Assembly (NCBI RefSeq): GCF_000820765.1
Contig: NZ_CCYH01000029.1
Location: forward strand, 186,001 to 250,000
Reading direction: 5' to 3'
Length of the DNA stretch: 64,000 nt
DNA from: Candidatus Soleaferrea massiliensis AP7
Lineage (GTDB): Bacteria > Bacillota > Clostridia > Oscillospirales > Ruminococcaceae
Made by a program: the position numbers and the translations under genes. The notes below the pieces were generated by a model. It had not been told where the DNA came from, did no database searches, and saw only the letters and a list, made by a program, of their open reading frames with translations. Positions 1 through 64,000 of the stretch are shown here, in pieces. Within the stretch, counting starts at the first letter, position 1. The number at the start of each line of letters is the position of its first letter.

Positions 1-849
1 CGCAGTCAGCTCCACCACCTGTGGCACCGGTGCGGTGATTCTGACCTCGGCGGCCTCCCGCAGCTTATCGACCACCGTGGCGAACCGCGCCTCGTCGACG
101 GCGGTGCGCACGATATCGGCCAGCTTGAGCATAAATGCGGTGTCCTCGGCCTGCAGCGTCTCATCGCTATACAGCTCCCACGATTCCTCAAGCTCACGGC
201 CTGCATGATATTTCCGCTGACCGAAGTCGCCCACGATCATACCGTTCAGACATACCAACCGATAGGCCAGCGGCATGACCGACACACTGCCGAGGCCGAC
301 CTCGCTGTTGCTGATCACGATGCCCGCCTGCACGATGTCGCCCTTTTGCACCTCGGCCTCCAGCCGGGGATTGACCACCTTTATGTACATCCGCGTTTCC
401 GTGACCTCACAACTGATGACCTGTGCGTCCGGCATCTTGCTAATGATCGGCAGCGTCGCTTTGGCGATGTCGTAATTGTCGATTCTGCGGTATCTATCGC
501 TTAAAAATGCTCTGGCCGTCCCATCCAGCGTGCGGATGGTATGTTTTGACGGTACATGCCTGAACCAGCCGTTGACGTTCTGTGCCAGAAGCTCCGGATA
601 TTCGCCGCGCATTTTATCGTAATACTTTGCTGGAATGCCCAGCGCAGCGCCAAGCTGTCGGTGAAACAGATCAGTCATCCCGTATGGCGTAACCTCGCGC
701 ATTCCGCTCGGAAGCGGGCGGCACAAGCTGAAAAGTTCCGCGCTGTCCTCCAGCATCATTGCGTCGGAGGTTACGATAAAATCGCGCTTGGCTTCACGTT
801 GCCGGTCAAGCTCCCGCGCTAAATCTTGCAATGTTCTTCCTGTTTTCAT
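1..849 (-). CDS. DUF932 domain protein, 3' end cut by window edge
   Basis: The minus strand stays open for 283 codons from an ATG at 849 to base 1 with no stop, so the C-terminus lies outside the window. The ATG has a good Shine-Dalgarno (GGAGGTATAGGAAC before it) that overlaps the end of the polymerase gene upstream, with 4 bases between the genes, so the two are probably co-transcribed. The protein contains the stretch FLSDRYRRIDNYD and a following mixed beta region (VISCEVTETRMYIKVV, then LVCLNGMIVGD) typical of DUF932 proteins of phages, plasmids and ICEs. Their biochemical role is not established; they usually sit near replication or recombination genes, as here. The family call is by eye and fairly secure; function is unknown. 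Confidence 0.75.
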   Translation of the reverse strand, partial: MKTGRTLQDLARELDRQREAKRDFIVTSDAMMLEDSAELFSLCRPLPSGMREVTPYGMTDLFHRQLGAALGIPAKYYDKMRGEYPELLAQNVNGWFRHVPSKHTIRTLDGTARAFLSDRYRRIDNYDIAKATLPIISKMPDAQVISCEVTETRMYIKVVNPRLEAEVQKGDIVQAGIVISNSEVGLGSVSVMPLAYRLVCLNGMIVGDFGQRKYHAGRELEESWELYSDETLQAEDTAFMLKLADIVRTAVDEARFATVVDKLREAAEVRITAPVPQVVELTA

Positions 850-853
850 GTTC

Positions 854-2779
854 CTATACCTCCAATTCTTTTAGTTCGCCGAAACGAGGGCCTGTCGCCG
901 CTTCGGCCACAATGGGTATGTCAAACCCTTCGAAGGGCAGCGCCTCCATGCAAGCCTTGATGAAAACCGTTGCTTCGGGCACCTTGTCGTGGGGCAGCTC
1001 GAAAACCAGCTCATCGTGGATTTGTAATAAAGGCCGGAGCCACATGCGGTCAGTCAATCCGGCAACGATGCGGCCAAGCGCCAGCTTGAGGATATCCGCC
1101 GCCGACCCTTGAATGGGCGTGTTGAGCGCGCACCGCTCGGCAAAGGACTTCTTGCCCCAATCCTGTGAGGCGATGCCCGGCAGGTAACGCCGCCTGCCCA
1201 GCCACGTTTCCGTATATTTGTGGTATTCAGCCCGTTTTTTAACTTCCTCCTGCCACCGCGAGAGGCGGGGGTACCCGGCCTTCAGGTTGTCGATGATCCG
1301 CTCGCATTCCGACAGCGGCGTATTCAGTCCTGCCTTGAATTTCAAGTTGCGATACAGTCCTTTGGGGAACAACCCGAAGAACACCCCAAAGTTGCAATTC
1401 TTGGCGATGGTACGACACTCTTTGTAATGCTCGGCGTTTTTGTCCGCTGCATCCTCAAAAGGAATATGGTAAATAACCGAGGTGGTCTGGGCGTGAATGT
1501 CGCCGCCTGTGCGATAGATTTCCAGCATCCGTTCGTCGCGGCAGTAAAACGCGCCGACTCGCAGCTCAATTTGTGAAAAGTCCAATGAAAGTAAAACCTT
1601 GCCTTCTGGTGCCGCAAAGAAGTTACGGATGCCAATATCGTCCGTACCGGCGCGAGGCATGTTTTGAAGATTGGGCTTCCGTGCCGCAAAACGCCCCGTC
1701 TCTGTGGCCAGCGGCATAAGGTCGGCGTGGATCCTGCCGGTAGCCTCGCTGATATGTTCCAGATAGCCGTCGATGTAAGTGGATTTGATCTTGCCCCATT
1801 TTCGATATTCCTGAATCAGTTTGAACAGCGGCACTAAATCCGGGCGGTTTTCCTCGCACCACTCGGACAGCAGCACCAACGCCTCGTCGTCCATGGCCTC
1901 CTGAAACTTGGCCGTCGTTTTGAACACCGGCAGCTTCAGATCGTCGTATAAATACTTTTTGAAGGCTGAGGTGGCGGCGTTCGCGCCGATATTCACGTCG
2001 CCGGTCATAAAGGCAATCTCCTCCCGGAGCTGAGCCAACCGGTTATCGGCTTCTTCCTGCTTGGCGGCCATCAGCTCCCGATCCACCGTTAGGCCGTTGT
2101 ATTTCATCAGCCCGCAGTAAATCGCCGTGGGCGATTCGATCTGCTCCACGATGAAGCGGTGTTTCGGCAGGTATCGGTCAAACCATCTGTTGAACAGGTG
2201 ATAAAGCCGCATGGCATAATCGCTGTCGGCGCAGGCATAGCGGACGGTTTCCAGGTCCTGCGGATCCAGCTCATCAAAATACCGACCTGCCGTGACATCC
2301 TCGAAGCTGGGCAGCTCGGTTCCGAGCAGCTCCGGCACCAGCGTTTTCAAACCGCTGTCGGCCAGCGACCGAAACTGTGTGTGGCTCTTGAGCGTCATCT
2401 GCGCGGCGGCGATGGTGTCATATACGGGAGCCTGCATGACAATACCGAGAGCATAGAGGAACATCGCCTCAAAGCTCAGATTGTGCGCGACCTTGATGAT
2501 TCCGGTATTTTGAAAGAAAGCCCCGGTCAGCCAGTGCCATATAGCTTCCTGATCGGTGGCGTTTCCCCCGGTGCGGTGAGCCAGCGGTACATAAATCGCC
2601 GACTTCTCGGCCACCGAAAAGCTGACGCCCACGATGTGTGCCTTGTGCGCGTCCAGCGCGGCACGCTCCTCATTGCGATAGTCGTCCAACGGACTCGTTT
2701 CAAAATCGAAAGACACAAGCGTTGCGCCGCCGAGATAATCCTTAATTTCGGAAAATGTTTTTACACATTGATAGTCCAT
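854..2779 (-). CDS. Phage-type family A DNA polymerase with 3'-5' exonuclease
   Basis: A 641-residue DNA polymerase I-like enzyme that would replicate the mobile element. The N-terminal proofreading domain starts with VSFDFETSPL (Asp25 and Glu27 as exonuclease I metal ligands). The polymerase domain has TETGRFAARKPNLQNMP, motif A LDFSQIELR (about residue 400), the O-helix region RTIAKNCNFGVFFGL and motif C QIHDELVFE (about residue 588). There is no 5' nuclease domain, as in many phage enzymes. The chosen start is the ATG at 2779, preceded by AAGGAGGAAATC; an in-frame ATG 18 codons upstream lacks such a site. It lies between the Cys-cluster protein and the DUF932 gene, all on the same strand. 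Polymerase and exonuclease motifs look intact. Confidence 0.93.
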   Translation of the reverse strand: MDYQCVKTFSEIKDYLGGATLVSFDFETSPLDDYRNEERAALDAHKAHIVGVSFSVAEKSAIYVPLAHRTGGNATDQEAIWHWLTGAFFQNTGIIKVAHNLSFEAMFLYALGIVMQAPVYDTIAAAQMTLKSHTQFRSLADSGLKTLVPELLGTELPSFEDVTAGRYFDELDPQDLETVRYACADSDYAMRLYHLFNRWFDRYLPKHRFIVEQIESPTAIYCGLMKYNGLTVDRELMAAKQEEADNRLAQLREEIAFMTGDVNIGANAATSAFKKYLYDDLKLPVFKTTAKFQEAMDDEALVLLSEWCEENRPDLVPLFKLIQEYRKWGKIKSTYIDGYLEHISEATGRIHADLMPLATETGRFAARKPNLQNMPRAGTDDIGIRNFFAAPEGKVLLSLDFSQIELRVGAFYCRDERMLEIYRTGGDIHAQTTSVIYHIPFEDAADKNAEHYKECRTIAKNCNFGVFFGLFPKGLYRNLKFKAGLNTPLSECERIIDNLKAGYPRLSRWQEEVKKRAEYHKYTETWLGRRRYLPGIASQDWGKKSFAERCALNTPIQGSAADILKLALGRIVAGLTDRMWLRPLLQIHDELVFELPHDKVPEATVFIKACMEALPFEGFDIPIVAEAATGPRFGELKELEV

Positions 2780-2843
2780 GATTTCCTCCTTGCCGCCTGT
2801 GACGGGAGGCGGTCTGCGCCGCGCTCCCGCCATAGGCCGATTC

Positions 2844-3614
2844 TTATCTCAGCGGTTCGATGACTTCGCCGGTGGCTGGATCGATTTCGGCGAAATCCTC
2901 TCCATCGTCATCCAGCGTATTGTCGAAGTTGAATGCCACCTGCTTGCTGAATACTTTTACCTGCTCGGACAGCTTCTCCAGCAGCGCGTATTCCTGTGGC
3001 GTGAGGACGCGGTCGATGGCGAACTGTGCCTGTGAATAGGCGATGCCGCCGCTGTTCGTGGCTTTGCGCAGCGAAAACCGCGTGACCACGCTGTTGGATT
3101 TTCTACCCTTGCCCAATAGCCGCTTGATGTACTTCGTGAACTCCTTCAAGCTGCCGGTCGGAAGGGAGAGCAGCAGCGGGAAAATCTCGCCCTCCCGCAG
3201 CACAAAAATGCGGCGGCGGTTTTTGCACGCTTTGGAACCATTCTCGCCCGAGCCGAATTTGTTGTACGGGCAGGTCTTGCAGCTGCCGCCCGGATCGCCC
3301 TCCCCGGTGATCCCGTCGAAGCTGCCGCAATCAGGCGGGTTGTTGCCTCCGGTATACTTGCTCTTGTAGTAGGCGAAAAGCGGGTGATGGTACAGGATCA
3401 CCGCCGAGAACTCTTTGACGGTATCCGGTTCCCCCGGATTTTCTCCCGGAACCTCGAACACTGTGCTGCCTGCGGAAGGAATCTTGATCCGCTCAAAGCT
3501 CATGTCCAAGCCGTCCAGCTCCTCAGTCATCATCTCGGCCATATTCACATCCGCCAGCTGAAGAAAGCCGCTGCTTTTATGCTCTGTGAGCGCCGTTTCT
3601 TTTTTGTTTGACAT
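2844..3614 (-). CDS. Cys-cluster protein of replication module, function unknown
   Basis: A 256-residue protein that starts at the ATG at 3614 (GGAGGATTT just upstream); the longer reading frame has no ribosome site. Near the middle it has four spaced cysteines (CGSFDG, then CKTCPYNKFGSG, then ACKNRRR), which look like a metal-binding cluster next to basic residues. Its C-terminus is acidic (NTLDDDGEDFAEIDPATGE), a feature of single-stranded DNA-binding proteins. The position between a helicase and a DNA polymerase fits a DNA-binding accessory role, but this is inference. I do not recognise the family with certainty. No membrane segment or signal peptide is visible. Confidence 0.7.
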   Translation of the reverse strand: MSNKKETALTEHKSSGFLQLADVNMAEMMTEELDGLDMSFERIKIPSAGSTVFEVPGENPGEPDTVKEFSAVILYHHPLFAYYKSKYTGGNNPPDCGSFDGITGEGDPGGSCKTCPYNKFGSGENGSKACKNRRRIFVLREGEIFPLLLSLPTGSLKEFTKYIKRLLGKGRKSNSVVTRFSLRKATNSGGIAYSQAQFAIDRVLTPQEYALLEKLSEQVKVFSKQVAFNFDNTLDDDGEDFAEIDPATGEVIEPLR

Positions 3615-3636
3615 TTTGAAATCCTCCTTAAATGTG

Positions 3637-4101
3637 TTATTTTGAAGCCTTGCGAACCCCGACCGAGGTCTTTTCAAAGACGTTCACCAGCCCTGAAAGC
3701 CAGTCGGGTAAAACATCCTCGTTTTCTTCGATTTGCTCCTTGACGAAGGATGACAGGGAGTTGGCGTTGACGGTTTCCGTCACCAGTTCGCCGTAGCCCT
3801 CGCGGCGAAGTGCCGCGAACAGCTCCTCCTTGCAGCCCGCCACGGCGGACGCCCGCGTTTTCGTGACCAGATAGAACATCACGCCGCCGCGCGTAAAATT
3901 CTGCGTTTCGGATTCTGCCATCAGTTCCGAGAGCCGGTAATCCGTCTCATTAATCTTGGCATTCAGCTCCTGAAGCTGCTGCTCGGCGGCTTCCTTTTGC
4001 TCCCGAAGCACTCGGAGCTGCTCGGCCAGCTCAAACATTTTTTCGCTGTCCGACAGTGTGCCGTCGAGCTGACCGCTTCCTTCGTAATCCTGCGATTGCA
4101 A
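3637..4101 (-). CDS. Coiled-coil protein of phage-like module, unknown function
   Basis: A 154-residue protein with a charged coiled-coil at about residues 22-62 (heptads around LRVLREQKEAAEQQLQELNA), then a compact alpha/beta domain (VMFYLVTKTRA; LFAALRREGYGELVTETVN). It follows the helicase gene by only 6 bases and precedes the Cys-cluster gene by 22 bases, so it belongs to the replication operon. Phage proteins of this layout are often found beside SNF2-type helicases, but no activity is known to me. The start ATG at 4101 sits just after the helicase stop. The gene is probably real, because of its spacing and intact frame; its function is open. Confidence 0.65.
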   Translation of the reverse strand: MQSQDYEGSGQLDGTLSDSEKMFELAEQLRVLREQKEAAEQQLQELNAKINETDYRLSELMAESETQNFTRGGVMFYLVTKTRASAVAGCKEELFAALRREGYGELVTETVNANSLSSFVKEQIEENEDVLPDWLSGLVNVFEKTSVGVRKASK

Positions 4102-4107
4102 TGCTTT

Positions 4108-5562
4108 TCACCTCCCGTCTGAAAAGGGATTCAACCCGTTTCTGTAATCGTCCACCAGCATCCTCGCCAGATCGGCCTTATCCCGCAGCGCCCTGATGAC
4201 CCGCACATCCACCGTCCCTTTGGCTGTCAGGTATATGTAGGTGCAATTTTCCTTCTGGCCGACACGGTGAATGCGTGCTTTTGCCTGCTCGAAGTTCGAC
4301 ATGGAGTAATCCAAGCTGTAAAAAACCATCGTGCTGGCGGCGGTGAGGGTCACGCCCAGCCCCGCTGTGGCGATCTGTCCGACAAACACCTGCACCTGTG
4401 GGTTGCTCTGAAACGCCGACACCTGCATATCCCGGTCTTTCACGCCGCCCATGATCAGCGAATACCGGATTTCCCTCTTTTCGAGCATGCTGCGGATGGC
4501 GTTGATCTCCGGAATGAAGCGCGCCATGACCACCAGCTTTCTGCCTTCCTGCAGCACGTCATCGACGATATCCTCGAGCGCCTCCTGTTTGGCTGCGCTG
4601 ACCCGCTGGGGCGCGTTGCCTTCGTCGTCACCGAGAAAACCGCCCGTGAGCTGTGACAACCGGAGCAGGCGCGTGAGGACGTTTGTCACCGTTACTTCGC
4701 TCTGGCCAAGCGCGGCATAGCTGTCCTTGACCAGATCCATGTAAATTTTCGCGGCGGCAGGTTCCAGCTCGACCTTGCGCACGATGTCCGTGGTTTCTGG
4801 CAAATCAAGGCATTCGGCCTTGGTCGCCCGAAAGGCGATGCTGTGCAGGCGGCGCATTAAATCCTGTTCCATCGACCGCTTGAGCACCGGCGTGTGTTGG
4901 CCATAGCCCGTCATATCAAAATACCGGTTCCGGAACACATAGAAACTCTGGCCGAAGATCGCCGGATTGAGAAACTTGTACTGGCTGAATACGTCGATGG
5001 CTTTGTTCGTGATGACCGTGCCGGTGAGCAGCAGCTTATACCGCGTCCGCGCGCCCAGCCTGTGCATGGCTTTTGAAGCGGCGATATTGTGTGTCTTGAT
5101 CTTGTGCCCCTCGTCGGCGATCATCAGATCGGGATTCCACGCCTGCAGCTCCTTTTCCAGCCGCCACGCCGATTCGTAATTCACCACCGCCACCTGCAGG
5201 GGAGAACCCCGCATATGCCGCAGGGTGTCGGCCTTTTTCGCGCCGGTACCGGTAAGCACTGCCAGTGTGTAATCGAAAGCCGCGAACTTGGCGAATTCCT
5301 CGTCCCATACGCCGAGGATGGAGAGCGGCGCGACCACCAAAACCCTGCGGATCCGGCTTGCCTGATAAAGGGCGCCGGTGACGGCGATGCTGGTGATTGT
5401 CTTGCCTGTGCCCATTTCCATAAGCAGCGCCGCGCCGGGGGAGGCCATCCCACTCACCGGAACCAAGCCGAACTTCCCGCATACGAAGTTGAATGCATCG
5501 ACCTGATGCTTATAAGGCGCGGCTCTGATCGGCATGGGTAACTTCGGCGCTGGCTGCTCCAT
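4108..5562 (-). CDS. SNF2-family DEAD/DEAH-like helicase (phage type)
   Basis: A 484-residue superfamily 2 ATPase. The first RecA-like domain has the Walker A loop MEMGTGKTITSIAV and the Walker B variant DLMIADEGHKIK; motif III is KLLLTGTVI. The second domain ends in motif VI ARIHRVGQKENCTYIYL, the SNF2 signature. It likely translocates on double-stranded DNA during element replication or recombination. I chose the ATG at 5562 because AAGGAGGAAAAGTCAGG lies directly before it; a 13-codon longer frame does not have a site. Its 5' end overlaps the small gene upstream by 53 bases in another frame, and the downstream gene follows after 6 bases. All ATPase motifs are present. Confidence 0.9.
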   Translation of the reverse strand: MEQPAPKLPMPIRAAPYKHQVDAFNFVCGKFGLVPVSGMASPGAALLMEMGTGKTITSIAVTGALYQASRIRRVLVVAPLSILGVWDEEFAKFAAFDYTLAVLTGTGAKKADTLRHMRGSPLQVAVVNYESAWRLEKELQAWNPDLMIADEGHKIKTHNIAASKAMHRLGARTRYKLLLTGTVITNKAIDVFSQYKFLNPAIFGQSFYVFRNRYFDMTGYGQHTPVLKRSMEQDLMRRLHSIAFRATKAECLDLPETTDIVRKVELEPAAAKIYMDLVKDSYAALGQSEVTVTNVLTRLLRLSQLTGGFLGDDEGNAPQRVSAAKQEALEDIVDDVLQEGRKLVVMARFIPEINAIRSMLEKREIRYSLIMGGVKDRDMQVSAFQSNPQVQVFVGQIATAGLGVTLTAASTMVFYSLDYSMSNFEQAKARIHRVGQKENCTYIYLTAKGTVDVRVIRALRDKADLARMLVDDYRNGLNPFSDGR

Positions 5563-5719
5563 CCTGACTTTTCCTCCTTTCCGCTGATGCCGATTTGTCA
5601 AGCAGCGCCAGCTTTCTCGCCAGCCGCCTTGACACCACGCTGATGGCGGTCAGGACGCCGATCAGCTCCTCCGTCGTATCCTCGCTCTGCGCCAAGGCGG
5701 CATGTGCGTTTTTTCTCAT
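5510..5719 (-). CDS. Small hypothetical protein at head of replication operon
   Basis: A 69-residue basic, alanine-rich peptide beginning MRKNAHAALAQSEDTTEEL. The start at 5719 has an excellent ribosome site (GGAGGTGAAATCC). Its 3' end overlaps the helicase start by 53 bases, suggesting translational coupling. The middle (LIGVLTAISVVSRRLARKL) is an amphipathic helix rather than a clear membrane span. Similar short proteins precede helicases in clostridial phages and ICEs, but no function is known. Only about 23 bases separate its start from a terminator hairpin, so transcription must come through the sigma-factor gene upstream. Confidence 0.55.
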   Translation of the reverse strand: MRKNAHAALAQSEDTTEELIGVLTAISVVSRRLARKLALLDKSASAERRKSQDGAASAEVTHADQSRAL

Positions 5720-5742
5720 GGATTTCACCTCCGATCCGGGGC

Positions 5743-5783
5743 AATAAAAAAACCCCCTCACAATCCAAAGGAAAGTGAGAGGG
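5743..5783 (-). terminator. Intrinsic terminator between sigma gene and replication operon
   Basis: On the minus strand CCCTCTCAC pairs with GTGAGGGGG (9 pairs, one G-U), followed by seven T residues. It lies 19 bases after the sigma-factor stop. Only about 23 bases remain before the next gene's start, leaving no room for a separate promoter, so it probably works as an attenuator. Confidence 0.8.
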
Positions 5784-5801
5784 CAGTTGATAGAGAAAAA
5801 A

Positions 5802-6203
5802 CTAAAAATTTTTTTCTATTAGCTTCCGGAGTTTATCCAGAAGCCTGTTTTTGTGGTAATTTACCGTATTTTGAGAGACACCGATCTCCTTGGCAACCAT
5901 GCGCTCGGACTTTTCCTGATAGAACAGCGCGTCGATCAGGAACCGCTCATCGTCGGTCAACTCCGCAAGCGCCTTAAACAGCATGTCCAGCAGAAGCTTG
6001 TCCTCGACGATTTCATCCACCAGCGCCGCTTCGTCGGGCACCTCGAAGCCATCGTCCGCGAGGGCGTTGAGCGACAGCTCGTTGTCGGAGCGAACTTGTC
6101 TGCGTTTGCGCTCCCGCCAAGCCGGGCGCTTGAAGGCGTAATATACTTCCTCCGAAACGGGTATCCGTTTCCCGTTGAGTTCGATGTAATACTCCTTGCT
6201 CAT
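5802..6203 (-). CDS. Small sigma-70-like factor of mobile element
   Basis: A 133-residue protein with an N-terminal segment common in clostridial element proteins (YYIELNGKRIPVSEEVYYAF) and a C-terminal sigma region 4-like helix-turn-helix: LTDDERFLIDALFYQEKSE, then VAKEIGVSQNTVNYHKNRLL. No region 2 is evident, so it may act as a DNA-binding regulator like the ArpU or RinA late-gene activators rather than as a complete sigma factor. The ATG at 6203 is preceded by GGAGGTGAAACTGG. It heads the module and is flanked by terminators on both sides, so its expression seems to be set separately from the genes behind it. Confidence 0.82.
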   Translation of the reverse strand: MSKEYYIELNGKRIPVSEEVYYAFKRPAWRERKRRQVRSDNELSLNALADDGFEVPDEAALVDEIVEDKLLLDMLFKALAELTDDERFLIDALFYQEKSERMVAKEIGVSQNTVNYHKNRLLDKLRKLIEKNF

Positions 6204-6300
6204 CCAGTTTCACCTCCTTCCACGAAAACTCGGGGGGAGGAAGTCAGGGAGGAGCGCGAGGGAGCGGTCGCCTAAATCCGGCAACGCCTGACTTTTTTCG

Positions 6301-6346
6301 TAATAAAAAAAGCGCGGGACATGACTTCACAGTCATATCCCGCGCT
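6301..6346 (-). terminator. Long intrinsic terminator upstream of sigma gene
   Basis: On the minus strand AGCGCGGGATATGACT pairs with AGTCATGTCCCGCGCT around a 3-base loop, followed by TTTTTTATTA. This is a strong Rho-independent terminator. It overlaps the end of the possible small ORF at 6333-6446. Confidence 0.85.
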
Positions 6347-6446
6347 TGGCGGCATATTTTAATACATTGGCTCGGTTTTTGTCGGATACATAGACAAAAC
6401 ACGGCGCTACCTCCTTGGTACCGCCGTCAAAAAGGGCGCACTTAAT
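6333..6446 (-). CDS. Possible 37-residue peptide, start uncertain
   Basis: The frame encodes a well-formed peptide containing CALFDGGTKEVAPCFVYVSD and ending NVLKYAAKRGI, with a stop inside the terminator hairpin at 6301-6346. It has no ATG, GTG or TTG in frame near its beginning; the candidate start is an ATT at 6446 (or an internal valine codon after AAGGAGGT). The balanced amino-acid composition and the two cysteines make it look like a genuine short element protein, and similar short peptides are common next to sigma factors in clostridial elements. Without a standard start this remains tentative. Confidence 0.3.
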   Translation of the reverse strand: MKCALFDGGTKEVAPCFVYVSDKNRANVLKYAAKRGI

Positions 6447-6469
6447 ACACCCACCGTTTGCCTATTTTT

Positions 6470-6522
6470 GAAAAAGAAAAAACGGCGGCTTTATTCTGCT
6501 TCAGTAAATAAAAGCCGCCGTT
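6470..6522 (-). terminator. Intrinsic terminator hairpin
   Basis: AACGGCGGCTTTTATT pairs with AATAAAGCCGCCGTT across an 11-base loop, followed on the minus strand by TTTTCTTTTT. It is the second of the successive terminators downstream of the c-di-GMP riboswitch. Confidence 0.8.
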
Positions 6523-6623
6523 ATCGCCTTATAGTGTTATTAAGTAAATCTATGTACAACAGGCACGGCGGCGCTCGTCAAAAGCTCTGCAACAAACCAT
6601 GCTGCGCAATTCTGCCGCCAGAC

Positions 6624-6651
6624 AAAAAAACCCGCCGCTAAAAAGGGCAGG
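6624..6651 (-). terminator. Riboswitch expression-platform terminator
   Basis: CCTGCC pairs with GGCGGG (one G-U) over a short loop, followed by seven T residues on the minus strand. It begins about 20 bases after the aptamer, the normal place for the expression platform of a c-di-GMP riboswitch. Confidence 0.75.
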
Positions 6652-6664
6652 TGTAAATACATAT

Positions 6665-6757
6665 ACATCTGCGGCAACCAGGCTATCATAGTACCCGTAA
6701 GTACCTTAGACCCTATGGCTTTGCGTCCCTGCCTTTAGGCAGGTTTGCCCTTAGCGC
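6665..6757 (-). promoter_or_regulatory. c-di-GMP-I (GEMM-I) riboswitch aptamer
   Basis: The minus strand carries the GEMM-I pattern in order: GGGCAAACC, the hairpin CCTGCC-TAAA-GGCAGG, the conserved GACGCAAAGCCATAGGG, a CTAAGG segment, a second arm, then ATGATAGCCTGGTTGCC. GGCAAACC and GGTTGCC close P1, with the GACGCAAAGCC and AGCC segments as the tertiary/ligand core. The P2 tetraloop is TAAA rather than the common GAAA. It is followed after about 20 bases by a terminator, so it senses cyclic di-GMP and controls read-through. The first features downstream on this strand are further terminators, a possible small ORF and the sigma-factor gene at 6203. No host gene lies next to it. Confidence 0.93.
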
Positions 6758-6779
6758 TGATAATTTACTTTTTTATAAA

Positions 6780-7282
6780 ATAATTTATAATAACTTAAAA
6801 TGTTTTTAATTAGTGAGTTTTGGCTTTTTCAGACACACTATTTTAGATAAAATAAATGTATCATCCTCCTACATAATTAGACGATGTTATTCACAATTTG
6901 TTCCATTACTTCAATCATTTCATATGGGTTCAGCCTTGCCTGTGTGCAGGGGGTATATGAACTTTCCTCTTCAAATACTCATTTTAGCAAGGCTTTTTAT
7001 CAAATGCCTATTTACTATGGATTGAAGCAGTTGAAATCAATAGCAGTGCCAGCAGGCCAAAATTTAGGCTACCTGGCAGACAACAGACGTGACGACATTT
7101 TCTCGGTCTGGGCATTCTCACCATCCTCATTCTATAATCGGCATATGCCATTAACTAAATATAAATTACCGCTATTAATGTCATATGTCAACAAGCATAA
7201 GAACCGTTCGCTGCTGATCCGACAGGGAAAGCATTGTACAGCGTTTCGTTAAAAACCACACAGGAGAGCTTGTCCGCTTTAT
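6780..7282. other. AT-rich stretch without convincing gene
   Basis: This 500-base stretch is AT-rich and holds the probable promoter region of the riboswitch transcript (TTATAA- and TATAAA-like motifs around 6770-6790 on the minus strand). An open frame of 122 codons on the plus strand at 6884 has no ribosome site and an odd composition, so I do not call it. It may be a decayed gene remnant at the edge of the mobile module. Confidence 0.4.
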
Positions 7283-8077
7283 CTATTGAGATAATTTAAG
7301 AAGTTTCTCTGCGTTTTCCCCAAGTATTCCGTTAATATCTTTAATGTCAAGGTTTAAGGATTTAATTAACGAAATATCTAAATATTGATTTCTCCAAGGG
7401 GAATCAGTTCCGAACAGTACTTTATTTGCACCGTGTTGCTTTATAAATTTTTCTGTTCTTTCTATACCCATTTCATGGATTGAATATGCAGTATCAAAAT
7501 AAATTTCACAACCTAATAAATGTTTTTCTGCTTCATCCCAATACCTATATCCACCCATATGAGCAGCTATAATATCAGCCCCTCGAAATATATCTACTAC
7601 TTTTCTTAATCTTGAGGGTGTACAGTGAAAAGGTTCTGAAAAAGCCCGATCAACGCCCGAATGAAAAAGTATGATTAAACCTTCATTAATTATTGCTTCA
7701 TATATTTTAAGCATTTTAGGATCGTCAACATAATACCCTTGACAGTCTGCGTGAAATTTAACGCCTTTAAACCCTTCACTCGCTAACCATTTAACTTCTT
7801 GTTTCCATCCAGGAAAATCTGGGTGAATTGTACCGAAGCTCATTATCCCCGCCTGTTTTACATGGGCTGCCCATCTATTCATTTTAACAGTCTGTTCAGG
7901 TTTATATGATATAGGTTGCAATACCCCTAAATCAACCCCCGCTTCTGACATTGAAGCTTTCAGTCCCCCTATAGTCCCGTCCGTAACAGGCGTAATTCTA
8001 AATCTTTGTGAACGAATTGATATTGCTCTTTGTGCAACTTCATCTGGGAAACAGTGTATATGTATATCTACTATCAC
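7283..8077 (-). CDS. Amidohydrolase-family TIM-barrel metal hydrolase
   Basis: A 264-residue protein of the amidohydrolase-2 type (ACMSD/TatD-like barrel). The N-terminal metal motif is VDIHIHCFPDE, the lysine-containing strand is FKGVKFHADCQG, then LIILFHSGVDRA and IIAAHMGGYRYWDEA (two barrel histidines), and the final acid is in VLFGTDSPWRNQ (metal-binding Asp). All expected metal ligands are therefore present. The substrate is not evident; such enzymes act as decarboxylases or hydrolases. The start is a GTG at 8077, with GGAGGG a little far upstream. It stands alone, in DNA more AT-rich than the left module, and is probably part of the host or an older transferred segment. Confidence 0.85.
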   Translation of the reverse strand: MIVDIHIHCFPDEVAQRAISIRSQRFRITPVTDGTIGGLKASMSEAGVDLGVLQPISYKPEQTVKMNRWAAHVKQAGIMSFGTIHPDFPGWKQEVKWLASEGFKGVKFHADCQGYYVDDPKMLKIYEAIINEGLIILFHSGVDRAFSEPFHCTPSRLRKVVDIFRGADIIAAHMGGYRYWDEAEKHLLGCEIYFDTAYSIHEMGIERTEKFIKQHGANKVLFGTDSPWRNQYLDISLIKSLNLDIKDINGILGENAEKLLKLSQ

Positions 8078-8227
8078 TTTAAGCTATTGCCCTCCAATTA
8101 CAAAAAAATATAATATTATTATAAAGGTAAAAAGAACTAACATAAACATAATTATTCTAATTGCTGTAGTTAAGTAATGCTAGTTAAAATGTCCTTCTCA
8201 GGGCATATTTTTTATGCTTTAACTCTC

Positions 8228-8392
8228 TCATTTCTTGTATTTTTGAACTTTTTCGATAATAATCTGAATTCTTTCTCTTGGAGCATCAATTCCATAAAAT
8301 CTACAAAGATTATGACGTATTATTTTGCATTCCCATCCATAGTTAACCCATCTCTTTATTGCCTCTTTAATCTCTGACGTTCTACAATGCAT
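8228..8392 (-). CDS. Small hypothetical protein
   Basis: A possible 54-residue basic peptide starting MHCRTSEIKEAIKRWV and ending IIEKVQKYKK. A G-rich run (GGGGGGGG) lies about ten bases upstream of the ATG at 8392 and could serve as a ribosome site. It has three cysteines and no membrane segment. I do not recognise a family. The sequence is protein-like, but the gene is short and isolated, so the call is weak. Confidence 0.35.
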   Translation of the reverse strand: MHCRTSEIKEAIKRWVNYGWECKIIRHNLCRFYGIDAPRERIQIIIEKVQKYKK

Positions 8393-8527
8393 AATGCTAT
8401 ACCCCCCCCTATCATACATGTCGAATTATAGGGAATTATAGCATGATTTATCGGTTTATTACAATATCTTGTTACATAGGTAGATTATGGTTACAATTAT
8501 ACTCCAACTCGTTCAATATAGTTTTTG

Positions 8528-8576
8528 CAATAAAATAAACCGGTCAACATAGACTTTTCGTCATGTCGACCGGTTT
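8528..8576 (-). terminator. Intrinsic terminator after XRE regulator gene
   Basis: AAACCGGTC and GACCGGTTT form the base of a long stem-loop that continues through ACAT and ATGT, followed on the minus strand by ATTTTATT. It begins right at the stop codon of the regulator. Confidence 0.75.
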
Positions 8577-8839
8577 TAGTTCTGTTTGTCTATTCCATCT
8601 ATTAAATCGCTGTATGAAACCCCCAAAGCTTCAGCAAAAGCCTTGATCTCAATATCCGTCACAAATCGCTGACCTGTCTCGATCCTTCTTATCACATGAT
8701 TATCCACATCATATCCCATCACCTGCATCTTATATGCAAGTTTTCTTTGGGATAAGGGGGGATCCATATTTAGCCGTAATTTCTCAATGTTCTTGCCACA
8801 TAAGTTGTTGCTGCCATCTGATGATTTTAATTTGAACAC
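8576..8839 (-). CDS. XRE-family helix-turn-helix regulator
   Basis: An 87-residue DNA-binding protein with a Cro/CI-type fold: GKNIEKLRLNMDPPLSQRKLA (helices 1-2), then MGYDVDNHVIRRIETGQRFV (recognition helix and turn) and EIKAFAEALGVSYSDLIDGI. It has no extra sensor domain and probably represses a nearby promoter. It is divergent from the germination operon that begins at 9063, with the regulatory region between them, but a regulatory link is only a guess. A terminator overlaps its stop codon. Confidence 0.82.
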   Translation of the reverse strand: MFKLKSSDGSNNLCGKNIEKLRLNMDPPLSQRKLAYKMQVMGYDVDNHVIRRIETGQRFVTDIEIKAFAEALGVSYSDLIDGIDKQN

Positions 8840-8973
8840 TCCAAAACCGCCGTTTCTGTTGAATACTGTTTACAATCAAGTGTATTTTACAGTATAAAAA
8901 CAGCTCTGGTGGTTAATACTATTTGCATAAATCGCTTCCCGAGCCACAGCTGCACGGAGAAATTCAACAATAT

Positions 8974-9003
8974 ACATAGATACTGGATTATTTTAACATA
9001 ATA
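8974..9003 (+). promoter_or_regulatory. Possible sigma-G (forespore) promoter of ger operon
   Basis: ACATA at 8974-8978 and CATAATA at 8997-9003 are 18 bases apart. The -10 fits the CATNNTA consensus for sigma-G exactly, and the -35 fits GHATR at four of five positions. Germinant receptor operons are known to be read by sigma-G in spore formers, so the placement about 60 bases before gerA makes sense. It is a motif match only. Confidence 0.5.
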
Positions 9004-9062
9004 AAGATGGTGGATTTTGTAAGAGTGCCACTATGTACCCCAAAAAGAAAAAGAGGTATAAA

Positions 9063-10664
9063 ATGTTTCAATATATAAAAAAAGTATTAAAGCATTTAAA
9101 AAATAAAAAGACAAATGATGAGGATAGTGCCCCTCAATCATCTCAGCTATCCCTATCCCTTGATCTTAATAGTAATCTCGATACATTAAGAAAAATTTTC
9201 AGTATAAGCAGCGATATTGTTATCCGCGAATTTGCTTTTGGCCAAAAACCGCAAATTCATGCTGCACTAATCTATGTTGACGGCTTGGTAGATAAAGCTA
9301 CAATTAACCAGAGTATAATAAAACCGTTAATGTATGATAGTCGTACCATCTGTTCGGAAGAAACACATAAAGAAAATATCGACCATATTAAAACAACCCT
9401 GCTTTCGGTAGGAGAAGTTAAACAGATTACTTCCATAAATAAACTCGTGGATGGTTGCATGTCTGGTGATACAATCCTATTAATTAATGGATTTGATGAA
9501 GCTCTTGTAATGAGTACCAGGGCTTGGGAGACCCGTGGAGTTCAGGAGCCTCAAACAGAAAATGTCGTTCGAGGGCCGCGCGAAGGATTTTCCGAAACGT
9601 TACGTATCAATACATCTTTATTAAGGCGCAAAATAAAGAACCCGGACTTAATATTAGAAACAATGAAAATAGGCAACAGAACGAAAACAGATGTTTGCAT
9701 TGCCTATCTCAACAGCATCGTTAATCCGGCGCTGATCGATGAGATTAAGCGCAGACTAAACAGAATTAATACGGACGCTATCCTTGAATCAGGATATATC
9801 GAACAATTCATCGAGGATGCACCGTATTCTATTTTCGCAACTGTTGCTAATAGTGAAAAACCGGATGTGGTGGCTGCAAAAATTTTGGAAGGGCGAGCGG
9901 CGATCTTTATAGACGGCACCCCCTTCGTGCTAACCGTTCCTATGCTCTTTGTTGAAAGTTTTCAAACCTCAGAGGATTACTATTCCCGAACCTTTTTTTC
10001 AAGCATTATAAGGATATTAAGATATGTATCGTATATGATTACAATTCTGACTCCTGGAGTCTATGTTGCAGTTTTAGCGTATCATCCTGAATTGATACCG
10101 ACTCCTTTAATGTTCACTTTGATGGCCTCAGAGGAAGGCCTTCCTTTCCCTCTGTTCTTGGAACTTTTTGTTATGGTACTCGTATTCGATATTCTAAGAG
10201 AAGCCGGTGTGCGGTTGCCCCGCCCCGTCGGTCAGGCTGTCAGCATTGTAGGTGCTCTGGTAATCGGTGAAGCTGCTGTTGCGGCCGGAATAGTTTCTGA
10301 TTTTACGGTTATTGTCATTGCGATTACTGCCGTAAGTAGTTTTGTGATTCCCGCACAAACAGATTCCGCAAGTATGCTTCGATACATTCTGCTGATACTT
10401 GGCGGAGTCATGGGAGGATACGGCATCATTATAGGGTTGATTTGCGCTTTGGTTCACTTGGCTACATTACGTTCATTTGGCACTCCATATTTATCGCCAT
10501 TGGCTCCTTTGGTTAGACGTGATCTTAAAGATACGTTTATCAGGGTACCAATATGGGGCATGGCTACCCGCCCTGAAGATATCGGAGCACAGGAGAGTAA
10601 GAGACAGTCAAGTGGATTAAAACCTACTCCTCCGCCCGAAGAAGAAAATCAAACAAGATCATAG
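9063..10664 (+). CDS. gerA: Spore germinant receptor subunit A (GerA family)
   Basis: A 533-residue GerA/GerKA-type protein. The N-terminal half is cytosolic (residues about 1-290, with QKPQIHAALIYVDGLVDK and the conserved EPQTENVVRGPREGF), followed by a membrane part with five or so hydrophobic spans (starting near YVSYMITILTPGVYVAVLA) and the family motif HPELIPTPL, then a Pro-rich tail. GerA proteins sit in the spore inner membrane and, with B and C subunits, recognise small-molecule germinants. I prefer the ATG at 9063 because AAAGAGGT precedes it by 6 bases; an earlier ATG at 9033 lacks a site. It is first of four genes, followed by the GerC-like gene 12 bases later. Confidence 0.93.
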   Translation: MFQYIKKVLKHLKNKKTNDEDSAPQSSQLSLSLDLNSNLDTLRKIFSISSDIVIREFAFGQKPQIHAALIYVDGLVDKATINQSIIKPLMYDSRTICSEETHKENIDHIKTTLLSVGEVKQITSINKLVDGCMSGDTILLINGFDEALVMSTRAWETRGVQEPQTENVVRGPREGFSETLRINTSLLRRKIKNPDLILETMKIGNRTKTDVCIAYLNSIVNPALIDEIKRRLNRINTDAILESGYIEQFIEDAPYSIFATVANSEKPDVVAAKILEGRAAIFIDGTPFVLTVPMLFVESFQTSEDYYSRTFFSSIIRILRYVSYMITILTPGVYVAVLAYHPELIPTPLMFTLMASEEGLPFPLFLELFVMVLVFDILREAGVRLPRPVGQAVSIVGALVIGEAAVAAGIVSDFTVIVIAITAVSSFVIPAQTDSASMLRYILLILGGVMGGYGIIIGLICALVHLATLRSFGTPYLSPLAPLVRRDLKDTFIRVPIWGMATRPEDIGAQESKRQSSGLKPTPPPEEENQTRS

Positions 10665-10676
10665 GGTATAAAAGTT

Positions 10677-11834
10677 ATGAAAAAAATAATGAGTCTAATG
10701 ATATGCATTATTCTAACATTCAACTTGACCGGTTGCTGGAGTTACCATGAATTGAACGATTATGCCGTTGTAGTTGGCGTGGGCATCGATAAAGCCGAAA
10801 GTGGGAATGTATTACTAACTGCTCAAATCGCGAAACCGAGTGCCTTAGCAAAGGATAGTAAAGGCGGCGGCAGTCAAGAGAAAGCATACTGGAATATTAC
10901 AAACGAAGCAGAAACGATCTTTAGTACAGTACGGAGTTATACCCATGAGTCTCCTCGCAAATTGTATTTTCAACACAATAAAGTACTCATATTCAGCCGA
11001 GAGGTAGCTGAAGAGGGGGTTCAAAAATATATCGATTTTTTTGTGCGCGACAATGAAACACGTATTATTACTTGGGTTTTGGTTGCAGACAAAGATAAGC
11101 CAAGCGATATTTTAGATATAGAGCGGGGGCTGGAAAAGGTGCCTGCAATAAATATCGATAAATTGGTCGAAGCTCAACAGTATAACGCTGAGACATATTC
11201 AATGAAATTGCTGCCTTTTTTACAACGCCTGATGAGCAAAACCACAGCGCCCGTAGCCCCGCTTATTGAAATCTCGGGTGAAGGTGAAGAACAAAAGATT
11301 GTTATATCAGGCTCTGCTGTTTTCAAAAAGGGTAAGCTCGTAGGCCAGCTAAACAAGACTGAAACCAGAGGCTTGTTATGGGTGGATGGTGAAGTCAAAA
11401 GCGGAATTATTGTAGTCGAATGTCCCGACGGCGAGGGAAAAGTCGATCTTGAAATTATGGAGGCCAGCAGCACTGTCACTCCTGAAATCAAGGACGGCAA
11501 TATTTCCATAAAGATTGAAATCAAAGAGCAAAGCAATCTTGGCAGTCAGTCGTGTGCTGAAAACTTAGCCACTTCTGAAATATTAAAACTTGGAGAAAAG
11601 AATGCCTCGGCTATTCGCAATGAAATTACAGCTTCAGTAGAAAAAGCTCAGAAACTAAACGCTGATGTCTTTGGCTTTGGTGAAGCGGTGCAGCGTAAAT
11701 ATCCCGGCCAATGGAAAGAACTCGAGAGCAAATGGGATGATATTTTCCCAAATATTCAGGTTGAGATTGAAGTAGACGCTGAGTTGTACGGAACAGGTAA
11801 GATTGGAGAACCCGCGCATCCGGATGAGGAATAG
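10677..11834 (+). CDS. gerC: Spore germination lipoprotein C (Ger(x)C family)
   Basis: A 385-residue protein with a lipoprotein signal (MKKIMSLMICIILTF, then lipobox LTGC at about residue 20) and the typical Ger(x)C start WSYHELNDYAVVVGVGID. Later hallmarks are ESPRKLYFQHNKVLIFSREVA and VFGFGEAVQRKYPGQWKEL. The lipoprotein anchors to the spore inner membrane and completes the germinant receptor. The gene order A-C-B differs from the A-B-C of Bacillus gerA but is common in clostridia. The ATG at 10677 begins 12 bases after the A-subunit stop; its ribosome site is weak, so coupling to the upstream gene is likely. Confidence 0.92.
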   Translation: MKKIMSLMICIILTFNLTGCWSYHELNDYAVVVGVGIDKAESGNVLLTAQIAKPSALAKDSKGGGSQEKAYWNITNEAETIFSTVRSYTHESPRKLYFQHNKVLIFSREVAEEGVQKYIDFFVRDNETRIITWVLVADKDKPSDILDIERGLEKVPAINIDKLVEAQQYNAETYSMKLLPFLQRLMSKTTAPVAPLIEISGEGEEQKIVISGSAVFKKGKLVGQLNKTETRGLLWVDGEVKSGIIVVECPDGEGKVDLEIMEASSTVTPEIKDGNISIKIEIKEQSNLGSQSCAENLATSEILKLGEKNASAIRNEITASVEKAQKLNADVFGFGEAVQRKYPGQWKELESKWDDIFPNIQVEIEVDAELYGTGKIGEPAHPDEE

Positions 11835-11839
11835 AATTT

Positions 11840-12940
11840 ATGATGAAATTAGAAAAAGGTATCATATCAAGCTCACAACTGATATTTCTAATAGGAATTT
11901 TTATTCAAGGTTCCATATTTTCGACTACCTTTGTGTTTGACATCACCCCAAAGGATGTCTGGCTAGCTTTGTTAACATCCTTTGCTGTGATGGCACTTTT
12001 CGCATTGGTTTACGTAAAGCTAATGCAGAAGTTTCCCGGTAAAAACCTTATACAGCTCAACAATATCGTGTTTGGCCCTTATCTAGGCAAGATGGTTTCT
12101 GTATTATATATTATATTTTTCATATTAATGGCTACTGCAAATTTAAGGTTTCTATCCGATTTCATAGCCGGTTTATTTATGGTAGATACGCCTGTAATCA
12201 TATTCGCTGTTATGCTTGTATTTGCTTGTGCTTGGGCAGTCCGAAACGGAGTAGAGACTCTTGCTCGGATCAGCTTGATATTTTTAGTAATCGTATCAAT
12301 ATCAGTCATATTGATTGTAATTTTAACGGCTAGCAAATTCGAATTTAATAATTTATTACCGGTTTTGAATGTTCCCCTTATGGATTTCATTCAGGCGAAT
12401 CATATTATTCTTACCATCTTCTTTGGCGAGATATTTGTTTTTATGATGCTAATCCCATATATAAACAACATGAAGAAGGCAAAGAAGTCAGTTCTTCTGG
12501 GATTAACCATTGGCGCGGCAACCATGTTTATCTCCTCGGTAATGGTCAGCGGGGTTCTGGGTAATATGGCTAACATTGCAGGAAGTCCTATCATTACAAC
12601 GATTCGTCAGATTGAAGTAGCAAAAGTCTTAACCAGAATGGATTTTATTGTTGTGGGTATGTTAATATTCTCAATTTTTATGAAGATTTCTGTTATTCAT
12701 TACGCAGTCGCATTGGGTATCGGCCATTTATTTAATTTACAGTCATATAAGCCGGTGGTGATTCCGATTGGAATTATCTTTATCGGCTTGGTAGTACCGA
12801 TGCATGACAATCCGGTTTCGCAAGTTGAAAGTGCGATGAAAACATGGCCTTTCTTTGCAAGTATCTTTGAATTTTTACTTCCAGTCATTACATTATTGGT
12901 GGCAGCTCTGCGCAGACTTCCTAAAAAACAAGGAGGGTAA
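11840..12940 (+). CDS. gerB: Spore germination permease B (GerAB/APC family)
   Basis: A 366-residue integral membrane protein of the endospore germination permease family, with ten or so hydrophobic segments. It starts with KGIISSSQLIFLIGIFIQGS, as in GerAB/YndE proteins, and has FPGKNLIQLNNIVFGPYLGK after the second helix. It belongs to the APC transporter superfamily and forms the ligand-binding membrane subunit of the germinant receptor. Two adjacent ATG codons (11840 and 11843) follow GATGAGGA; the first is listed. It begins 5 bases after the C-subunit gene and is followed after 5 bases by a small membrane protein gene. Confidence 0.92.
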   Translation: MMKLEKGIISSSQLIFLIGIFIQGSIFSTTFVFDITPKDVWLALLTSFAVMALFALVYVKLMQKFPGKNLIQLNNIVFGPYLGKMVSVLYIIFFILMATANLRFLSDFIAGLFMVDTPVIIFAVMLVFACAWAVRNGVETLARISLIFLVIVSISVILIVILTASKFEFNNLLPVLNVPLMDFIQANHIILTIFFGEIFVFMMLIPYINNMKKAKKSVLLGLTIGAATMFISSVMVSGVLGNMANIAGSPIITTIRQIEVAKVLTRMDFIVVGMLIFSIFMKISVIHYAVALGIGHLFNLQSYKPVVIPIGIIFIGLVVPMHDNPVSQVESAMKTWPFFASIFEFLLPVITLLVAALRRLPKKQGG

Positions 12941-12945
12941 TACGG

Positions 12946-13164
12946 ATGATATTTTTCGTTATTGCTGTTTTTATCGGTATAGGTTTTTTGGGGTCTCGTA
13001 ATCTGATAAAAAAGAAAAGCTGGCGGGAAGTTGCCGTCTTCTTCATTCTTTTGTCATTTGGTTTTACGCTTATTGCTTTACAGACCTTAGACGTAAAAAT
13101 ACCCAGTCCGGGGGAAGGTATAAGAACTTTTTTCGAAAAAGTATTATATCTGAGTTATAAATGA
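12946..13164 (+). CDS. Small two-span membrane protein of ger operon
   Basis: A 72-residue protein with two hydrophobic helices (IFFVIAVFIGIGFLGSR and VAVFFILLSFGFTLIAL) separated by a short basic loop (KKKSWRE). The ribosome site GGAGGG is 8 bases before the ATG at 12946, which lies 5 bases past the permease stop. A similar small membrane protein (type D) is often encoded with Ger receptors in Bacillus and clostridia and modulates receptor function; whether this one does is inference from position and shape. No clear terminator follows at once. Confidence 0.72.
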   Translation: MIFFVIAVFIGIGFLGSRNLIKKKSWREVAVFFILLSFGFTLIALQTLDVKIPSPGEGIRTFFEKVLYLSYK

Positions 13165-13327
13165 GAGTTTTTATGATGTCGTAGCCTTTTTAGATGGTTG
13201 CCAATGCCTTTGAATCTTTTCACGATACTTCATATCTGTTCACGTTTCTCAACTTTTTCACGAAAGGTTGGAATGTGCCGTAGAGTGGTTGCATCTTACC
13301 ACGATACGTTATCAAAAAGACAAGAAA

Positions 13328-13394
13328 GCCGCCTGTCAAGGCGGCCTGATTTTTCTCTTGAAATATGAAAAAGCCCAGTATTACTGGGCTTTTT
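13328..13394. terminator. Two adjacent terminator-like hairpins
   Basis: GCCGCC-TGTCAA-GGCGGC followed by TGATTTTT (13328-13353), and AGCCCAGTA-T-TACTGGGCT flanked by A and T runs (13368-13394). The second can end transcription in both directions: behind the germination operon and behind the former tRNA-Ser gene on the minus strand. The remaining DNA from 13165 shows no gene I can support. Confidence 0.65.
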
Positions 13395-13431
13395 CACTCG
13401 TCAACATTGTATCAATATTAACGTTTGTTTA

Positions 13432-13487
13432 TGGCGGAGAAGGTGGGATTCGAACCCACGTGCCCTTGCGGACAACCGCATTTCGAG
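13432..13487 (-). pseudogene. 3' fragment of tRNA-Ser, left end of integrated element
   Basis: The minus strand holds the anticodon-loop end, variable arm, T arm, acceptor 3' strand and CCA of a tRNA-Ser. Bases 13441-13487 match 23560-23606 of the intact tRNA exactly (47 bases). The acceptor strand here reads CTTCTCC, not the CTCTTCC of the intact gene. CTTCTCC pairs perfectly with GGAGAAG at the 5' fragment at 23677-23717, which shows these two pieces were one tRNA gene before insertion. Confidence 0.88.
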
Positions 13488-13500
13488 GAAGGAGAGAGAG

Positions 13501-13726
13501 GGAAAACATATGTGTTTTCCCCTTTATCTTTATATAGAGAGATGTGTAAAAGCACGCTTATCTAGAAATCACCCTTTATGTAATAAGTTCATTTCATTAA
13601 GTGTTTATTAGGATTGTGGCACCATTATGTAACCTCGTAACAAATTGAACTTTCGCTGTTGAGTAAATAAGATAAATATTATTTACTATCTTCCCTAAAG
13701 TTTACAAGCATATATTTCACATTCAC
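13501..13726. other. Left inner end of element with hairpin and possible Int arm site
   Basis: GGGAAAACA-TATG-TGTTTTCCC at 13501-13522 is a perfect hairpin followed by CTTTAT, a likely terminator. TGGCACCA at 13617-13624 is repeated at the right end (23466-23473, and as TGGTGCCA at 23443-23450), so it may be an arm-type integrase binding site. There is no gene here. Confidence 0.45.
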
Positions 13727-16523
13727 CTATAACTTCATAAAAAAACCATCCGTTTCAAAAATATGATCGAGTTCATCAGTGTTTTGCGCCTTTAACACTT
13801 TTTCCCTTACAGTACCATGTGACAAATCCAATCGTTTAAATCTTTGCTTTCCCGCTGGGTCTTTACCCTTACGTATTAGTTGTACTCTTCCAATTCTCGG
13901 CTCTTCTTCTGCATATCTCGCAAGACCCTTTGCCTTTCCAAGATTATCTTTATAGTCCGGATTATGTGGTTCCAAAACATCAATGACATATGTAAGCACA
14001 GGATCGCTTCTGATAATTAAAAAATCAGGATAGGTCGGTTTTATTTCACCGTTCATCTCATAGGGAAGACATAAGGCCCACTTTTGCCTGGAGGGATTCC
14101 TAAGCCAACAAACAAAATCGGACGCTTTTGACTCTTCCGTAATAACACCTTCTTCCCAGCCATTAAGATTAATTTTGGCAATACCTTTCTCATCAGCAAA
14201 AAGATGATTATCAAACTCTGTCCCGTCCTCTTCGAGACGTACACTGATTGTTTCAGGCAGGATAAAGTTATGTTTGCTGACAATATCTCCGTCAGCAATG
14301 ATATCGCTGTATTGCTTTCTGTATTTCTCAGATTCATTGACAACATATTTTCGGTATCGATCATTCAAATTATGAAATTTATTCTTTGCATATGCGTTCA
14401 GTTTTGCTATACAGTCATCGTCTGCCGCAAACAAAATACAATCAATCTTAAAAGCATTCGGATTTTCTGTATCGTAGTATTTTTTTCCATAAGCATTTTG
14501 AAATCCACAATTTCCGAGCTTTGCATCAGCAGCACGAAGCTGTCGATCAAGGTCGCTTTCAGATGCAGTAAAAAAATCCTGAATAGTATTGTTAAGGGCT
14601 TCTCCAAATACATCAAAGATGGAAACAGACAATTTAAAATTGAGTACCTGTGCGGCAAGTTCATCATATTTTCCCGTTTGATGCAGTTCGCTGATATAAG
14701 AGCATATCATATTTATAACATCATCTTTGATTTCATCGTTTGCTTTTGCGTGGATATTCGTCTGGGTAAGCAAAGCTGCAAGACTCAACAAGGATTTCAA
14801 ATAGCTGTTTATTCTAACAGTACGCACTACATACGTCAACAGGCCCTGTTCGTTGATAAATTTAGTGATTTCCTCTCTGTCCAAAGAGTATTTGGGAAAC
14901 TTAATCTGCTTACCAGTCTCTGGAGCGAACACATCCGACTCGGTTCTCTGTGAACTAATTGAGAATGTGGGAGTCGGTGTGCTTTGCGGCCGGATCTGCT
15001 GTTGATTCTCAGAAATATCTACTTTTGGTAAAAAAGATTCATCTGTAGGCGACTCTTCCTGTAAATCGACAGTATTATCCTCCTGCTGTACGGTTAATTC
15101 CAATTGTCCTGGTATAGGCAGGTCTTCCTTCCGGCGGTAGCGTACTGTCCAAGGAACATAACTCGGCCGTTCCATAGATTCCCCGTCAATCACAGTCGGG
15201 ATTTCTCCACCTTCGGTATTTTGCAGTTCTTCAATCACCTCTTTGACGGTGTTCCTATTAAAATAGGGGAGAAATAACCGCACATCATTCAGAAAATCGT
15301 CAACCAGAATATGACACTGTAATGGTGTTCTCACCATCCTGCCGAGAAGCTGTGCAATATAAGTGGCATCTTCTGCGTGTCGGAATGACATCATGGTTTC
15401 CGCTCGGGGACAATCCCAGCCTGTCGAAAGATTCTCTTTGAACAGTACTACGCGGATGCGCTTATCATCTGTAATTTCAGACGGTTCCACATGATGTACT
15501 GGCAATCCATTGATTGACAGCGTGGAAACCGATCCAAAAGTATGCACCACTTGATGTTCTTGAAACGAATCGCCGGTTCGCTCTTCAATTTTAGCGATGA
15601 CATCATCCAAATTGGTTTCGGAAACCTTATTTCCTTTGCCGGCAAGTACTTGAATCAGGAAGATTGGATTAACCTGAGCATAATGCTGTTCGTAAGAGTA
15701 TTGATACCAATGCTCGCACTTGTTTTTCCACTCGTCAGTTGCTGCCTGTAGAACCGCCATTTCGTTGTTCTTTTCCAGATCATCCGGATAGGTGATGACA
15801 ATCCGATCTTTCAGCAGGCCTGATGCGCGAACATCATTGGCGGTTATAATGCATTTTTGCAAGGTCGAGTTGGTGTCACCAACTAATTGGTTGAATCTGG
15901 CGGCAGTTGCACTGATGCCGATGACAACCGGCATGGGAGATAAGTGATGTGCTTTGCTTCCTTTGAGAAAACGCTGCATAATGGAGGTTGCTCTACCCGC
16001 CTCTCGCCCCTGCATACCACGATGTGCTTCATCGATAATAAAGTAGAGGTGGTCTGCCTTTTCTTTTGCTGTTTTTTTCCAAAGTTTCCCAGATTGTAAA
16101 TTGACGAGTGTCTGAATGCTTACCTAAATTCGCAGCTTTTCCCAGCTTCTGCGTGTTAAGAAAGTAAATATGTCCATCCTCCAGCAGTTCCATATCAAAG
16201 GATTCATCTTCAATGGTGACACACTGGTCAAAGCGGATTTTATCCGCCTTAAAATCAAATTTTTGCTTTGATTGTTCATTGAGCGCGGGAGAATCGGATA
16301 GCCAGACAAAGATAGCTTCCGGTTGTTCCGTATACTGGTCTGTACCAGAATATATATCCTCTACAAGCGCTGCCATGATAAGCGTTTTACCCGCACCAGT
16401 CGGCGCCTGCAGGGAAACCACCTGCGGGACATGCATGCGTCTGTAGCTTCCCAGTGCTTCCGCTACTTTCATACGCAGGTCAGTGACTGCCTTATTTTGA
16501 AAAGGAAATAATTCAACTTTCAT
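13727..16523 (-). pseudogene. res: Type III restriction endonuclease subunit Res, frameshifted
   Basis: Two minus-strand frames make one Res protein. The first (16523 to 16029) starts MKVELFPFQNKAVTDLR and has Walker A QAPTGAGKTLIMAA; the second carries the helicase motifs (SATAARFNQ, TGWDCPRAETMMSFR, QLLGRMVRTPL) and a C-terminal nuclease region (YPDFLIIRS, then YVIDVLEPHNPDYKDN). An extra base in the A7 tract at 16072-16078 breaks the frame; with six A residues the sequence reads through KTAKEKADHLYFIIDEAHRG, restoring the DEAH box. As sequenced the ATPase is cut before motif II and should be inactive. It could be a sequencing error, a true mutation, or a phase-variable tract. The gene starts 2 bases after the mod stop and is co-transcribed with it. 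Confidence 0.88.
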
Positions 16524-16525
16524 CC

Positions 16526-18640
16526 TCAGTTCCTCCCTGTATTGATCCTGAAATTGTCGAGATAATCCCGGTATAGCTGATAAGTATTGGAAGCGTTCAG
16601 GTTTTTTGCCATAGCACGATATCCCGCCTCGTAGTCAGTGACAATGAAGACTGTTTGAATTTCAGGTTGGGCATTCACTTTTGCTTGAAAATCCGGAAAG
16701 GCAGATTCTTCTGTGAGTATGGCAAGTTTATTCTCGGGCAGAACGAGCATGGCAGGAATCTCATCCCCGTCCTGTTCAGGACAGGGCCCATACGATCCGG
16801 CTTTCATCCAAAGGGTGGGCAGCATTTCCTTGAACTGCCTGCCAAGCGCAACGGAGGTTTTATCAAGAAAACCAAGTTTGAAATAAGCCACATTTGATTT
16901 GAACCCGTCTGCCATAGAAATATCGCTGCCGAGATAATTCCCCTTGAGTGGATTGCCATTAACGTCATGCCCTTCAATACTACAGACGGTGCGCGGCCAG
17001 GTGACATAGCGTGCGATGCCCAGCTTCTCCCATTCCGGGTCACCAGGATGATAACCTTGCTTGGTGAGAGATTTCGCTTCGTCGACTGATACTTCATTAT
17101 TGGTGACCATAATACAGCGACGATGACCGCCGTCTTCTGCGTTGAGGAGGTTGACCGCATGTTGTGTAGTGCCTGAGCCTGCGAAGAAATCGATGATTAA
17201 TGCATTGGGTTTGTTAGCAACAAAAAAACGCAATGTATCCTTTACAGCATAGAGTGATTTCGGAAATGAAAAGCGTCTATCATGAAAAAAACCATTTAAG
17301 AGCATAGTTCCATATTCACTCGCTGAATGAGATTTTTTATGCCATATTGTTAACGGTCTAATGTCTTTATCTAAAGACGATTTTAATTCAATAATGTATG
17401 CTCCATCTTCGTCTTGACCAACAATATCATACATACCATTGTTAAAATTATTTTCTTGACTTTCGGATAAATAATAACCCGTGCGTCCTTTTCCATTCCA
17501 TTTTCCAAAGCTCAAAAAATGTTGACGTTGCTTTGCCATTAATGTTTCAGGTTGTAAATTCCACGTTAATTCTGTACCATTTGAGCCGATTGGCCACATA
17601 GCTACTGTTCCTTCTGGAGGTTCATATGTATTTCTATCTTCTTCAATATTGGGTACAGGCCCAGGTCCCAAAAATTCCCCTGTATCTTTTTTGAATATAA
17701 GAGGATAAAAGAGATTGGGTCTGTCTGTTCTCTTGCCATGATTGCTTGCCTGTCTAAGCAATGCCCTCAACCTCACAGATCGGTCTTTTTGTTCTACATT
17801 ATCATCTTTAATAGCATCACGAAGCATATCTGAACCATTAGATATAATATATGCATTTCCGACATAGATAAAGAATATATATTCTTCACACCTTGAAAAC
17901 TCATTATCTCTTCTATTTCCTTTAGGATTAATAACTGAAGAAATCATCTGCAACCTCGCCTCTGGAAACATTTCTTCCAGCAAGCACCCCAAATGCAGAT
18001 ATTCTTTTTCATCAATGGTAACAATTAGCACCGAATCCTTCGAATTCAAGAGTTTCTTTGCTATCCTCAACCGCTTTTGCATCATAGACAACCATTTGCT
18101 GTGCCTATATGCATCGTTGTTGTCTACATAATCATTATTGTATTTCCAATCCTTTGCGCCAGTGTTATAAGGCGGATCGATATAGATACAGTCTACCTTT
18201 CCGGCATAGAGGTATTCCAGCAGCTGGAGGGCATGATAATTATCTGCCTCAATCAGCGTATGCCACAATTCGCTATCAGGGGCATTACATATGGTATCGA
18301 CAGGCCTGAGGCAGGGATAGATTGCTTCTCCAAACTCCGCCACAGCTACCAGGTCCGTCAGCGGAATCTTTACTTCATCTTTACTGCCTTTTGGCATGCA
18401 GATTACTGTGTCCTCCTCGATTTTTAGAACGACATAGTTTTCACTCACCTTGCCGGTCTTACGTGCAACAGTGCTTCCCTGTTTGATTGGGATATCATAT
18501 AGTGGCGTGCATTCCGGCAGGTGCTCTTCGAACACCAAGCCAAACTTTTTCTGTTTATTCATCCGGTCCACTTCTGCCTGAATGCGAGCTTGTAACTCCG
18601 GATTGTCTATTTGATTAATTAAATCATTGATTGCCGCCAT
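16526..18640 (-). CDS. mod: Type III DNA methyltransferase (Mod)
   Basis: A 704-residue N6-adenine (beta-class) methyltransferase. The catalytic motif DPPYNTG is at residues 155-161, followed by the target recognition region (roughly 250-440) and the AdoMet-binding motif DFFAGSGTTQHAV near residue 477, in the order expected for beta-class enzymes. It modifies one strand of an unpalindromic site and forms the Mod2Res complex with the adjacent Res subunit. The middle third is more AT-rich than the ends, as expected for an exchanged specificity region. With res disrupted, Mod could still methylate host DNA and act as an orphan epigenetic regulator. Confidence 0.93.
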   Translation of the reverse strand: MAAINDLINQIDNPELQARIQAEVDRMNKQKKFGLVFEEHLPECTPLYDIPIKQGSTVARKTGKVSENYVVLKIEEDTVICMPKGSKDEVKIPLTDLVAVAEFGEAIYPCLRPVDTICNAPDSELWHTLIEADNYHALQLLEYLYAGKVDCIYIDPPYNTGAKDWKYNNDYVDNNDAYRHSKWLSMMQKRLRIAKKLLNSKDSVLIVTIDEKEYLHLGCLLEEMFPEARLQMISSVINPKGNRRDNEFSRCEEYIFFIYVGNAYIISNGSDMLRDAIKDDNVEQKDRSVRLRALLRQASNHGKRTDRPNLFYPLIFKKDTGEFLGPGPVPNIEEDRNTYEPPEGTVAMWPIGSNGTELTWNLQPETLMAKQRQHFLSFGKWNGKGRTGYYLSESQENNFNNGMYDIVGQDEDGAYIIELKSSLDKDIRPLTIWHKKSHSASEYGTMLLNGFFHDRRFSFPKSLYAVKDTLRFFVANKPNALIIDFFAGSGTTQHAVNLLNAEDGGHRRCIMVTNNEVSVDEAKSLTKQGYHPGDPEWEKLGIARYVTWPRTVCSIEGHDVNGNPLKGNYLGSDISMADGFKSNVAYFKLGFLDKTSVALGRQFKEMLPTLWMKAGSYGPCPEQDGDEIPAMLVLPENKLAILTEESAFPDFQAKVNAQPEIQTVFIVTDYEAGYRAMAKNLNASNTYQLYRDYLDNFRINTGRN

Positions 18641-18826
18641 AAAATCACTCCTATTATTGCGCTATAAGCAGTTATATAAAAATTGCACAAACCATTATCT
18701 TATATCAGAACAGCATTGGTTGTGTATCTGGTCAATATTTGTAATAATGAAAGCTTGTCCTGCATGACAACACGATTCTCCCATCACTATGTTTGTAGCA
18801 TGTGAGAAAAGAAAAACGCGATGTTT

Positions 18827-19051
18827 TTACGATTTATTCGAAATATCTTCAACTACATACTCAACAATATCCGAAAGCCCGCAATCCAGCGCCTTGCAGA
18901 TGCGTTCCAGCACACCGTAGTCGATTTTACGGACACGGTCGTGATACATGGCGTTGATGGTCGTCTTGGATACACCTGTCATACGGGACAGTTCCGCCAT
19001 TTTAATGCGCCTTTCACCCAGCAAAGTGGATAATCTACAATGAATAGCCAA
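18827..19051 (-). CDS. Small XRE-type regulator (YozG-like)
   Basis: A 74-residue helix-turn-helix protein: LSTLLGERRIKMAELSRMTG, VSKTTINAMYHDRVRKID, then LERICKALDCGLSDIVEYV. This is the short Cro/CI-type fold of YozG/YozE-like regulators. An ATG at 19066 opens the frame but overlaps the ribosome site itself; the TTG at 19051 follows GGAGGTG with 6 bases between, so I take that as the start. It is upstream of the mod-res pair on the same strand and could act as the controller of the restriction system, by analogy with C proteins, though this is not shown. Confidence 0.78.
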   Translation of the reverse strand: MAIHCRLSTLLGERRIKMAELSRMTGVSKTTINAMYHDRVRKIDYGVLERICKALDCGLSDIVEYVVEDISNKS

Positions 19052-19226
19052 ATTTTGCACCTCCATTTTTCTTAGTATAACATTTTATAAGTCCTTTTGG
19101 CAAGTTAAATGATAAAAAAGGCTCTGTAGGTGATACAAACGCCCTTGACTGTGTTATATCCGTGTGGTAATATAGGCTTAACAAGAAGTTTAATATACCA
19201 CTTATAGAGGCTAAAAGGAGGAGAAT

Positions 19227-19535
19227 ATGTGTCCCATTTTTCCATATCTGGACAATTTATATTTTGGAAACTTGAACCCAAACGAGAACCTACATTCATC
19301 AGATCCTGAATTCAATGAGATTCAAAAACAAGCGTGTGAACTGGAAGATCAAATCGAAAGCAAACTCAATCTTTTAGATAAAGATCTGTTTCACGCCATG
19401 TTGCATACGCGCGGCAGCGCATCCGCAATGGAGGTTCGGGAGGCCTTTGCCGTGGGATACCAAATTGCCACAAACCTATTACTGGAGGCGCTTGGATTTA
19501 GAAAGCAGGATGAGGAAGGCGGCGAAACAAATTGA
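19227..19535 (+). CDS. DUF6809-like small protein
   Basis: A 102-residue acidic protein: PYLDNLYFGNLNPNENLH at the start, then a helical region (ELEDQIESKLNLLDKDLFHA) and AFAVGYQIATNLLLEAL. The layout resembles the DUF6809 family, common in clostridia and often on mobile elements; it has no known activity. AGGAGGAGAAT directly precedes the ATG at 19227. It overlaps the next gene by 4 bases, so the two are coupled. Opposite in direction to the restriction genes. Confidence 0.65.
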   Translation: MCPIFPYLDNLYFGNLNPNENLHSSDPEFNEIQKQACELEDQIESKLNLLDKDLFHAMLHTRGSASAMEVREAFAVGYQIATNLLLEALGFRKQDEEGGETN

Positions 19536-19849
19536 AGCTGGAGGCGTTGCTGAAAGAGAATATTGCAGATTTGCCCATCTCGTTTACGGAGCACTTATAC
19601 GCTGCGTTTTCAGAAGCTCAATCCGATCTCTGTATGCGTAATAAGGAGCGTAATGCAGAATATCAGCGCAAGGAAAAACAGTACAGCCAGGTCTTTGATG
19701 AAATCCGGAACCGGCTTGGTAAAAATCGCAAGCTGATGCTTAAGCTGGAACGCTTGCAAAATGAAATAAGCTCCATGGACTGCGACCTTATCTATCTTCA
19801 GGGGTTTATCGATTGCGTTACGCTGCTCAAATTGATTCAGCTGATCTAG
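19532..19849 (+). CDS. Helical hypothetical protein coupled to DUF6809-like gene
   Basis: A 105-residue protein that is mostly charged helix (RNKERNAEYQRKEKQYSQVF; KNRKLMLKLERLQNEISSM). It starts at a TTG (19532) inside the stop region of the previous gene (TTGA overlap), with AGGCGG upstream, which indicates translational coupling. Its N-terminal and C-terminal segments look like a relative of the preceding protein (LKENIADLPISFTEHLY; DLIYLQGFIDCVTLLKLIQL), so the pair may have arisen by duplication and may form a complex. No function is known. Confidence 0.55.
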   Translation: MKLEALLKENIADLPISFTEHLYAAFSEAQSDLCMRNKERNAEYQRKEKQYSQVFDEIRNRLGKNRKLMLKLERLQNEISSMDCDLIYLQGFIDCVTLLKLIQLI

Positions 19850-19867
19850 GCGGCGCAGGAGGAGAAT

Positions 19868-20632
19868 ATGGAAATTAAAGTGAAACGAATCATCAGTTGG
19901 TCCTGTTTGCTTTGTGAATTATTGCTTTTGCCGGCATGCACTACCAAAGAAACAGCAAGCTCTGGCTCTGAAGAGTTATCCAGAGTGCAATCACTAGATA
20001 GCATACCGGCGGAAGCACCGACAATAACACCTACAGAGCCGGCATCAGAGCTTTTCTCCGCTGTGTATACAGTGGCAAGTTTATCTGGGGAGCCATCAAA
20101 TCCCTCCCAAATCACTGAAAGCTCCTCAGAAGTATCAGAAAATAAAATGAGCTCCTCGCCTGAAAGAGCGGTTTCTTCACCATCCAGTGAAGCGACCGCA
20201 GCACCGCAAACGGCTTCTTATCCCCCAGAGGAAGCGTATCAGTCGGAAACGTCGCCTCCCGAACTTTTTGATACACCGCCGCCGGTACTTTCTGACGCCC
20301 CAAGAGTGGAGGCGATGGGAAGCGCATATCTTTATGATTTATTGTCAGGAGTCAACTCACATAGAAGCAAGTCCTTGAATATGGATGCTGATTTATCAGT
20401 CTCCGCACAGGCGCACGCGGAGGAAATGGCACAGTCGAAAAGCTTGTACCACTCCTGCTCCGGTGTTGAATCTGTTGGGAAAGGTGCCTTTGAGGACGGG
20501 GTAAAAGAGGGCTCCATGCTGACAGTACATTGTTCAGACCTAGCTTCTGAGGAGCTTATACGGATTGGTGCAGGAGCGGCGCGAGATGAAGACGGCTCAA
20601 TTTATGTCTGTATTTTGGGAAAAACTTATTAA
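19868..20632 (+). CDS. CAP/SCP-domain lipoprotein
   Basis: A 254-residue exported lipoprotein. The signal is hydrophobic (WSCLLCELLLLPAC, lipobox Cys near residue 24). A Ser/Pro/Glu-rich linker fills residues 30-145. The C-terminal domain is CAP/SCP-like: LYDLLSGVNSHRSKSLNMDADL, then AQAHAEEMAQSKSLYHSCSG, with the His residues of the CAP site. The final part (DEDGSIYVCILGKTY) fits the last strand. The domain is short for the family (about 105 residues). CAP proteins often bind surface ligands or lipids. AGGAGGAGAAT precedes the ATG. It is probably co-transcribed with the two genes before it; a role in surface display of the element is only a guess. Confidence 0.8.
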   Translation: MEIKVKRIISWSCLLCELLLLPACTTKETASSGSEELSRVQSLDSIPAEAPTITPTEPASELFSAVYTVASLSGEPSNPSQITESSSEVSENKMSSSPERAVSSPSSEATAAPQTASYPPEEAYQSETSPPELFDTPPPVLSDAPRVEAMGSAYLYDLLSGVNSHRSKSLNMDADLSVSAQAHAEEMAQSKSLYHSCSGVESVGKGAFEDGVKEGSMLTVHCSDLASEELIRIGAGAARDEDGSIYVCILGKTY

Positions 20633-20646
20633 CCTAGTGATCGTAT

Positions 20647-20913
20647 GTGATATGGATTATGAAGGGATCAGAAATTTACCGAAATGTCGCTGAAAAGCTA
20701 AGGCTGCTGCGCACTCTCACTGGCGTTTCTCAACAACAGGTTGCCGACTTCATTCATGTAAACCGCTCCACCTACTCCTATTATGAATTAGGAGCAAACA
20801 AGCCGCCGCTGGATGTCCTCTGCGCGTTGGCAGAGTATTTTGATGTCAATCTTGGCTATCTGACAGGGACGGAAGAAATCAGACCTGGACACAAGTTTTA
20901 TACGCTTTTATAA
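20647..20913 (+). CDS. XRE-family regulator
   Basis: An 88-residue (or 84 if the internal ATG at 20659 is used) helix-turn-helix protein: EKLRLLRTLTGVSQQQVADF, NRSTYSYYELGANKPPLDV, then LAEYFDVNLGYLTG. The listed start is a GTG at 20647; the ATG four codons later is as likely, as neither has a strong ribosome site. It is a typical phage or ICE repressor in shape. It is followed by a strong terminator, so it closes the plus-strand gene set. Confidence 0.85.
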   Translation: MIWIMKGSEIYRNVAEKLRLLRTLTGVSQQQVADFIHVNRSTYSYYELGANKPPLDVLCALAEYFDVNLGYLTGTEEIRPGHKFYTLL

Positions 20914-20927
20914 TATGGAATAAACGC

Positions 20928-20977
20928 AAGGAACCCGCCGCGTCACTTGAACACGGCGGGTTCCTTGTACTTTTTTA
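20928..20977 (+). terminator. Intrinsic terminator
   Basis: AAGGAACCCGCCG and CGGCGGGTTCCTT form a strong stem, followed by GTACTTTTTTAA. It ends the plus-strand gene set of the element. Confidence 0.85.
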
Positions 20978-20988
20978 ATCCGAGAATC

Positions 20989-21204
20989 TTATTTCTCCGA
21001 CATGATCTTCATAGTAATCCACTCAGGCTTAGAATCCGAATAACGCATAGTACCATCACGGAGCAGAAATAGTGTCCCTTCGGCAGTACCGTAAGGCCTG
21101 TCCGTTTTTTGCATTTTCGTGTCCACAAACAAATCCGTTCTGATTTGAATGATAGCGTAGATGTCTTTGACGTTGATTTCACTGTTATTGCACGGCAGAA
21201 ACAT
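20989..21204 (-). CDS. Hypothetical protein of element
   Basis: A protein of about 71 residues (MFLPCNNSEINVKDIYAIIQ, ending SKPEWITMKIMSEK). The frame opens with two ATG codons; the second (21204) is 8 bases after AAGGAGGAT, and the first is too close to it, so the second is taken. It has an alternating beta-type pattern and no membrane segment. I do not recognise a family. It is on the minus strand opposite the neighbours, with the long GC-rich inverted-repeat region behind its promoter. Confidence 0.6.
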   Translation of the reverse strand: MFLPCNNSEINVKDIYAIIQIRTDLFVDTKMQKTDRPYGTAEGTLFLLRDGTMRYSDSKPEWITMKIMSEK

Positions 21205-21210
21205 AAACAT

Positions 21211-21772
21211 ATCCTCCTTTCCTAAATTGGAAACGAATCCGCCTTCCGGAGCGACTTTTTCGTCTCAACTATAATATGAAGGACATTGACCGGATTTAGT
21301 AACGCTGAACCGTCGTTTTTCACCCAACGGTCGTTTTCAAAAACGGACCCTCTTTAGAAAGGGGTGAGAGCATATTGAGTAAAAACGGCCGGAGGGCCAA
21401 ATAAACCGCCGGATGCGAATATAGACGGCCGGAGCTCCGATAACCGCCGTTTTTCTCATGGATTCTCTCACAATCGCGGTTGCCGCAGCCTGAAAAATAT
21501 TTTTCCAATCCTGGAGACATATGCCGGTCTGTCATACTCTGGGTATGACAGAAATCCATAAAGAAAACGATCAAGCGGCCTGCACTTGCGCCCAGCGGGG
21601 GCATGGTGCAGACTGTTTTTTGTTTTCTGAGTAGTTTTAGCTGAAACTTTTTAGAGCTTGGCAGGAGAGAAAACAATCATAGCTCAATTCTCCTTTTCTA
21701 TCTGTTTCATAAATCCTTTCAACCTCCTGCATATTTAAGTTGTCAGCAAAATGAAGAAAGGAGTGAAACGCG
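21211..21772. other. Inverted-repeat-rich control region before xis-int
   Basis: A stretch without genes but with many related GC-rich words: ACGGCCGGAG at about 21384 and 21425, ACCGCCG at about 21402 and again in ATAACCGCCGTTTTT. TGTCATAC-TCTG-GGTATGACA near 21531 is a clean hairpin, and CCAACGGTCGTTTTCAAAAACG near 21323 is another inverted repeat. This looks like a conserved regulatory or processing region (promoters, protein binding sites, or possibly an origin of transfer). No single function can be assigned from sequence. Confidence 0.5.
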
Positions 21773-21859
21773 ATGCTGTGTGTTTGCACAGAAAGAAATA
21801 AAAGGAAAGGGGGTTGCACAGATGAGGAAAACAAACAATCAAGCGCCGTACGTCCGTGA
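21773..21859 (+). CDS. Possible leader peptide overlapping xis
   Basis: A 28-codon frame (MLCVCTERNKRKGG...) with a reasonable ribosome site (AAAGGAG, 9 bases before the ATG). It overlaps the start of the xis-like gene in another frame. Its translation would place ribosomes across the xis ribosome site, so it may couple or attenuate xis expression. The overlap may also be chance. Confidence 0.3.
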   Translation: MLCVCTERNKRKGGCTDEENKQSSAVRP

Positions 21860-22049
21860 GGATACGCTGCTTAAAACCGTGGAACAGATGAGCCGCATCA
21901 GCGGTATTGGGGAAAACAAACTGCGCCAGCTGATTGAGGACCGGCAAATTGAGTATGTCGAGAATGGAAACCGAAAGCTGCTGGTGGAAGCCGCGATTTG
22001 GGATTGGTACGAGCGGAATAAAATCCGTGTGAAAAAGGAGGCGGAGTAA
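21822..22049 (+). CDS. xis: Xis-like excisionase / small DNA-binding protein
   Basis: A 75-residue protein with a winged-helix/excisionase pattern: LLKTVEQMSRISGIGENKLRQ, then IEYVENGNRKLLVEAAIWDWYERNKI. This is the MerR/Xis-like fold that binds attachment sites and directs the integrase to excision. The ATG at 21822 follows AAAGGGGGT; the longer frame begins without a site. Its stop overlaps the integrase start by one base (TAATG), the standard coupled xis-int layout. The assignment rests on the fold pattern and position, both of which fit well. Confidence 0.85.
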   Translation: MRKTNNQAPYVREDTLLKTVEQMSRISGIGENKLRQLIEDRQIEYVENGNRKLLVEAAIWDWYERNKIRVKKEAE

Positions 22050-23332
22050 TGTCGGTATCGACGAGACAGGTAAAAAACAAGAGAGATGGAAACGGAGCTT
22101 TGACAGGCAAGGCAGGTGTTGTCTATGATGTCAACGTGAAATACCAGCAGCAGGGCAAATGGAGAACCCATGTGAAGAAAGGCTTTGCCACAAAGAAGGA
22201 GGCTGTCCAGTATGAGGCGGAGATGCGCACGAAGCTGGCAAGCCCATCCTATTCCCCTATTGACATGGCAAAGGGCAAGCAGACGGTTCAGGAGTACATG
22301 GAGACCTGGGTAGAGCAGCACGGCAAGGCCAATCTGCGCCCCAGCACCTTTGACGGCTACAAGAGCTACATCCGCAACCATATCGGGCCCCATATCGGCT
22401 ACGTACAGCTGCGGGCGCTCACACCCGCTATGCTGGATGAGATGTTTCAGAAGATGTTTGACGAGGGACTGTCCCAAAGCTCTGTACGCTACACCCAGCG
22501 CATTCTGAGCGTGGCGCTGGAGGCGGCGAGGAAATACCGCTACATCGACCATAATCCAGCCCGTGATATTCTGACCAAGTTTGGAAAACAAGGAAAAACG
22601 CCTGACCCGTACACCATCCCGCAAATGCAGCAGCTATTTGGCCTGCTCACCGGTACTGAATGGGAGATGATCGTCATGCTGGCGGGCATGTACGGTATGC
22701 GCATGAGCGAGATTCTGGGCCTGAGATGGCGCAATGTGGATTTGGAAAATGGCTGCTTCTTAGTAGTGGAACAGCTTCCCTATAAGCTGCCAACAGGAAC
22801 AACAGAAGTTAGTGAGATGGCTCCCGTGAAAGGAAAGGGAGCCGATGGCTCCGGCGAGCGCACGCTGCCGATTACCGAGGTGGCAAGAGAGTATTTCGAA
22901 AGACAGCTGGAGCTTCAGGAACGTCAACGTAGCCTGGCAAGAAACGGCGGTGGAAGCTATTATGAAAACGACCTGGTCAACGCAAAACCCAACGGCGCTC
23001 CGAACCGCCGGGACAGCGTATCCGCGAATTTTGCCCAGTTGATCCGGCGGCTGAGTTTGCCTCACCTCCGATTCCACGACCTGCGCCATTCGGCGGCAAC
23101 CAACATGCATCAGCTGACCGGAGACTTTTATACCGTGGGCATGATCCTGGGCCACAGCCTAAAGGGTACGGGTCTCCAGCTTGGGATTTCTACCAACTTA
23201 GACGCCGTAACCGCGCAGTATGTGGACGTGAGATTAGAACGCAAGAAATATGTGCTGGACGCTTACCACAACGCACTATTCCCGAAAGCGAATACTGAAA
23301 AAAACGAGGAGAATCGGCAGAACGCCGAATGA
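22049..23332 (+). CDS. int: Tyrosine integrase of the tRNA-Ser element
   Basis: A 427-residue phage/Tn916-type integrase. The N-terminus has the AP2-like arm-binding domain (VNVKYQQQGKWRTHVKKGFA), then the SAM-like core-binding domain (MAKGKQTVQEYMETWVEQHG), then the catalytic domain: Arg I in MYGMRMSEILGLRW (Arg218), the HDLRHSAATN box (His/Arg near residues 343-347), LGHS and the tyrosine in AVTAQYVDV (Tyr391). All catalytic residues are present. It integrates into tRNA-Ser; the right attachment site lies about 350 bases downstream. The region after the gene has TGGYRCCA-type repeats that may be arm sites. The start ATG overlaps xis. Confidence 0.95.
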   Translation: MSVSTRQVKNKRDGNGALTGKAGVVYDVNVKYQQQGKWRTHVKKGFATKKEAVQYEAEMRTKLASPSYSPIDMAKGKQTVQEYMETWVEQHGKANLRPSTFDGYKSYIRNHIGPHIGYVQLRALTPAMLDEMFQKMFDEGLSQSSVRYTQRILSVALEAARKYRYIDHNPARDILTKFGKQGKTPDPYTIPQMQQLFGLLTGTEWEMIVMLAGMYGMRMSEILGLRWRNVDLENGCFLVVEQLPYKLPTGTTEVSEMAPVKGKGADGSGERTLPITEVAREYFERQLELQERQRSLARNGGGSYYENDLVNAKPNGAPNRRDSVSANFAQLIRRLSLPHLRFHDLRHSAATNMHQLTGDFYTVGMILGHSLKGTGLQLGISTNLDAVTAQYVDVRLERKKYVLDAYHNALFPKANTEKNEENRQNAE

Positions 23333-23442
23333 ATACCCCCAGATGGCTTTAGCAATTTACAAACCCTGTTAACACTTCTTATCACCAAAATGTCACCAGA
23401 GAATCTAACCAAAATGCATAGGATGAATGAAGAAAAAAATTG

Positions 23443-23473
23443 TGGTGCCAATGTCACCACAAAATTGGCACCA
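23443..23473. promoter_or_regulatory. Possible integrase arm-type sites
   Basis: TGGTGCCA (23443-23450) and TGGCACCA (23466-23473) lie in inverted order, with GTCACCA copies near them at about 23390 and 23453. The same word, TGGCACCA, is at the other element end (13617-13624). Such short repeats on both ends are what arm-binding integrases need. This is a pattern match only. Confidence 0.4.
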
Positions 23474-23515
23474 TTTCATTGAAACCTCGAAAATCGAATA
23501 GTGAAAGGCAAAGAG

Positions 23516-23550
23516 AAAACCCGCACAAACCTAGTGTTTGTGCGGGTTTT
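23516..23550 (-). terminator. Terminator downstream of tRNA-Ser
   Basis: CCCGCACAAAC and GTTTGTGCGGG form an 11-base stem directly after the CCA end on the minus strand, followed by TTTTC. It serves the tRNA gene. Confidence 0.8.
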
Positions 23551-23639
23551 TGGCGGAAGAGGTGGGATTCGAACCCACGTGCCCTTGCGGACAACCGCAT
23601 TTCGAGTGCGGCTCGTTATGACCACTTCGATACTCTTCC
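23551..23639 (-). tRNA. tRNA-Ser (CGA anticodon)
   Basis: A complete class II tRNA of 89 bases with encoded CCA. The acceptor stem is GGAAGAG with CTCTTCC, discriminator G. The anticodon loop is CTCGAAA on stem CCGCA/TGCGG, so the anticodon is CGA (reads UCG). The long variable arm and the T loop TTCGAAT fit tRNA-Ser. The acceptor stem matches itself but not the fragments at the element's two ends, so this copy was probably brought in by the element. Confidence 0.95.
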
Positions 23640-23795
23640 GTATCATAAATATGCAGTTTTAGGAGATTATCACATTATTTCGAGTGCGGCTCGTTATGAC
23701 CACTTTGATACTTCTCCATGTTGTAAATATTCAGTTTTAGCGGAAGATCACATGATTTTGAGCACAGGCTGTTACAGCCACTTCTACACGCTTCC
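23601..23795. repeat. 78-base imperfect tandem repeat with tRNA-Ser 5' halves
   Basis: Units start at 23601, 23679 and 23757, each 78 bases apart. Each begins with the anticodon-to-5'-end half of a tRNA-Ser on the minus strand, followed (in units 1 and 2) by a similar upstream flank containing CAGTTTTAG and ATCACAT. Unit 1 belongs to the intact gene, unit 2 is a clean fragment, and unit 3 is strongly diverged. Confidence 0.85.
23677..23717 (-). pseudogene. 5' fragment of original host tRNA-Ser
   Basis: The minus strand reads GGAGAAG, then the D arm and the 5' side of the anticodon stem, and stops at the anticodon loop. GGAGAAG pairs perfectly with CTTCTCC of the 3' fragment at 13432-13440. 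The anticodon-loop ATTTCGAG here and at 13480-13487 is the crossover repeat. Confidence 0.85.
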
Positions 23796-24068
23796 AGCTA
23801 TCAAACTATCGCCGATATCTTCCATGCCTTTGTTATGGATCATACTCGTGCAGCGAACATTAATATATTACCACATCTTCCCCCTAAAAGTCAAACTTTT
23901 TTTCATATTTTTCAGAAATTTTTGTTCCTGCAAATACCTCCGGAATAAAGTTGCACTCCAGCTTATATCATAATACTTTTCACTCTTTCCACAAACCGTG
24001 TACTGTCATCAAAAAAGAATTCATTTCATATGATATTTCAGAGAAAATTTTTCTGGGAGGGGTATTCT
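23796..24068. other. Gene-free flank right of the element
   Basis: AT-rich DNA of about 270 bases with T-rich runs near 23890-23925. No gene, clean hairpin or obvious promoter is seen, except that it must hold the promoter for the amidase-like gene at 24069. Confidence 0.4.
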
Positions 24069-24572
24069 ATGCCAACCGTTTTGCCATATAACCGTCAAAG
24101 GGCGTTTGACTATGCCGAAGCATGGGCGTACCGCCGCAACCCGAATTATCTGGATTTTTCGGATCTCGGCGGAGACTGCACCAATTTTGCTTCACAATGT
24201 CTGTACGCCGGAAGCGGCGTCATGAACTATACGCCGATCTACGGCTGGTACTACAACAGCTCCAGCGACCGGACGGCATCCTGGACCGGCGTGCAGTATC
24301 TGTACAACTTTCTGACCAGCAACAAAACCCAGGGCGTCTTTGCAAGCGATACCACCATCGACCGCATGATGATCGGCGATATTATACAGCTCGGCAACTA
24401 CTCAAACGAGTTTTACCATTCCCTTGTCGTCACCGGTGTGGGCAATGAGCCGGATGAAAGCAACATTTTGGTCAGTACCCACTCCTTCGACGCGCACCAG
24501 CGGCGGTTGAGCTCCTACACCTATGCCAACATCCGCTTCCTGCACATCGAAGGCGTTCATAAAAGCTGGTGA
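24069..24572 (+). CDS. Putative amidase-domain (Amidase_6) protein
   Basis: A 167-residue protein that matches the putative amidase domain family: YNRQRAFDYAEAWAYRRNPNY, then the catalytic-type box LGGDCTNFASQCLYAG (Cys), IGDIIQLG, and the His box EFYHSLVVTGV, with Asp or Asn behind it (VSTHSFDAHQRRL). Cys-His enzymes of this kind cleave amide bonds, perhaps in peptidoglycan. There is no signal peptide, so it is either a spore or cytoplasmic protein, or leaves the cell another way. The ATG at 24069 follows GGGAGGGG; the longer frame has no site. It converges with the dehydrogenase gene, 4 bases apart. Confidence 0.82.
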   Translation: MPTVLPYNRQRAFDYAEAWAYRRNPNYLDFSDLGGDCTNFASQCLYAGSGVMNYTPIYGWYYNSSSDRTASWTGVQYLYNFLTSNKTQGVFASDTTIDRMMIGDIIQLGNYSNEFYHSLVVTGVGNEPDESNILVSTHSFDAHQRRLSSYTYANIRFLHIEGVHKSW

Positions 24573-24576
24573 GCCG

Positions 24577-25611
24577 CTAAAAACAGCGCTTCTGATGACT
24601 TTTTCCGCAATGGCCTTCCTCTTCACAGCGGTAGCAGATCTCGTTGTCGAGCGGCGACTCGTCAAAGTAGGCTTTCAGATTGTCCATTGTAACCTTGGCG
24701 ATATTGTGGAGCGCTTCTTCGGTCAGGAAGGCCTGATGGGAGGTCACAATGACATTCGGCATCGCAATCAGCCCCGCCAGTACATCGTCGTCGATGATAG
24801 AATAGGACAGATCCTCATAAAACAGGTCGCTCTCCTCTTCATAGACATCCAGTCCCGCTCCGGCAAGCTGCTTATTTTTCAGCGCAGCCAGCAACGCTTC
24901 GCTGTCAATGAGCGCGCCGCGGGAGGTATTGAGAAGATAGGCGGTGTTCTTCATCTCGGACAGGGCCTTTTTATTTATGATGTGGTCGGTTTCCTTTGTC
25001 AGCGGGCAGTGCAGAGAGATGACATCACTGCGCCTGCACAGTTCATCAAACGGAACGTATTCGAAATCCGCATCCTTGGCGGGATAGGGGTCGTAGGCAA
25101 TCACCTGCATGCCGAATCCCTTGCAGATGTTGATGAATACGCGTCCGATCTTTCCGGTGCCCACCACGCCGGCCGTTTTCCCATGCAGGTCGACGCCGAT
25201 CAGATTGTTGAGACTGAAATTGTATTCCCGTGTTCGGTTGAAGGCCCGGTGGGTTTTGCGGTTCAGTGTCAGCAGCAGCGCCATCGCATGCTCTGCCACC
25301 GCGTATGGGGAATAGACCGGTACCCGCACCACGTGCAGTTTACCATAGGCATGCTTGAAATCGATGTTGTTATAGCCCGCGCAGCGCATGGCGAGGATGC
25401 CGATCTTTTCCCGATGCAGCGTCTCGATGACCGGCTGATCGATCGTATCGTTGACAAATGCGACGACTGCGTCGCAGCCGGCTGCCAGCACGGCTGTGGA
25501 GGCGTTGAGGTTGGCTTCATGATAGATGATCTCAAAGCCATATTCCTCCTTCATACGGTCGAAATAGATGCGGTCATACGGCTTCGTATCATAAAATGCG
25601 ATTTTCTTCAT
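24577..25611 (-). CDS. ldhA: D-lactate dehydrogenase (2-hydroxyacid dehydrogenase family)
   Basis: A 344-residue NAD-dependent enzyme reducing pyruvate to D-lactate. It has the N-terminal half of the catalytic domain (VVAFVNDTIDQPVIETL; MRCAGYNNIDF), the Rossmann motif GVVGTGKIGRVF (GxGxxG), the Arg of TSRGALID, the Glu in LDVYEEES and the catalytic His in VIVTSHQAFLTEEA. All catalytic residues fit the D-lactate branch. Unusual is a Cys-rich tail (CYRCEEEGHCGKSHQKRC) beyond the normal end. The ATG at 25611 is preceded by AAGGGAGGG. It is a stand-alone gene in fermentative metabolism. Confidence 0.92.
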   Translation of the reverse strand: MKKIAFYDTKPYDRIYFDRMKEEYGFEIIYHEANLNASTAVLAAGCDAVVAFVNDTIDQPVIETLHREKIGILAMRCAGYNNIDFKHAYGKLHVVRVPVYSPYAVAEHAMALLLTLNRKTHRAFNRTREYNFSLNNLIGVDLHGKTAGVVGTGKIGRVFINICKGFGMQVIAYDPYPAKDADFEYVPFDELCRRSDVISLHCPLTKETDHIINKKALSEMKNTAYLLNTSRGALIDSEALLAALKNKQLAGAGLDVYEEESDLFYEDLSYSIIDDDVLAGLIAMPNVIVTSHQAFLTEEALHNIAKVTMDNLKAYFDESPLDNEICYRCEEEGHCGKSHQKRCF

Positions 25612-25701
25612 AGCGGTTCGCCCTCCCTTTTTCTGTTAGTATGCGTTCCTCTAACCCCTGCTATTCCTCCAACATTCTCACCTTCCCCTTCCGCTCCATT
25701 G

Positions 25702-25735
25702 AAAAGGCGCTTTCACCCAGGTGAAAGCGCCTTTT
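25702..25735. terminator. Bidirectional terminator hairpin
   Basis: AAAAGGCGCTTTCACC and GGTGAAAGCGCCTTTT form a near-perfect stem with T-rich ends. On the minus strand it follows the flavodoxin-like gene. Confidence 0.8.
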
Positions 25736-25778
25736 CTGATGATATGAACCATTGTCTGTCGATGCCTTTGATGCTTGC

Positions 25779-26318
25779 TTATGAAAGCGACGCGCCGAAA
25801 TCAAACGCCTGCTTGGGATAATCGGTCTTCTCGATATCCTCGCGCGTGTAGACGCCGAAGGCTGTGAGCGAACCGACATCCTGCCAGCCGAGATATTGAC
25901 AGACCGTCTGATAGTGCGCCTTCAACGCATCCACCGCCCATTTGTCCTGATCGCCGCAGGTGACCAGCAGAGCCGTTTTCTTGGCATTCTTCCGCAGAAC
26001 CTCGTTGTTCGCAAAAAACCGGTCGATGACCCGCTTCATCTGTGCCGTCATGCCGAAGTAATACAGCGGCGTCACGAACACGACCATATCACAGCCAAAC
26101 AGCACCGGGTTCAGATCGGTCATCGCATCCTGGTAAACACAGCTGCTCTCGTGCTCCCAGCAATACATGCAGCCCTGGCACGGGTGGACATTCTCAAACG
26201 CGGCGTCAAAGCGGACAACCTCATGTCCGGCGCTGAGCGCGCCCTTGATGAAGGAATCCGCCAGAAGCGCGGAGGTGCCCTTCTTATGCGGGCTTCCGGT
26301 GATGACAAGTACTTTCAT
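25779..26318 (-). CDS. Flavodoxin-fold NAD(P)H reductase family protein
   Basis: A 179-residue FMN reductase-like protein. The phosphate loop is VLVITGSPHKKGTSALLAD, then the HPCQGCMYCWEHESSCVYQD region with several Cys residues typical of the iron-sulfur flavoprotein/NADPH-dependent FMN reductase subgroup, then VVFVTPLYYFGMTAQMKRVIDRF (FMN contacts). It likely handles electron transfer or redox stress. The ATG at 26318 is preceded by AGGGGG at normal distance. It lies 95 bases beyond the Ca2+ ATPase gene on the same strand with no terminator seen, so read-through from the ter operon is possible. Confidence 0.87.
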   Translation of the reverse strand: MKVLVITGSPHKKGTSALLADSFIKGALSAGHEVVRFDAAFENVHPCQGCMYCWEHESSCVYQDAMTDLNPVLFGCDMVVFVTPLYYFGMTAQMKRVIDRFFANNEVLRKNAKKTALLVTCGDQDKWAVDALKAHYQTVCQYLGWQDVGSLTAFGVYTREDIEKTDYPKQAFDFGASLS

Positions 26319-26412
26319 ATACAATGCCCCCTTTTGCAGTCATTCCCCCTGCCGTATCCAACATGCTCTGCTGCCGGCAGCGGATGTTTCCCAAAACAAT
26401 CATCAGCCTGTT

Positions 26413-29109
26413 TTAAGACTCGTGATGACGCTTGTTAAAGATCAGCTTGCGGATGGTGCCGATCGGCAGGATGATGATGACGCCGAGTACCACAACGGCC
26501 CATTCCTGCAAATTGAGGCCGGCTGTACGCAGGATGGCGCCGCCGATATAGGTCATCAGCACCTGCACGACGACAATCAGCGCCATGACGCTTAAAAAGC
26601 CCTTGTTGGCCGTGATGCCCTCAAAGATGTTGATCTTATCGGTGCGGACGTTCAGACCGTTCAGCATGGCCGACAGCACATAGAAGCAGAAGAAACCGGT
26701 CAGGAAGTAAAGGTCCGCGTTGCCCGCCGGTCCAGCCCTGAACAGCGTGCGGAAGAACGGAACCAGCAGCACCACCAGACAGGCCGCGGTCAGGTAGCCG
26801 CCGACCGTCAGGATGCTCGACCACATGTTTCTGTTGATAATCGATTCGTCGCGGCGCTTCGGCTTTTCCTCCATATAGCGCGGCAGCGGCGGTTCACCGC
26901 CCAATGCCAGCGCCGCCAGCGTGTCCATGACAATGTTGACCCAGAGCATCTGCGTGACCGAAAGCGGCGTTCCAATGCCCAAAAACGGGCCGATGAAGGC
27001 AATCAGCACGGCGCTGACGTTGATGGTCAGCTGGAACACGATGAATTTGCGGATGTTGTTGAAGATGGTGCGTCCATACAGCACGGTTTTGACCACCGAA
27101 TTGAAGTTGTCGTCCAGGATTGTGATGTCGGCGGCCTCCTTGGAAACCTCGGTGCCGGAGCCCATTGCGAAGCCGACGTCGGCCTTCTTGAGCGCCGGAG
27201 CGTCGTTGACGCCGTCGCCGGTCATACCGACCACCAGGTTCAGCTCCTGCGAAATGCGCACCAGCCGGCTCTTGTCGGTCGGCAGCGCACGGGCCACAAC
27301 GCGCAGCTTCGGCAGGATCTCCTTGAGCTGCTCGTCGCTCAGCGCGTTCAGCTCATCGCTGGTCAGCGCAAGGTCGTTTTCCTGCTGGACAAGGCCCGCG
27401 TCGCGCGCAATCGCGAAGGCTGTTTCCTTCTTGTCGCCGGTGACCATGACGACCTGGATGCCCGCTTTGCGCGCCATCTCGATGGCGGTGACCGCTTCGG
27501 GGCGCAGCTCGTCGCGGATGCCGACCAGCCCGATGAAGGTCATCTCCTTGAGCAGGTCGTCGCCGATCTGATTGGACGAGGTCGCAAACGCCAGCACGCG
27601 CATCGCCTTGGTGGCCAGCGCGTTGATGCGGTTTTCGATCTTCGCCTTCATCTCCGCGGTCAGCGGCTTCACCTGCATATCCTCATCATAGTAATATGTA
27701 CAGTACTGCAGCAGTTTCTCCGGCGCGCCCTTGATCAGCGCGCGGTCCTCGATCTCGGAGGCCGAGTACTTGTTTTTGGAGTTGAACATCAGTTCATCCT
27801 TGATGCTGATGTTGTAGCCGATATACTGCCGCTCGCCTTCGACGCCCAGGAATTCATGCAGCGCGCGTTCGGTCACGTTGCCGCCCGAAATCTCCAGCTT
27901 GCCGCTGTTCTCGATACAGACCGCGTTGGTGTTTCCTTTAATGCTGATCAGCAGCATCTCGCGCAGCTTGTCCGGTATGGAACCGTAGTCCCCATACTCC
28001 CGGTCCTCGGAGGAATAGAAGCTGACGACCTGCAGCTGCCCCTTGGTGATGGTGCCGGTCTTGTCGGAGTACAGGATGTTGAGGCTTCCGGCCGTCTCCG
28101 CACCGTCGATCTTTCGGATCAGGATGTTGTCTTTCAATAGCTTTTTCATATTGAGCCCGGATACCAGCGCGATCATCATCGGCAGGCCCTCCGGGACCGC
28201 CACGACGATGATGACGATGGCCAGCGTGACCGAATGCACGACGTCCATAACGATCTCCTGCCAGTTGGCCATGGAGAAGTAGGTCGTCGCTTCCGGCGCG
28301 ATGCTCGGGTTTAAAAACATGCAGTTGATCATAAACGCGACGGCGATCAGCGCGCCGCCGATATAGCCGAATTTCGAGATGTTGTCGGCCAGCTTGCCAA
28401 GCTTTAATTTCAGCGGGGATTCCCGGTCGTCCTCCTCGCCAAGCTCCTTGGCAAGCTTTCCGAACTGGGACGTGTCGCCGACGCATTTGACCAGCATGAC
28501 CGCCTCGCCGCTTGTGACGACCGAGCCGCGGTACACCTTGTGCTCGTCGAGGAAATCGACCTCGTCGGGACTGAACGCGTAGTCCTGAGCGGCCGCGGTC
28601 TTCTCGGCTTCCTCGCTTTCGCCGTTCAGGCTGGCCTGGTTGACCTTGATCTCCCCGTCGACGATGACGCCGTCGGCGCTGATCTTGTCTCCGGCCTGCA
28701 GAAGGATGTAGTCGCCGACCACGATCTCGTCGATCTTGATGTCGCTGATCTTGGTCTGACCGCCCTTTCTGCGGAACACCCTGCAGATGATCTTGGAATA
28801 TTCATCCTGCAGTTTCTGGAACAGCTTGTTGTTGGAATACTCGCTGTAGGTAGAAACGGTGGTTGCAAGCACGACGGCAATCGCGATGCCGACCGCCTCA
28901 AGCCAGTCTCCCCATCCAAGCAGCGCAAACACCAGCGTGACGACCAGCGCTACGGTCAGAATGCGGATGAGCGCGTCGCCGCGGAAATTTGCCCAAAGCT
29001 CCTTGAGGAAGGAGGTCTGCTTCGGCGGGGTCAGCATATTGCTGCCGTGTTCTTTTCGGCTTTTCAGAACCTCTTCTTCATTCAAGGGGTTCATCTTGTG
29101 TGTGATCAT
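26413..29109 (-). CDS. Calcium-transporting P-type ATPase (PMCA type)
   Basis: An 898-residue P2B-type ATPase that exports Ca2+ from the cytoplasm. It has the actuator TGES-type loop (LNGESEEAE), the TM4 motif VVAVPEGLPMMIALVSG (ion site), the phosphorylation motif SDKTGTITKGQ, the nucleotide region with KGAPEK, the hinge TGDGVNDAPALKKADVGFAMG and the TM6 motif MLWVNIVMDTLAALALG. Ten membrane spans fit. The start ATG at 29109 has AGGAGATG upstream. It is the last gene of the ter operon, 4 bases after the HAD gene. Ca2+ pumps are known neighbours of TerD systems, whose TerD proteins bind Ca2+. All catalytic motifs are intact. Confidence 0.94.
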   Translation of the reverse strand: MITHKMNPLNEEEVLKSRKEHGSNMLTPPKQTSFLKELWANFRGDALIRILTVALVVTLVFALLGWGDWLEAVGIAIAVVLATTVSTYSEYSNNKLFQKLQDEYSKIICRVFRRKGGQTKISDIKIDEIVVGDYILLQAGDKISADGVIVDGEIKVNQASLNGESEEAEKTAAAQDYAFSPDEVDFLDEHKVYRGSVVTSGEAVMLVKCVGDTSQFGKLAKELGEEDDRESPLKLKLGKLADNISKFGYIGGALIAVAFMINCMFLNPSIAPEATTYFSMANWQEIVMDVVHSVTLAIVIIVVAVPEGLPMMIALVSGLNMKKLLKDNILIRKIDGAETAGSLNILYSDKTGTITKGQLQVVSFYSSEDREYGDYGSIPDKLREMLLISIKGNTNAVCIENSGKLEISGGNVTERALHEFLGVEGERQYIGYNISIKDELMFNSKNKYSASEIEDRALIKGAPEKLLQYCTYYYDEDMQVKPLTAEMKAKIENRINALATKAMRVLAFATSSNQIGDDLLKEMTFIGLVGIRDELRPEAVTAIEMARKAGIQVVMVTGDKKETAFAIARDAGLVQQENDLALTSDELNALSDEQLKEILPKLRVVARALPTDKSRLVRISQELNLVVGMTGDGVNDAPALKKADVGFAMGSGTEVSKEAADITILDDNFNSVVKTVLYGRTIFNNIRKFIVFQLTINVSAVLIAFIGPFLGIGTPLSVTQMLWVNIVMDTLAALALGGEPPLPRYMEEKPKRRDESIINRNMWSSILTVGGYLTAACLVVLLVPFFRTLFRAGPAGNADLYFLTGFFCFYVLSAMLNGLNVRTDKINIFEGITANKGFLSVMALIVVVQVLMTYIGGAILRTAGLNLQEWAVVVLGVIIILPIGTIRKLIFNKRHHES

Positions 29110-29113
29110 CGGT

Positions 29114-29920
29114 TCATCTCCTGTTCTCTTTCTCAGTCTTATACTGCAGATGATGGTTCAAAAAATGCTCCATTACCTCCTGACTGCCCAGAATGCCCGG
29201 GCTGTCGGAATAGTGTATCTCGAAATCAGGATGAATCTCCTGTAATTCGCAGCCTGCCAGGGAATAACGGATATCCGACGCCTTCAGCATCGGGATATCA
29301 AAGTAGGAATCGCCGAACGACGTTACGCTGTCCGCCTGTTCCCGTTCCCTGATATACAGCAGTGCGCGGGATTTGTCGACCGCCAGCGGGGAGAGATAGA
29401 GCTTCTTGCCCTGCTCATAAAGCTCCCATCCGCAGTCGTGGTAATACATGCGCAGCTGCTGGTAGGCACGGCGGTCGAACCGTTCCCCGTCGGTGAAGAA
29501 CACCGCCATGTATTCGTACCGCTTGGACATGCACAGGATACCGCCGACCTCATGAAGAATCTGATCGATCGCCTCATCGAAGCCGAACTGTGTCTGGGCG
29601 GCCAGCGCGGCGACGATCTCCCCATACAGCTTGTCCGGGCGGTCGTCGCGGTAGATATACAGCCCGTTCTGCGTGACGACATAGTCACAGCGTCCTTCCT
29701 GCACAAACCGAATCCGTTTCGCCTGCTCGATGCCGCGCATCGTGTTGGCGACCAGAACGGTTCGGCGCATGATCTCCTGAAAATAATAATAAGCCCTCGG
29801 CGTCATGAACGAGCAGTCGACGCCCTCGCGCTGCTCGACCGGCACAGTTTGAACCTTTTTCGGGTCGAACCGGCGCTTCGAGAAGATCAGCGTACGGTCC
29901 AGATCGGTTGAAAAGATCAT
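29114..29920 (-). CDS. HAD-family hydrolase of ter biosynthetic module
   Basis: A 268-residue haloacid dehalogenase phosphatase. Motif I is FSTDLDRTLIFSKR (DxDxT, nucleophile Asp6), and the cap is type II-like; motif IV is TSFGDSYFDIPMLKASD (GDSxxD). It likely removes a phosphate from a product of the upstream PRTase proteins. It overlaps the preceding gene by 4 bases (ATGA), so it is translated together with it. Such HAD enzymes are known members of the Ter-associated biosynthetic module described by Anantharaman, Iyer and Aravind. Confidence 0.9.
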   Translation of the reverse strand: MIFSTDLDRTLIFSKRRFDPKKVQTVPVEQREGVDCSFMTPRAYYYFQEIMRRTVLVANTMRGIEQAKRIRFVQEGRCDYVVTQNGLYIYRDDRPDKLYGEIVAALAAQTQFGFDEAIDQILHEVGGILCMSKRYEYMAVFFTDGERFDRRAYQQLRMYYHDCGWELYEQGKKLYLSPLAVDKSRALLYIREREQADSVTSFGDSYFDIPMLKASDIRYSLAGCELQEIHPDFEIHYSDSPGILGSQEVMEHFLNHHLQYKTEKENRR

Positions 29921-31029
29921 AGCTCCACCCTCTTTTGATTGGATATCAGCCCGCAGCAGATGTACGGCATGTCGCGGTAGACTTCCACCGGGACGTTCTT
30001 TTCCTTTGCCAGCTGGAGGATGTGCGCAACCTGTGCGCTTTCCGTATCCTGGAGCAGGATGCGGTCGGGCACCCGGCGCAGCAGCACGCGGGTGGTCTCC
30101 CCGATGCTCGGCTTGACACGGTTGATGTCATCCACACCGAACACCGCTGCAATCTCCCGGACCGCCGACATCCCGCGGAAGGTCGGCGTGCGGTCCTCGC
30201 GCAGCAGCGCGTCCAGCATCCTTTGCGCCTGGGCCTGTACGTCCTCAAACAGCTCCGTCACGCCGTCCAGGTAGAATGCCGTCAGGTCATCATTTTTGAA
30301 CTTTTCATACACCTTGACGCCGTGGTAATCGTCGGGGCCGATGAAGGCTTCGTTCAAAACACTGCGTGAAATCAGCCCGCACACGGTGCTGTTCAGGCAG
30401 CTTGACGGGTTGACAAAATCCTCCCGGGTCGCGTACAAGTCGGTGCAGCAGGCCGGGTCGGACAGCACCGCCAGAACCGGCCGGACAGCAGTTCCATATT
30501 TCTTGTTAAAAACTTCACAAGATTCCTTCAGCTGGGATGCAATCATCCCCTTGCCGGTCCATCCGTCGACAAACACCGGCGTGCAGCCGGGATGGGCGGA
30601 CAAAATATCTTTGAGGGCGTTTTCATCAAAGCCCACGCCGCGTATAATGGAAAGCCCATAGTGCGCGACTTCCCGGTGAAGATACCTCTGTGCGTACCGG
30701 CGCATCAGCACGCCGGCCGGCGTGCCCGCGCGCACCAACGAGACAAAGACCGGATGCGAGAACTCCTGCAGCACAAGCTGTGTGAGCACGGCTGTGTAGA
30801 GCGCAACCCTTCCGCAGTTCTCCCGGAAGAGCTGATGAAAGATCTTCATATATTCCTCGGACGGCAGCTTTTCGATTGGCAGGTCCATACAGTAGTGCCG
30901 TCCATGTTGTATCTCTTTTTCCCGAACGGCGGTCGGCCGTTCTTCGACAAGGCTGGAGACATCCTTGAGAAGCAGTGTGACGTCCTCCTCTAAAAAGCTG
31001 CCCTTTGCCCTGTTCTGTTCGCGTATCAT
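29917..31029 (-). CDS. StiP / PRTase_1 family protein of ter module
   Basis: A 370-residue protein of the family named both cysteine protease StiP and PRTase_1. The centre has TPVFVDGWTGKGMIASQLKE, a PRPP-loop-like element, and SCLNSTVCGLISRSVLNEAF with a conserved Cys region; DYHGVKVYEKF follows. It also has VFVSLVRAGTPAGVLMRRY near residue 105, a strand-and-loop typical of phosphoribosyltransferase folds. Its activity is unproven; both proteolysis and PRPP chemistry have been suggested. I use the ATG at 31029, with AAAAAAGGGGG before it; the 25-codon longer frame has none. It follows the PRTase/TRSP gene by about 20 bases and overlaps the HAD gene by 4. Confidence 0.87.
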   Translation of the reverse strand: MIREQNRAKGSFLEEDVTLLLKDVSSLVEERPTAVREKEIQHGRHYCMDLPIEKLPSEEYMKIFHQLFRENCGRVALYTAVLTQLVLQEFSHPVFVSLVRAGTPAGVLMRRYAQRYLHREVAHYGLSIIRGVGFDENALKDILSAHPGCTPVFVDGWTGKGMIASQLKESCEVFNKKYGTAVRPVLAVLSDPACCTDLYATREDFVNPSSCLNSTVCGLISRSVLNEAFIGPDDYHGVKVYEKFKNDDLTAFYLDGVTELFEDVQAQAQRMLDALLREDRTPTFRGMSAVREIAAVFGVDDINRVKPSIGETTRVLLRRVPDRILLQDTESAQVAHILQLAKEKNVPVEVYRDMPYICCGLISNQKRVEL

Positions 31030-31049
31030 TGCATGCCCCCTTTTTTGAT

Positions 31050-32795
31050 TTATAAGTATATCATAAATATCTGATCGATGCCACCATCTTTTAAATAAAC
31101 ACACAATTCTTTTAAGCCGGTTTCACAGGTGTGCCCGGCCTCCACAAAGAGGAATGCCCGCTCATACTGTCCCGGCACGACATTGTAGAGATATCCCGCC
31201 GCGCTGTAGCAGTCCGGCGCATGATAACGCACACCGCATTCGATGGCGGAGCCGGCATTCGGGTAAGGCATTACCGGGCTTTGGGTCGTGGACTGACAGC
31301 GGGAATTCTCATCCAGAAAAGCCGCAAGCAGCATCGGCAGGAAGATAAACTCCCCGGTGCCGATGTACGCCGTCCTGCTATGGGTCTGTCCGTGAGCGGG
31401 CTTCTCATCTTCCGCCGTCTTATTTGGTATCCTGCCGGATATGGCATCGGGTCGATCATTTGCCGGTATTCCCGCCTGGTTCTCTCCCAATTGCAGCGTC
31501 ATCTGGTAATCTTTCAAGCGCAGCGCCGCCTTTCTGCATCGGTCTGCCAGTGCGTCGCGCTCCGCCGCCGTCAATCCAAACCGCCCCTGTACAGAGAAGC
31601 TCTCCTGCCCTTCCCCGGCAAAATCTTTAAACAGATCCCGGCAATCGATCCTGTAAATGGTGCCATACATTTCCCCGCTTTTACCGCAGAAAACAGTATG
31701 CGAAGCTTCGTCCCGCATTTTGTGTGCCTCTCCGTTACCGTTCTCAAACGGCTCCCGAAGAATGGCAGAACTATTCAGGATGTCTCTATCCAATTCACAA
31801 TTGCATGCTGTGGCATGCGGAGCTTCGTTCTCCGTCTTGTGTGCTCCTCCATCGATCTTTTCTAACGGCTCTCGGAGGCTGGCTGAACGGTTCAGGCACT
31901 CCTTGTCCGTTTCGCAGTTGTTCGCTACTGCTTTTTTATCCTCGGAATCCAGCTCAATCCCCTGCCCTTTTCCCCGGTAATCCGCAAGATTTTTCGGCTG
32001 TGTGGGCATCGTGTAGGACACCTGCCGGATCCGGCCGCGGATCAGGGACAGGACTTCAATCTGTATCCGCAGTTCCTGCTCAAGCTGCCGGAACTGTTCG
32101 AGATGCTCGTCCCCGCGCCAGTCAAGCAGCGTATAGATCGTGTAGCTCGTTACGCCGAACTGCCGGTGCAGCGCCCGGATCAGGTTGCGCATCGTGTTGC
32201 CGGTTGTCAGCTCGTCGTCAATCAGCGCAATTCTTCTAAGCCCCTGCATAAAGGAGGACAGCCGTCCCAGATACAGATAATGCTGCTTTGCGTGCGAATG
32301 CTCCTCCAGAAAATCGAGGAAGCTGTCGTCATCCGCTTCTACACGGGTCGTATTCACATAGGCGCAGTCCCCACCGAAGCTGTCGAAAACGCTCTGGGCA
32401 AGCCCGGTCGCGGTCTCGGCAAAGCCGATGAACAGTGTCCGCCGCTCTTTCGTCAGGATGTTTCTGCTGTGCATCAGGCGTGCATACACCGTCTCAAAAT
32501 CCGCCTCGGAGTCTCCGTTTACGATGTCCGCAAAGAAGGAAAGCTCTGCTTCATCATGCGCCGCATCGTTTCCCGCACAGCTCAGCAGCTTGGCGGCCGA
32601 CAGCATCCGTTTCGGCGCGACCGGCAGATGCTTGCCCAGCACCCTGCTGACGAACAGAAACGGACGGTTCGGGTTTTCCCGGATGCTCACGCCGAACAGC
32701 GCGTCCGGGCGCAGGCCGAAGCGGGTCCGCTCCAGCTCCAGCGTCAATTCGAGCGCATCCGCTACACGGTAAACACGTTTAACCGGCTGGTTCAT
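31050..32795 (-). CDS. Phosphoribosyltransferase with TRSP domain and internal repeat
   Basis: A 581-residue protein. The N-terminal PRTase_2 domain carries the PRPP loop IALIDDELTTGNTMRNL (residues about 189-205). The C-terminal TRSP-like domain holds GTGEFIFLPMLLAAFL and CGVRYHAPDCYSAAGYLYNV, ending in VEAGHTCETGLKELCVYLKD. Between them residues 293-331 and 332-370 are a 39-residue tandem duplication (NCETDKECLNRSASLREP versus NCELDRDILNSSAILREP), inserted in the linker and about 21 of 39 identical. The enzyme would link a base or similar group to ribose 5-phosphate in the Ter biosynthetic pathway. GAGGAGGG precedes the ATG, which overlaps the lyase stop by 4 bases. Confidence 0.9.
   Translation of the reverse strand: MNQPVKRVYRVADALELTLELERTRFGLRPDALFGVSIRENPNRPFLFVSRVLGKHLPVAPKRMLSAAKLLSCAGNDAAHDEAELSFFADIVNGDSEADFETVYARLMHSRNILTKERRTLFIGFAETATGLAQSVFDSFGGDCAYVNTTRVEADDDSFLDFLEEHSHAKQHYLYLGRLSSFMQGLRRIALIDDELTTGNTMRNLIRALHRQFGVTSYTIYTLLDWRGDEHLEQFRQLEQELRIQIEVLSLIRGRIRQVSYTMPTQPKNLADYRGKGQGIELDSEDKKAVANNCETDKECLNRSASLREPLEKIDGGAHKTENEAPHATACNCELDRDILNSSAILREPFENGNGEAHKMRDEASHTVFCGKSGEMYGTIYRIDCRDLFKDFAGEGQESFSVQGRFGLTAAERDALADRCRKAALRLKDYQMTLQLGENQAGIPANDRPDAISGRIPNKTAEDEKPAHGQTHSRTAYIGTGEFIFLPMLLAAFLDENSRCQSTTQSPVMPYPNAGSAIECGVRYHAPDCYSAAGYLYNVVPGQYERAFLFVEAGHTCETGLKELCVYLKDGGIDQIFMIYL
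31686..31919 (-). repeat. 117-base tandem duplication inside PRTase/TRSP gene
   Basis: Two in-frame 117-base units (31803-31919 and 31686-31802) encode 39-residue repeats in the linker of the PRTase/TRSP protein. The two are diverged, so the duplication is not recent, but the frame is kept. Confidence 0.85.
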
Positions 32796-34018
32796 GCGTC
32801 GCCCTCCTCTGCTGAAGCCCGGATTTGCCGCATAGGTTCTTCCACCAGGTTGGCCGCGCCGATGCGTCTTTCATGCTCGTGCTTCAGAAAGAGTTCGACC
32901 AGCTCCCTGCAGCCGGTGTCCGGGCGGTAGACGCCGAACGTCTGCGCGCGCTTCAATATTTTATTCGCCCAGATTTCATGCGGGCGAAGTTCGTTCATCT
33001 TGTTGTGGTAATCGCTGGAGATCACGCCGTTTCGGTCCGGATCGGCCTCGGCGATCGACTTCGCGTCGATATACTGCTCGTAATCGACCGTGTGCACCGA
33101 CTGGATCGGCACCAGCTGCATTGGGTGCACGGCGGTTTTGCCGAGCATCCCGTTTTCCAAATTCAATGCGGTTTCCTTCATCAGGAATTCGATCTCCTCA
33201 TAGCTTCCGGTGCGTTCAATCTCCTGTACGCTTGTGAAGTATTCCCAGACGGGGCCGCTCACGGTGTATTCATCCCGGAACGCGAACACCCGGATGATAT
33301 CCTCCATACAGCTTCGCATGATGCCGATGTTGTGGACATGGGTGCTCTTCCGCCGCCGGATGCCGTACATGCCGCACAGGTCGGTCGCGCCGACGCGGAT
33401 GTTCAGCACATATCGCCCATACCTGCTTACGATATCGCGGTACTCCCGCAGGGTGCGCAGGCGGTCGGTGCTGGTGATGAACTCCGCCGATTCGATGATC
33501 GGCATCGCGTAGAAGATCTGCGTACTCTTTCGATTGATCTGCGCGGTGAGTTCCAGATAGCGCGGCAGGCTGTCAAGCGTGACCTTCGGGAAGACGGCGC
33601 CAGCCAGGATTTCGGCATGCCCGCTGAAAAAATCCTGCAGCGCTTCGAGCATCGGGACATCCTTGACCCGCACAAAGATCAGCGGCAGACGCTCCCGGTT
33701 TATCCGGCCTTCCTCCAACGCTTCTTCCAGCAAAGCGGTCTGCCGCTTCAGGTTTGACATGCTCTTTTTGCGCACGCCGTCCCCGATCGCATCCTCCAAA
33801 CAGATGCAGACCGCCGCCGCGCCGGTGATCTTTGAGGCGATCAGCAGCTGGGCGATGTCCTCGCGGTCGGCCGGGATATACAGCAGCGCGCCGAGCGACG
33901 TGCGCAGCAGTTCCTTGTCACTGTCACGGAAAAAGGGTCTTGGAATCCGATAAAAGAGCCTGTCCGACTCCTCTTCTGTTAAAAATTGATAATACTGCAA
34001 TGCATCAACTTCTCCCAT
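32792..34018 (-). CDS. CitE-like C-C bond lyase (HpcH/HpaI TIM barrel) of ter module
   Basis: A 408-residue TIM-barrel lyase/aldolase. It has RTSLGALLYIPADREDIAQL at the start of the barrel, GAAAVCICLEDAIGDG with the metal-binding Glu-Asp pair, LPLIFVRVKDV (Arg of the active site), FYAMPIIESAEFI and LNIRVGATDLCGMYG, and the late part with GKTAVHPMQLVPIQ. It belongs to the family placed with TerD genes. It would cleave or join a carbon-carbon bond in the unknown pathway. The ATG at 34018 has no clear ribosome site; a TTG at 34000, 11 bases after GGGAG, is an alternative start. A hairpin attenuator lies just before it. Confidence 0.88.
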   Translation of the reverse strand: MGEVDALQYYQFLTEEESDRLFYRIPRPFFRDSDKELLRTSLGALLYIPADREDIAQLLIASKITGAAAVCICLEDAIGDGVRKKSMSNLKRQTALLEEALEEGRINRERLPLIFVRVKDVPMLEALQDFFSGHAEILAGAVFPKVTLDSLPRYLELTAQINRKSTQIFYAMPIIESAEFITSTDRLRTLREYRDIVSRYGRYVLNIRVGATDLCGMYGIRRRKSTHVHNIGIMRSCMEDIIRVFAFRDEYTVSGPVWEYFTSVQEIERTGSYEEIEFLMKETALNLENGMLGKTAVHPMQLVPIQSVHTVDYEQYIDAKSIAEADPDRNGVISSDYHNKMNELRPHEIWANKILKRAQTFGVYRPDTGCRELVELFLKHEHERRIGAANLVEEPMRQIRASAEEGDA

Positions 34019-34032
34019 GTTTTGCTGATTTT

Positions 34033-34066
34033 GAAAAAAGGGATGATTCTGAAATCATCCCTTTCC
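34033..34066 (-). terminator. Internal terminator/attenuator of ter operon
   Basis: On the minus strand GGGATGATT pairs with AATCATCCC over a 4-base loop, followed by TTTTTT. It lies between terD and the lyase gene and could reduce expression of the biosynthetic genes compared with the TerD genes. Confidence 0.75.
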
Positions 34067-34087
34067 ATCTTCTCTTTTGACTGTACC

Positions 34088-34660
34088 TTAGACATCCAGC
34101 CCGTAGGTCCTGCACAGGGCTTCGAGTCCGCCGTTGAAGCCGGAGCCAACCGCGCTGAACTTCCATTCGCTGCCGTAGCGGTAGATTTCCGCGAAGACAA
34201 TCGCGGTTTCGGTCGAGTAATCCTCGCCCAGATCGTACCGCAGAAGCTCTTCGCCGGTCTGCTGGTCTACCAGGCGGATGTAGGAATTGCTGACCTGGCC
34301 GAAGTTCTGCCCGCGTTCGGGCGCTTCGAAGATGGTGACGGTCACGACGATCTTCTGGATGCGCTGCGGCACCTTGTCGAATTCGACCATGACGCTCTCA
34401 TCGTCGCCTTCGCCCTCGCCGGTCCGGTTGTCGCCGGAGTGCGTGACGCCTTCGCCCTGCAGGTTGTTGTAGAAGATGAAATCCTCATCCCGCTGGCATT
34501 TACCGTTCTCCCCAACCATGAATATCGATGCATCCAGGTCGAAGTCATAGCCGCTGTCATACTGCTTGACATCCCAGCCCAGTCCGATCATCGCGATTTT
34601 CAGGGATGGAGCGGCCTTGCTCAGGCTGATTTTTTGTCCTTTGGACAGATTGATTGGCAT
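34088..34660 (-). CDS. terD: TerD-family stress protein
   Basis: A 190-residue TerD protein. It begins [18 protein letters not shown], with the Ca2+-binding motifs [15 protein letters not shown] and [17 protein letters not shown], and ends [19 protein letters not shown]. These acidic loops bind two or three Ca2+ ions in studied TerD proteins. It protects against tellurite, oxidative or membrane stress; it is likely part of a membrane-linked complex. The ATG at 34660 has GGGAG at the normal distance. Last of three terD genes in this operon; the following attenuator separates it from the enzymes. Confidence 0.94.
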
Positions 34661-34715
34661 GTAAGATGCACTCCCTTCTATCTATCGATCCCGCTTTCCG
34701 GAGCGGGATATCCTG

Positions 34716-35324
34716 TTATCGGTAACGCTGAACCAGATCGTTGAGTCCCGCATCCTGATACGGCTGCCCGATGGCGTTGAACTTCCAAGCGCCGTTCCGG
34801 CGGTAGATCTCGCCGACCACCAGAGAGGTTGCGCCCGCATAGTTCTCGGTCAGGTTGTAGCTCGCGATGGTTTCACCGGAATCCCGGTCCACAATGCGGA
34901 TGTATGCGTTCTGCACCATGCCGAAATGCTGCCTGCGCGCAACGCAGTCATAGATGTTGACGACAAAGACCAGCCTTTCCACCGCCTGCGGGATGGTGGC
35001 GAGCGTCACATAAATCTGCTCGGAGTCGTCCATACCGGTCATCTTGCCGCCGACCAGGTTGTCCCCGGCGTGGACGACGCTGCAGGACGGGTCCTGCTTG
35101 TTTCCGAAATAGACGATGTTATTCTTGTGATCATATTTGCCATCCTTGTTCAGCAGCAGAACCGATGCGTCGATATCGATTTCGGTCTTGCCCTTGAGCG
35201 AAGCGAAGAAGCCGCGCCGTTCAGGCTGCGCTTCCTTCCATCCAAGTCCGATCAGCAGGTTTTTAAGCTGCGCGCCATCCTTGGAAAGGTCGATTTTCTG
35301 GCCTTTCTGTAAAGAGATTGCCAT
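34716..35324 (-). CDS. Divergent TerD-family protein
   Basis: A 202-residue TerD relative (MAISLQKGQKIDLSKDGAQL) that differs from its two neighbours. The first acidic loop is IDIDASVLLLNKDGK. The second, [13 protein letters not shown] in the others, is here GDNLVGGKMTGMDDSEQIYV, with fewer acidic residues and a Met-rich insert, so Ca2+ binding may be altered. The family features around YIRIVDRDSGETIASYNL and YRRNGAWKFNAIGQ are kept. The ATG at 35324 follows GGGGA. It may be a specialised subunit of the same complex. Confidence in the family is high, in the changed metal site moderate. Confidence 0.9.
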   Translation of the reverse strand: MAISLQKGQKIDLSKDGAQLKNLLIGLGWKEAQPERRGFFASLKGKTEIDIDASVLLLNKDGKYDHKNNIVYFGNKQDPSCSVVHAGDNLVGGKMTGMDDSEQIYVTLATIPQAVERLVFVVNIYDCVARRQHFGMVQNAYIRIVDRDSGETIASYNLTENYAGATSLVVGEIYRRNGAWKFNAIGQPYQDAGLNDLVQRYR

Positions 35325-35641
35325 TCACATTCCCCTCTTTCCTATGTTCGTCCCGGCAGGATGCCCGCATCCGCCGGTGAATGATTTTCAAAATACCGAT
35401 TTTCTGCCGCCAAGTGCCGATTTCAGTTCCTGACGGGAGGACTTTCGTTCAACCACATTCATCGTCAAAATGGGCAGCGATCAGTGCGGTTAGACCGGAT
35501 GCCCGTTTCGGGTCAGCAGGTTCTGTCCGTTATATGCTGAAACCGTGGCGCCCCATCAATCGCACTCGCTGTCAAATTTGGCAGCGATGAACGTATAAAA
35601 TCTGATGATCCGATCCGGCACAGCAAATTCATTCTGCGCTG
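35325..35641. other. Spacer with degenerate duplication of terD 3' end
   Basis: No gene is seen in 317 bases. GTCAAAATGGGCAGCGATCA (about 35465) resembles GTCAAATTTGGCAGCGATGA (about 35570), and GTTATATGCTGAAACCG (about 35530) resembles GTTATACGCTGAGGCCG at the terD stop (about 35641). The two sets lie about 105-111 bases apart, so this looks like an old duplication of the end of terD. Confidence 0.45.
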
Positions 35642-36220
35642 TTATACGCTGAGGCCGTAATTGCGGCAGAGCGCTTCCAGGCCGCCCTGGAATCCGCTGC
35701 CGATGGCCGCGAACTTCCATTCGCCGCCGTTGCGGTAAAGCTCCCCGGCGATGACCGCGGTTTCCACCGAATAGTCCTCGTTGAGATCGTATCGGATCAG
35801 CTCTTCCCCGCTGTTCACATCGACAATGCGGATGTAGGAATTCTCAACCTGTCCGAAATTCTGCGAACGGGTGGCCGCATCGTAGATGGTCACGGTGAAG
35901 GCGATCTTCTGCACATCGGCAGGAACGGTGCTGAGCGTGATGGTGACCTGCTCGTCGTCGCCCTCGCCCTCGCCGGTGCGGTTGTCGCCCATGTAGACGA
36001 CGCTGCCGGATGCGTCCTGCGGGTTGTTGTAGAATACAAAATTCGTATCCTTCTCGACAGAGCCGGATGCGCCGGTCATGAAGACCGACACGTCGAGGTC
36101 AAATTCCCCGCCGCCGTCGTATCGGTTGACGTCCCAGCCAAGTCCGACCAGAATTTTATCGAGGCCTGCGCGGCCCTTGGTCAGATCGATTTTCTGACCC
36201 TTGCTCAAATTGATAGGCAT
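35642..36220 (-). CDS. terD: TerD-family stress protein
   Basis: A 192-residue TerD protein, about as long as the family average. It has [20 protein letters not shown], the acidic loop FDLDVSVFMTG, and [19 protein letters not shown], the Ca2+-binding motif in full. It ends in GGEWKFAAIGSGFQGGLEAL. It is closest to the copy at 34088-34660, which suggests a duplication within the operon. AAAGGAGGG precedes the ATG at 36220. It follows the telA gene by 26 bases. Expected to act with TelA and the other TerD proteins at the inner face of the membrane in stress resistance. Confidence 0.95.
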   Translation of the reverse strand: MPINLSKGQKIDLTKGRAGLDKILVGLGWDVNRYDGGGEFDLDVSVFMTGASGSVEKDTNFVFYNNPQDASGSVVYMGDNRTGEGEGDDEQVTITLSTVPADVQKIAFTVTIYDAATRSQNFGQVENSYIRIVDVNSGEELIRYDLNEDYSVETAVIAGELYRNGGEWKFAAIGSGFQGGLEALCRNYGLSV

Positions 36221-36246
36221 TTGTAAAGCCCTCCTTTATCGATGCG

Positions 36247-37371
36247 TTACGCATTCATCTTTGCTTTATACTCTTCTTTGATCTTCTCAAGCCGCTCGGC
36301 ATCCTGTTTGCGCTTTGCGCTGGCCTCTTCCTGGATACGCTGCGTTTCGTCGATGCCGTTGACAATGGTCCGCCAGGTCTTTTCGAGCGTCTCGATCTTG
36401 ACCGAGCTGCCGGATGCGAGCTGCGCGGTCAGCTTGGTCTGCAGCGCGGTGTTCTCGGCGTTCTTAATCAGCATCTCGTTGGTCTTGTCGTCCAGCGCCT
36501 GCATGGCCTGTGTCTGGAGCCGCTGGCGTTTGAGCAGGATGGCCTGTGTCAGCGCCTGCTTGAAGATCGGCATCGTGATGATAAACGCCGAATTGATCTT
36601 GCGGATCAGGTTCATGTTGCTGAACTGCATCGCCTTGATCATCGGGATTGACTGCATGGCGACATTCTCCGCAATGCGCAGGTCCTGTACGCGCTGTTCC
36701 AGCAGCATTTTGCCCTGCTCGAGGTTGTTGATGTCGAACTTCAGCATGTTATCCTGCGTCTGTTCAAATTTCTGGTTCAGGTCCGCAAGGTAGGTGTCGA
36801 TCTCCTTGAGTCCCTGTTCGCCGGCCAGGATATATTTGACAAGCAGCTGGTAGTAATCCAGATTGGTCTGGAACATCTGCTCCAGCGTTTTGTTGGAATC
36901 GTTGATCTCAGATTCATAGGTCTTGAGCTGGAGGTAAATCTTGTCCACCTCGTCGCCCATCGTGTGGTATTTCGCCAGAATCTGTTCGAGCTTCTTCTGG
37001 GCGGAGTTGAACATCTTCTGGAAGAAGCCGGTCTTCTCCTCCTCGGCAATCTCCTCGAGATCGAACTGGTCCATGATCTTCTTGAGATGGGTCAGCATCT
37101 GGGACGAGCTGCTGAGCTGCTGCATGTTGACGTTACTGAGCACCGCGTCGGAGCACTTGGAAATCTCGGTTGCGGCGTCGTTGCCGAAATACAGGATGCT
37201 GTTCGGGTCGTCGAGCGTGATCTTGCTGACAAGAGCGTCCACCTCCTTGGAACCTTCGAGCTGCTTGGCCATCTGATCCCTTTTCTGGACGAGGTCAAAG
37301 CTTTCGACTTCGGCCGGTTCTGCGGTCGTCTGGCCGGAACCGCCGGAAGACGGCGTAAACTGGAGTGCCAT
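36247..37371 (-). CDS. telA: TelA-family toxic anion resistance protein
   Basis: A 374-residue TelA (KlaA/YceH) protein. It starts with a short flexible region and then long helices: IDLVHDL-like LKKIMDQFDLEEIAEEEKTG, FFQKMFNSAQKKLEQILAKY, and the central coiled-coil around QTNLDYYQLLVKYILAGEQGL. The family core NLEQGKMLLEQRVQDLRIAE and QSIPMIKAMQFSNMNLIRKI is well conserved. TelA proteins protect against tellurite and some antibiotics by an unclear mechanism, together with TerD. GGAGGAATTCGTAA precedes the ATG at 37371, which directly follows the yceG stop. It is the second gene of the operon. Confidence 0.95.
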   Translation of the reverse strand: MALQFTPSSGGSGQTTAEPAEVESFDLVQKRDQMAKQLEGSKEVDALVSKITLDDPNSILYFGNDAATEISKCSDAVLSNVNMQQLSSSSQMLTHLKKIMDQFDLEEIAEEEKTGFFQKMFNSAQKKLEQILAKYHTMGDEVDKIYLQLKTYESEINDSNKTLEQMFQTNLDYYQLLVKYILAGEQGLKEIDTYLADLNQKFEQTQDNMLKFDINNLEQGKMLLEQRVQDLRIAENVAMQSIPMIKAMQFSNMNLIRKINSAFIITMPIFKQALTQAILLKRQRLQTQAMQALDDKTNEMLIKNAENTALQTKLTAQLASGSSVKIETLEKTWRTIVNGIDETQRIQEEASAKRKQDAERLEKIKEEYKAKMNA

Positions 37372-39663
37372 TTACGAATTCCTCCCTTTTTTAAAGATAC
37401 GGTTGAAGATCGATCCCACGCCCCCATCCAGCATGGAGGAGGTGCGCAGGTCCGGTATCTGCAGATTGTACAGATACGGCCCGATGTCGTACTGTTCGAA
37501 CGCCGCCGGGCTGATGTATTTCTCAATATTGCGATACCCGGTCGGCGTGAAGATGACGATGTCAAAGCCGACAAGGTTTAAGAATGCGATAAAAATGCAG
37601 TCCTCGAGACTGAGCATCGACTCATAGATATCGACCAGTACCAACTTCGGAAGCTGGCCGACATAGTCGAAGTTCTGCAGCATGCGCAGGATAAAGCGGT
37701 CCATACACAGGATGGTCGCCGCAATCAGCGGGTTTACGTCCCGGTCATAGTCGCTGATCCATTTTAAATCGATCAGCTCCTGCATCTTTTCCAGGATGGT
37801 GTCCTGCAGATCATCCGACAGGTAGTCGTATGGATAGCCCTTGGTGCGCTTGATCGTCTCAAACTGCACCTCCCCGTTTTTGACAAAGCGCAGACTGTTC
37901 GAGACCATCGGGTTGGCGATATCCAGCTTGATAAACGGAATCTGCGTGACCAGAACGGTCTTGTCGGTGATCAGCCTGCGGACATTGTCCCAGTAGGCAT
38001 TGATCTTATTGTCCTCAATGCCGGTGATCTTCGCAAAGATGTTCGGCACCGTGACATAGCCGTCCTTGGTCTCGAAGGATGGCCGGTACTTCGCCTCCTG
38101 CTTCCACAGGATCTTGATCTCGTCGAAGGTGGTTTTCAAAGTGACCGGGCGCACACGGGTGAACTGCCGGCGGCGGTACATGCCGGTATCGCTGTACATG
38201 ATCTCATCCAGCTCCCTGGATGCCTGATAGGCGGCGGTCGCGACCCGCACCTTCGTCTCGCGCTGCGGATACGGGAACACCGCCGCGCTTCCCGCAAGCT
38301 CCTCGACCTTTGCGTCGATCGACTTGGCATGCTGCATCAACAGCTCCTTACAGGATTTGTCCGGGTTGATGTACACGATGTCGACGCCCATCCGCGACAG
38401 GAATTCCAGAAACATCAGCTCATAGGCCGTGATATCGCCATAATAGACGACTGCCGGCTGATGCTCAAACTGGTAATTGGCGTACAGCTTCGACTGGAAA
38501 CGGCCCAGCCAGCAGAGCAGGCGGACGCCGTGGTTGTACAGCCTGCCAAGGCTGCCTTCCTCCTGCTGCTCCATGATCTGCAGAAATGACCGCTGTGCCA
38601 GCAGCGTCAGAATCCGGTCATCGCAGACATGGATGCGCGACACAAGCTCCCAGAGCAGCGTCTGGCGGTCGGTATTCGTATACTGGATATCCTTGTAGGG
38701 CTGCGTTTCCTCAAAGGTCGGGTTCATGAGCTTCTGATCGATCAGCAGCCAGTTTTTCTTGGAATGCTCCAGATCCTCCTTGAGGTGAAACAGCCGGTTG
38801 CGGTACTCGTCGAGGTTTGCGTCCACGCCGAGATAGACCGCGAAGAAGTTGAAAATTTCCGGGTTCACGGACCGATGGCGTTCGCTGTTGGAGAGCAGCA
38901 AAACCTCCAGAAACGGCCGGGTGAGCCAGTCGTTTGTGCTGACGGCGTTCTGCATGCCGTCGATCATCTGCCGCAAATTCTGCGTTTTCTGCCCGAGTTC
39001 CTGCTCTTTCTGCAAAGCGGCGAGGTCAATCGGCTTGCGGATGCGTCCCAGGACCGCTTTAGAAAAGCGGGATTCCCGGTCGGTCTTCAGATAGCTGTCA
39101 TCCGACTGGAAGTTCACATAGGCGACGTCGCAGCCGCTGCAGGCCAGAATATACAGCATATAGACTTCATATTTCGAGATATCGCCGATGTACAGCACCT
39201 TGGGCGGCTCGTTTCCAAGCGACTTCATCACGGCGCCGAAGATGTTGTGCATCCAGCACATGAATTTGATATAGGCGTTCTTGAGGATATTGTCGTTGAC
39301 GTTCTGTTTTTTCAGCTGGTCGAGCAGATGGTGTACGGCTTCGCTGACAGCAGTCACCTGAAACGGTTTCAGGCTGCCCATCCAGAGCCGGATGTTCTGC
39401 TGGATCGTATGTAAATCATACCGATAGTTCGTTCCAACTGCCTGATAGAACTGCTGGGTTTCCTCGATTGTGGGGTTCGGGATGGTGCGGTCCAGAAAGA
39501 TGCCGTTCTGCCGGGCCTTTGTGCGCAGAGTCCCCAGAAAAGCGGCAAACGCCCTTTCATCATCATACCCGATAAACCGCGTGAAGTACACGCCTTTCTG
39601 CGGGCGGCTGTTCAGTTCCTTAAAGTAGTCGTCTCTGTGCCCCAACGTCAATATCGGAAACAA
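37372..39663 (-). CDS. yceG: YceG-like biosynthetic-module protein (first gene of ter operon)
   Basis: A 763-residue protein of the YceG_bac family (putative component of the Ter biosynthetic module). It contains two similar halves: PKVLYIGDISKYEVYMLYILACSGCDV and AVVYYGDITAYELMFLEFLSRMGVD, each followed by a strand and a helical region, so it may have arisen by duplication. The end YLYNLQIPDLRTSSMLDGG is typical. Role unknown. The frame opens at a TTG at 39684 without a site; GAGGAGGG precedes a TTG at 39663 by 8 bases, so that is the preferred start. It is preceded by a near-consensus promoter and heads the ten-gene operon. Bacillus subtilis yceG-yceH shows the same order with telA. Confidence 0.9.
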   Translation of the reverse strand: MFPILTLGHRDDYFKELNSRPQKGVYFTRFIGYDDERAFAAFLGTLRTKARQNGIFLDRTIPNPTIEETQQFYQAVGTNYRYDLHTIQQNIRLWMGSLKPFQVTAVSEAVHHLLDQLKKQNVNDNILKNAYIKFMCWMHNIFGAVMKSLGNEPPKVLYIGDISKYEVYMLYILACSGCDVAYVNFQSDDSYLKTDRESRFSKAVLGRIRKPIDLAALQKEQELGQKTQNLRQMIDGMQNAVSTNDWLTRPFLEVLLLSNSERHRSVNPEIFNFFAVYLGVDANLDEYRNRLFHLKEDLEHSKKNWLLIDQKLMNPTFEETQPYKDIQYTNTDRQTLLWELVSRIHVCDDRILTLLAQRSFLQIMEQQEEGSLGRLYNHGVRLLCWLGRFQSKLYANYQFEHQPAVVYYGDITAYELMFLEFLSRMGVDIVYINPDKSCKELLMQHAKSIDAKVEELAGSAAVFPYPQRETKVRVATAAYQASRELDEIMYSDTGMYRRRQFTRVRPVTLKTTFDEIKILWKQEAKYRPSFETKDGYVTVPNIFAKITGIEDNKINAYWDNVRRLITDKTVLVTQIPFIKLDIANPMVSNSLRFVKNGEVQFETIKRTKGYPYDYLSDDLQDTILEKMQELIDLKWISDYDRDVNPLIAATILCMDRFILRMLQNFDYVGQLPKLVLVDIYESMLSLEDCIFIAFLNLVGFDIVIFTPTGYRNIEKYISPAAFEQYDIGPYLYNLQIPDLRTSSMLDGGVGSIFNRIFKKGRNS

Positions 39664-39729
39664 CCCGCAGCCCTCCTCTATCAAAAAATTGTTTGTTTAA
39701 CCTTTAACAAATCGTTCGGATTCTTTCTT

Positions 39730-39758
39730 ATTATACTATACTCGCACTTTGATTTCAA
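39730..39758 (-). promoter_or_regulatory. Sigma-A promoter of ter operon
   Basis: On the minus strand TTGAAA and TATAAT are separated by exactly 17 bases, a near-perfect housekeeping promoter, about 65 bases before the first gene. In Bacillus subtilis the related yce genes are stress controlled; no extra operator is evident here. Confidence 0.85.
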
Positions 39759-39837
39759 TAGAATCCCTTCACAAACCGGTTTCATGCTGCATTTTTCCGT
39801 TCGGATTCTTCCGCTGTGCATACCGTTCTGCAAAAAA

Positions 39838-40632
39838 TCAGCCCAGCGCGACGTCCAGCACCATCATGATCACAAAGCCGAGCATGGCGCCAATCGTGCC
39901 GGCATGCGAATGATGCTCGCCAGCGTGCGCTTCCGGCACCAGTTCTTCGACCACGACATAGATCATTGCGCCAGCCGCAAAGGACAGCAGGAACGGCATG
40001 ACGTGCACCACCGTCAAGGCCAAAACCACGCCGAGCACACCGGCAATCGGTTCCACGATGCCGGACAGTGCGCCGTATATAAACGACTTCGGTTTTGAAA
40101 GGCCTTCCTTCTTTAGTGGCAGTGATATGGCCGCACCCTCCGGGATGTTCTGCAGCGCCATGCCCATCGCGAGCGCCATCGCGCCCGAAAGCGCCGCCGG
40201 GGAACCGGTCTGAGATGCCAGCGCAAAGGACAGCCCGACCGCCATGCCTTCCGGGATGTTGTGCAGCGTCACGGCAAACACCAGCATCGTGGTGCGTTTT
40301 AAGGAGCTGCGCATCCCTTCCGGCTCATTGAAGCCCGCGTGCAGATGCGGCAGCAGACGGTCCAGCAAAAACAAGAACAACCCGCCGGCCACAAAGCCGC
40401 CAGCCGCAGGAATCCACTCGCTGCCGCCCTGCTCCGCCGCCATCTCAATGGACGGAATCAGCAGGGACCAGACCGAAGCCGCAATCATGACGCCCGCCGC
40501 AAACCCCAAGAAGGCTTTGTGCATATTGACGTTGACTTCCTTGCGGACCAAAAAGACCGCCGCCGCGCCCAGCGCCGTCGCCAAAAAGGTGAATCCCGTA
40601 CCCAGCAATGCCAAAATCAACGGATTCTCCAT
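39838..40632 (-). CDS. ZIP-family metal transporter
   Basis: A 264-residue eight-span ZIP transporter of the ZupT/ZIP11 type. It has two copies of the metal-binding motif: TLHNIPEGMAVGL and MALQNIPEGAAISLP, on TM4 and TM5. VVVEELVPEAHAGEHHSHAG near the end is His- and Glu-rich, a further metal site. It moves Zn2+, Fe2+ or Mn2+ into the cytoplasm. The ATG at 40632 is preceded by AGGTGAGAAAG. It ends 153 bases from the ter promoter region, on the same strand, and is a separate gene. Confidence 0.92.
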   Translation of the reverse strand: MENPLILALLGTGFTFLATALGAAAVFLVRKEVNVNMHKAFLGFAAGVMIAASVWSLLIPSIEMAAEQGGSEWIPAAGGFVAGGLFLFLLDRLLPHLHAGFNEPEGMRSSLKRTTMLVFAVTLHNIPEGMAVGLSFALASQTGSPAALSGAMALAMGMALQNIPEGAAISLPLKKEGLSKPKSFIYGALSGIVEPIAGVLGVVLALTVVHVMPFLLSFAAGAMIYVVVEELVPEAHAGEHHSHAGTIGAMLGFVIMMVLDVALG

Positions 40633-40843
40633 CTTTCTCACCTGTCTTTCCAAAATGATGTTGCTCTAAGTATAGCATAACCAGCCGCGGTTTGAAATAA
40701 CAAAAACAAGTTTTATTCTTGACAGGGCCGCTTACGATGGGAATCTGACCAGCCGTTCTCCGCCGAAAAGCCGCATTTCCCATATCGATAACGGCACATT
40801 ACAGCTTATTCAGACCGATCGGTGTGTTTCTTTATTGAAAATG

Positions 40844-40852
40844 TGCTATAAT
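40844..40852 (+). promoter_or_regulatory. Extended -10 promoter of S41 peptidase gene
   Basis: TGCTATAAT at 40844-40852 is an extended -10 element. The same word occurs in front of the penicillin-binding protein gene at about 48131. No clear -35 is present, as expected for extended -10 promoters. Divergent from the ZIP gene. Confidence 0.6.
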
Positions 40853-40889
40853 ATATCTGTTCCTCTAATTTTGACAGGATGTGATTGTT

Positions 40890-42206
40890 TTGAAAAAAGG
40901 AAAAGTATTCGGCATCATTCTGCTGATCCTGCTTCTGCTTGCCGGCGGCGTCTTCGCGGCTTATAAGCTGATGGACCCGCACAATGGCACCATCCGCAGC
41001 GCCGAACCGTCGCGGCCGGTTGAAGATGTGCTGACCTTCGAACAGGCCAGAGAGGATTTGGACCGGATGGTCCAGCTCATCGCGGAGAAGCACTACGCAA
41101 CGATTGACGGTCTGCCGTCCGCGCTGCAAAGCCAGTATGACCGGGAGATCGGCGAGCTGCAAAGTATGCAGGCCATCACGGTGCTGGACGTCTGGGGCGC
41201 TGCGGACCGGATTGCCAACAAGCTGAACGACGCGCATACCGTGCTGGGGTACAGCTACGGTTCGGATGAAAATATGAAATATGCCGATATGGACCTCACG
41301 GTGGCGGACGACGGCAGCGCTCAAATCGAGATCGAGGGTATCAGCTACCCGGTCACCGCCGTCAACGGCGTCCCGATTGAAACGCTGTTCAACAAAGCGT
41401 CCGGGATGCTTTCCTATGAAAATAAGTACCGGCTTGCGGAACAGTTCGAAACGCATCTGCATCTGCCGGAATTCCTGGCCGTTCTGGGCGCCGATTATAA
41501 AAAGGACAGGATCACGGTTGCGTACAAAAATACCGGCGGACAGGTACAGGATGCCGTTTTTCTCTGCAAATCCTCTGCCGACCCGGTTGAAGTGCGCGAA
41601 CCCATCCGTTACACCATAGACGAGCAAACAAATACCGCCCTGCTGACCATCGATTCCTGCCAATATGATGAGTATTACAGATCGACCCTGCGGGAGTTTT
41701 TTACGCAGGTCAAGGAAAAGAAGATTGCCCATGTCATCCTGGACCTTCGTGAAAACGGCGGCGGAAATTCCCAATGCGCCAACGAATTTCTTCGGTATTT
41801 GGACATTGATTCCTACAAGGATTATGGTTCCAGAACGCGCTACAGCTTTCTGCATTTCAGCACGGACCCCGGCATCACCGCCAACAAGCGGGCGGCGGAG
41901 CTTACGTTTCAGGGCAAGCTGTACCTGCTGACCTCCCGCAAAACCTTCAGTTCGGCTGTCATGTTCGCCGCGCTGCTGTATGACAACCAGCTTGCCACCG
42001 TCATCGGCGAACCGGCCGGGAATGCGCCGTCCTGTTATGGGGATGTCCTCACCTACCAGCTTCCGAACTCCAAATTGACCTTCAGCACCACCTACAAGTA
42101 TTTCATCCGTCCGGATGCGCAGAATACCGCCGATACCATCCTGCCGGGCTATGTCACCTCCAGTGAAGAGGCGCTGGACAAGGCATATGAATTGATCGGA
42201 GACTAA
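40890..42206 (+). CDS. S41-family (C-terminal processing) peptidase
   Basis: A 438-residue secreted or membrane-anchored serine peptidase with one N-terminal hydrophobic span (VFGIILLILLLLAGGVFAAY). The S41 core has VILDLRENGGGNSQC, then LTSRKTFSSAVMFAALL with the catalytic Ser in SSA, and TVIGEPAGNAPSCYG after it. A small substrate domain precedes it. The listed start is a TTG (40890), because AGGATGTGA matches the anti-SD with one mismatch 5 bases before it; the frame also opens at a GTG at 40881, which is too close to the site. It is a single gene, ended by a terminator. Confidence 0.88.
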   Translation: MKKGKVFGIILLILLLLAGGVFAAYKLMDPHNGTIRSAEPSRPVEDVLTFEQAREDLDRMVQLIAEKHYATIDGLPSALQSQYDREIGELQSMQAITVLDVWGAADRIANKLNDAHTVLGYSYGSDENMKYADMDLTVADDGSAQIEIEGISYPVTAVNGVPIETLFNKASGMLSYENKYRLAEQFETHLHLPEFLAVLGADYKKDRITVAYKNTGGQVQDAVFLCKSSADPVEVREPIRYTIDEQTNTALLTIDSCQYDEYYRSTLREFFTQVKEKKIAHVILDLRENGGGNSQCANEFLRYLDIDSYKDYGSRTRYSFLHFSTDPGITANKRAAELTFQGKLYLLTSRKTFSSAVMFAALLYDNQLATVIGEPAGNAPSCYGDVLTYQLPNSKLTFSTTYKYFIRPDAQNTADTILPGYVTSSEEALDKAYELIGD

Positions 42207-42300
42207 TATGGCGCGGCAAATACGGATAGAACCGTCACGCAGGCAGTCCTGAAGAAGTTATCAATATAAAAAAATGTGCAAAATCATTCATTGTATTTCT

Positions 42301-42363
42301 GCACCCGTCGGACGGGTGCTTTTTTTCTGCTCAAAACCGCCGCATCTGCAGATACGGCGGTTT
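42301..42363. terminator. Terminator hairpins behind S41 peptidase gene
   Basis: GCACCCGTC and GACGGGTGC with seven T residues (42301-42327) end the peptidase transcript. AAACCGCCG-CATCTGCAGATA-CGGCGGTTT (42334-42363) is a second hairpin that can act in either direction. The rest of 42207-42568 is gene-free. Confidence 0.8.
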
Positions 42364-42568
42364 ATCTTGTAAAACAACTTGTCACAAAAAGATCGAAGGC
42401 ACATAGAATAGACCATGAAACTTGACAAGCGCCTCCTCCATAGGCAAACCTTTTCTGTATAAAGTTACATAGAATTCATCCATCCCAATCAACAAACAGA
42501 AGCAAATCTCATTCCCCAGCTGGATGCTGAATTCTATGTTACAACGAAAGAAAAGAGGTAAGATATCA

Positions 42569-44767
42569 ATGGACGCTATGGTATTGGCCACACAAAAATG
42601 GCTGAATCACACGTATGGAGGAGACATCCGCTACAACCCTGTAGAGGAAAACGGAAAGACCGGCTGGCCGACCATCTACGCGCTGACAAGGGCGCTGCAG
42701 ATCGAGCTGGGAATTCTCTCAACGGCAGACAATTTCGGCCCAACCTCCCGGGAATTATACGGCAAAAACCCGCTTCGCAGGGTGGACGGACTGCACAGCA
42801 ACAAGTTCGCCATCCTGCAGGGCGCGCTGTGGTGCAAGGGATATGATCCGGGGCACTACGCTTCCGAAAACCCGTATGGATATGTATCGGACGTATTCGA
42901 TGAAAGCGTCGAATACGCCGTCAAGCTGTTAAAGATGGACGCCGGCCTGAACGACTTTACCGGCACGGTGACCACCAACCTGATGGCCGCACTGCTCTCA
43001 ATGGATCAGTTTCGGCTGCTTTCCGACTATGGAGGCGACTCAAACATCCGCGTATTCCAGCAGGAGATGAACCGCAAATATGAGGACTATATCGGACTCA
43101 TGCCGTGCGACGGCATCTACGGCCGAAACACCAACATCGCGCTGATTTATGCCCTGCAGGCAGAGGAAGGGCTTCCAACGGATGTTGCAAACGACAATTT
43201 TGGACCTTCTACCCAAACGCACTGTCCGACAATCCCCTATAATGGAGATGAAGTCGATTATGACGGTAAATCATACGGTTATTCTCAGATTCTGCAGTTT
43301 ACAAAGATTCTGAAATTCGGGCTTTATGTGAATGGTTTTGGAAACGGCGTTTTCACCGGTACACTGATGAGTGATGTTGTCACCGCGTTCCAGAACCATC
43401 ATGCGCTTCCGGCCACCGGCATTGCCGATCTGGACACCTGGATGTCGGTCATGATCAGCTGCGGCAACCCTGAGCGGAAGGGTACGGCCTGTGACACGCG
43501 TTTTGAGATCACCAATGAGGCGCTCTCCACTCTGAAGGCAAACAACTACCAGTATGTCGGCCGTTATCTCACCGGCGGCGACTTTAAGGTAATCCGTCCC
43601 GGTGAACTGCAGCGCATCTTTGCCGGCGGACTGAGCGTCTTCCCCATTTACCAGACCTACGGCATGGACGCCGACTATTTTACAGGCAGCCAGGGCGTTG
43701 CCGATGCGTTGATGGCGGAAGAAGCCGCAAAGAACTACGGCGTCCCGTCCGGAACAACCATCTATTTTGCAGCGGACTTCGACGCGCTGGACTATGACAT
43801 CACCTATAATATCCTGCCGTATTTTGAATCCGTCTGTGCAACCCTGCAGTCCTATCGGGTCGGCATTTATGGTACAAGAAATGTCTGTTCCCGGGTGTCG
43901 AATGCATGCAATATTACCACCAGCTTCGTGTCCGATATGTCCACCGGTTATTCCGGAAACCTCGGTTTCCCGATGCCTGACAACTGGGCGTTTGACCAGA
44001 TCGACAACCTGTATCTCTATCATGAGGACAATAGTCTGGAGATAGACAACGATATTTGCTCCGGCAGGGATCATGGCTTCAATACGGTGGAATTTAATAA
44101 GGGATATAAGCCTGCGCCATCTGTGGAGGATTTGCCATCAAATGGAAATGTTTTGATTAATGAAAGTGATTTTGAAATTCCTGTATATGAAAAAACCATT
44201 CCTAGCCAAAATCACACAGGTGGAATTACAGCCGGAGGAGAGAAAGTTGGATTAATACTCCCACATGATATTTATAGTCGAGAGAATGAAAAAAGCAACT
44301 TTACTTTCTATTCAGTTTTGTTTTATGACAAGAATAGCAATTCAGTAAAGAAGGGATATATAGAAACAGCAGTCGGCACAGGAGTTATGCATCCATGGAA
44401 AGACCAGCAAATGCTATTTTATATCTCAACTGGCATAGACGATGGAACAAGATCTACAGAGCGTATTGAAGGAAAAACATGTTCTATATTCAGCACGAGA
44501 TGTGAGTTGGATCGTCTCAATACCAACGGTGTGAAAATTGCTACAATTCCAGCCGCAACACGTTTGGGAACTGATGGGGCCCCAAGTTGTGGAAAAGGAA
44601 ATCCTAATTTTATGTATGTTGAATATCTCTATGACGAAAAATTAGGAAAATGGGTTGGAGCTGGAGGACGTGAATATCTTTCCACTGGCGGTTATGTGGA
44701 TCATCCCGCATGGATTGATATAGGTTATCAACATGGTGCGTCACCCACTGAACGAGCTATTCTATAA
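42569..44767 (+). CDS. DUF1906 (glycoside-hydrolase-like) protein with PG-binding repeats
   Basis: A 732-residue protein. Residues about 1-300 are peptidoglycan-binding-like repeats (VLATQKWLNHTYGGDIRYNP; FQQEMNRKYEDYIGLMPCDG; FTGTLMSDVVTAFQNHHALP). Residues about 310-500 form the DUF1906 lysozyme-like barrel (NNYQYVGRYLTGGDFKVI; TIYFAADFDALDYDI with the acidic active-site residues; QIDNLYLYHEDNSLEIDNDI). From about residue 515 (44110) the DNA becomes AT-rich and the sequence has no repeat or family I recognise. It has no signal peptide, although its domains suggest cell-wall action. The ATG at 42569 follows AAAGAGGTAAG; the longer frame is not supported. Confidence 0.88.
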   Translation: MDAMVLATQKWLNHTYGGDIRYNPVEENGKTGWPTIYALTRALQIELGILSTADNFGPTSRELYGKNPLRRVDGLHSNKFAILQGALWCKGYDPGHYASENPYGYVSDVFDESVEYAVKLLKMDAGLNDFTGTVTTNLMAALLSMDQFRLLSDYGGDSNIRVFQQEMNRKYEDYIGLMPCDGIYGRNTNIALIYALQAEEGLPTDVANDNFGPSTQTHCPTIPYNGDEVDYDGKSYGYSQILQFTKILKFGLYVNGFGNGVFTGTLMSDVVTAFQNHHALPATGIADLDTWMSVMISCGNPERKGTACDTRFEITNEALSTLKANNYQYVGRYLTGGDFKVIRPGELQRIFAGGLSVFPIYQTYGMDADYFTGSQGVADALMAEEAAKNYGVPSGTTIYFAADFDALDYDITYNILPYFESVCATLQSYRVGIYGTRNVCSRVSNACNITTSFVSDMSTGYSGNLGFPMPDNWAFDQIDNLYLYHEDNSLEIDNDICSGRDHGFNTVEFNKGYKPAPSVEDLPSNGNVLINESDFEIPVYEKTIPSQNHTGGITAGGEKVGLILPHDIYSRENEKSNFTFYSVLFYDKNSNSVKKGYIETAVGTGVMHPWKDQQMLFYISTGIDDGTRSTERIEGKTCSIFSTRCELDRLNTNGVKIATIPAATRLGTDGAPSCGKGNPNFMYVEYLYDEKLGKWVGAGGREYLSTGGYVDHPAWIDIGYQHGASPTERAIL

Positions 44768-44781
44768 CCAAGCACAAAATG

Positions 44782-44809
44782 AAAAGGGTCAGATTAATCT
44801 GACCCTTTT
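44782..44809. terminator. Bidirectional terminator
   Basis: AAAAGGGTCAGATT and AATCTGACCCTTTT form a perfect stem between the converging DUF1906 and lipoprotein genes. Confidence 0.85.
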
Positions 44810-44814
44810 CCAGT

Positions 44815-45837
44815 TTAAAATGGAGCATACTCTTCTTGCCCATCATATTTATTAACTCTTACAAATTTGTCTTCGTTCATTCCATACAAATACCCGTTGA
44901 TCACATCTAAAGTATCACCGCACTTAAGACGAAATGAGATGTTTTCTCCTGTTTCTTGGTCTATATTATAGATAACATCTTCACCTACCCTGCAATAAAT
45001 GGATTGATCATCATAATTGCACAACTTAACATTACCCGCTTTATTATAATCAATTGTATATATATTTTTTTGATTTTTCCCATTCAGATCAACTCTCCAA
45101 ATTGCATTCTCAGCCAGATAAAAAATATATTGATCCGTTATCAAATACTGCGGTGCCTTCATAGCGCCCACAACCAGTTTCCGATCATTTGTAAACCGAT
45201 CAATTTGATATAGTTCCAGCATGTTTGGATTGCCTGTATATGCGCTGGTTTCATAAAAAATCCCTCTTGAGGATGGATAGTTCCAATAATATCCGCTTAT
45301 CTGTTTTAAATCCAACTGGTCAGCATCCTTGCTGACATTGGCCGAATAATGATACTGTTGGACATCATTTTGGACAATAACATTGCACATTAAATACAGG
45401 GTATCCTCTAAACATTTGACACTGTAAAGAATTTGTTCATCTAAACCCGTTGAGATAGAGGTAGGATTTTTTCCATCTTTTTGAATCCTGTACAATTGTT
45501 TTCCTTCAATGAAATACAGGTAGGGTCCATGCAGAGCGATAGACCATAGATAAGACCCTTTATCCGATAATTCATAGAGGATATCTGTTTCTCCTCCCTG
45601 TAACGGCATTTTACAGATCGCATCGAAAGTACAGTAATAGAGATATTCCCCATCGGTTGCAGTCCTTTCATTGTAAGGATTATAATATGGGTCCACGATA
45701 TCTGGTATGTCAAAAGAAACGGATTCCGTGGAGCTTTTGTTGTCCTCTAAATTCTGCGAGACAGACGCTTCATCTCCTGTACATCCGGTCATGGTCAGCA
45801 TACTTAACAGCAGCAGGCAGGATATTGCTTTTTTCAT
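44815..45837 (-). CDS. DUF5050-like lipoprotein (beta-propeller)
   Basis: A 340-residue secreted lipoprotein with lipobox LTMTGC near residue 17 and an acidic, Ser-rich linker. The rest is a series of YWTD-like beta-propeller strands (GEYLYYCTFDAICKMPLQGG; PYLYFIEGKQLYRIQKDGK; IFYLAENAIWRVDLNGK; GYLYGMNEDKFVRVNKYDG), typical of DUF5050 proteins, likely a cell-surface sensor or binding protein. The N-terminus has MMTMKK; the third ATG (45837) lies 10 bases after GGAG, the best spaced start. The gene is AT-rich like the C-terminal part of the converging gene, and the two may have been acquired together. Confidence 0.85.
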   Translation of the reverse strand: MKKAISCLLLLSMLTMTGCTGDEASVSQNLEDNKSSTESVSFDIPDIVDPYYNPYNERTATDGEYLYYCTFDAICKMPLQGGETDILYELSDKGSYLWSIALHGPYLYFIEGKQLYRIQKDGKNPTSISTGLDEQILYSVKCLEDTLYLMCNVIVQNDVQQYHYSANVSKDADQLDLKQISGYYWNYPSSRGIFYETSAYTGNPNMLELYQIDRFTNDRKLVVGAMKAPQYLITDQYIFYLAENAIWRVDLNGKNQKNIYTIDYNKAGNVKLCNYDDQSIYCRVGEDVIYNIDQETGENISFRLKCGDTLDVINGYLYGMNEDKFVRVNKYDGQEEYAPF

Positions 45838-45970
45838 GGTCATCATGCTCCTTTCTATTTATTTCCTGTATTATACTGTATATATTAGCATGAATATGTA
45901 AACAGTATATTTCCAAAAGGATGTTCCTGTATATTTTTCATTTATTTTCACCTTGCAGTATTTCTTATCA

Positions 45971-46008
45971 AAAAAAGAGCACTGATCTTCAGATCAGTGC
46001 TCTTTTTT
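45971..46008. terminator. Bidirectional terminator
   Basis: AAAAAAGAGCACTGATC and GATCAGTGCTCTTTTTT form a perfect stem behind the alanine symporter gene. Confidence 0.85.
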
Positions 46009-46025
46009 ACATATTTTTGTCAATA

Positions 46026-47420
46026 TCAGCTGCGACGCTCTTCTTTCATGCGCTTGCGGTAATCCTTGGTCAGCTTGATCACCACGCCGCTCAGGCCAAT
46101 CAGTGCAACCAGGTTGGGGATCGCCATCATGCCGTTCAGCGTATCCGCAATATTCCATACCAGATCCAATTTCATTGTGGAACCCACAACGATAAAGAAG
46201 ATAAAGATGACACGGTAGATGAACAGTACAACCTGATTATCCTTGCTCAGATAGCCGAGACTGCGCTCCCCATAATAGGACCAGCCCAAAATGGTGGACA
46301 GCGCGAAGAAGATGATGGCTATGGTGACAATCATGCCGCCGAAACTTCCGAGATGCTGTGTAAATGCCGCCGTGGTCAGCGCGGCGCCGTCCTTGCCGCC
46401 GTCCCAAAGGCCGGAAGTCAGAATGACCAGCGCTGTAAAGGTACAGGTGACGATGGTATCGATAAACACCTCGAAAACGCCCCACATGCCCTGTTTGACC
46501 GGCTCCCTGGTGTTGGAGGCCGCATGTGCGATCGGCGCGGAGCCAAGACCGGCTTCATTCGAAAAGACGCCGCGCGCAATGCCGTACCGCATGGCGTTCA
46601 TAATCACGTAACCGCCGACACCGCCTGCGAGTGCCGAAAAGTCAAACGCACCTTCAAAGATCATGCCGAATGCGCTGGGAATATTGCCGATGTTGGTGAC
46701 GAGCACAATGATACATCCGATCAGATAGAAAATCGCCATAAACGGCACAATGGCAGAGGTCACCTTTCCGATTCTCTTGATGCCGCCGATGATGACCAGG
46801 CCTGCGATCACCGCGATCACCACGCCGGTGATATAGGGGGGAATCTGGAAGTTGGACTGCACGGCATCCGCAATGGTGTTCGACTGGGTCATGTTGCCGA
46901 TACCGAACGAAGCAAGCGTGCACAGAACAGCAAAGATGCAGGCCAGCCATTTCATATGCAGGCCTTTTTCTATGTAATACATCGGACCGCCGATATGCTG
47001 GCCCTTCTCATTGGTTTCGCGGAATTTGATGGAAAGCACCACCTCAGCGTACTTGGTCATCATGCCGAAGAATGCGCTGATCCACATCCAGAAGATCGCA
47101 CCCGGTCCGCCCATGACGATGGCGGTTGCGATACCCGCGATATTTCCGACGCCGATGGTTCCCGCAAGCGCGGTGGAAACCGCCTGGAACGGTGTCAGGT
47201 TTTGATCGGACTTGTCTTTTTTCTTTCGTGAGAAAAGCGTTCCAATGGTATTTTTCATAACCGTTCCAAATTTGCTGATCTGGAAGAAGCCCGTGCGGAA
47301 GGTCAGATAGACGCCTGTGCCTACCAGCAGCACCAGCATAAACGGACCCCAGATAAAATCATTGAGCACACCGTTCGCCTTTGTTATCATCTCCACAATT
47401 TGATTCACGACTTGATTCAT
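46026..47420 (-). CDS. AGCS-family sodium:alanine/glycine symporter
   Basis: A 464-residue transporter with about eleven membrane spans. Family hallmarks are FKTVMKNTIG-like FGTVMKNTIGTLFSRK, TALAGTIGVGNIAGIATAI, GAIFWMWISAFFGMMTKYAE, the Na+-binding region FSNEAGLGSAPIAHAASNT and a conserved C-terminal core. It takes up alanine or glycine with Na+. The ATG at 47420 has AAAGGATTTAGGGAAC before it. Single gene, closed by the terminator at 45971. Standard length for the family. Confidence 0.95.
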   Translation of the reverse strand: MNQVVNQIVEMITKANGVLNDFIWGPFMLVLLVGTGVYLTFRTGFFQISKFGTVMKNTIGTLFSRKKKDKSDQNLTPFQAVSTALAGTIGVGNIAGIATAIVMGGPGAIFWMWISAFFGMMTKYAEVVLSIKFRETNEKGQHIGGPMYYIEKGLHMKWLACIFAVLCTLASFGIGNMTQSNTIADAVQSNFQIPPYITGVVIAVIAGLVIIGGIKRIGKVTSAIVPFMAIFYLIGCIIVLVTNIGNIPSAFGMIFEGAFDFSALAGGVGGYVIMNAMRYGIARGVFSNEAGLGSAPIAHAASNTREPVKQGMWGVFEVFIDTIVTCTFTALVILTSGLWDGGKDGAALTTAAFTQHLGSFGGMIVTIAIIFFALSTILGWSYYGERSLGYLSKDNQVVLFIYRVIFIFFIVVGSTMKLDLVWNIADTLNGMMAIPNLVALIGLSGVVIKLTKDYRKRMKEERRS

Positions 47421-47567
47421 GTTCCCTAAATCCTTTCATCTCTTATTGACTGATAGATATACACCGTTTTGCACATGATGTGCAGCCTTTATCAATTATA
47501 ATAAATTCCTCCAAAAAAAGCAATAAAAAAACACAAAAACGCGCATATTTCTTCTATATAATTCACA

Positions 47568-47634
47568 AAAAAATGGATAAATCTCGTCCATCCCTTCATA
47601 CTATGCGGGACAAACGAGATTTATCCATTTTTTC
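47568..47634. terminator. Bidirectional terminator
   Basis: ATGGATAAATCTCGT and ACGAGATTTATCCAT, with T runs on both sides, form a long stem behind the small membrane protein gene at 47657. Confidence 0.8.
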
Positions 47635-47656
47635 ATATCAGAACGACGATCGTCCG

Positions 47657-47977
47657 TCAGCTGATGTAATCCTCAATCAGGCGGTTGAGCTCCTGGATAT
47701 CCTTGGCCGCCACGCCCTTCTGGAGGGAATCCTGGTCGTACTGCGGCAGGTTGGAGGTATAGACATTGAATACAATTTCCGGTTTCTGCTGGTTGGATTT
47801 GAACACGGCGAGCCGGCCATCGTAATCCTTCAAAACATATTCCACACCGGAAATTTCATTGATATTCTGGCTGTCTGCATGATTTGCGAAATTTAGTCCT
47901 ATAATGAATGTAACAGAGAGCAGCATGACGGCAAGCAGCACTCCGCAAATCGTAAATTTCATGGTATTGCTTCTCAT
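47657..47977 (-). CDS. Small membrane-anchored protein, BofC-C-like domain
   Basis: A 106-residue protein with one N-terminal span (TICGVLLAVMLLSVTFIIGL) and an extracellular domain: ISGVEYVLKDYDGRLAVFKS, then FNVYTSNLPQYDQDSLQKGV. The pattern of an aromatic strand, DGR-AVF and a final amphipathic helix resembles the C-terminal domain of BofC, the sporulation control protein. Similar single-span proteins are frequent in clostridia. GGGGGAATTTTAC precedes the ATG. A link to sporulation is inferred only from the domain. Confidence 0.6.
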   Translation of the reverse strand: MRSNTMKFTICGVLLAVMLLSVTFIIGLNFANHADSQNINEISGVEYVLKDYDGRLAVFKSNQQKPEIVFNVYTSNLPQYDQDSLQKGVAAKDIQELNRLIEDYIS

Positions 47978-48130
47978 GTAAAATTCCCCCGTTTTTCAAG
48001 GTATAGATAACGTAGGTGGAATATATCCCCTCTTACCTTATATTGCCCCAATCTGTCAGGAGATATACTGTGCTCCCAACGTGAAAATAAATTATATTTA
48101 AAAAAAAGCCAATACTTTTGGTACAAACTG

Positions 48131-48139
48131 TGCTATAAT
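48131..48139 (+). promoter_or_regulatory. Extended -10 promoter of ponA
   Basis: TGCTATAAT, the same word as at 40844-40852, stands about 33 bases before the GTG start. No strong -35. Confidence 0.6.
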
Positions 48140-48171
48140 ATAATGAATCTTGAAAAGGAGGCGAATTTTTA

Positions 48172-50604
48172 GTGCGGAAAAAGACAACCTACAGGGATTC
48201 CGATTATTCCGACTACGGCGGATTTTCGGGTGGGTCTGACGGTGGCTTTGACGACATCAATTATGGCGGTCCGGATGGTGGTTCCGGCGGCCCCGAGGAG
48301 GATCCGCTCCCTGTGAAACCTGCTAAAAAAAGCACTGCTAAGAAAGTTTTCTCCAACATCGGTAAAGGGATTCTGGTCTGTTTTCTGATCGGTATCATCA
48401 CCGGCTGTATTGTCATATCGGTCTGTTCCATTTATTTGGTCAACTTTATTAAATCAGACGAGCAAATCGATTTGGGAAAGCTCAAGCTTAACTATACAAC
48501 CATTCTTTACGTAAATAACGCTGAAACCGGGGAACCGCAGGAATACAAGCGGCTCTACAGCTCTGAAAACCGCATTTGGGTGGATATTGACAAAATACCG
48601 GAAATCACGCAGAAAGCGGTTATCGCGGCTGAGGATGAGCGCTTTGAACAGCATCACGGCGTCGACTGGAAACGGACGCTCGCCGCCTCTGTGAACCTGA
48701 TCTTCCCGATCTATGAAACCCAGCAGGGCGGTTCAACCATTACACAGCAGCTGATCAAGAACATCACCGGAGACGACGCAACGAGGCCTGACCGAAAGAT
48801 CCGGGAGATCTTCCGTGCGCTGGATCTGGAAAAACGCTATTCCAAAGACCAGATCATGGAAGCCTATCTCAACACGATCTTTTTCGCCAACCAGACAAAC
48901 GGCATTCAGGCCGCGGCAAACCTGTATTTCAATAAAGATGCAAGCGATCTGACGGCCGCGGAAAGCGCCGCTATCATCGCCATCACGCAGGCGCCTACGT
49001 ACTACAATCCGTTTGAGAATCCGGAGAATAACCGGGAACGTCAGGAATACATTCTGGATAAAATGCATGAGCTGAACTTTTTAGACGATCAGGAGTACAA
49101 GGATGCACTTGCCGAAGAAATGGTCTTCAACAAAAAAGGGGCGCAGCAACAGCTGAGCACCACACAAAACTACTTTGTTGACCATGTCATCAACGAGGTC
49201 ATCAATGACCTTGAAGAAGAGCTTGGCTACAGTGAAAGCTATGCGACCAACCAGGTGTACGGCGGCGGACTGAAGATTTATATGACGATGGACACCCGCG
49301 TTCAGGGCATTTTGGAAGAATGCTTTATGGATGAAGATACCTTCCCCGAAATGCGCAACGATGTCCAGCCGCAGGCGGCCATGGCTATCTGTGATCCGAA
49401 CGGCAAGCTGGTTGCGATTGTCGGCGGCCGGGGTGAGAAGGAAGGCGCAAGGGTGCTGAACCGCGCATCCCAGTCGGTCAGACAGCCCGGATCGGCCATC
49501 AAGCCGATTGCAATCTATGACCTTGCCATTGAAAAGAATCTGATCCATTATTCTTCCTTATTGGATGACAATCCGATCATGATGAACGGCCAGCCTTGGC
49601 CGGTCAACTACTATGGTAAATACTATGGGCCGATCACCGCTCAGCGCGCACTTGAAATCTCAAACAATACCATCCCCGTCAAACTGGCTCAGCAGCTTGA
49701 TCCCAGTGTTTGCTTCGACTTCCTGCATGACAAACTCAACATCAAGTCGCTGATTGACAACAAAGTTATAGACGGCTCCGCCTATACCGACAAAACCCTT
49801 TCGGGTATGGCATTGGGCGGACTGACTGAAGGACTGACCGTTCTGGAGCTGACAACCGCCTATCAGATATTCTTAAACGGCGGCAACTTCACACCGAGCT
49901 ATTCCTACACCAAGGTGCTCAACAACGACGGCGACACCCTTTTGGAACCGAACACCGAGCCAACCCGCGTACTGTCCGAAGACACCGCAACGATTATGAA
50001 CAAATTGCTGCAGAGGGTCACAAATGGCCCGGAAGGAACCGGAGGATACGCGAGCAGACTCAATATGCCGACCGCCGGCAAGACCGGTTCCACCACCGAC
50101 GACAAAGACCTTTGGTTTGTCGGATTGACGCCTTATTATGTCGGCGCTGTCTGGCTTGGCTATGATAATCCAGAACAAATCTATTATAACACATATCCTA
50201 CACCAATCATCTGGTACAACGTCATGTCCAGGATTCTGGAGGGGTATGAATACAAGAATTTTGAAGAATTCGGTTCAGTCGCTGTCCGGCAGTATTGTCA
50301 GGAAAGCGGCCAGCTGGCTACAGAAAGCTGTCCGGATGTACGAACCGGATATTACCGCTACAGTTATATGCCCGATGAAGAATGTAAAATACATTCCGGA
50401 AAGGGTTCTCAAAGCACAAGCGAGTCCAGCAGTTCGGGAACCACCAGCAATTTGGACCCGTCCAGACCGGAACCTCCGGAACCTTCAGATAGCACATCCA
50501 GCGAGGAATCTTCATCCTCTGAGACCAGTTCCGACACCTCATCGGATGAAACTTCTTCTTCGGAAAGCTCATCACAGCAGCCCAAGCCGCCAAACGAACA
50601 TTGA
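48172..50604 (+). CDS. ponA: Class A penicillin-binding protein (PBP1A type)
   Basis: An 810-residue bifunctional peptidoglycan synthase. The cytosolic tail is Gly- and Asp-rich; one span lies near residues 66-92. The transglycosylase has AAEDERFEQHHGVDW (Glu154 and Asp155), GGSTITQQLIKN and EAYLNTIFFANQTNG. The transpeptidase has SAIK (catalytic Ser near 440), SNNT (SxN near 496) and KTGST (KTG near 637). A Ser/Glu/Pro-rich low-complexity tail ends the protein. The GTG start has AAGGAGGC upstream and an extended -10 promoter (TGCTATAAT) about 35 bases earlier. Cell-wall synthesis at the outer membrane face; no evidence of unusual resistance. Confidence 0.95.
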   Translation: MRKKTTYRDSDYSDYGGFSGGSDGGFDDINYGGPDGGSGGPEEDPLPVKPAKKSTAKKVFSNIGKGILVCFLIGIITGCIVISVCSIYLVNFIKSDEQIDLGKLKLNYTTILYVNNAETGEPQEYKRLYSSENRIWVDIDKIPEITQKAVIAAEDERFEQHHGVDWKRTLAASVNLIFPIYETQQGGSTITQQLIKNITGDDATRPDRKIREIFRALDLEKRYSKDQIMEAYLNTIFFANQTNGIQAAANLYFNKDASDLTAAESAAIIAITQAPTYYNPFENPENNRERQEYILDKMHELNFLDDQEYKDALAEEMVFNKKGAQQQLSTTQNYFVDHVINEVINDLEEELGYSESYATNQVYGGGLKIYMTMDTRVQGILEECFMDEDTFPEMRNDVQPQAAMAICDPNGKLVAIVGGRGEKEGARVLNRASQSVRQPGSAIKPIAIYDLAIEKNLIHYSSLLDDNPIMMNGQPWPVNYYGKYYGPITAQRALEISNNTIPVKLAQQLDPSVCFDFLHDKLNIKSLIDNKVIDGSAYTDKTLSGMALGGLTEGLTVLELTTAYQIFLNGGNFTPSYSYTKVLNNDGDTLLEPNTEPTRVLSEDTATIMNKLLQRVTNGPEGTGGYASRLNMPTAGKTGSTTDDKDLWFVGLTPYYVGAVWLGYDNPEQIYYNTYPTPIIWYNVMSRILEGYEYKNFEEFGSVAVRQYCQESGQLATESCPDVRTGYYRYSYMPDEECKIHSGKGSQSTSESSSSGTTSNLDPSRPEPPEPSDSTSSEESSSSETSSDTSSDETSSSESSSQQPKPPNEH

Positions 50605-50631
50605 TCTGCGGATAATACGACAATTTCATAT

Positions 50632-50667
50632 AAAAAAGCCAGCGTCCTGCCAGACGCTGGCTTTTTA
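50632..50667 (+). terminator. Terminator of penicillin-binding protein gene
   Basis: AAAAAAGCCAGCGTC and GACGCTGGCTTTTT form a strong stem 28 bases past the stop. Confidence 0.85.
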
Positions 50668-50679
50668 TTATGGCTTTAG

Positions 50680-51290
50680 CGTAACAAAACCACCGGCTAT
50701 GCCGGTGAGAATGAAAAGCTTTAGTTTTCTAGGATAGAGCGAAGAGAATGACAACAATCATCTCAATCATAGTGAAAAGCTATAGAGATATAACAGCTTT
50801 AGCAGTTGCAGTGCGTGTGATGCAAATGACGGTGACTCAGTGCCTCTGAAGAAGCCAGCCGGTATGATGCCCTTCTAGGGCTGGTACATACCACTAGTTC
50901 AACTGGTAGTTTTGATTGTAGCTTTAGTGAGAATGAATCCGGCTGTGCCGGTGGAGACACCCTGTCAGCCAAAGCTTCCGGCATGGAGTGAAGCAAATGA
51001 CAATCACAATGGTTCGCTGGAGTATGAACGGATATCATACATCACTGTTTTAGCAGCCGTGTATGATGAAACAGGCATATTTTCAATATCTTTTAAGAGG
51101 TTCGCCGATTTCATATCCCTGTTTAACTTTTAAATTTCAAAAATCACCAGTAAAACCGGCAGTTTTGTTGGTGTAGAAATTCAAACTTTCTGATAGAGGT
51201 TATGTCCCGTTACACATTTCGAGTACCATCAACAGCTTGAACGCGCTGTTGCAGCTGGAAATTTTACGAAATCAACTTCTATTGTGCCGC
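50680..51290. other. Gene-free region with small palindromes, REP/IS200-like
   Basis: About 600 bases with no coding potential. CCGGCTATGCCGG (about 50691) and CCGGCTGTGCCGG (about 50939) are near-identical small palindromes; AAGCTTTAG, AGCTTTAG and GTAGCTTTAG words recur, and CTAGTTCAACTGGTAG is a third inverted repeat. Such patterns resemble the ends of IS200/IS605-type elements or REP sequences. No transposase gene is present, so this may be a decayed or non-autonomous element. Confidence 0.45.
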
Positions 51291-51293
51291 ATT

Positions 51294-51338
51294 GCCATAT
51301 AAAAACAGCAGCTTTATAAGCTGCTGTTTTTATATGGC
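51294..51338. terminator. Long perfect palindrome, bidirectional terminator
   Basis: Two 21-base arms (GCCATATAAAAACAGCAGCTT and its complement) around TAT. It lies behind the lipoprotein gene at 51416 and acts as a strong terminator. Confidence 0.75.
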
Positions 51339-51415
51339 ATATGCGTATTAAACCAAGCATTTTCCGCCTAATTTTTGTTTACAAGGAATAATCAAAAGAA
51401 ATGCCATATCGCTTT

Positions 51416-52231
51416 TTATCCTCTTCTGCGTTTGCGCAGAAGCAAAATTGCAGCTATTACAGCGCACAACGCAAAAATTCCCGCCGCAATCCAAAGGACC
51501 CAGATGATAATGGTATTCCTGAGGTTTATCTGGTCAACCGTATCCCTCGCGGCTATGGGAAGCACCTTGCCGTCCGCAAGATTCGCCCGGGTGACCAGCG
51601 TGAAATCCGTCTCCTTATCCAAACGGATATCTGTCACAGCGCTGGCAAAGGCATTTTGTGTCTCGACGCTGCCGGATGCTTCCACAACCTCCGAGGCGGG
51701 CAGCGTCACTCGCAGGGACGCTTTGCTTGCCTTCATCCCCTGCTGGAAAAACTCCTTCAATACTTTGGGAAATCCTTCTATGTCCGCTGTCTGAAGAAGC
51801 CGGTCGGCGTTCAGTTTGGCCTGCATCGCAAAGCCCTGCTCAAATGTTCCATCGGTATGCGTCATGCTGACGCTGGTAAACGGAGTCAGCTTTTCATCGG
51901 TCAGCATCGCTTTCAGCTGCTCGAAGGCTTCGGGATAGCTCTGTGTGCCGCGTATCATCTCCATATGGATGACAGCTGTCTTCTTTTTGCTGTCCAAATC
52001 TGCCTGTGTCTCATATCCAAGCGTATCCCGGTAATAGTCGACCAGGCTCTGCAGGCTGGCGCGGACAGCGTCGGCGGTCGTGACGTCGGTATCTTCCAGA
52101 TCCGCTTCCATGTCAATCTTTATGTAGGCGTTGTATGCTTCATCGATACCACAGTCAATCTGCGTCTTCATGCAGCCGGTAAACAGCAGACAGAGCATAC
52201 CGGCCAATAACATCAATCGGTATTTTTTCAT
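51416..52231 (-). CDS. Membrane-anchored lipoprotein, DUF3153-like
   Basis: A 271-residue protein with a lipoprotein signal (lipobox LLFTGC near residue 20), a large extracellular part (YIKIDMEADLEDTDVTTADA, FPKVLKEFFQQGMKASKASL), and one C-terminal span (IIIWVLWIAAGIFALCAVIA) followed by a basic tail. The lipid anchor and the span together tether it to the membrane at both ends. I compare it to DUF3153-type proteins of Firmicutes, which have this layout. The ATG at 52231 has GGAGAACAGG directly in front. It lies 22 bases after the HExxH gene and is probably co-transcribed with it. Confidence 0.72.
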   Translation of the reverse strand: MKKYRLMLLAGMLCLLFTGCMKTQIDCGIDEAYNAYIKIDMEADLEDTDVTTADAVRASLQSLVDYYRDTLGYETQADLDSKKKTAVIHMEMIRGTQSYPEAFEQLKAMLTDEKLTPFTSVSMTHTDGTFEQGFAMQAKLNADRLLQTADIEGFPKVLKEFFQQGMKASKASLRVTLPASEVVEASGSVETQNAFASAVTDIRLDKETDFTLVTRANLADGKVLPIAARDTVDQINLRNTIIIWVLWIAAGIFALCAVIAAILLLRKRRRG

Positions 52232-52253
52232 CCTGTTCTCCATTCATCGTTCA

Positions 52254-53582
52254 TCAATCAAAGGTGTAGGTCATCGGATCGGATGCCTGCATCGTCCCAT
52301 CCGGCAGAATCGCCGTCACGACAAAGGTCCGTGTCCCGTTTGCAAGATTGTCATCCATGCTGGAAACATACATGCCGCTCTGGCTTGAGACACATCCGAC
52401 ATACGCGACGGCACTCGTGCCCGGCAGGACAGTTCTGACAGGGTGCAGCGTGTTGCTGTAATCATCCTCCTGATAGGTGACCAGCGTGTAGGTCGCATCG
52501 TCTCCGTAGGCCTTGTTCCAGGTCAGCTCATAATACACGAAGGTGGTATATCCGCTCTCCAGGTCATAGCTTGCCGAACGTCTCTGTATATCGATCTGAA
52601 TATCCTGCCACTTTGGGAATTGAGGCGGTTCGTCATCCACAAAGCTGTAAAAGTAATCGCTCAGGCCATCCACATCCGACGCCATGGGAATCATGAGATT
52701 CTCCTGCACCCGGCTGTTTCGCTTTATGTACTGTTCGGGTGAAGCGCCGTTGAGCTGGTCGCGCACATCGGGATGGTTCCCAACATCGCGGGAATTGGGC
52801 GATCCCATCAGCGTCACATAGTCCTCCGCCGCGATTTCCACCAGATACCAATGGTGATTGTCTACATAATACTGGGAATCCGATGTATTGAACTGCACTT
52901 TGTCAGGATCCAAACCGCGCAGCTTTGCATACTTCGTTGCCTGAAACTCCTCATCGGTAAAAGCAGCCGGGAACATGTGGTAAAAGGTGAAGTGATGCCC
53001 GTATTCGTGGCTCAGGTTGCTTGCCATCGATTTGACCGTGGTGCATCTGTCCCCATCGTACAGCGATATGACGCCCGCTGTGCGGTTCACTTCGACATGA
53101 AAATCCTTTGGCAAGGCCGGAAAGTCCAGAGCGTACCGATGGGTCTGATAGGTATTCTGATGCGTCGCAGCGGCGAATTCATCCCGCTGGGGATAAACGA
53201 TGACCTGGGACAGGGTCATGAACTCTTCGCCGTGCCTGTTCTGCAGCAGCTCATGGTACAGCGCTTCCAGATTCTTTTCATCCCAGGCTTCCGCCTTGCT
53301 GATAAAGGCGATGCCTTCCGGCGACCGGTATGTATAGAGCGTATCCTCATCCTGCGCCGCGGTATGATCCCGTTCAAACGCGTCGACCGCCGCTTGATTG
53401 ACAAACGGTTTATCCCAGGGTTCCCCCACAAAAGCATCCACCGCTTCGATATCTGCAAGCAGCTTTTCTGTCTGCCGCTGCAAAACAGACGGCAGCACGC
53501 AGGCACCGGCCAGCGCGAGAACCGCGCAGATTGCTGAAATCAAAGCGGCTGTCAGTATCCGTTTATTATTCTTTCTGCTCAA
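52254..53582 (-). CDS. Secreted zinc-metalloprotease-like protein (HExxH)
   Basis: A 442-residue protein anchored by an N-terminal span (ILTAALISAICAVLALAGAC). Near residue 205 it has SNLSHEYGHHFTFYHMF, the HExxH zinc signature of gluzincin/metzincin-type peptidases; a downstream Glu or Asp ligand might be in AAEDYVTLMG. The C-terminal part is a beta-sandwich (YYELTWNKAYGDDATYTLVT). It may cleave surface proteins; the partner lipoprotein is encoded right behind it. The TTG start at 53582 follows AAAGGAGAAGAACGCTT; upstream in-frame codons lack a site. The family is not recognised with certainty. Confidence 0.75.
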   Translation of the reverse strand: MSRKNNKRILTAALISAICAVLALAGACVLPSVLQRQTEKLLADIEAVDAFVGEPWDKPFVNQAAVDAFERDHTAAQDEDTLYTYRSPEGIAFISKAEAWDEKNLEALYHELLQNRHGEEFMTLSQVIVYPQRDEFAAATHQNTYQTHRYALDFPALPKDFHVEVNRTAGVISLYDGDRCTTVKSMASNLSHEYGHHFTFYHMFPAAFTDEEFQATKYAKLRGLDPDKVQFNTSDSQYYVDNHHWYLVEIAAEDYVTLMGSPNSRDVGNHPDVRDQLNGASPEQYIKRNSRVQENLMIPMASDVDGLSDYFYSFVDDEPPQFPKWQDIQIDIQRRSASYDLESGYTTFVYYELTWNKAYGDDATYTLVTYQEDDYSNTLHPVRTVLPGTSAVAYVGCVSSQSGMYVSSMDDNLANGTRTFVVTAILPDGTMQASDPMTYTFD

Positions 53583-54592
53583 AAGCGTTCTTCTCCTTTC
53601 GGACTTTCTGAAGCCTGCTGAAAAATATGGCTCCGGAAAAACGCCGGCGTCCCGGCATTCCTGATCATGGATTTTATCCATTGAGCGTAAATTTGTCCAT
53701 ATACAGTATTATATACGAAAACATCAGGTCTTTCAATGGATTCGTTCAAACTTTTTTCACAGTCATAAACAATATTGATATAATCATGTTGCATATTGTC
53801 GAAAGAAAACAGTCCAACGGCACTTTATTGGAAAACAGCTCCTCCGCACCTGTTCTTAACCGGGGTGAAATTCTGTTTTTTTATACCTTAACAAGCGGTT
53901 TTAAAGTCATGCCGTTTCCGAGACAACTGTACTTGATGAGTCTCCATTCATCAGGACGCAAAATTGAAATTTCCAGCAAAACCTTTAAGAATACCCCTTT
54001 GGGCTGTAAAGACATGACCGCCGTCCGGTAAACAAAATCTGACCGCCGGTGAGATACCGCGAAGCACAGACACTGTCCAAAATCTTTTGGATACAGCATA
54101 CATGCCGCGCGCAATACTTCTTTTTGACAAGCAGAAAGTCTGGCGCAGGCCGGGCTCCTCCTATGCCTGCCTGAAAACCGGATGATCATTTCTGCGCCGC
54201 GGCATTTTATCTGTTTACTGTTCAGGAACCGCTCAGAACATGCCTTGAACCTATAAAGGCGTTCTCTTTTTATGAGCAAATCATTGATATTTACATCAAG
54301 TATCATTTGCTGTAAAAAGAAAGATACAAAAAAAAGAACAAATTACGATCTATACTTGTTGATTTTTTTATGATATAATAGTACACGTCAATCAGGAAAA
54401 CGGATTTTGAACAATTACCAAACTTCCGCAGGCATAGAAAAAGACAGCTTTGCGGCAGTAACCGAAACCGTTATCATAAAATTTTACAACACGATTGGGA
54501 AAATACACTTGGAAAGGAGAAGGCAGGGATTCCGCACACCAGGCTATCTATCGTTACAGATGTTCAAGAGAAAAAAGGAGGATCATGTAAAT
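53583..54592. other. Gene-free region and promoter of GH3 gene
   Basis: About 1 kb without a convincing gene. An extended -10 promoter (TGATATAAT at 54371-54379) is read toward the GH3 gene and leaves a leader of about 200 bases, in which an open frame joins the GH3 gene in frame without its own ribosome site. I see no riboswitch in it. Confidence 0.5.
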
Positions 54593-57500
54593 ATGTCCAA
54601 CAAACATGGTTTACTGAAAAAAGCAGTTTCATTCATCATGGCTGCCGCCATGACGGTTACAAGCTTTGCATCTTTCCCAGCTTCTGTTCTGGCTGTGGGA
54701 GGAGACACGTTCGACATCAACCGCGAGGTTTCGCGCCGTTTTACGTCGGAAAGCCTCGTACTGCTCCGGAACAACGAACAGGTTCTTCCGCTGGCTAAGG
54801 AGGACAAGGTCGCCGTTTTCGGCTCGACACAGGTCAACACGTTTAAGACCGTTTTTGGATCGGGCAGCACCGAGGGCATCGGCATTGGATTTGTCAACAC
54901 CTTGGACGCACTGAAGGGCAAGACAACCGTCGACGCCGAACTGGAAAGCATGTACCGTGAATTTGCAAGGACCAATCCGCCGAACTTCGGCATGACCTAT
55001 ATCGACAATGAAATCCTTTCCGAGCGTTCGATCGCGGAAATGACGCTGAACGATGAGGTCGTTTCCGCTGCCGCACAGCGCAACGACAAAGCGGTCATCT
55101 TCATCGGACGCACCAACGGCGAGGGTTATGACTGGAAGCTGGAGGACGAGTACCAGCTGCGCGCCGAGGAACAGCTGATGATCGACCTGGTCACCAAGTA
55201 TTTCGACAAGGTGACCGTGGTGCTGAACACCGCGTCCCCGATCGACATGACCTGGGACAGCGACAAGATCGATTCCATCCTGTGGGTCGGTATCGTCGGC
55301 GATCAGGGCGCGAACGCCATCGCCGACGTCATGAGCGGCGAGGTCAACCCGTCGGGCCGCCTGACCCAGACCTGGGCCGCCAAATACACCGACACCCCGA
55401 CGCATATGAACTATGAGATGACCAACTACCCGGAAGGCCTGCACGGCCCGGAGGTGGAGTATGAGGAAGATATCTACGGCGGATACCACTACTACGATAC
55501 CTTCAATGTCACACCGAAGTTCCATTTCGGATTCGGCCTGTCCTACACGACCTTTGACACCCAGATCGATTCCGTCACCGCGGACAGCGAAACGGTTACG
55601 GTGAAGGCGACGGTTGAGAACACCGGTTCGGTCGCGGGCAAAGAGGTCGTACAGGTTTACTACAGCGCGCCGGACGGCAAGCTGGAGAAAGCGTACCAGC
55701 AGCTGGCGGGCTTCGCGAAGACCGATCTTCTGCAGCCGCATCAGAAGCAGACGGTGACTATCTCCTACCGCACGAAGGACATGGCTTCCTATGACGAGGC
55801 GCTCGCGCAGTACATCCTGGAGCCGGGCGAATATGTTGTGCGCGCCGGCGATTCCTCCCGTTCGACCCATGTCGGCGCGGTTCTGACGCTGGACGGCACC
55901 GCGGTCACCGAGCAGCTCTCCAACCAGATGACCGAAGCCATCCCGCTGGAATGTCTGAGCAAGGAAGGCGCCACACCGTACTCCTATGAAGGCGAAGCGG
56001 AAGAAATCGCGGCCGCAGACAGAATTGCGCTCAAAGCCGCCGATTTCGTCACGGAAAACAAGGCAAACACCATCACCGACGAACCGGAAGAGCTTGAAGG
56101 AAGCATCGAAGCGCAGTTTCAGGATGCCGTACAGCAGCAGCTGTACATATACGGCACATCCGCCGCCAATGACGCAAAGGACCTGTTTGAGGTTCCGGGC
56201 AAGGTCTACTGTGCGGATCTGGGTGTCAATTTCGCTGGCTTCGTCGTGAACGATCCGTCCGGCGATGCTGACGGCTACAAGAGCGTCACGGTACAGAAGG
56301 CCGGCACGAAGATGCCGTTCGACATCGACCGCGCCTATGATTATGAACACGAGCTTTCCCTGCGCTACAGGGTGGAATCCGCATCCTCGGTGACACTGCG
56401 CGACCAGAATGACAACACGCTGTGCACCTTTAACCTGAACGAGCTGGACCAGTGGGCGACCGCGACGGTTTCCGGCGTCGATCTGAGCGGCGTGACCGCT
56501 CTGGAGCTTGTGATCAACAACGACAACGTCAACCTGAACTGGCTGAATCTCCGTTCAGAGTACTTCGCAGGCGTTGTGAAAAGCTCGATTCCTTCCGGCA
56601 CCTACGGTAAGCCGCTTTTGGTCTCCTTATACAACCGGGACGAAACGGACGCATACGCCATCCGCTACACAACCGACGGCTCTGAGCCGAACGCGCAGAG
56701 CGCGCTCTACACCGAACCGATTGAGGTCAGCTCCGATATGACCATCAAGGCGTACGCCATCAAGAGCGGAAGGGCGGACAGCAAGGTCATGACCGCCGAC
56801 TACGTCATCGACACCGGCGCGGTCACGGAAAAGGCGCCGCAACCGCAGGTCGTCTTCTTGGGCAAGGACGGCGAAAACAACCAGCGCATCAAGCTGAACG
56901 CACAGGCCGGTATGAGCGTCTTCTACACGACCGACGGCTCAGAACCGACCATGAACAGCACGCTGTACGCCGCGCCGTTCAGCGCCGCGAAGGGCACAAC
57001 CGTCAAGGCGATTGCGGTCGGTTCCGGATATCTGACCAGTGACGCCGCCGAAATCCGCGTCGCCGACGTCGGTGCGCCGACCGCGGGCCTGGAGACGCTC
57101 GGTACCTATGAAAAGGGCGGCAGCATGACGCTGAGCGCGGACGAAGGACTGGATATCTACTACACCATCTCCAGGAATGGAAGCGAACCGCAGGACCCGA
57201 CCACCCAGTCCCAGAAATATGATGAGCCGATTGCGTTTGACACGACCGGCAAAACCATCATCAAGGCGATTGCAAGCGACCCGCAGTCCGGCACAAGCGA
57301 AACGGCTGTCTTTGTCTACAACATCGTGGATAAGCTGCTGACGCTGGAGGACGTCTACTACGGCAACGCAACCGTAGAGCAGGTCGTCGCGCAGATGACC
57401 GTCACCGAGCTGAGCGAAGTGGTCTGCAACTCCGGCTACTCGACCCGTTTCAGAAGCCCGAACGTACGCTATGCGGACGGACCGCTCGGCGTCAAGGTCA

Positions 57501-60460
57501 GCAACTTTACAAAATGGGCGGCGCCTTCGCTGCTTGCCTGTGCATGGGATGTCAGCCTGTTCGCCGAACAGGGCAACGCCATCGGCAAGGAAATGGTCGA
57601 GGACAACATCGACTTCTGGCTGGCTCCTGGCATCAACATCCTGCGCGACCCGCGCTCCGGCCGTAATCCGGAATATTATTCGGAGGACTACCTGCTGACC
57701 GGTATCCTGGCTTCCTCTGTCATCCAGAATGTACAGAAGCACAATGTCGGCTGCGTCATCAAGCACTATGTCGGCAACGACCAGGAAACCCACCGCAAGC
57801 AGTGCGCAAACGCCATTGTATCCGAACGCGCCATGCGCGAGGTCTATCTGAAAGCCTTTGAAATCGTGGTCGAAACCTCCCAGCCATGGGCGCTGATGAC
57901 CACCTACTGCGACGTCAACCGCATCGCCACCGCGACCAACTTCGAACTCTGCACCGCGATTCCGCGCGGCGAATGGGGCTTCGAGGGAATCATCATGACC
58001 GACTGGGGCTGCTATGCCAACCAGGGCATGATGATGTACGCGGGCAACGATATGGTCATGCCGTCCGGCAGCATGCAGGTCGTCGGCGATGCCGTCCGCA
58101 ATCCGGATGGCGTTGACAAGAACGACCCGAACTATACCAAGCCGACCACCAAAGCCATGCTGCAGCGGAATGTCGCCAACATCTTCAGCATGATGTCCCG
58201 CACCCGCGCTTTCTCCGGCATAGTTGGCCAGCCGCAGAAATACCAGTATGAGGTTCCGGAAACCAAGTGGATGACCACCTCCAAGGAAACCTCTGTCACC
58301 AACGTGAACGCGTCCGCTTCGGCAAACGGCGCCGTCACACCGGCTTCCCAGCAGGTTACGGTCGGAAACGACGCGGTCATCACCGTCACACCGGAGAGCG
58401 GTTATGTGGTGGACAGCGTTTCCATCGAGCCGAACAGAGAATACATTCTGAACGGCAGTGAACTGACCGTCAAAGCGGTTGAAAACTATACCAACGTACA
58501 GGTATCCTTCCGCCAAATCGCGGAGAATCCGGATTTTGACGCGCTGAACGCGCTGATCACATCCGCGGAGAACCGGATGCAGAGCGTTACGGTCGGCGGC
58601 AATCCGGGCAACTACCTGCCTTCCTCGATACAGGAGCTGACGGCGGCGGTCGATGCGGCAAAAGCTGCCGCGGGCGACGCGGACGCTTCGGTCATGGATA
58701 TCGAGCAGGCGATCCTCTCGCTCAAACAGGCGATGAACAACTTCGAAGCGCAGGTCGTCACGCAGATCACCCATGTCGTCACCCGTGAAAGCATCAACAA
58801 GATCAAGGCCATCGAGCATGCCGACGCGAGCAAGGTCATCGGCTCCGAGAACTGCAACGACAGTGACGGCGGCAGAAACACCACGGGAACCTATAAAGGC
58901 ACCTACCTCTCGTATGTCATCGACGTCGCGGACGCGGATGTATACAGCCTGTGCGGACGCATCTCGACCAACGAGGACGGCTGCGGCTTTGAGGTCTACA
59001 TCGACGGCGAGCTGCAGGGCACCATCGTACAGGAAGCAAAGACCGGAGGCTGGCAGAACTGGCAGACCAGCGACCCGCTGAAGGTCAATCTCGAAGAGGG
59101 TCTTCACACCTTGAAGGTCGTCTTCATCAAGAGCAACATCAACGTCAACTACTTCACGCTGGAAACCAGCAACAAGAATGTCACGGTCACGACCGACGGC
59201 AACGGAACGGTCGACCAGTCGTTCCAGAAGGTTGAGATGGGCAAGGACGCCACGATTAACGCGATCCCGAACGACGGCTACATCGCCGATTCCGTCGAGA
59301 TCACGCCGCAGACCGACTACACGCTGCGAAACAACGTGCTGGTTCTGAAACGCATCATGGCGGACACCGAGGTCAAGGTGAACTTCCGCAAGCTGCCGGA
59401 TGCGCCGGACTTCGCTTCTCTCGGACAGCTGATCGATTCGGCGAACCAGAAGCTCGGCAGCGCGGTCGTTGACGGTTCTGTCGGCAACTACGCACCGTCT
59501 ACGGCAAAGGCATTCGATCAGGCCATCAAAGCAGCACAGGCCGTTCTGGACAACAGCGAAGCGACCATCATGGACGTCGAGCTCGCCATGTACGACCTGA
59601 AAGACGCCATCAAGGCGTTTGACAACGGCAGGCTGACCGCGAAGGCCTTCATCCTCACAAACGACCAGGAGGTCAAGATCAAGGCGACCGACCATCAGAA
59701 GACCAGCGACGGTATCGGTTCCGAACCGTGCCAGGATGAGGACGGCGGAAGGAACCCGATCTACACCGACGGCGGAACCTGGCTGGAATACAATCTGGAG
59801 GTTCTGGAGGACGGCTGGTTCACCTTCACGCCGAGGGTATCGGTCAATCAGACAGGCGCCGGATTCCGCGTCCTGATCGACGGTGAGAACATCCATTCCT
59901 ACGGACCGCTGGATTCCACCGGCGGCTGGCAGAACTGGGTTACCTCAGACACCTTCACCGCGAAGCTGACCGAAGGCGCGCACACCATGCGCATCGAGAT
60001 GTCCCAGAGCGGCATGAATGTCAACTGGTTCAAATGGAGCCCGGTGAAAGCCACATTGTCCTCTGAAACCCTGTCCATCCATGAGGATGAGGGCATCATC
60101 TCCGGCATTGACCTGAGAACATCGGCTGCGGATGTGCTCGCACAGCTCAGCAGCAATGTATCGCTCAAGCTGGCCGACGCCGAAGGAAACGAGCTCGCTG
60201 CCGACGCGCACGTCACGAGCGCCACGAAGCTCCTGCTCGTTTCGGGCGGCCAGACAATGGCTGAATATGCGCTTTCCGTCAAAGGCGATCTGGGCGCAGG
60301 AGACCCGAACCTTGCGGCACTGATCGGCGTCAAGGCCCATATCCTTGGCAAACAGGAATTGACACCGCTCCAAAAATACAGCGCGGATGTGGACGGCAAC
60401 GGCAGAATCAATGTCCTTGACCTGCTTCACATCAAACTGATGATCCTGAACGGAGATTAA
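54593..60460 (+). CDS. Giant secreted GH3 glycosidase, permuted, with CBM and dockerin-like end
   Basis: A 1955-residue secreted enzyme. Residues 1-35 are a signal peptide (SFIMAAAMTVTSFASFPASV). The GH3 C-terminal domain comes first (candidate acid/base Glu177 in TNGEGYDW), then a fibronectin III-like domain (VENTGSVAGKEVVQVYYSA), three chitobiase-type repeats (TTDGSEPN), then the GH3 N-terminal domain with the nucleophile Asp1137 (MTDWGCYANQG). After it come two sets of bacterial repeat, FIVAR and CBM6/35-like modules (TGGWQNWQTSDPL; TGGWQNWVTSDTF) and a dockerin-like end (DVDGNGRINVLDLLHIKLM) whose first Ca2+ loop is degenerate. The ATG at 54593 has AAGGAGGATC before it. It likely acts on plant or host beta-linked glycans outside the cell. 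A terminator follows. Confidence 0.9.
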   Translation: MSNKHGLLKKAVSFIMAAAMTVTSFASFPASVLAVGGDTFDINREVSRRFTSESLVLLRNNEQVLPLAKEDKVAVFGSTQVNTFKTVFGSGSTEGIGIGFVNTLDALKGKTTVDAELESMYREFARTNPPNFGMTYIDNEILSERSIAEMTLNDEVVSAAAQRNDKAVIFIGRTNGEGYDWKLEDEYQLRAEEQLMIDLVTKYFDKVTVVLNTASPIDMTWDSDKIDSILWVGIVGDQGANAIADVMSGEVNPSGRLTQTWAAKYTDTPTHMNYEMTNYPEGLHGPEVEYEEDIYGGYHYYDTFNVTPKFHFGFGLSYTTFDTQIDSVTADSETVTVKATVENTGSVAGKEVVQVYYSAPDGKLEKAYQQLAGFAKTDLLQPHQKQTVTISYRTKDMASYDEALAQYILEPGEYVVRAGDSSRSTHVGAVLTLDGTAVTEQLSNQMTEAIPLECLSKEGATPYSYEGEAEEIAAADRIALKAADFVTENKANTITDEPEELEGSIEAQFQDAVQQQLYIYGTSAANDAKDLFEVPGKVYCADLGVNFAGFVVNDPSGDADGYKSVTVQKAGTKMPFDIDRAYDYEHELSLRYRVESASSVTLRDQNDNTLCTFNLNELDQWATATVSGVDLSGVTALELVINNDNVNLNWLNLRSEYFAGVVKSSIPSGTYGKPLLVSLYNRDETDAYAIRYTTDGSEPNAQSALYTEPIEVSSDMTIKAYAIKSGRADSKVMTADYVIDTGAVTEKAPQPQVVFLGKDGENNQRIKLNAQAGMSVFYTTDGSEPTMNSTLYAAPFSAAKGTTVKAIAVGSGYLTSDAAEIRVADVGAPTAGLETLGTYEKGGSMTLSADEGLDIYYTISRNGSEPQDPTTQSQKYDEPIAFDTTGKTIIKAIASDPQSGTSETAVFVYNIVDKLLTLEDVYYGNATVEQVVAQMTVTELSEVVCNSGYSTRFRSPNVRYADGPLGVKVSNFTKWAAPSLLACAWDVSLFAEQGNAIGKEMVEDNIDFWLAPGINILRDPRSGRNPEYYSEDYLLTGILASSVIQNVQKHNVGCVIKHYVGNDQETHRKQCANAIVSERAMREVYLKAFEIVVETSQPWALMTTYCDVNRIATATNFELCTAIPRGEWGFEGIIMTDWGCYANQGMMMYAGNDMVMPSGSMQVVGDAVRNPDGVDKNDPNYTKPTTKAMLQRNVANIFSMMSRTRAFSGIVGQPQKYQYEVPETKWMTTSKETSVTNVNASASANGAVTPASQQVTVGNDAVITVTPESGYVVDSVSIEPNREYILNGSELTVKAVENYTNVQVSFRQIAENPDFDALNALITSAENRMQSVTVGGNPGNYLPSSIQELTAAVDAAKAAAGDADASVMDIEQAILSLKQAMNNFEAQVVTQITHVVTRESINKIKAIEHADASKVIGSENCNDSDGGRNTTGTYKGTYLSYVIDVADADVYSLCGRISTNEDGCGFEVYIDGELQGTIVQEAKTGGWQNWQTSDPLKVNLEEGLHTLKVVFIKSNINVNYFTLETSNKNVTVTTDGNGTVDQSFQKVEMGKDATINAIPNDGYIADSVEITPQTDYTLRNNVLVLKRIMADTEVKVNFRKLPDAPDFASLGQLIDSANQKLGSAVVDGSVGNYAPSTAKAFDQAIKAAQAVLDNSEATIMDVELAMYDLKDAIKAFDNGRLTAKAFILTNDQEVKIKATDHQKTSDGIGSEPCQDEDGGRNPIYTDGGTWLEYNLEVLEDGWFTFTPRVSVNQTGAGFRVLIDGENIHSYGPLDSTGGWQNWVTSDTFTAKLTEGAHTMRIEMSQSGMNVNWFKWSPVKATLSSETLSIHEDEGIISGIDLRTSAADVLAQLSSNVSLKLADAEGNELAADAHVTSATKLLLVSGGQTMAEYALSVKGDLGAGDPNLAALIGVKAHILGKQELTPLQKYSADVDGNGRINVLDLLHIKLMILNGD

Positions 60461-60522
60461 TGGATTTGACCTTGGATGGTCAATCCCGCTTTCTGTTCGG
60501 CAGCATCCATAAAAGCTTATAG

Positions 60523-60565
60523 AAAGGTCCCGGCCGCAGTTTTTCTTCGGCCGGGACCTTTTTTA
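60523..60565 (+). terminator. Terminator of GH3 gene
   Basis: AAGGTCCCGGCCG and CGGCCGGGACCTT form a strong stem, followed by six T residues. Confidence 0.85.
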
Positions 60566-60899
60566 TGGGTTCATTCAGACTGCTTTATGGGCTAAAGAAG
60601 CGAAAAGACTTTATCATTTCCTCTGCTGATCTCAAAAGAGGATGAAGCGATCGCCTATATACAAAATGATGGTACTATGTTCTATCCAATATTGGTGTAC
60701 AAATATTCCCATGGTAAAATCATAGTCCTTATGGTATCATTACTTCTAGGAAGATCCCAATTATGCGGTGTGATAACAGAATCTATGAAACTTCTGAAAT
60801 GGCACATACCGCTCATAAGCCAACATCGAACCGCACAGAATGTCATGAAACTTTACATCATATCCTCTATGATATACTCATGCGGAAAGGAGCGAGACA
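60566..60899. other. Region before AraC-type gene
   Basis: No gene is supported. A frame with protein-like segments (SKEDEAIAYIQNDGTMFYP) runs through 60620-60700 but has no start or family and overlaps the AraC gene out of frame; it might be a decayed gene. The promoter of the AraC-type gene must be here. Confidence 0.4.
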
Positions 60900-61778
60900 A
60901 TGGATTGGATTACAGGTATACAGCGGGCAGTGGATTACGTGGAAGCTCATATAACGGAACCCATCGACTATGAAGAGGCGGCAAAACGGGCTTATTCGTC
61001 CAGTTTTCATTTCCAGAGGGTTTTCAGTATCCTCTGCGGCTTTACATTGGGCCACTATATTCGGATGCGGCGGCTCTCTCTTGCCGGGAACGAGCTTGCG
61101 TCGTCGGATATCCGGGTCATTGACGCCGCGCTCAAATACGGGTACGATACGCCCGAAAGCTTCAGCCGTGCTTTTACACGGTTTCATGGGGTATCCCCTT
61201 TGCAGGCAAAGCAGGCAGGCGCATCGCTCAAATCCTTTTCTCCGCTTTCCGTAAAACTGGTTTTACATGGAGGAACTACGATGAATTACAGAATTGAAAC
61301 CAAGGACGCGTTTCAAATCATCTGCAGAAAAAAGCAGATTTCCGGCAATGAGGAGATGACACAGGAGGTCATAGCACCCTTTTGGCAGGAATGCATCTCA
61401 GACGGCACCATCCAGGCACTGTGCAAATACATTCCAGCGAATGATATTTTCTCCGACTGCATCGTTGGAGCAAGCTTCGGCAGGGATGCCGGTGATCCAG
61501 AATTCCCCTACGCCATCGGCGCTCATTACAATGGTATGCCTGTCACCGACGCCGGTCTGACAGTGGAGGAGATCCCCGCACATACCTATGCGGTATTTCC
61601 CTGCGTCGGCAGGATGCCGCAGGCGATTCAGGCTCTTTATCAGCAGATCTGCAGCGAGTTTTTCCCTTCCAGCGAGTATCAGCCCTGCGGCGGAACAGAT
61701 TTTGAAGCCTATCCGTCAGCAGATGTGAGTGATCCCAACTATGCCTGTGAAATCTGGGTCGCGGTGGAGAAGAAATAG
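60900..61778 (+). CDS. AraC-family regulator with GyrI-like effector domain
   Basis: A 292-residue transcription regulator. The N-terminal AraC helix-turn-helix pair is residues about 1-105 (VDYVEAHITEPIDYEEAAKR; FHFQRVFSILCGFTLGHYIR; ALKYGYDTPESFSRAFTRFH). The C-terminal half is a GyrI-like/Bacterial Transcription Activator effector domain (MNYRIETKDAFQIICRKKQI; YAIGAHYNGMPVTDAGLTVE; GGTDFEAYPSADVSDPNYAC), which binds small, often cationic, compounds. AAAGGAGCGAGAC precedes the ATG. It likely controls a transporter or its own gene in response to drugs. No target is adjacent. Confidence 0.93.
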   Translation: MDWITGIQRAVDYVEAHITEPIDYEEAAKRAYSSSFHFQRVFSILCGFTLGHYIRMRRLSLAGNELASSDIRVIDAALKYGYDTPESFSRAFTRFHGVSPLQAKQAGASLKSFSPLSVKLVLHGGTTMNYRIETKDAFQIICRKKQISGNEEMTQEVIAPFWQECISDGTIQALCKYIPANDIFSDCIVGASFGRDAGDPEFPYAIGAHYNGMPVTDAGLTVEEIPAHTYAVFPCVGRMPQAIQALYQQICSEFFPSSEYQPCGGTDFEAYPSADVSDPNYACEIWVAVEKK

Positions 61779-61850
61779 CCGAAACCTAAGGTTTTGTCAT
61801 CGTCAAGCCGAAAAGAAAAGACGGCTGACAGCACGCACAAGACTAAAAGA

Positions 61851-61901
61851 AAACAACCATTGTAATCTAACCTCAGAAGGTTCAGATTGCAATGGTTGTT
61901 T
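61851..61901 (+). terminator. Terminator of AraC-type gene
   Basis: AAACAACCATTG and CAATGGTTGTTT form the stem with an inner arm ATCT/AGAT. It lies about 70 bases past the stop. The following DNA to 62099 has no gene. Confidence 0.7.
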
Positions 61902-62099
61902 CAGCTATGAAATAACTGCAAAAAATCCTGTGCCGGCATGGATACAGCGGTGGACAAAAAGAAAGAGCCGAAACGCAAATCGTATCCAAACCCAAACTTG
62001 GGTTTGCGTTGCAAAAAAGATACCCGTCTAAACGCGGAGACAAAACAAATGGCCCCTCAACTTCGTGAGAGGCACAATGTGTATGCAGGCTTAGCCTGC

Positions 62100-62184
<85 letters not shown>

Positions 62185-62459
62185 ATGAGATTTACCATTG
62201 CCATAATTCATAAAATCGATGCAACCGCCAATTTTATTCCATCTGCATAACATTTAAATGTTATCATATAAGTACCGGCTTTGTCAAGTCTCTGTTCGGC
62301 TCATAGAAAACATAAATTTCATGAGAAGCAGTTCATCGCTTCCGTTTATCTTATACCTCAACAGATCGAAATATCTGCATGCCTGAACCGCTCCCCAATG
62401 ATATCGATACGCGCTGTTTTTGTCTATGTTTCATCCTGCAAGCCTAAGCCCTCCTGCAA

Positions 62460-62969
62460 CTATCGGTTAAGAACCACCATTTTGAGGTTTTCCATGATGT
62501 GCAGCGCCTCTTCATGGCAGACGGCATCACTTCCCGCGACACAGCGTGCATCGATCTGAATCGCCGCTTCCGGCAGCGCGGCCTGACACAACACGGCATT
62601 GACGAGGACACATACATGGCTGACAACACCGGCAAGCTCCACCGCATCGTACTGCTCTCTGCGAAGCAGCTCAAACAGGTCAGCCGATCCGAAGGTATGC
62701 TTGCTCAGGATTCGATCGGACGGTTGTCTCAGCTTTTCTATGTTTCCATACAGCTGCCATGCCCAGTTCTCATCGGCGTCTGCGGATGGATGGCCGGCGG
62801 TTGCATTTTCAAAGAAGGTATCCATGGTAAAGATGACGTCATAGCCGCCTTCATGATACCAGTTTAATTTTTCGCACAGCGCGGGTTCTATCTGCCTGGC
62901 CTGAGCAAAGCCAAGCGGACCGTCCACAAAATTGTTTTGATAATCCACTATGATCAAAAGTCTTTTCAC
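62460..62969 (-). CDS. Isochorismatase-family cysteine hydrolase
   Basis: A 169-residue hydrolase of the isochorismatase/nicotinamidase group. The motif RLLIIVDYQNNFVDGPLGFA has the catalytic Asp9, MDTFFENATAG the metal/lysine region, and GVVSHVCVLVNAVLCQA the catalytic Cys with its oxyanion loop. The Lys is likely in LSKHTFGSADL. It may deaminate nicotinamide or hydrolyse a related amide. The GTG at 62969 follows AGAGGGATACGGT; the longer frame has no site. Stand-alone gene. Confidence 0.92.
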   Translation of the reverse strand: MKRLLIIVDYQNNFVDGPLGFAQARQIEPALCEKLNWYHEGGYDVIFTMDTFFENATAGHPSADADENWAWQLYGNIEKLRQPSDRILSKHTFGSADLFELLRREQYDAVELAGVVSHVCVLVNAVLCQAALPEAAIQIDARCVAGSDAVCHEEALHIMENLKMVVLNR

Positions 62970-63024
62970 ACCGTATCCCTCTTTCTTCTTATCTTCTGTT
63001 AGGATACGCCGTTTTGGACAGAAC

Positions 63025-63077
63025 AATTCCCCAGGAAACCGGATATTTCAGTTCCGGCCTTCTGGGGAATTCTTTTC
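63025..63077. terminator. Terminator between CPBP protease and hydrolase genes
   Basis: AATTCCCCAG and CTGGGGAATT enclose a second small stem (CCGG/CCGG) and are followed by CTTTTC on the plus strand; weaker on the minus strand. It lies right behind the stop of the CPBP gene. Confidence 0.65.
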
Positions 63078-63079
63078 AT

Positions 63080-64000
63080 TTAAACAAACCACCAAAGAAT
63101 GGCATTGACCAAGCAAAGCCCAATAAAGATCAGCATGCCGGGATTGGCAATCAGCAGTGCGGACATATCCGCGCCATAGGTGGGAATCTCTGGTTCCCGA
63201 AAATGGATTCGTTTGCGTGCCGAAACTGCCAGGACGATACCCGCTATAAGGGCTCCGAGCACCAGAACGGATACCAGGAGGGTAACCGGCGGAATCGCCA
63301 GTCCTGCCAGCAGAGGAAGACCGGACCCAAGCAGATTGACGGACATGTGCAGAAGGATCGCATACAGGATGGTTCCGGTTCGAAGCGTGACAAACGCAAA
63401 GATCATGCCCAATACAAAGGCATACAGCATCTGTGAAAGATTGCCGTGGAACAATCCAAAGATAAAGCCCGATGCAAAAATGCAGAATTTCTCACCATAG
63501 GGACGCAGTTTACGAATCAATACGCCGCGGAAAACGAATTCCTCCAAAATTGGCGCGATGACCACCGCAAATAGAAATATGATCAAAACGTTGCTGTTTT
63601 GAAGACTGTCCAGCGGATTGGTGGGTTCATGGCCAACGGCGTTGGATATCAAGCCGCTCAGAAACAGTGTGATATAGTTGCTCAGATACATCATGGACAT
63701 GCTGATTATCAGGAGCGGTACAAACTCTCCCAAACGCAGCTTCTTTCTGTATGCCGGCTCAAAGTCCGGCAGCTTTCTCATCACCAGCAGGAACAATGGG
63801 ATTCCGACAAGATACTGCGATACCGCCGACAGCAGGTAGGAAAACCAATCAGCTCCCAGCAGCCCGGGCGCGAACGCGCGGACCAGCAACAGGATCAGGA
63901 TCTGAACGGCATAGGTTGACAGCACCATGGTGCAGAGCGCCAAGCCGATTCTCGAAAAGTTCTTGCGGAGCGTCTTCTGCTGAAGGCGCACCTGATTCAT
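63080..64000 (-). CDS. CPBP-family membrane metalloprotease (CAAX protease-like)
   Basis: A 306-residue eight-span membrane protein. The family signatures are EEFVFRGVLIRKL (EExxxR), GFIFGLFHGNLSQM (FxxxH) and LLHMSVNLLGSGL (HxxxN/B), with all the catalytic Glu, Arg and His residues. Such CPBP/abortive infection-type proteases process prenylated proteins or bacteriocins, or give immunity to the producer's own peptide. The ATG at 64000 is the window edge; the true start could be further upstream, but the frame beginning here (MNQVRLQQKTLRKNFSRIG) looks natural. Confidence 0.9.
   Translation of the reverse strand: MNQVRLQQKTLRKNFSRIGLALCTMVLSTYAVQILILLLVRAFAPGLLGADWFSYLLSAVSQYLVGIPLFLLVMRKLPDFEPAYRKKLRLGEFVPLLIISMSMMYLSNYITLFLSGLISNAVGHEPTNPLDSLQNSNVLIIFLFAVVIAPILEEFVFRGVLIRKLRPYGEKFCIFASGFIFGLFHGNLSQMLYAFVLGMIFAFVTLRTGTILYAILLHMSVNLLGSGLPLLAGLAIPPVTLLVSVLVLGALIAGIVLAVSARKRIHFREPEIPTYGADMSALLIANPGMLIFIGLCLVNAILWWFV

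What the first reader, a model, noticed from the sequence alone, without database searches (positions are those of the whole stretch)
13432..23717. Element carries its own full tRNA-Ser; the host tRNA lies split at its two ends
The 3' fragment at the left end has acceptor strand CTTCTCC and the 5' fragment at the right end has GGAGAAG, which pair at all 7 positions. The intact tRNA between them has GGAAGAG with CTCTTCC, also perfect, but does not pair fully with either fragment. So the fragments were once one gene, split at the anticodon loop (8-base repeat ATTTCGAG), and the element brought a complete replacement tRNA-Ser(CGA). Most tRNA-targeting elements restore only the 3' end; bringing a whole gene is unusual.
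Basis: partly seen in the sequence, partly recalled or inferred. Interest (0 to 1): 0.8.

Follow-up and report, generated by a model that had tools for sequence, protein, structure and literature searches.

The report
Mobile DNA swaps in whole tRNA
A 10-kb mobile element cut a bacterium's serine tRNA gene in two and brought a complete copy of its own; related bacteria carry stacked leftovers of the same kind of swap, so this tRNA gene seems to have been replaced by mobile DNA many times.

Summary
Confirmed and extended. Window 13488-23676 is an integrative element (tyrosine integrase, excisionase-like gene, type III restriction-modification genes). It lies between the halves of a tRNA-Ser(CGA) gene split at an 8-bp core (ATTTCGAG) in the anticodon loop, and carries a whole tRNA-Ser(CGA) 37 bp inside that core. 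The two halves pair 7/7 in the acceptor stem; the element's tRNA pairs 5/7 with the left half. A third, decayed 5' half (23755-23795) lies one 37-bp spacer further out.

Other genomes make it decisive. Of 27 displaced 3' halves in 23 genomes, 21 match an upstream 'fossil' 5' half in both stems, 1 matches the working tRNA, 5 match neither exactly; shuffled: mean 2.2, maximum 9 in 50,000. Oscillibacter valericigenes Sjm18-20 has four fossil halves plus the working gene, and a matching 3' half 66 kb away.

The principle is known (tRNA-dependent lysogeny in actinobacteriophages; a tRNA swap in Sinorhizobium). New here: no phage genes among the proteins scanned, the tRNA placed directly behind the attachment core, and stacked fossil halves across Clostridia. 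No empty site or excised circle of this element was seen.

The parts
13432..13487 (-). displaced 3' half of the split tRNA-Ser(CGA), acceptor CTTCTCC
13480..13487 (-). left copy of the 8-bp core CTCGAAAT (ATTTCGAG on +)
13488..23676 (.). integrative element (10,189 bp)
13727..16523 (-). type III restriction (res-like) gene, read in two frames (13727-16015 and 16029-16523)
   Evidence: weak matches
16526..18640 (-). type III DNA methyltransferase (mod)
   Evidence: PDLC03645, E 6e-162
19227..19849 (+). two small DUF6809-type proteins (the second below Pfam's cut-off)
19868..20632 (+). CAP-domain protein
   Evidence: PF00188, E 3e-4
20647..20913 (+). HTH regulator
21780..22049 (+). small excisionase-like protein (weak match)
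   Evidence: phrog_16129, E 2e-4
22049..23332 (+). tyrosine integrase
   Evidence: (PF00589, E 1e-17)
23551..23639 (-). complete tRNA-Ser(CGA) carried by the element, GGAAGAG/CTCTTCC
23640..23676 (-). 37-bp spacer between core and element tRNA (inferred half of attP)
23677..23684 (-). right copy of the 8-bp core
23677..23717 (-). 5' half of the split tRNA-Ser(CGA), acceptor GGAGAAG
23755..23795 (-). decayed older 5' half, acceptor GGAAGCG (68% identical over 41 bases)
23865..23894 (-). promoter-like site TTGACT-18-TAATAT upstream of all the 5' halves (9/12; consensus match only)

Best explanation
It is a site-specific integrative element that replaces its target tRNA instead of repairing it. 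Shown by sequence: the element lies between two halves of one tRNA-Ser(CGA) gene broken at CTCGAAAT in the anticodon loop, and carries a complete tRNA-Ser(CGA) 37 bp inside one core. Inferred: the integrase recombines attP (inner left end - CTCGAAAT - spacer) with the same 8 bp in the host tRNA. The host 5' half stays next to its promoter, the element's whole tRNA lands directly behind it, and the host 3' half is pushed to the far end. The new tRNA holds a fresh core, so the site stays open for the next element, and each round leaves one more 5' half upstream. Inferred and less certain: the new tRNA is read from the old host promoter through the fossil halves.
For: Acceptor pairing in the window. 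Other genomes: 27 displaced 3' halves in 23 genomes, 21 match an upstream fossil 5' half (7/7 acceptor Watson-Crick, 5/5 anticodon stem with G-T allowed), 1 matches the working tRNA (chance expectation 1.3); fossil null mean 2.18, maximum 9 of 50,000 shuffles (halves). Examples: G051, 66 kb apart; G129, 67 kb; O. valericigenes Sjm18-20, 66 kb; G459, both fossils matched. PF00589 integrases lie beside the working tRNA in G051, G129 and G419; a 27%-identical integrase does in O. valericigenes. Close homologues (61-70%) of this integrase have a 37-38-bp innermost spacer in 5 of 5 titled loci (two of them are G302 and G089 seen again); distant ones (25-29%) have 139-173 bp in 6 of 7. In the seven inner ends displayed, tRNA-like sequence begins at CTCGAAAT.
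Against: No empty site and no excised circle of this element was found. Five of 27 displaced halves fit no fossil exactly: G000's older half (6/7 and 5/5; it fits the working tRNA 7/7 and 4/5), G099 (7/7 and 4/5), G141, G274, G068. One half in G460, on the opposite strand, fits the working tRNA. Several 3' halves lie on other contigs, so their distance is unknown. In G048 and G431 the contig ends inside the innermost tRNA, so the working gene was absent from the test (G048) or taken from its 5' half (G431). In G099 the integrase sits at the other end. Integrase protein scans of the viral and genome collections found no relative. Promoter read-through is not shown, and a second promoter-like match (23702-23674, 9/12) overlaps the fossil and the spacer.
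Confidence: 0.87

Rival explanations
1. Canonical 3'-restoring island: the working tRNA is host 5' half plus element 3' half; the left fragment is the displaced host 3' half with two later mutations, and the extra 5' halves are unrelated duplicates.
For: A 47-base block from core to T arm is identical between the left fragment and the working tRNA. Halves in G083 and G017 that share the working tRNA's acceptor may be of this kind.
Against: The two changes in the left half exactly complement the adjacent 5' half. In other genomes the displaced half and the working tRNA differ widely, and only 1 of 27 matches the working tRNA, about chance.
Confidence: 0.06
2. 5'-restoring island: the element restores a 5' half and promoter, as reported for pTN3-like integrases (passage in PMC8371274) and for 159 of 3919 Islander islands (PMC4383910).
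For: 5' fragments lie upstream of the working gene.
Against: Only 37 bp separates fossil and working 5' halves, too little for an element, and the working tRNA has its own 3' half while the split gene's 3' half is 10.1 kb away.
Confidence: 0.02
3. Local duplication of the tRNA's 5' half by slippage or unequal recombination, unrelated to the element.
For: Copies are regularly spaced in the window (37 bp twice).
Against: The copies have different acceptor stems that match displaced 3' halves elsewhere, and spacer lengths fall in separate groups.
Confidence: 0.03

Closest known systems
tRNA-dependent lysogeny of actinobacteriophages (PMC10865867; outline with abstract, sections 6, 10 and 11, and passages read)
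   Same: Tyrosine integrase; short core (8-17 bp in its Table 2) inside a host tRNA gene; host tRNA not rebuilt; [quoted passage not shown]
   Different: Those are phages. Fionnbharth's tRNA overlaps its gene 37 and has its own promoter; Gaia's lies downstream of int. Here the proteins scanned show no virion genes, the tRNA sits 37 bp behind the core in the gene's own direction, and earlier rounds remain as stacked 5' halves, which the parts I read do not mention.
Phage-related sequences of Sinorhizobium meliloti that replace an inactivated tRNA (PMC11476347; passages read)
   Same: The target tRNA is inactivated and replaced by an element-borne isoacceptor, more like tRNAs of unrelated species.
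   Different: Alphaproteobacteria, phage-related; no fossil stacks in the passages read.
Lj965 prophage of Lactobacillus johnsonii (known only from its mention in PMC10865867, section 11)
   Same: Does not rebuild the tRNA and carries a cognate one.
   Different: A prophage; its tRNA position was not seen.
Canonical tRNA-targeting islands (Islander, PMC4383910; passages read)
   Same: Tyrosine integrase, anticodon-loop site, tRNA fragment at the far end.
   Different: Part of the gene is restored there; here a whole gene is supplied and both host halves remain.
Caldiarchaeum tRNA-Thr disruption (PMC3293823; abstract read)
   Same: A 5' tRNA fragment left near another copy, with a recombinase-coding insert.
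   Different: Archaeal, intron-bearing; the 1.8-kb insert lies between fragment and gene.
Tycheposons (primary paper not held; secondary passages seen)
   Same: In Methylophilaceae the element starts with a tRNA and contains a tyrosine recombinase.
   Different: Whether they carry a complete replacement tRNA in this way could not be checked.

Membership tests
tRNA-dependent lysogeny | Tyrosine integrase with a short common core in a tRNA gene | tested here: met
   PF00589; 8-bp core at both ends. That recombination uses it is inferred.
tRNA-dependent lysogeny | Host tRNA is not reconstructed at either junction | tested here: met
   Both host halves stand alone at the ends
[quoted passage not shown]
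   tRNA-Ser(CGA) 23551-23639
tRNA-dependent lysogeny | Carrier is a temperate phage | tested here: not met
   No virion genes among nine element proteins scanned with Pfam and PADLOC or six with PHROGs; smaller ORFs were not scanned
tRNA-dependent lysogeny | The element's tRNA is required for viable integration | not testable with these tools
   tRNA-Ser(TGA) is also present and might read UCG (general knowledge)
Canonical 3'-restoring tRNA island | Working tRNA is a hybrid of host 5' half and element 3' half | tested here: not met
5'-restoring island | Working tRNA is element 5' half plus host 3' half | tested here: not met
   the split gene's 3' half is 10.1 kb from the working tRNA
Tycheposon | Published hallmark genes and ends | not tested
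   primary paper not held

The most novel reading that the evidence does not exclude
Clostridia host a guild of different integrative elements that share one renewable site. Each brings a complete tRNA-Ser(CGA) placed so that the old host promoter can drive it, and so regenerates the target for the next. The locus is then a readable, ordered record of past integrations, and a normal cellular tRNA gene is in effect a mobile-element gene replaced over and over, now and then by a different tRNA-Ser lineage.
Probability: 0.55. Interest if true: 0.78.

Novelty: new variant of a known kind. Interest (0 to 1): 0.64.

Why it matters
tRNA genes are treated as conserved core genes. Here one is swapped repeatedly by mobile DNA and the debris keeps the order of events, so integration history can be read from a single genome. 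Island finders that pair a tRNA with its own fragment could mis-map such elements. Because each insertion leaves a fresh target, the site need never fill. It makes a question testable: can a translation RNA gene be kept going by serial replacement behind one old promoter?

Tried and rejected
Integrase protein scans of viral and genome contigs found no relatives (single-sequence peptide patterns); the genome search then found it in 7 of 394 genomes of the order, own genome included, at E up to 1e-40. A first 3'-half pattern was off by one base and gave 0 of 63 genomes; corrected, 59 of 63. The first regex with best-match mode skipped hits and was replaced.

Idea dropped: that spacers carry new promoters. 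Close to the tRNA, sites of at least 9/12 occur in 0 of 38 short, 0 of 12 middle and 2 of 47 long spacers, against about 5%, 5% and 2% in shuffles. With the -10 anywhere in the spacer: 3 of 38, 0 of 12 and 8 of 51, against 4.5, 1.6 and 8.2 expected. So there is no enrichment, but single spacers, this one included, may still hold a promoter.

Idea dropped: that the 66.6 kb between the older 3' half and the element's left end is one clean older element; it holds a prophage with two serine recombinases and a germination operon.

Idea left open: that 150-kb viral contigs L051 and L059 are tRNA-swapping phages. They carry a 5' half and, among the tRNAs that ARAGORN called, tRNA-Ser(TGA), not CGA; no relative of this integrase was found in their fetched stretches.

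Rows left out of the count: split and working gene do not differ in G321, G442, G210 and G463; G469 fits both equally (6/7). G083 and G017 (core altered or absent) and G092 (no discrimination) were not counted. G130 and other genomes with several 5' halves were not followed.

Full report
WHAT IS THERE. On the minus strand, from the promoter side, the window holds: a promoter-like site (23894-23865), a decayed 5' half (23795-23755), 37 bp, a clean 5' half (23717-23677, GGAGAAG), 37 bp, a complete tRNA-Ser(CGA) (23639-23551, GGAAGAG/CTCTTCC), the element, and a 3' half (13487-13432, CTTCTCC). The halves end in or start with CTCGAAAT, the anticodon loop plus one base (CTCAAAAT in the decayed half). 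The clean 5' half and the 3' half pair 7/7; the intact tRNA pairs 5/7 with the left half. Joined, the halves fold at -32.4 kcal/mol; the hybrids fold at -28.2 and -25.7, although ARAGORN still calls them tRNA-Ser.

THE ELEMENT. 10,189 bp: a type III methyltransferase, a res-like gene read in two frames, two small DUF6809-type proteins, a CAP-domain protein, a regulator, a weak excisionase match and a tyrosine integrase with arm-binding and SAM-like domains. Nine element proteins were scanned; none gave a virion or transfer match. DNA search finds one full tRNA-Ser(CGA) in the genome. Rfam lists 41 tRNA matches there; the stretches I fetched include tRNA-Ser with GGA, GCT and TGA, so UCG might still be read without CGA (general knowledge).

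HOW WIDESPREAD. A search of 394 genomes of the order found the 5'-half pattern in 277; by my hand count 78 have two or more matches. That is an upper bound on stacks, because some matches lie on different contigs or belong to another serine tRNA. In the class search (291 genomes, 132 with a match), the listed rows show at least 12 genomes outside the order with two or more 5' halves on one contig within 300 bp; that list was cut off. An exact short-spacer stack pattern gave 61 stretches in titled records, among them Oscillibacter valericigenes Sjm18-20, Anaerotignum neopropionicum DSM-3847 and Pseudoflavonifractor sp. An44; some of these are genomes already seen under G handles.

THE TEST. If fossil 5' halves were split from displaced 3' halves, their stems should match. 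I took displaced 3' halves with no 5' half attached from genomes whose 5' halves I could read: 27 halves in 23 genomes where fossil and working gene differ. 21 match a fossil (7/7 Watson-Crick acceptor, 5/5 anticodon stem with G-T). 1 matches the working gene (G460, opposite strand), where chance gives 1.3. 5 match neither exactly: G000 older half, 6/7 and 5/5; G099, 7/7 and 4/5; G141; G274; G068. Shuffling halves among genomes gave mean 2.18 and maximum 9 fossil matches in 50,000. In 15 cases chosen because both stems exclude the working gene, 13 match a fossil. Stem letters were typed by hand; in G431 the working gene is known only from its 5' half at a contig end, and in G048 it is unknown. 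In O. valericigenes the working gene is GGAAGCG/CCGCA, and the half 66 kb away (CCGCTCC/TCAGT) fits the innermost of four fossils, GGAGCGG/ACTGA.

THE OLDER LAYER HERE. The 3' half at G000:C29:132831-132888 (CTCTTCC/CGCGG) fits the decayed 5' half 6/7 and 5/5, and the working tRNA 7/7 and 4/5. It shares with the decayed half a G31-C39 pair that the other copies in this genome lack. I read it as a likely older layer, not proven. The stretch between it and the element holds a prophage with two serine recombinases, so it is not one clean element.

SPACER AND MECHANISM. 101 distinct spacers fall at 37-40 (38), 49-51 (12) and 129-196 bp (51) (counts start right after CTCGAAA, so the window's 37 bp is listed as 38). 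In the titled set, close integrase homologues go with 37-38 bp in 5 of 5 loci and distant ones with 139-173 bp in 6 of 7 (L186 has 38); that set was chosen for a short spacer somewhere in the stack. Several long spacers show direct repeats such as AGTTCTCCCC, which I take for integrase arm sites (by eye, untested). Spacers are not enriched in sigma-70-like promoters, so I favour transcription from the old host promoter. Against this, one 9/12 match on the right strand (23702-23674) overlaps the fossil and the spacer here. In G099 the integrase lies at the other end, beside the 3' half, so the layout is not rigid.

A NATURAL BEFORE-AND-AFTER. Viral-collection contigs L053 and L056 share 1987 of 2000 bases upstream of the same 5' half. 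In L053 the tRNA continues into its 3' half up to the contig end; in L056 foreign DNA follows right after CTCGAAATC. This supports the break point in this gene for a different element; L056's contig shows no tRNA, so what replaces the gene there is unknown.

KNOWN OR NEW. The principle is in print for actinobacteriophages (PMC10865867) and described for Sinorhizobium (PMC11476347). The listings showed me no report of stacked 5' halves or of this site in Clostridia; that covers only the held open-access library. I file it as a new variant of a known kind.

Noticed in passing
window 13727-16523: The res gene of the type III restriction system is read in two frames (13727-16015 and 16029-16523): either inactive, or the frame break is a sequencing error.
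   Followed up: no
G000:C29 from about 149196 to about window position 5601: A prophage (terminase, capsid, tail genes, primase, family A DNA polymerase, two adjacent large serine recombinases) lies left of the element, followed by a GerA-type germination operon (window 9033-12940).
   Followed up: partly
L051 and L059 (viral contigs of about 150 kb): Each carries a tRNA-Ser(CGA) 5' half without its 3' half, and several tRNAs including tRNA-Ser(TGA) but no CGA among those called; perhaps large phages that break this tRNA and compensate with another isoacceptor.
   Followed up: partly
L053 4155-4228 and L056 5034-4961 (minus strand): Near-identical host flank with the tRNA intact in one contig and interrupted right after the anticodon loop in the other.
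   Followed up: yes
L099 (G378) about 5594; L115 (G141): The working tRNA in G378 and one fossil in G141 have a different serine-tRNA body (TACCCAAGTGG, TGTCCGAGTGG), so swaps may cross tRNA lineages.
   Followed up: no
L038 (G083) 7162; L050 (G017) 7671: Displaced 3' halves with the working tRNA's own acceptor and an altered or missing core; possibly ordinary 3'-restoring islands at the same gene.
   Followed up: no
window 6670-6759: c-di-GMP-I riboswitch on the minus strand (80.5 bits).
   Followed up: no
G051, G129 and O. valericigenes Sjm18-20: The insert between the working tRNA and the matching 3' half is about 66-67 kb in all three, which hints at one family of larger elements.
   Followed up: no
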